From Trueperaceae bacterium (GTDB lineage Bacteria > Deinococcota > Deinococci > Deinococcales > Trueperaceae): a stretch of 14,821 nucleotides of DNA. Under the pieces are notes generated by a model. That model made no database searches. It had not been told where the DNA came from and saw only the letters and a list, made by a program, of their open reading frames with translations. The translations under genes and the position numbers were made by a program. This document shows positions 1 to 14,821 of the stretch, piece by piece. The stretch lies in contig JAGXHO010000143.1 in the NCBI GenBank assembly GCA_024636105.1, positions 1-14,821 of the forward strand. Reading direction: 5' to 3'. The stretch's first letter is position 1. The number at the start of each line of letters is the position of its first letter.

Positions 1-302
1 ATGCGGCTGAAGATCGAGCGCCCGAGGTCGCCGCGCAGCAGGCTCGCCATGTAGCGCGGGTATTGGGCGTCGAACAGGCCCGCGGCGCCGCGCTCGCCGG
101 CCGCCTCGAAGTTGAGCCAGACGGGCTGGTTCAGCCCCAGGTCCTGGCGCAGCTGTTCCAGCGCGGCGGGCGAGGCCCGTTGGCCGAGTAGCGCGACCGC
201 GGGGTCGCCCGGGATCAAGCGCGTGATCGCGAACACCAGGAGCGAGACGCCGAAGAGGACCGGGATGAGACCGAGGACGCGTCGGAGCAGGTAGGTGGTC
301 AA
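1..302 (-). CDS. ABC transporter inner-membrane permease, DppB/OppB-like (partial, N-terminal 100 codons)
   Basis: This is the start of a binding-protein-dependent permease that would form half of the membrane channel of a peptide or nickel-type ABC importer. The first visible segment is a basic tail (TTYLLRRV) followed by a membrane helix and the family hallmark ITRLIPGDPA, then a periplasmic region ending in MASLLRGDLGRSIFSR, which matches the usual LRGDLGxS motif of DppB proteins. Between the LGLNQPVW motif and LLRGDLG there are about a dozen more residues than is typical, so this protein has a longer first periplasmic loop. The start is a TTG at 302-300, chosen because GGAG lies 6 bases upstream and the hallmark begins immediately after; no ATG fits. 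It lies 126 bp downstream of the substrate-binding protein gene on the same strand, so the two are probably one operon. The rest is beyond the window edge. Substrate cannot be assigned from this part. Confidence 0.88.
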   Translation of the reverse strand, partial: MTTYLLRRVLGLIPVLFGVSLLVFAITRLIPGDPAVALLGQRASPAALEQLRQDLGLNQPVWLNFEAAGERGAAGLFDAQYPRYMASLLRGDLGRSIFSR

Positions 303-397
303 GTCGTGCTCCCGTCGAGCGCTCCCCGACCCGGGTCCGTTCCGGGGCGGTGCGCGCGGTCGCTGGCTGCCGGGCGATCCCCGGCGGTCGAAGATAG

Positions 398-419
398 CCG
401 GGCGCCCGGAGGCGCCCGG
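398..419 (-). terminator. Perfect 9-bp GC hairpin between substrate-binding protein and permease genes
   Basis: The arms 398-406 (CCGGGCGCC) and 411-419 are exact reverse complements with a 4-base loop (CGGA). No U-run follows on the minus strand, so it is unlikely to be a full intrinsic terminator. In peptide-importer operons such a structure after the binding-protein gene often protects its mRNA 3' end or attenuates the permease genes. The structure is seen; the role is inferred. Confidence 0.5.
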
Positions 420-428
420 TGGGACGGA

Positions 429-1994
429 CTAGTTCTTGCTGACGCCGACGAGCGACACCGAGCTGTAGCCCAGCGGGCTCATGACGAAGCCCTCGATGTT
501 GCTGCGGGTGGCGTTGAGCGTGCGGTTGTGGGCCATCGGGATCGAGGCGGCCTGACCGGCCACGGCGTCGATCACGAAAGCGTACAGCCGGTCGCGCTCG
601 GCCTGGTCCGCCGTCTGGCGCGCGTCGTTCAGCGCCTTGACGACTTCCGGAGCGTCCCAACCAAGGTCGTTGGCGGCGCTCGGGCCGAAGAACGTGTTCA
701 GGAAGTTGTCCGGGTCGGCGTAGTCCGCGTTCCAGCCCAGCATGTACATCGGGAACTTGCCGGTGCTGTAGTCGGCGAGGTACGTCGTCCAGTCTTCGGT
801 GAGCAGTTCGACCTCGATGCCGACGTCGGCCAGGTAGGTGGCCATGACTTCGGCGATGGGCTGCGGCGCCGGGTAGTACGGGCGGCTGACCGGCATGTAC
901 CAGAGTTCGCTGGAGAAGCCGTCGGGGAACCCGGCCTCGGCGAGCAGCTCGCGCGCGCGCTCGGGGTCGTAGTCGTACGGCCAGGGCTCACCGTGACCGG
1001 TGAAGGTGGGCGGCATGTGGTCGCTGGCGACCACGCCGAGGCCGGCGTAGAACGCGTCGACGATGGCGTCGCGGTCGATCGCGTGGGCGATCGCCTGGCG
1101 CACGAGCACGTTGTCGAGCGGCGGGTTGGCCTGGTGCAGCGCCAAGTAGCCGACGTTGAGCTCGACGGCCGCGCTGGCTTGCGTCAGGTTGGGGTCGCCC
1201 TGGACCGTGGCAAGGTCGTCGGCAGCGAGCAGCACGGCGATGTCGATCGTGCCGGCCTGCAGCTCGGCCAAACGGGCGGTCGGCTCGCTGATTGCGCGGA
1301 ACACGACCTCATCGACCTGCGGCGCCCCACCCCAGTAGTTCGGGTTGGCGGCGAGGCGGACCTGCTGGCCCTCGACCCACTCGACGAAGGTGAACGGACC
1401 CGTACCCACCGAGCCGACGCCCGGGGTGCCGTAGTCGGCGCCGGCGGCCATGACGGCCGCGGGGCTGTCGAACTGGAAGTACACGGCCGCGAGCAGCGCG
1501 GGCAGGAAGGGCGTCGACTGGGTCAGGTGCCACTCGACGGTGTCGGCGTCCACGACGACGATCTCGTCGACGATGCCGCCCTCGGCCTTCGGACCGCCGA
1601 AGACCCAGCCCCACGGCACGTAGGTCTTGCCCGCGTCGCGGAAGCTATAGGGGTGATCGAGCAGGTTCCAGCGGTCGACGTTGAACTTGACCGCTTCGGC
1701 GTCGAAGACGGTGCCGTCGTGGAAGGTCACGCCCGAGCGCAGCTCGAACGTCCACACGGTGGCGTCGTCGTTGGCCGACCACGAGGTGGCCAGCCGCGGA
1801 GCGAGCGCGGTGTCGCCGGACGCGAAGCCGACGAGGGTCTCCGAGATCTGGTTGCTGACGACGAGCGAGTTGCCGTCCTGCGAGTCGACCGAGTCGAGGC
1901 TCGAGGGCTGCCCCGACACGCCGTACACGAGCGTCTGAGCGGCCGCTAGGCCGAGCGATGCGACCAGGGTGAGCGCGAGGAGCGTTCGCTTCAT
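429..1994 (-). CDS. ABC transporter substrate-binding protein, family 5 (peptide/nickel type)
   Basis: A 521-residue secreted solute receptor that captures ligand outside the cytoplasmic membrane and delivers it to the permease encoded downstream. Residues 1-20 form a signal peptide (MKRT, hydrophobic core, AAAQ end). The SBP_bac_5 signature is present at about residues 69-94: [20 protein letters not shown] followed by VTFHDG, and further on come the family segments [16 protein letters not shown] and [14 protein letters not shown]. The length is normal for the family (500-560). The start at 1994 is supported by GGAGGT 4 bases upstream; the same frame stays open to 2336, but that extension lacks family similarity and crosses the promoter. 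No lipobox cysteine is present, so it is probably released or held in the periplasm, not lipid-anchored. Peptides are the commonest ligands of the family, but sugars, nickel or opines are possible; I cannot choose from the sequence. Confidence 0.93.
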
Positions 1995-2082
1995 GGTACC
2001 TCCGGGGTCCGCGCGCCTGGACGGGGCGTCGGGGCCGCGGATCGGCGGCGGCGTCGGGTCCGCTGGGCGCGCTTGGAGCGTG

Positions 2083-2088
2083 AGTGTA
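2083..2088 (-). promoter_or_regulatory. Candidate -10 element (TACACT) for the transporter operon
   Basis: On the minus strand, in the 177-bp gap between divergent genes, the context TGCTACACTC gives a -10 with four of six consensus bases, next to the only AT-rich patch in the gap. It predicts a leader of about 80 bases before the ATG at 1994. No good -35 is visible (TTCGTA at 19 bp is the best). The same 9-mer GCTACACTC occurs in front of the regulator gene at 11945. Confidence 0.35.
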
Positions 2089-2171
2089 GCATTTCGCACG
2101 TTTCGGGTACGAAGGTTGCGCCGTCGCATCCGCCGCCCGCCCTGCGGTCGAGGCGGCGTAGGGTCGCCCGC

Positions 2172-3218
2172 ATGAACCGCACGTTCGAGATCGGCGTCTT
2201 CACCTTCGGCGACCACGGTCCCGATCCGCACACCGGCGCCACGCCCACGCCTGCCGAGCGCCTGCGGCAGGTCGTCGAGGAGGCCGTGCTCGCCGAGCAG
2301 GTGGGGCTCGACGTCTTCGGCGTCGGCGAGCACCACCGCGCCGACTTCCTGATCAGCGCCCCCGAGGTCGTCCTCGCGGCGATCGCCGAGCGCACCGAGT
2401 GGATCCGGTTGACATCGGCGGTCACGGTGCTGAGCTCCGACGACCCGGTGCGGGTGTTCCAGCGCTTCGCGACGCTCGACCTGCTCTCAGGCGGCCGCGC
2501 CGAGGTGCTCGCCGGCCGGGGCTCCTTCACCGAGTCGTTCCCGCTGTTCGGCTACGACCTGAAGGACTACGAGCGGCTGTTCACCGAGAAGCTCGAGCTT
2601 CTGCTCGCCATCCGCGCCAGCACCTCGGTGACGTGGCGCGGCACCACCCGCGCCCCGCTCGAAGGGCAGGCGGTGCACCCGCGCCCGATCCAGGACCCCC
2701 TGCCCGTGTGGGTCGGCGTCGGCGGCACCCCCGAGTCGGCTTGGCGCGCCGGCACGCTCGGCCTGCCGATGGCGCTGGCCATCATCGGCGGGCTGCCAGA
2801 GCGCTTCGCCCCGTTCGCGCGGATCCACCGCGAAGCGCTCGCCGCCGCGGGCCACGGGCCGCAGCCGCTCGCGGTGACCGGCCACGCCTTCGTCGCCGAG
2901 GACTCGCAGCGCGCCGCCGACGTCGCGTTCCCGCCCTACGCGGCCGTGATGAGCCGCATCGGCCGCGAGCGCGGTTGGCCCCCCATGAGCCGCGCGCAGT
3001 TCGACGCCATGCGCGCGCCGCGCGGCTCGCTGTTCGTCGGCGACCCCGACGAGGTCGCCGAGAAGCTGATCGCGCAGCACGCGCTCTTCGGCCACCAGCG
3101 CGCGCTGTTCCAGATGGGGTTGGGGACGCTGCCGCACCGCGAGGTGCTGCGGGCGATCGAGCTCCTCGGCACCGAGGTGGCGCCGCGGGTGCGGCAGGCG
3201 GTGGCCGGCCCGGCCTGA
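2172..3218 (+). CDS. LLM class flavin-dependent oxidoreductase (luciferase-like monooxygenase, Atu2307-like subgroup)
   Basis: A 348-residue cytoplasmic TIM-barrel protein of the bacterial luciferase-like superfamily, expected to use reduced FMN (or F420 in other branches) for an oxidation of unknown substrate. The N-terminus [18 protein letters not shown] is typical of the subgroup modelled as LLM_2I7G (Atu2307). The family block VGEHHRADF lies at residues 51-59, followed by the barrel strands [19 protein letters not shown] (82-100) and [16 protein letters not shown] (104-119). The length is usual. I chose ATG 2172, with a weak AGGG 8 bases upstream; an in-frame ATG at 2073 would add 33 basic, low-complexity residues with no family match. 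It is divergent from the transporter operon and has no same-strand partner upstream. A weak imperfect hairpin (about 3218-3241) follows the stop. The flavin fold is certain in practice; the reaction is not known. Confidence 0.93.
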
Positions 3219-3248
3219 GCGCGGACGCCACACCGCGTGCTGGGACTC

Positions 3249-3260
3249 ATCAGATGTGAT
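3249..3260. promoter_or_regulatory. Small AT-rich inverted repeat upstream of the nucleotidyltransferase/HTH pair
   Basis: ATCA-GATG-TGAT is a 4-bp inverted repeat with a 4-base centre, standing out as AT-rich against very GC-rich surroundings. Its right half (TGTGAT, 3255-3260) also matches four of six -10 bases and lies 11 bases before the GTG start at 3272, which has no Shine-Dalgarno sequence. It could therefore be a promoter of a nearly leaderless transcript, an operator for the HTH protein, or chance; half-sites this short are weak evidence. Confidence 0.2.
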
Positions 3261-3271
3261 ACCGCACCGTC

Positions 3272-3610
3272 GTGGCCGCACCGTCGTACGCCGACGTCCT
3301 CGAACCCGCCGCGCGGCTTCAAGTGGTCGTGCCCGACGCGGTGCTCGTCGGCGGCTCGGCAGCGGCGTGGTACGCGCACCACCGCGAGAGTTGCGATCAC
3401 GACCACGTCCTCGCGGACCTGCGCGATCGCTTCGACCTCGTCCTGGAGGCCATCGAGCGCACCGACGGCTGGGTGACGAACCGCGTCACGCCGGGCAAGA
3501 TCATCCTTGGCAAGCTCGGCGACATCGAGGCCGGCGTACGCGAGATGATCCGCCGACGCCCGCTGGAGGTCGCCGAGCAGATGGTGGCGCCACCGGAAGC
3601 GACCCCATGA
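3272..3610 (+). CDS. Short nucleotidyltransferase-like protein (AbiEii/MNT-type fold, possible toxin component)
   Basis: A 112-residue protein that looks like the N-terminal half of an AbiEii-type nucleotidyltransferase. The motif VLVGGSAAAWYAHHRES (residues 25-40) followed by CDHDHV (41-46) resembles the GG-S and D-x-D metal-binding signature of the fold, with D42 and D44 as candidate catalytic acids. The tail VTPGKIILGKLGDIEAGVRE (72-91) is also characteristic of related proteins, as I remember them. Such proteins normally continue for 70-100 more residues with a LRVPT...RIKA-like helix and a conserved Arg-Asp; here the frame stops after PPEATP and no such remnant is visible in the other forward frames downstream. 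The GTG start is forced by an in-frame TGA at 3257. It overlaps the next gene by ATGA, so the two are translationally coupled. A role as toxin or defence nucleotidyltransferase is inferred, not shown. Confidence 0.7.
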   Translation: MAAPSYADVLEPAARLQVVVPDAVLVGGSAAAWYAHHRESCDHDHVLADLRDRFDLVLEAIERTDGWVTNRVTPGKIILGKLGDIEAGVREMIRRRPLEVAEQMVAPPEATP

Positions 3611-4062
3611 CCCTCCGATTCCGCCACCTGGACGTGCGGCCGGGCGGGCCCGTCGAAGCGTGGCCGACCGAAGGGGTCCTCGCTGCATTGGAGCGCGGGG
3701 GCCTCGGCGACTGGCGACCGCTCGCGACGGCGGTGCGCGCCGACCCGTGGGGGCCGGTCGCGCGACGGCTCGAGGCCGCGTTGGCCACGAACCGTCCCTA
3801 CGGGGCGGCACCCCTCATGGAACGCGTCCTCGCGCACGCGCGCCGCGATTCCGAGCTCGCCGAACGCGCCGAGGTGGCCCGGCGGGTGCAGGCGTTCGTC
3901 GACGCGTCGGGGTTGGGGCGGGCCGCGTTCGCCGAAGCGATCGGCACCTCGACGTCCCGGCTGTCCACCTACGTCACCGGCAAGGTAGCTCCATCCTCGA
4001 CCCTTCTCGTCCGGATGGAGCGGCTGTCGTGCCGCGCGGCCGCGGACGCCACCGCGGCGTAG
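3607..4062 (+). CDS. XRE-type helix-turn-helix protein, partner of the nucleotidyltransferase
   Basis: A 151-residue cytoplasmic protein in two parts. Residues 1-75 hold a conserved-looking helical region (VEAWPTEGVLAALERGGLGD and RADPWGPVARRLEAAL) ending in the segment NRPYGAAPLMER. Residues 86-140 hold an XRE helix-turn-helix: GLGRAAFAEAIGTSTSRLST followed by YVTGKVAPSSTLLVRMERL, with the recognition helix around TSTSRLSTYVTG. The ATG at 3607 overlaps the TGA of the upstream gene, and the frame upstream of it has no family character. In related pairs an HTH protein of this sort sits beside an AbiEii-like nucleotidyltransferase and is assumed to act as antitoxin and autorepressor; that role is inference here. 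Gene order (nucleotidyltransferase first) is less usual. The gene ends 31 bp from a convergent gene. Confidence 0.8.
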   Translation: MTLRFRHLDVRPGGPVEAWPTEGVLAALERGGLGDWRPLATAVRADPWGPVARRLEAALATNRPYGAAPLMERVLAHARRDSELAERAEVARRVQAFVDASGLGRAAFAEAIGTSTSRLSTYVTGKVAPSSTLLVRMERLSCRAAADATAA

Positions 4063-4064
4063 GC

Positions 4065-4088
4065 CACCCAGATCCAGCCGATCGGGTG
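4065..4088. terminator. Hairpin between convergent genes, possible bidirectional terminator
   Basis: CACCC-(A)-GATC at 4065-4074 pairs with GATCGGGTG at 4080-4088, giving nine pairs with one bulged A and a 5-base loop (CAGCC). It fills the 31-bp gap between the stop of the plus-strand HTH gene (4062) and the stop of the minus-strand membrane gene (4094), where a shared terminator is expected. There is no U-tract in either direction. Confidence 0.45.
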
Positions 4089-4093
4089 CGGCG

Positions 4094-4819
4094 TCAGCGT
4101 GGCCGGTGCGCCCGCAGGTGCGCGCCCAGGTCGACGGCCGTCTTGATCCCCACGAACAGCAGGAGGGCGGCCACCGGCTCGCCGAGCGCCACGATCAGGA
4201 ACGCGCCGACGACCAGCGTGATGTGCAGGACGAAGACGCGCCCGTACGGGCGCGCCATCAGCGCGTTGGGCGACGTCTGCAGGCCCTCGCCGCGCTGCAA
4301 CACGTTGCCCACGAACGAGATCCCATGGCTGACGACCAACCCCGCGGCGGTGAGGAGCAGGCCCCCGCTCAGGTACCGAGCCGCGATCTCCGGGCCGCCG
4401 CCGAAGAAGCCGAGCGGCCCGTCCATGACGGCTCCGTCGAGGAACGTGCTCGCGTCCCCCGCGAACACCCCGCCGGGCGCGAAGAGCGCCACCACGAAGA
4501 ACCCGTGCGCCGACCAGAACGCGCCGTAATGGACCGTGAAGAAGGCGATGAGGAACAGCTTGCCGAAGAGGCCGCCGAGCCCGCCGGCCGTGCCGTCCGG
4601 CCCGCGCGTGAGGAGCATCGCCAGCGCCGTGTAGACGCCGATGACGCCGTTCTCGAACCAATAGAGGAGCATGAGGTCGATCGTGGACCAATCGAAGAAG
4701 GCCACGCCGGCGAGCGGGAACAGGTTGGCGGCGACGAGCGCCGCGACGGCCCATGGCGTTGATGCCGCGGTGGATGCGGCGGCGGACACGGACGTTGGCG
4801 CTGCAGTGGACGCGGGCAC
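4094..4819 (-). CDS. DUF6498-type integral membrane protein, paralogue 1
   Basis: A 241-residue membrane protein of unknown function. After an Ala/Ser/Thr-rich, probably disordered N-terminus (1-21) come about five or six hydrophobic segments at roughly 23-42, 46-70, 86-115, 152-174 and 193-228. Conserved-looking blocks are DLMLLYWFENGVIGVY (49-63), FFTVHYGAFWSAHGFF (93-108) and SHGISFVGNVLQRGE (164-178), which match what I know of DUF6498. It shares most of these blocks and its C-terminal AHLRAHR with the protein at 5591-6334, so the two are paralogues. The GTG start at 4819 lacks a clear ribosome-binding site; a GTG at 4789 is an alternative and would shorten only the disordered tail. It lies just downstream of the broken kinase gene on the same strand. 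No enzymatic or transport role can be given. Confidence 0.85.
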   Translation of the reverse strand: MPASTAAPTSVSAAASTAASTPWAVAALVAANLFPLAGVAFFDWSTIDLMLLYWFENGVIGVYTALAMLLTRGPDGTAGGLGGLFGKLFLIAFFTVHYGAFWSAHGFFVVALFAPGGVFAGDASTFLDGAVMDGPLGFFGGGPEIAARYLSGGLLLTAAGLVVSHGISFVGNVLQRGEGLQTSPNALMARPYGRVFVLHITLVVGAFLIVALGEPVAALLLFVGIKTAVDLGAHLRAHRPR

Positions 4820-4828
4820 CCGCGGAGT

Positions 4829-5451
4829 CTAGCCGGCGTCCCGCCCGCGGCCAAGCCCGCCACCAGCGCGCCGGCGAAGGTGTCGCCCGCGCCGGTCGTG
4901 TCGACCACGGGCACGCGCCGCGCCGGTCGCCGCCCGCGCTCGGCGCCGCGAGTCCAAGCGAGCCCGTCGGCCCCCAGCGTCAGCACCACGGTCGCGTAGC
5001 GGTCCGCGAGCGCGTCGAGCAGCGCGTCCGCCTCGCTTGGATCGGCCGCCGGCACAAGCGCGGCGCCTACGAAGGCGTCCGGGTCGAGGTCGTCCGGCGC
5101 AAGGCGACCGTTGGCGCCGGCCTCGAGCACGATCACGTTCTCGCCGCCGTCGGCCACGAGGATGGTGGCGAAGCCAGTCGGCCCCTGGAAGGCGCGCAAC
5201 CCGGCCACGTCGACGCCGTCCGCGACCAACGCAGCGCGCAGCCGCGCGCCCTCGGCGTCGCCGCCCACCGCGCCCAAGAAGCGCACGGACGCGCCCGTGC
5301 GCGCCGCGGCCACGGCCTGGTTGGCCCCCTTGCCGCCATGGAACGTCGCGAACGACGTGCCGTGCACCGTCGCGCCGGCCGCCGGCAGGGCTGCCACGGC
5401 CTGCACGCGATCGAGGTTGACGCTGCCGACCACGACGACCGGGCGCCTCAT
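4829..5451 (-). pseudogene. Ribokinase-like PfkB carbohydrate kinase, internally deleted and C-terminally truncated
   Basis: The reading from ATG 5451 is clearly a ribokinase: VVVVGSVNLDRV (5-16), the substrate loop FHGGKGANQAVAAARTGA (37-54), ENVIVLEAGAN (104-114), VVLTLGADGLAW (155-166) and the anion-hole/catalytic motif DTTGAGDTF (184-192, base D190). Intact ribokinases have this last motif near residue 250 and a total near 300. Here about 60 residues are missing after FVGAALV (residue 133), the part that carries the NPAP and PNExE motifs, and the roughly 45 residues after GLAAG are absent. Beyond residue 204 the same frame stays open to 4369 but only reads the neighbouring membrane gene out of frame. 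In the alternative frame a TAG (4831-4829) occurs six bases after the last recognisable codons. I call it a pseudogene; a working miniature kinase is unlikely because the sugar/ATP domain core is lost. Its former product would phosphorylate ribose or a related sugar or nucleoside. Confidence 0.75.
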
Positions 5452-5546
5452 GAGGCGCCCGCCACCGGCGCGCCCCCTAGGCGCCGCGCCGCGTCGACCG
5501 CTCCCGCCGACACGGCGGTGTTGGTCGCTGCTTCGTCCGAAGGCAT
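5448..5546 (-). CDS. 32-codon ORF overlapping the kinase start (doubtful, possible gene remnant)
   Basis: A short frame from ATG 5546 encodes an Ala-rich peptide starting MPSDEAATNTAVSAGAVDAA and ending at a TGA that overlaps the kinase ATG (ATGA). Its first bases, ATGCCTTCGGACGA, resemble the start of the paralogue gene at 6334 (ATGCCCCCGGACGA), differing at two positions, so it may be the leftover 5' end of another copy. No good ribosome-binding site is seen. It could equally be noise in GC-rich DNA; I do not claim that it is translated. Confidence 0.22.
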   Translation of the reverse strand: MPSDEAATNTAVSAGAVDAARRLGGAPVAGAS

Positions 5547-5590
5547 GCGCGGAGTGCAGCCGCTCTGCGCGCACCCGCACGCACGACGCT

Positions 5591-6334
5591 TCAACGAACG
5601 GCAGGCCGCATCCGGTGCGCGCGCACATGGGCGCGCAGATCGACGCCGGTCTTGACCAAGACGAACAGCGCAAGGCCGACGACCGGCTGGCCAAGCGCCG
5701 TGACGACGAGTCCACCGATCACGATCGTGACCTGAAGGACGACCACGCGGCCGAACGGCCGCCACACGAGGACGCTGGCTGGGGTGTGCCGGTCCTCGCC
5801 CCGAAGCACCACGTTGCCGACGAACGACAGGCCGTGGCTGAGCAGAAGCCCCAACGCTGAGAGCTGCAGACCCCCCTCCAGCACGCGGCCGACGCCCGAC
5901 TGGGCGCCGAAGAAGAGGCCGGAGTTGCCCCCGGGGAGCACGGCGGGGCGCAGGTCCGTCGCGGCACCGAACACGCCTCCGGGCCCGAAGATCTCGACGA
6001 CGGAGGAGCCGAGCGCGAACCACAGGAAGCCGTAGAAGACGGCGACGCCGCCGACGGAGTAGAGCTTGGCCAGCACCCCACGCAGACCGCGCGACCGGTG
6101 GGGGTCCGGTCCGTCCGCTAGGAACAGCTGGACGAGGGTGAAGAGACCGATCACGCCGGTCTCGAACCAGTAGAGCAGGATCAGGTCGAAGGTCGACCAG
6201 CCCCACCAGAGGACCCCGAGGAGTGGCACCGCGTTGGCCGCCACCAGCGCGGCGACCGCCCACGGCGGCGACGCGCGACCCGGCGACGACGCGGGCTCGA
6301 CCGACGCGTCGACGGCGCCATCGTCCGGGGGCAT
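5591..6334 (-). CDS. DUF6498-type integral membrane protein, paralogue 2
   Basis: A 247-residue membrane protein of unknown function, paralogous to the product of 4094-4819. Shared blocks in the same order are PPWAVAALVAAN (23-34), WSTFDLILLYWFETGVIGLF (46-65), FGPGGVFG (116-123), LLLSHGLSFVGNVVLRGED (163-181), PFGRVVVLQVTIVIGG (193-208) and VKTGVDLRAHVRAH (227-240). Hydrophobic segments fall at about 25-44, 49-72, 92-116, 155-176 and 196-228. The first 22 residues are acidic and Pro/Ser/Ala-rich and differ from paralogue 1. ATG 6334 is the first start after the upstream gene; the frame is open further upstream but there it only shadows the propeller gene. No strong Shine-Dalgarno is visible. 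It lies 77 bp after the propeller gene on the same strand, so read-through from that operon is possible. Function unknown. Confidence 0.86.
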   Translation of the reverse strand: MPPDDGAVDASVEPASSPGRASPPWAVAALVAANAVPLLGVLWWGWSTFDLILLYWFETGVIGLFTLVQLFLADGPDPHRSRGLRGVLAKLYSVGGVAVFYGFLWFALGSSVVEIFGPGGVFGAATDLRPAVLPGGNSGLFFGAQSGVGRVLEGGLQLSALGLLLSHGLSFVGNVVLRGEDRHTPASVLVWRPFGRVVVLQVTIVIGGLVVTALGQPVVGLALFVLVKTGVDLRAHVRAHRMRPAVR

Positions 6335-6389
6335 CGGCGAAGGGTAGCCGCTCCGAGCGCGCGCGTTCGACCGCTTCGCCTTCGGCGCC

Positions 6390-6411
6390 GCCGGCCCGCT
6401 GCCGCGCCGGC
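6390..6411 (-). terminator. GC hairpin directly after the propeller gene stop (weak)
   Basis: The self-complementary hexamer GCCGGC occurs at 6390-6395 and 6406-6411, separated by 10 bases, and abuts the stop codon at 6412-6414 on the minus strand. It could end or stabilise the secreted-protein transcript. The stem is short, the loop is long, there is no U-run, and such hexamers are common at this GC content. Confidence 0.22.
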
Positions 6412-7902
6412 TCAAGGGTGGAGCTGGATCACGAACGCGTCGACGTCGCCCTGGCTGGTGGTCAGCAGATCGCCGTCGGTCTCGCCGACGATGACGGCCG
6501 CGCCCGCGGCGTCCACGGCCACCCCCCACGCGTAGTCGCCGCGCTCCGAGCCGAACTGCCGCCGCCACACCTCCGAGAAGTCGGCGGCGAGGGCGACCGC
6601 GAGCGCGTCGGTGTCGCCGAACGGCTCCTCGGCGAAAGCGCCGGTGCCGTGGCCCACGACCACGACCCCACCCTCGGGGCGCACTGCGATCGCGCTGCCG
6701 TTCTCGTTCGCCTCGGTGCCGAGCTGCACGCGCCGCACCTCGTCCCCGTCGGGATCGAGCTCGAGCACGTAGAGGTCGCCCAGCCCGGCGTTCGCGCCGT
6801 CGAGGTCGCCGGAGGTGTACCCGGTCACGAAGGCGTGGCCCCGAGCGTCGACGGCGAGCGCCTGGACGATCTCGCCCGCGTCGGTCCCGAACTGGAGGTC
6901 CCACACCGCGCCCAAAGTGGCGGTGTACTTGACAACGAACGCGTCCGACGCCCCCGCCGACGGGCCGAAGAGCGAACCGTCCGTCCGACCGCCCACCACC
7001 ACGTTCCCGTCCGCGTCGACCGCGACGCCGTAGGCGACGTCCTGGGCGGCCGTGCCGTACTGGCGGAACCACGCCGGCTCGCCGACCGCGTCGAGCTTGG
7101 CGACCCAGGCGTCGGTGCTGCCGACGTTCGGCGCGAAGAGCGCGCCCTGGGTGGCGCCGACCAGCACGACCAAGCCGTCCGCCCCCACGGCCACGTCGCG
7201 CACCACGTCGTACACGGGCGAACCGAACTGCGTGCGCCAGAGCTCGTCGCCGTCGGCGTCGTACACGACCACGAAGACGTCGTCCCCACCCGCGCCGGGT
7301 CCGTCGATGCCGCCGCCCGTCGACCCCGCGACCACCACGCGCCCCGTGGCGTCGATCGCCACGGCCTCGGCTTCGTCGGTCGCCGGCGAGCCGACCTGTC
7401 GTCGCCAACGCTCGGCCCCATCGGGGCCGTAGCGGACGACGAACGCGTCGGCGTCGCCCGCGTTGCCGCCGCCCAAGGCGCCCGACGACGTGCCGACCAC
7501 GACCAGGTCGCCGTCCGCCGCGAACGCCACGTCCCGAGCGACGTCGTAGCCGATCGTGCCGAGCTGATGCGCCCAGGCCCAGCGTGCGACCTCGACCTCC
7601 GCCTCGCCGCTGCGGGTGGGGTCCTGGACGCTCGTCGCGACGACCGTGCACGGCCCTTCGACGTCGGGCGCAACGTAGGTCACCGAGGCGCCCGATCCGA
7701 CGAGGGCGCCGCAGGTCGCGGTCCAGAAGACCGAGGGGTCGCTGGCGTTCGCCACCGTCGCCGCGAACTCGAGCTCGCCACCCGGCAGGACGAACGCCGT
7801 CGCCGGCGCCACCGTCACCTGGACGAGCACCGGTGGCGGTGTGCACCCGACGAGCACGAGCACCGCTCCGAACACCATCGCCGACGGGCCCGATCTACGC
7901 AT
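6412..7902 (-). CDS. Secreted lipoprotein: Ig-like domain plus seven-bladed SBBP-type beta-propeller
   Basis: A 496-residue exported protein with three parts. Residues 1-20 are a lipoprotein signal (LVLVGC, lipid attachment at C20). Residues 23-106 form a bacterial Ig-like domain with a possible C64-C85 disulfide. Residues 108-496 are seven repeats of about 56 residues, each reading roughly W..Q.GT..YD....VAVDA.G.VVV.G.T.G.L.....G..DAFVV.Y..DG...W, beginning near 110, 166, 222, 278, 334, 390 and 446; this is the SBBP beta-propeller pattern. Seven units would close a complete propeller, with the C-terminal DAFVIQLHP completing a blade. Start 7902 is fixed by GGGAG about 6 bases upstream and by the signal peptide. 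It is last in the operon with the subtilase and fibre genes, preceded by a strong hairpin. It probably binds something at the cell surface; no catalytic motif is seen and the ligand is unknown. Confidence 0.9.
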   Translation of the reverse strand: MRRSGPSAMVFGAVLVLVGCTPPPVLVQVTVAPATAFVLPGGELEFAATVANASDPSVFWTATCGALVGSGASVTYVAPDVEGPCTVVATSVQDPTRSGEAEVEVARWAWAHQLGTIGYDVARDVAFAADGDLVVVGTSSGALGGGNAGDADAFVVRYGPDGAERWRRQVGSPATDEAEAVAIDATGRVVVAGSTGGGIDGPGAGGDDVFVVVYDADGDELWRTQFGSPVYDVVRDVAVGADGLVVLVGATQGALFAPNVGSTDAWVAKLDAVGEPAWFRQYGTAAQDVAYGVAVDADGNVVVGGRTDGSLFGPSAGASDAFVVKYTATLGAVWDLQFGTDAGEIVQALAVDARGHAFVTGYTSGDLDGANAGLGDLYVLELDPDGDEVRRVQLGTEANENGSAIAVRPEGGVVVVGHGTGAFAEEPFGDTDALAVALAADFSEVWRRQFGSERGDYAWGVAVDAAGAAVIVGETDGDLLTTSQGDVDAFVIQLHP

Positions 7903-7917
7903 GCAAGCTCCCAAGGG

Positions 7918-7949
7918 CCCGGTCCGGGCCGCGAACGGCCCGGACCGGG
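7918..7949 (-). terminator. Perfect 13-bp hairpin between subtilase and propeller genes
   Basis: CCCGGTCCGGGCC (7918-7930) and its exact reverse complement (7937-7949) enclose a 6-base loop (GCGAAC). On the minus strand it lies 30 bases after the subtilase stop and ends just before the propeller's GGGAG ribosome-binding site. No U-run follows, only CCCTT. It may be a partial terminator, an mRNA-stabilising end that sets different expression of the two genes, or a protein-binding palindrome. Confidence 0.6.
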
Positions 7950-7979
7950 GTGCGCGCGATGCGCTCGGCGTCGGTGCCG

Positions 7980-10448
7980 TCAGAAGATCAGGTTCCACTC
8001 GAAGTCCACGAAGTCCGTCCCGACGTTACCGCCTTGGTCGGTCACGTTCAGGCGCACCCGCACCGGGTATAGACCGGCCTGGTTGAACGGGATCGACTGA
8101 TTGGGCGTCCACTGGATCGTCGCCTGGTCGCCGATGACCACCGGGGCGAACACACCCAGCTGGTACGTCCACTGGTACGTCAGCGGCCCCGCGGCCTCAG
8201 GATCGCTCGCGTCGCCCATGAGCGTGATCGGCTGGTCGATCGGCGGGCTGGCACTGGCGGCGGAGGTGGTCACCACCACGTTCGGCGGCAGGTCGGGCGG
8301 CGGTTCGACGACGCTGATCTGCACCGTCGCGACGTCGCTCGCCCCTTGAGGGTCCGTCGCCGTGACGGTCAAGGTGCGGTTGCCGTTGCTGGCGAACGCC
8401 ACCGGCACCTCGCAGCCGACGACCGGGAAGTCGGTGTCGCCGGGCACGCTGCTCGTCCACGTCAGGGCGCTGCACGCGAGCACACCGCCGGGTTGGTTGA
8501 CGTCGGTCGCGGTCCCGCGCAGCACCACCGTCGCGGTGCGGAAGACCTCGGCGAACGGCTCCGGCGCCGTCAGCGTCACCTGGGGCGGGAAGTTCACGAC
8601 CTCGACCTGGATCGACACCGCCGTGCTCGCACCGTCCGGATCGGTCGCGGTGGCGGTCACGACCCGGTCGCCCAGCGACGCGAAGGTGTGCTCGAGTTGC
8701 CACCCGTCGCCCAACGGACCGTCGACGTCGGACGTCCACACGACGGTGCAGCATGGGAACGAATCCTCGACGTCCTGCACGGTGACGCCCAGGTAGGTGG
8801 GGACGCCGAAGGGGACCGTGACGCCGACCGCATCGCCGTTGAACTCAATGTAGGGTGGCACGTTGCCGAGGGCGGCCCGGACTGCGGCGAAGGCGTTCAC
8901 GCGGCGCCCGACTTGGTGGTGGTCGTTGACGTGCGCGGTCGCGAGGAGTATGTCCTCGACATCGCCCGCGCCGAGGCTCGGGTCCGCGGCCCAGACGAGC
9001 GCCGCCACGCCAGCGACGAAGGGCGACGAGAAGCTCGTCCCGGACTTCGCCTGCGCCACGTTGCCGGGGGTGGTCGGGTCGGGTCCGAGCCAGAGCGTGT
9101 ACGGGGCGAAGAGGTCGACCTGCTCGAGACCGTAGTTCGATCCGCTCGCGCGGTCGGTCCCACCGGCGGTCGTGCCACCGACGCAGATCACGCCGGCGTT
9201 CTCGCAGGGCGTCACCCAGGTCCGCTCCCAGCAGCCCAAGAACGTCGTGCACCCCTCGGCATCGACGTCCTTGCCGTCGTTGCCGGCCGCCGCGAACAGC
9301 AACATGCCGGTCGCGCGGAACGTGGCGGTGGCGATCTCGAACGGGAGCACCGACCAGCCCAAGTACCACGGCACCGGGGCGCTGTAGCTCATGTTGGCGA
9401 TGCGCGCGCCCAGGAGGCGCGCCTCCCCCAGGGCGGTGATCGAGGTGAAGAAGTCGTACGAGGTGAACACGAGCACGGGTCGTGCCACCGGGCCGCCCGG
9501 TCCGGCACCGCCGAAGCCGTCGTCCGCGAGCGCCATCGCCGCGCTCGCCGCCATCTGCCCATGCCACGGGCACTCGGCGCCGCCGCCACACCAGAGCAGG
9601 TTCTCGGACCCGATCGCCGAGACGAACGGCACGTTGGAGAACGCACGGTAGTCGCCGGCGAGGTCGCCGCCCGGCTGGAAGCCCATGTCGAGGATCGCGA
9701 GGTTCACCCGGTTGCCGAGCTTGTCGGCGAGCTCCAGGGCGCGCCAGGCCTCGCCAACGCCGATGTCGGGGCCGGTGCCGTACCGGTGCGACGGCCATGA
9801 GAAGGCGTCGCGACCGTACGCCGAGCCTGCGGTCCCCGTGCCCGACGTCGCCTCGGTGGTGGAACGGTCGGTGAACTGACCGCCACGACCCACCCAGTTG
9901 ATGCCGACCGCCGCACCGGCGCGCGCCTCGGCGCTGGCGGCCGCGAGCAGGTCGAGGCCGTCCGCGCTCGACACGCGGTGGTCGCCCGTGGCGGTCGGCT
10001 CGAGCGCGCGCAGGTCGGCCGCCAAGGCGGCCGGGTCGGCGCCGCTCGCGTCCACGCGGACGAGGTACTGGACGACCATCCCGGTCAAGCCGTACGCGGC
10101 CGGGTCGAACGTGGACAGCACGGTGCCGTCCCAGCGCGCGAGGAAGGCGGCGAGCTCGGCCGCGTCGTCGGTGGCGAGCCACAGCTCGTCCGCGACGAAG
10201 GTGGCCACCGCGCCGTCGTCGCCGGTGACCGCGGCGAGGGGGCGCGGAGCACCGTCGGCGAAGCCGGGGAGGGCGTCCTCGGGTGGCGCGACGGCCGCGT
10301 CGACGGAGAGCGAGACCGGGGCCAGCGGGGCGCCGGGGGCCGCGCAGGCGCCGAGCACCAGGAGGGCGGCGAGGAAGGCGCCGGCCGCGCGAATGGCGCG
10401 GCCGGTCGCTGGACGTCGAACGGTCGAACGAGGGTCGATCGAACGCAT
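7980..10448 (-). CDS. S8 family subtilisin-like serine protease, lipoprotein with C-terminal Ig/PKD-like domains
   Basis: An 822-residue exported protease. Residues 1-35 are a long lipoprotein signal (ALLVLGAC, lipid site C35). Residues 36-230 include a probable propeptide. The catalytic domain (about 230-530) has all S8 elements: Asp254 in LAILDMGF, His296 in CPWHGQMAASAAMA, oxyanion Asn390 in LLFAAAGNDG and Ser472 in KSGTSFSSPFVAGVAAL. Six cysteines (287, 293, 400, 406, 415, 422) sit in this domain and could form disulfides. Three Ig/PKD-like domains follow (about 530-617, 619-714, 720-822) with repeated TVTATDPDGAS-like segments. The ATG at 10448 has AGGAGA 5 bases upstream. It begins 25 bp after the fibre gene, so they are co-transcribed. 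It should act outside the cell, tethered to a membrane, and might process the neighbouring fibre or propeller proteins, although general nutrition or a defensive role is possible. Confidence 0.94.
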   Translation of the reverse strand: MRSIDPRSTVRRPATGRAIRAAGAFLAALLVLGACAAPGAPLAPVSLSVDAAVAPPEDALPGFADGAPRPLAAVTGDDGAVATFVADELWLATDDAAELAAFLARWDGTVLSTFDPAAYGLTGMVVQYLVRVDASGADPAALAADLRALEPTATGDHRVSSADGLDLLAAASAEARAGAAVGINWVGRGGQFTDRSTTEATSGTGTAGSAYGRDAFSWPSHRYGTGPDIGVGEAWRALELADKLGNRVNLAILDMGFQPGGDLAGDYRAFSNVPFVSAIGSENLLWCGGGAECPWHGQMAASAAMALADDGFGGAGPGGPVARPVLVFTSYDFFTSITALGEARLLGARIANMSYSAPVPWYLGWSVLPFEIATATFRATGMLLFAAAGNDGKDVDAEGCTTFLGCWERTWVTPCENAGVICVGGTTAGGTDRASGSNYGLEQVDLFAPYTLWLGPDPTTPGNVAQAKSGTSFSSPFVAGVAALVWAADPSLGAGDVEDILLATAHVNDHHQVGRRVNAFAAVRAALGNVPPYIEFNGDAVGVTVPFGVPTYLGVTVQDVEDSFPCCTVVWTSDVDGPLGDGWQLEHTFASLGDRVVTATATDPDGASTAVSIQVEVVNFPPQVTLTAPEPFAEVFRTATVVLRGTATDVNQPGGVLACSALTWTSSVPGDTDFPVVGCEVPVAFASNGNRTLTVTATDPQGASDVATVQISVVEPPPDLPPNVVVTTSAASASPPIDQPITLMGDASDPEAAGPLTYQWTYQLGVFAPVVIGDQATIQWTPNQSIPFNQAGLYPVRVRLNVTDQGGNVGTDFVDFEWNLIF

Positions 10449-10473
10449 GGTGTCTCCTGGAGGGGCGCGGTGC

Positions 10474-11604
10474 TCAGCGGGCGCGGAGCTCGGCGACCTC
10501 GGCCGCGAGCGCCTCGATCTGCGCGCGCTGCTCGGTCACCAGCGCGTGCAGCCCTTGGATGGCGGCGAGCGCCACCCCCTGGGCGTCGGCGGTGTTGATG
10601 GTGGTGTCGTCACCGCCGAGTCCGAACGCGGCCCGGAAGTCCTGCGCCGTCGGGCCCAGGTGGGGCGTCGCGTCGGCGTCGCCGCGCATCGACCAGGAAG
10701 TGACCGGCATGGCGACCAAGCGCTCGAGCACCCATGCGTCGTCGACCGGCGCGAAGTTCTCCTTGAGGTTCGCATCGGACGTGCAGCTCCAGCCCGCGCC
10801 GCCCGCGAAGCTGCAGGAACCGCTGCCGCCGGAACCGCCCGTGAAGACCGCCGCCGTGCCGGTCGAGCTGACGCCCAGCACCCCGACACCGGCCGGCGCA
10901 CATCCACCGACCGCGTACGTGCCGGCGCAGGACGTCGCGCCGAGCGTCCCCACCACCGCGCGGGCGTCGCTCGTGGCCCACATGCCGATGCCGTTCGTGC
11001 TGATCGCGCGCACACCCAATCCGTCCACCGCGCAACCGCCGACCGCGTAGACGCCAGGGCACGACGCGGCGCCACCGAGCGTGCCGACCACCGCGCGGGT
11101 GTCGCTGGTGGCCCACATGCCGATGCCGGTCGTGCTGACCGCGCGCACGCCCGTTTCAGCGCCGCCGCACCCGCCCACCGCGTACGGGCCGGCGCACGAG
11201 CCGTCGCCGATGACGCCCACGAGGGCGCGCGCCGTCGACCGGGCGAGCAGCCCGATCGGCGAGCCCACCGCGGAGAAGTTCTGGATCGACAAGCCCGTGC
11301 CGACGTCGCCCGACCAGGACTGGCCCACGTGGTCGTGCTCGTTGCTCGCACCGGCACCGTCGTCGGTCTCGCACACGACCGAGCCGTCCACGCCGATCTC
11401 ACGGATCGACGTGCCCGCCGCGCACACGCCGGTCACGCGCTCCTGCTTCCCGTCGTCGAGCGCCTGGAGATTCTGGTTCATCTGGTCGGCGGAGATGACG
11501 TCGCCCGCCTGGAACACGAACGGGACGCTGACCGCGGCGCCCCAGACGGTGAGCGTGAGCGCGGTCACGGCGAGCAGTTTGAACCGGAGGTCGAGTCGGC
11601 GCAT
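10474..11604 (-). CDS. Fibre-like exported protein with C-terminal S74 intramolecular chaperone domain
   Basis: A 376-residue protein. Residues 1-33 look like a signal peptide or anchor (RFKLLAVTALTLTVWG). Residues 34-52 (GDVISADQMNQNLQALDDG) match the N-terminal oligomerising stretch common in bacterial fibre-like proteins, and HDHVGQSWSG (90-99) is also typical. Residues 127-257 are about three repeats of 44-45 residues. The S74 domain follows: SDANLKENF starts at 276, with HLGPTAQDFRAAFGLG (315-330) and GVALAAIQGL (343-352), and ends in a coiled coil (LVTEQRAQIEALAAEVAEL). The Ser276-Lys281 spacing equals the S-x4-K dyad of self-cleaving S74 proteins (endosialidase spikes, MYRF), so release of a roughly 100-residue chaperone is predicted. 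Start 11604 has GAGG 7 bases upstream; an in-frame ATG at 11634 overlaps the preceding stop and has none. Probably a trimeric surface fibre; phage origin is not needed. Confidence 0.9.
   Translation of the reverse strand: MRRLDLRFKLLAVTALTLTVWGAAVSVPFVFQAGDVISADQMNQNLQALDDGKQERVTGVCAAGTSIREIGVDGSVVCETDDGAGASNEHDHVGQSWSGDVGTGLSIQNFSAVGSPIGLLARSTARALVGVIGDGSCAGPYAVGGCGGAETGVRAVSTTGIGMWATSDTRAVVGTLGGAASCPGVYAVGGCAVDGLGVRAISTNGIGMWATSDARAVVGTLGATSCAGTYAVGGCAPAGVGVLGVSSTGTAAVFTGGSGGSGSCSFAGGAGWSCTSDANLKENFAPVDDAWVLERLVAMPVTSWSMRGDADATPHLGPTAQDFRAAFGLGGDDTTINTADAQGVALAAIQGLHALVTEQRAQIEALAAEVAELRAR
10834..11226 (-). repeat. Imperfect tandem repeat in the fibre stalk, unit 132-135 bp
   Basis: Three copies encode residues 127-170, 171-215 and 216-257 of the fibre protein. 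Each holds AVVGTLG-like, SC.G.YAVGGC and GVRA.ST.GIGMWATSD segments; the last copy loses the final part. At DNA level copies 2 and 3 match closely, for example around 10952 and 11087, exactly 135 bp apart. Each unit carries a cysteine pair (about 8 residues apart), which could staple the stalk. Confidence 0.75.
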
Positions 11605-11630
11605 CGTGGTGCCTCGCTTTCGTGGGGCGT

Positions 11631-11777
11631 TCATGGCTGCCACGTGGACGTGCCCCAGACGCCCTGGTCCCAGGTCGCTCCGGCCGCGGGCGGATTGCCG
11701 CCGCAGCCGCCGAGCGCCGCCAACAGCAGCAGCCCTACGACGATTCGGGAGATCGTTCGGCAGTGGTCGCTTGGCAT
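11631..11777 (-). CDS. 48-residue lipoprotein, first gene of the secreted operon
   Basis: A very small exported lipoprotein. It starts MPSDHCRTISRIVVG, has a hydrophobic core LLLLAALGGC with the lipid-site cysteine at residue 25, and leaves a mature peptide of only about 24 residues (CGGNPPAAGATWDQGVWG and a few more, ending in TWQP). ATG 11777 is chosen because GGAGG lies 7 bases upstream; an earlier in-frame ATG at 11822 would add 15 residues before the signal and sits between the proposed promoter and this site. Its stop is 26 bp before the fibre gene start, so they are co-transcribed. No known family is recognised; it may act as an assembly or entry factor at the surface, or be a leader peptide. 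Confidence 0.72.
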   Translation of the reverse strand: MPSDHCRTISRIVVGLLLLAALGGCGGNPPAAGATWDQGVWGTSTWQP

Positions 11778-11836
11778 CGGTTCCCTCCACGCACGCGTGG
11801 GCACCCCATGTCGCGGGGGCATCGGCGTTGCCGGTC

Positions 11837-11842
11837 ACCCTA
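11837..11842 (-). promoter_or_regulatory. Candidate -10 element (TAGGGT) of the secreted operon
   Basis: Minus-strand TAGGGT matches three of six -10 bases (T1, A2, T6), predicts a leader of about 50 bases before ATG 11777, and lies 9 bases after the paired repeats at 11852-11870. A weak -10 without a -35 is normal for activator-dependent SARP promoters, which is why I name it despite the poor match. Confidence 0.35.
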
Positions 11843-11851
11843 GGTGGCGAC

Positions 11852-11870
11852 CGCCACACCAGCGCCACAC
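11852..11870 (-). promoter_or_regulatory. Candidate SARP operator: two GTGTGGCG direct repeats, 11-bp period
   Basis: On the minus strand GTGTGGCG occurs at 11870-11863 and again at 11859-11852, identical and exactly 11 bp apart, so both face the same side of the helix. SARP activators are known to bind heptamer direct repeats 11 bp apart, with the last repeat about 8 bp before the -10. Here a -10-like TAGGGT starts 9 bp later and the divergent gene is a SARP-type regulator. Partial inverted copies (GGTGGCG at 11843, GGTGGC at 11871) flank the pair. The repeats are seen; binding is inferred. Confidence 0.5.
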
Positions 11871-11898
11871 GGTGGCAGCGACCCCGGTCGGGAGACGC

Positions 11899-11904
11899 TA
11901 CACT
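11899..11904 (+). promoter_or_regulatory. Candidate -10 element (TACACT) of the regulator gene
   Basis: GCTACACTC places a four-of-six -10 at 11899-11904, giving a leader of about 35 bases before ATG 11945. No -35 is recognisable, and the paired repeats at 11852-11870 end about 28 bp upstream, so autoregulation is possible. Confidence 0.4.
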
Positions 11905-11944
11905 CGGCCCACACGGCACCCGTCCGCCGCCGTCGGAGGCGCGC

Positions 11945-14821
11945 ATGGCCCAGCTCGCGACGCTCGGTGGTCTGACGCTCGACCCACCCGGGTTCGCGCA
12001 GGCCAAACCGCTCGTGCTGCTCGCGTACCTGGTCGTCGAGGGACCCCAACCGCGGCGACGTCTGGCCGACCTGTTCTGGCCGGAAGGCCAGGGGCGCAAG
12101 AGCCTCTCGATGGCGCTCACCCGCCTTCGCCACGGCGTCGGCGACGTCGTCGCCACCGATGACCGCCGGGTCTGGGCGACTTGCGCAAGCGACGTCGACG
12201 AGCTGCTCCGGGCGTTGGACGCCGGCGCGTGGGCTCGGGCCGACGCGCGCTACGTGGGCGCCTTCCTCGACGGCGTCGCGCTCGCCGACGCCAGCGCCGA
12301 GATCGAGGAGTGGCTGCTCGCGACCCGCGAGCACTTGGCCGACCGCGTGCGCCACGCGCTGCTCGAGCTCTCCGAGGACGCTGCCCGGGCAGGTCGCTTC
12401 ACCGAAGCCGGTGCGGCGGCCGAACGGGCGTACCGCCTCGCCGGTGCCGCCCCTGCGGAGCCCGCCGTGCTCGAGCGCCTCCACGCGCTGCTGTGCGCCG
12501 GCCGCAGCCGGCACGCGCCGGACGCGCGCCGCGAACTGGCGGAGTACGGCGTCGCCGTCCACCTCACGACCGACGAGGCTCGCGCGCGATGGCGGCGCGA
12601 AGCGGTGCCGAGACCACCGACCAACCTCGCGGCGCAGCGCACCTCCTTCATCGGGCGCACCGCGGAGCTCGCGTGGATCGCCGAAGCGCTCGCTCGTCCG
12701 GAGGGGCGCCTCGTCACGCTCGTCGGACCTGGCGGCATCGGCAAGTCGCGCCTCGCGCACGAAGCGGCGCGCGCGGTGCTGACCGACGATCGCTACCCGG
12801 ACGGCGTCTTCGCGGTCGCCGGCAGCGACGCGGCGGCGCTCGCGCACGCCGTGGCGGCGGCGGTCGGGCCGGATGGTTTGGGCCCGGACGCCACCGACGG
12901 GGCGCCGGGTGACCCGTGGTCGCGCGCCACGGCGGCGCTCCGGAACGCTCGGGCACTCGTCGTGATCGACGACCTGGACGGCACGCCCGACGCCGCCGAA
13001 CGCATCGACGCGCTCCTGGCCGGTACGACCGATCTCACCATCGTCGCGACGGCGCGGCGGCGCCTCGGCGTGGACGGCGAACGGGTCGTGGTGGTGCCCG
13101 GGCTTCCGGTGCCCGCGGCCGACGAGACCTGGTCCCATGCGCTCGGCAGCGACGGCGTGCGCTTGCTGCTCGAACGGGCGAGCCAAGCCCAGGCCGGGCT
13201 CGATCTGGCGCCGCAAGCCCGCGACGTGATCGCCCTGTGCCGCGCCCTCGAGGGGTGGCCGCTCGCGCTGGAGCTGGTCGCCCCCTGGACCCGACTGATG
13301 TCGTGCGCGGACCTCGTCGCCCAGCTCGTCGACGACCCGGACTTCATCGCCGCCGACGCCGACGCGGCGCCCGGCCGCCACCGCAGCCTGCGCTCGGTGT
13401 TCGAGGCGAGTTGGGGGCTGCTCGACGAGGTGGAGCGGGTCGCCGCCCGTCGCCTCGCGGTCTTCCGGGGCGGTTTCCGCCGTGAAGCCGCCGTGCAGGT
13501 GGCCGGAGCCACCTTGGCGACGCTGGCGCGTCTCGTCGACGCCTCGCTCGTCCGCGGCGGCCCCGACGGCCGCTACTCGGTCCACGCGCTCGTCGCCGCC
13601 TCGCTCGTCGAGAAGCTCGCGGAGGCCGGCGAGCGGGCGACCGCGACGGCGAGCCACCGGCGCCACTACCTCGGGTGGTTGGCAGCCCAGCGCGAGCGCT
13701 TGGGCCAGGGCCATCAGGCCGAGGTGTTCGCGGCTGCCCGCGAGGAGTGGGGCAACGTCGCGGTGATCCTGGAGGACGCCGTCGTGCACCGCGACCTCGC
13801 GACGGTCGCTGCGTTCCTCGACCTGCTCGACGTCGCCTTCGAGGCGCGCGGCGCGCTCGCCGAGGGCCTCCACTGGCTCCAGCGGGTCGACGAGGGGCTG
13901 GACGACGGGCCCACCGCACGGCTGCGCGCGCGCGTGCGCGTCGAGATCGGTTGGTTCCTGCAGCGCCTCGGCGACGTCGCCGCGGGGCGCGACCGCACCC
14001 AGGACGCGCTCGTCCTGCTCGACGCCGTCGCGCCGCCGTCCACCGAGCCAGCGCTGCGCGCCCGTGCGTGGATGAACCTCGCGGTGGCCGAGGGCGCCCT
14101 CGGCCACCGCGACCGCGCCCGCCCGCTGCTCGAACGGGCCCTGCACCTCGCTCGGTCGAGCGACGACCGCGGCGTCCTGGCAGCCGTCCTCGGGAGCCTG
14201 GGGGTCGACGCCGGCGAGCACGGGCGCGCCGCCGAAGCGACCGCCTTCTTCGAGGAGGCGGTCGAGCTCCACGAGCGCGACGGTCGGGTGCTCGGCGCGA
14301 TCCGTGAGCTCGGCAACCTCGCCATCGCCTGTGGCGAACAGGACGACTTCGCGCGGTCCGGCGCGCTCTTCGAGCGGAGCCTGGCGCTCGCGCGCTCGAT
14401 CGGGTTCCGACAGACGCTCCCCTTCACGCTCTCCAACCTGGGCGTGCACCACGAGCGGCTCGGTGACTTGGCGCGCGCCCGCGAACTCAACGTCGAGGCC
14501 CGAACCGTCGCGGTCGAGACGGGCCAGCGCCCGATCCTCGTCGGCATCCTGGTCAACCTCGTGTCCGTGCACCGGCGCCTCGGCGAGACCAGCGCCGCAG
14601 TCGAGGCATCGAACCAGGCGCTGGCGCTGGCGCGCGACCTCCGCATGGAACCCCTGCAGGCCCAGGCCCTCGAGGCCCGAGCCGAGCTCGCGGCGGCGAT
14701 CGGCGACCGCGCTTGGGCGGCGCGGCTGACCCAGGCCGTACTGCAGAGCCCGGCGACGCGCTCGTACACGGGCAACGGCGCGGCTGAGGCATGGGCGCGG
14801 CTGCGCCCTGTGCTGAGCGCG
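11945..14821 (+). CDS. SARP/BTAD-type transcriptional regulator with NB-ARC (STAND) ATPase and TPR repeats (3' end beyond window)
   Basis: An open frame of 959 codons running off the end, probably nearly complete. Residues 1-65 form an OmpR/SARP-like winged helix (KPLVLLAYLVVEGPQPRRRL and LADLFWPE, then LSMALTRLRHG). Residues 85-215 form a helical BTAD-like region. A STAND ATPase follows: P-loop GPGGIGKS (261-268, Lys267), Walker B LVVIDDLD (338-345), an ATARRR sensor, and EGWPLALEL (436-444), the counterpart of GLPL. A winged-helix linker spans about 478-560, and from about 575 to the end TPR-type helical pairs recur (for example ARARPLLERALHLARS). ATG 11945 has GGAGG 5 bases upstream. Such regulators are held inactive until a ligand or partner allows ATP-driven oligomerisation. 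It is divergent from the secreted operon and is its likely activator; the signal is unknown. The family pattern is common in Deinococcota and Actinobacteria. Confidence 0.9.
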   Translation, partial: MAQLATLGGLTLDPPGFAQAKPLVLLAYLVVEGPQPRRRLADLFWPEGQGRKSLSMALTRLRHGVGDVVATDDRRVWATCASDVDELLRALDAGAWARADARYVGAFLDGVALADASAEIEEWLLATREHLADRVRHALLELSEDAARAGRFTEAGAAAERAYRLAGAAPAEPAVLERLHALLCAGRSRHAPDARRELAEYGVAVHLTTDEARARWRREAVPRPPTNLAAQRTSFIGRTAELAWIAEALARPEGRLVTLVGPGGIGKSRLAHEAARAVLTDDRYPDGVFAVAGSDAAALAHAVAAAVGPDGLGPDATDGAPGDPWSRATAALRNARALVVIDDLDGTPDAAERIDALLAGTTDLTIVATARRRLGVDGERVVVVPGLPVPAADETWSHALGSDGVRLLLERASQAQAGLDLAPQARDVIALCRALEGWPLALELVAPWTRLMSCADLVAQLVDDPDFIAADADAAPGRHRSLRSVFEASWGLLDEVERVAARRLAVFRGGFRREAAVQVAGATLATLARLVDASLVRGGPDGRYSVHALVAASLVEKLAEAGERATATASHRRHYLGWLAAQRERLGQGHQAEVFAAAREEWGNVAVILEDAVVHRDLATVAAFLDLLDVAFEARGALAEGLHWLQRVDEGLDDGPTARLRARVRVEIGWFLQRLGDVAAGRDRTQDALVLLDAVAPPSTEPALRARAWMNLAVAEGALGHRDRARPLLERALHLARSSDDRGVLAAVLGSLGVDAGEHGRAAEATAFFEEAVELHERDGRVLGAIRELGNLAIACGEQDDFARSGALFERSLALARSIGFRQTLPFTLSNLGVHHERLGDLARARELNVEARTVAVETGQRPILVGILVNLVSVHRRLGETSAAVEASNQALALARDLRMEPLQAQALEARAELAAAIGDRAWAARLTQAVLQSPATRSYTGNGAAEAWARLRPVLSA

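Follow-up and report, generated by a model that had tools for sequence, protein, structure and literature searches.

The window, by which we mean the whole stretch of 14,821 nucleotides that was analysed, contains a large regulator gene and a divergent operon for secreted proteins, with the gap between them holding a pair of direct repeats. The regulator gene (11945..14821, plus strand) encodes a SARP-like protein with a SARP domain, an NB-ARC/AAA ATPase part and TPR repeats, and continues past the end of the window. The operon lies on the minus strand and starts with a 48-amino-acid lipoprotein (11631..11777) that has a lipobox-like LGGC and the Shine-Dalgarno sequence GGAGGG; its stop overlaps the ATG of the next gene (ATGA, 11634-11631), and it is an addition to the operon as the earlier note had it. 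A fibre-like protein with a Peptidase_S74 intramolecular chaperone domain (10474..11634, Pfam 6.9e-10), a subtilase (Peptidase_S8) with PKD domains (7980..10448, Pfam 1.2e-19) and an SBBP beta-propeller protein (6412..7998, Pfam 1.1e-18) follow. Homologues of the lipoprotein are found in loci L115 (46%) and L116 (33%), each immediately 5' of a fibre gene, and genome G032 has a homologue of the fibre-like protein (66%). Further along the minus strand, a membrane protein at 4094-4819 and the 3' part of frame 5591-7846 have ALVAAN..PL.GV....WST.DL.LLYWFE in common, and judging from this they are likely a tandem duplication. Frame 4369-5715, between these two look-alike proteins, is ribokinase-like by look.

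In the gap between the regulator ATG (11945, plus) and the first ATG of the operon (11777, minus) the minus strand reads GCCACC GTGTGGCG CTG GTGTGGCG GTCGCCACC TAGGGT. The upstream copy of GTGTGGCG occupies 11863..11870 (core TGTGGC at 11869-11864) and the downstream copy 11852..11859 (core at 11858-11853), and both are conserved in relatives. The copies have a period of 11, and 9 bp separate the downstream one from the -10-like TAGGGT at 11837..11842. Direct reading thus confirms two observations that had been made before, that two identical 8-mers 11 bp apart stand 9 bp before a minus-strand TAGGGT, and that they do so in a gap common to a divergent regulator gene. The hexamer 17 bp 5' of TAGGGT is GCGCTG, and by eye there is no -35. 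Transcription of the operon would start near 11830.

As given in the available parts of PMC10936776, SARP operators are direct repeats with a period of 11 or 22 bp and 8 bp to the -10. The SARP geometry that had been proposed for the pair agrees with this rule in its period of 11, and the gap is 9 here, not 8; the gaps of 9-10 seen in this study are one or two bases above the published value. Taken by itself, the single pair of the window is weak evidence and only mildly unusual. An exact run of at least 8 at period 11 occurs in 1.7% of 2000 random 300-base stretches drawn from related loci. TGTGGCG-N4-TGTGGCG occurs exactly once in the window and six further matches carry three mismatches, a total of seven that is ordinary compared to shuffles (mean 5.08). 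The case for the pair is strong because comparison shows its conservation, not because of this one locus.

The fold of the regulator

Pfam finds NB-ARC (23.7 bits, cut-off 23.5) and TPR_12 (70.2 bits) in the regulator, and AAA_16 slightly under its cut-off (31.4 bits, cut-off 32.6), so that the protein has the central nucleotide-binding domain and the C-terminal TPR repeats of large SARPs. The N-terminal SARP module (11945..12604, plus strand) consists of an OmpR-type winged helix followed by BTA-like helices, and its recognition helix is formed by residues 50-65 (GRKSLSMALTRLRHGV, 12092..12139, plus strand; H50-65 in the model). The BTA domain is recognised by fold: Pfam BTAD has no match in the window's regulator, although it matches all 31 homologous N-termini aligned with it; on the Pfam results by themselves the protein would not have been counted as a SARP. 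A structure model from the N-terminus of the window and 31 N-termini of related loci reached a pLDDT of 86.8, with confidence falling after residue 170 (L060 was omitted from the structural alignment owing to an undetermined residue). The best VIA-align matches are EmbR and AfsR, over 199-200 residues in the model range 1-216 with an rmsd of 3.5-3.7. Foldseek also puts AfsR and EmbR on top (AfsR E 3.6e-05), but it superposes the whole model poorly on AfsR (TM 0.39, rmsd 9-14), which we counted against the operator reading. A profile of the window and its 31 homologues, drawing mostly on the latter, finds AfsR at 4.7e-24 with a match that covers positions 1-230; this match ranks below designed TPR proteins, whose matches cover only 155-216. 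M56 and R60 of the window align with AfsR T88 and R92, the two base-contacting residues in the structure of that protein (PMC10936776, available parts). According to the model the regulator has the SARP fold, and the earlier description of the adjacent gene as a SARP-type regulator holds on the fold matches to AfsR and EmbR as well as on the profile match to AfsR. Metagenomic relatives (P0001-P0004) have 77-82% identity. A search of 39 genomes for the full regulator, with up to 22 candidates scored per genome, gave no match at E ≤1e-150.

Conservation of the repeat pair in relatives

We sought TGTGGC-N5-TGTGGC in 39 genomes of one family, the Trueperaceae. The exact pair gave 15 rows in 9 genomes and the reversed pattern 23; since the reversed control is higher the raw count is uninformative and only placement speaks. 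Nine of the 15 rows adjoin a homologous regulator, S8 or lipoprotein/fibre gene in G021, G023, G027, G032 and G039, and they represent eight sites because G039 carries three copies in tandem. Six of these eight linked sites have NANNNT at gap 9 (TAGCCT, TAGCCT, TAGTCT, CATACT, CAAGCT and TAACGT), and in L116 and L170 a -10-like hexamer is better placed at gap 10. When the -10 was fixed (NANNNT, gap 9), nine exact rows were found; six are at linked genes, two belong to an unlinked lipoprotein gene and the one in G028 has no context, and the extra matches obtained by allowing one mismatch in the pair were mostly scattered. Around the pairs in G011, G028 and G029 nothing matches the proteins of the window. 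G026 has GGTGGC pairs in a regulator gap and 3' of an S8 gene. TGTGGC pairs are also located 5' of unlinked lipobox genes (G021:C4:98148, G024:C118:20739 and G023:C10:472708), which suggests that the regulon may extend past the operon next to the regulator. In G024 four regulators were found and the matching helix is present in none of them, despite the pair before its lipoprotein gene.

The S8 protease gives the clearest comparison. A search for its homologues yielded 14 rows, ten of which were examined besides the window. Where the cluster of an S8 gene contains a close homologue of the regulator, a pair is present at all six loci (the window, L115, L116, L166, L168 and L169; the word of L166 is GGTGGC), and none of the five S8 loci without a close regulator N-terminus has a TGTGGC pair (L163, L164, L165, L167 and L177; a GC-rich period-11 run within the S8 gene of L163 was excluded from the count). 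The S8 homologues of L115, L168 and L169 have a repeat pair of their own. In L116 and L166 there is no pair at S8 itself and the pair heads the divergent cluster, with an additional pair 3' of S8 in L166. Fibre/lipoprotein homologues at L117, L174, L175, G026:C69, G026:C61 and G028:C40 have no TGTGGC pair. Since the repeats are kept with the regulator (6/6 vs 0/5), they go with the regulator and not with the operon genes as such. Conservation across orthologous loci, which had been named as a check, is therefore seen where a close regulator homologue is present and not where one is missing, and the same result supports the earlier interpretation that the regulator is tied to a surface operon.

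Repeats and words across the regulator paralogues

Paralogues of the regulator are abundant in the family, with 35 matches in G002, some of which are pieces of one gene. At first 81 regulator matches gave 48 gaps, and seven later gaps were added, three of them with a run of at least 7; because of N masking the first set shrank by two gaps, from 49 to 47, and the hold-out by one, from 53 to 52. In the first set (300 bp upstream, run of at least 7) period 11 was present in 18 of 47 gaps, the other periods from 9 to 40 having a mean of 2.31 and a largest value of 6; without the TGTGGCG group it was 15 of 41 vs 1.76. The hold-out consisted of 28 genomes outside the set on which the idea was formed; 19 of them gave usable matches, 53 of 58 regulator matches were fetched, and period 11 was found in 13 of 52 gaps vs a mean of 2.69 (largest 9). 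For all paralogue gaps pooled we obtained 31 of 99 vs a mean of 5.0 and a largest value of 14 for other periods, for the pool with the seven late gaps 34 of 106 vs 5.55, and after collapsing to one gap per 65%-identity group 21 of 65 vs 3.07 (largest 8). A 7-base period-11 run is missing from 68 of the 99 gaps, and period 22 (7/99 vs the mean of 5.0) is hardly above other periods. Intergenic controls at a distance of over 3 kb from all such regulators had the run in 8 of 190 cases (Fisher 6e-10), a larger control that supersedes an earlier one from four genomes (7/75, Fisher 3e-4). The signal is uneven: in G026, G027, G002, G011, G031 and G013, picked as the genomes with the highest repeat yield, 20 of 40 regulator gaps vs 1 of 96 control gaps had the run, and in G014, G022, G021 and G023 the regulator gaps were not enriched (2/18 vs 7/94).

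A scan with the ATP-binding motif as pattern gave 80 loci (L001-L080), mostly from Chloroflexota and with no close relative among the matches listed. A run of at least 7 at period 11 was found in 15 of 75 loci vs 2.55 (largest 8), with starts only roughly placed and five of the 80 lacking usable upstream sequence; one of the 15, L037, is from Trueperaceae. Tandem 11-bp words vary among these loci, for example TGCAACGTTTC in L005, TTGGGACGATC in L025 and TTGACGCTGTG in L054.

The strand of the -10 might tell which gene the repeats serve. In the 31 repeat-bearing gaps a -10-like hexamer, by a pattern chosen after the gaps had been inspected, was found only on the divergent side in 13, only on the regulator side in one, on both in four and on neither in 13; with a stricter pattern the numbers were 9/20 for the divergent and 2/20 for the regulator side. 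By a simple pattern 14 of 33 predicted divergent ORFs have a lipobox. These data bear on the possibility that the repeats serve the adjacent regulator for its own gene, by autoregulation or repression, and not the divergent operon. A gap between divergent genes would be able to serve both sides, and in the window a plus-strand TACACT (11899-11904) has the repeats upstream too. However, the regulator of L115 is not divergent and the pairs there precede lipoprotein/fibre and S8 genes, and L168 and L169 carry a second pair immediately 5' of S8. Together with the strand bias of the -10 this placement disfavours autoregulation only, which we consider improbable.

The repeat words vary between paralogues (GTTAAGGGC, GACAGGGG, CTTTTACGCTTC and TTCAGGGC are examples), and regulators of different genomes with the same helix tend to have a common word. 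One late gap, G027_C563, has the word TTCACTAG in common with G026_C271. In Mantel tests word similarity correlated with winged-helix similarity (r 0.59, n=34; collapsed 0.53, n=26; hold-out 0.48, n=13) and with recognition-helix similarity (0.55; collapsed 0.46; hold-out 0.46), with p from 2e-4 to 4e-4 and the winged-helix values, 2e-4 each, at the floor of 5000 permutations. A run of 7 was required for inclusion, except for G021_C1 and G023_C7 (run of 6) and G032_C110. For G021_C1 the TGTGGC pair was preferred to a GC-rich run of equal length. For G032_C110 the operator was that of the lipoprotein promoter at this locus; the ORF picker had taken the fibre as first gene and the actual first gene is the small lipoprotein. 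When the recognition helix is left out of the winged helix, the correlation is about the same (0.64 vs 0.69 in the first set); a correlation driven by the helix itself and one driven by general relatedness would both fit and are not separated.

Within the KSLSM group seven regulators have Arg at the place of AfsR R92 beside GTGGC words and two have Leu beside TTGGC and ATGGC words, as expected if the Arg at this place reads G. No such operator lies in the adjoining 300 bp of G027_C66 and two masked G014 fragments, which have the same helix and Arg. The two G014 fragments (G014:C1:1196023 and 2789293) have identical N-termini with the helix KSLSMALTRLR and no operator pair; their nearest upstream bases are common, followed by divergence and then by masked sequence. 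Another helix, NRLSVTL, occurs with a repeated GACAG word in G008:C311, G009:C213, G010:C168, G011:C282, G002:C206 and G016:C282, and its divergent ORF, read in G008, G011 and G016, resembles a small membrane protein.

That the repeat word follows the winged helix of the adjacent regulator also argues against the alternative that a different dimeric factor binds a palindrome here. The repeats of the window are indeed flanked by inverted copies (GGTGGCG-AC-CGCCAC and GCCAC-ACG-GTGGC), but by eye there are none around the pairs of L115, L116, L168 and L169, where the direct repeat alone is conserved; we reject this reading as highly unlikely. A chance repeat in G+C-rich DNA, which the random stretches and the reversed control would each allow, is the least credible explanation and is rejected by the placement of the pairs: homologous promoters of another five genomes have them too, L116 with its lower G+C (46%) among them, and their distance to the -10 varies by no more than one base.

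Proposed mechanism and known systems

The TGTGGCG pair is very probably an operator through which an AfsR-like activator controls the divergent lipoprotein operon. This prediction is drawn from what the sequence shows: the repeats and the fact that they are conserved together with the regulator, its SARP fold, the strand preference of the -10-like hexamer, and the way in which the word varies along with the DNA-binding domain. The divergently encoded regulator would bind as two neighbouring protomers, one per 11-bp repeat, in the place where a -35 would be, and might recruit RNA polymerase to TAGGGT, a weak -10, and turn on the lipoprotein/fibre/protease/propeller operon. Binding, activation, the transcription start and a triggering signal are what we infer here. 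With the G that the Arg would read placed at the -38 contact of AfsR, the end of the second copy falls at -22, and the 9-bp gap then puts the -10 at -12, which can be compared with the usual place of a -10. The module of the window would be one of many paralogous regulator-operator pairs, each with its own word and often with a divergent lipoprotein gene.

As a wider hypothesis, towards which we lean only slightly, the large SARPs of Trueperaceae and, by the same signature, of Chloroflexota might have diversified into insulated pairs of one regulator and one operator, with every paralogue reading its own tandem 11-bp word via the two base-contacting positions known from the AfsR recognition helix (M56/R60 in window numbering) and driving its own neighbouring operon, often for a lipoprotein. 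If this were true the paralogue family would be a natural, decipherable collection of activator-operator pairs. The whole family yields many regulator/word pairs at once, through which it is testable how a SARP helix selects its word and which signal the ATPase-TPR part of a large SARP responds to, and it offers a rule from sequence for assigning targets to many unstudied regulators. The data suggest that a readable regulator-to-DNA code may exist outside the actinobacteria, a placement that rests on the nearest genomes being of the family Trueperaceae.

We found no literature on Trueperaceae with SARP. Among the matches listed for SARP/AfsR in Deinococcus, Truepera and Chloroflexota, no title or beginning of an abstract describes such operators outside actinobacteria, in a coverage that most subscription journals lie outside of; a paper on Deinococcus deserti has 'SARP family' in its text (PMC3564903). 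The SARP operator literature found, as far as its available parts go, concerns Streptomyces antibiotic genes, and here the same geometry marks surface lipoprotein/protease operons in another phylum.

Three known systems invite comparison, on the available portions of the papers cited. EmbR of Mycobacterium tuberculosis (2fez, 2ff4) has a C-terminal FHA domain where the window's protein has ATPase and TPR parts (PMC10936776). SARP-LAL regulators of the PimR type from Streptomyces are similar in being large regulators with an N-terminal SARP and heptameric direct repeats (PMC5930380, PMC3367932), but the C-terminal part of the window's regulator, its word and its target differ. AfsR from Streptomyces coelicolor, with its afs box, is alike in architecture and operator: both regulators combine SARP, nucleotide-binding and TPR parts, and in both systems two 11-bp direct repeats lie between the place of the -35 and the -10 (PMC10936776). 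In contrast to AfsR, however, the system of the window belongs to another phylum (its nearest genomes being Trueperaceae), uses a different word, TGTGGCG, with a gap of 9 and not the 8 of the SARP rule, is directed at a surface lipoprotein/protease operon and not at an antibiotic regulator, and is part of a family with many paralogues, often with words of their own.
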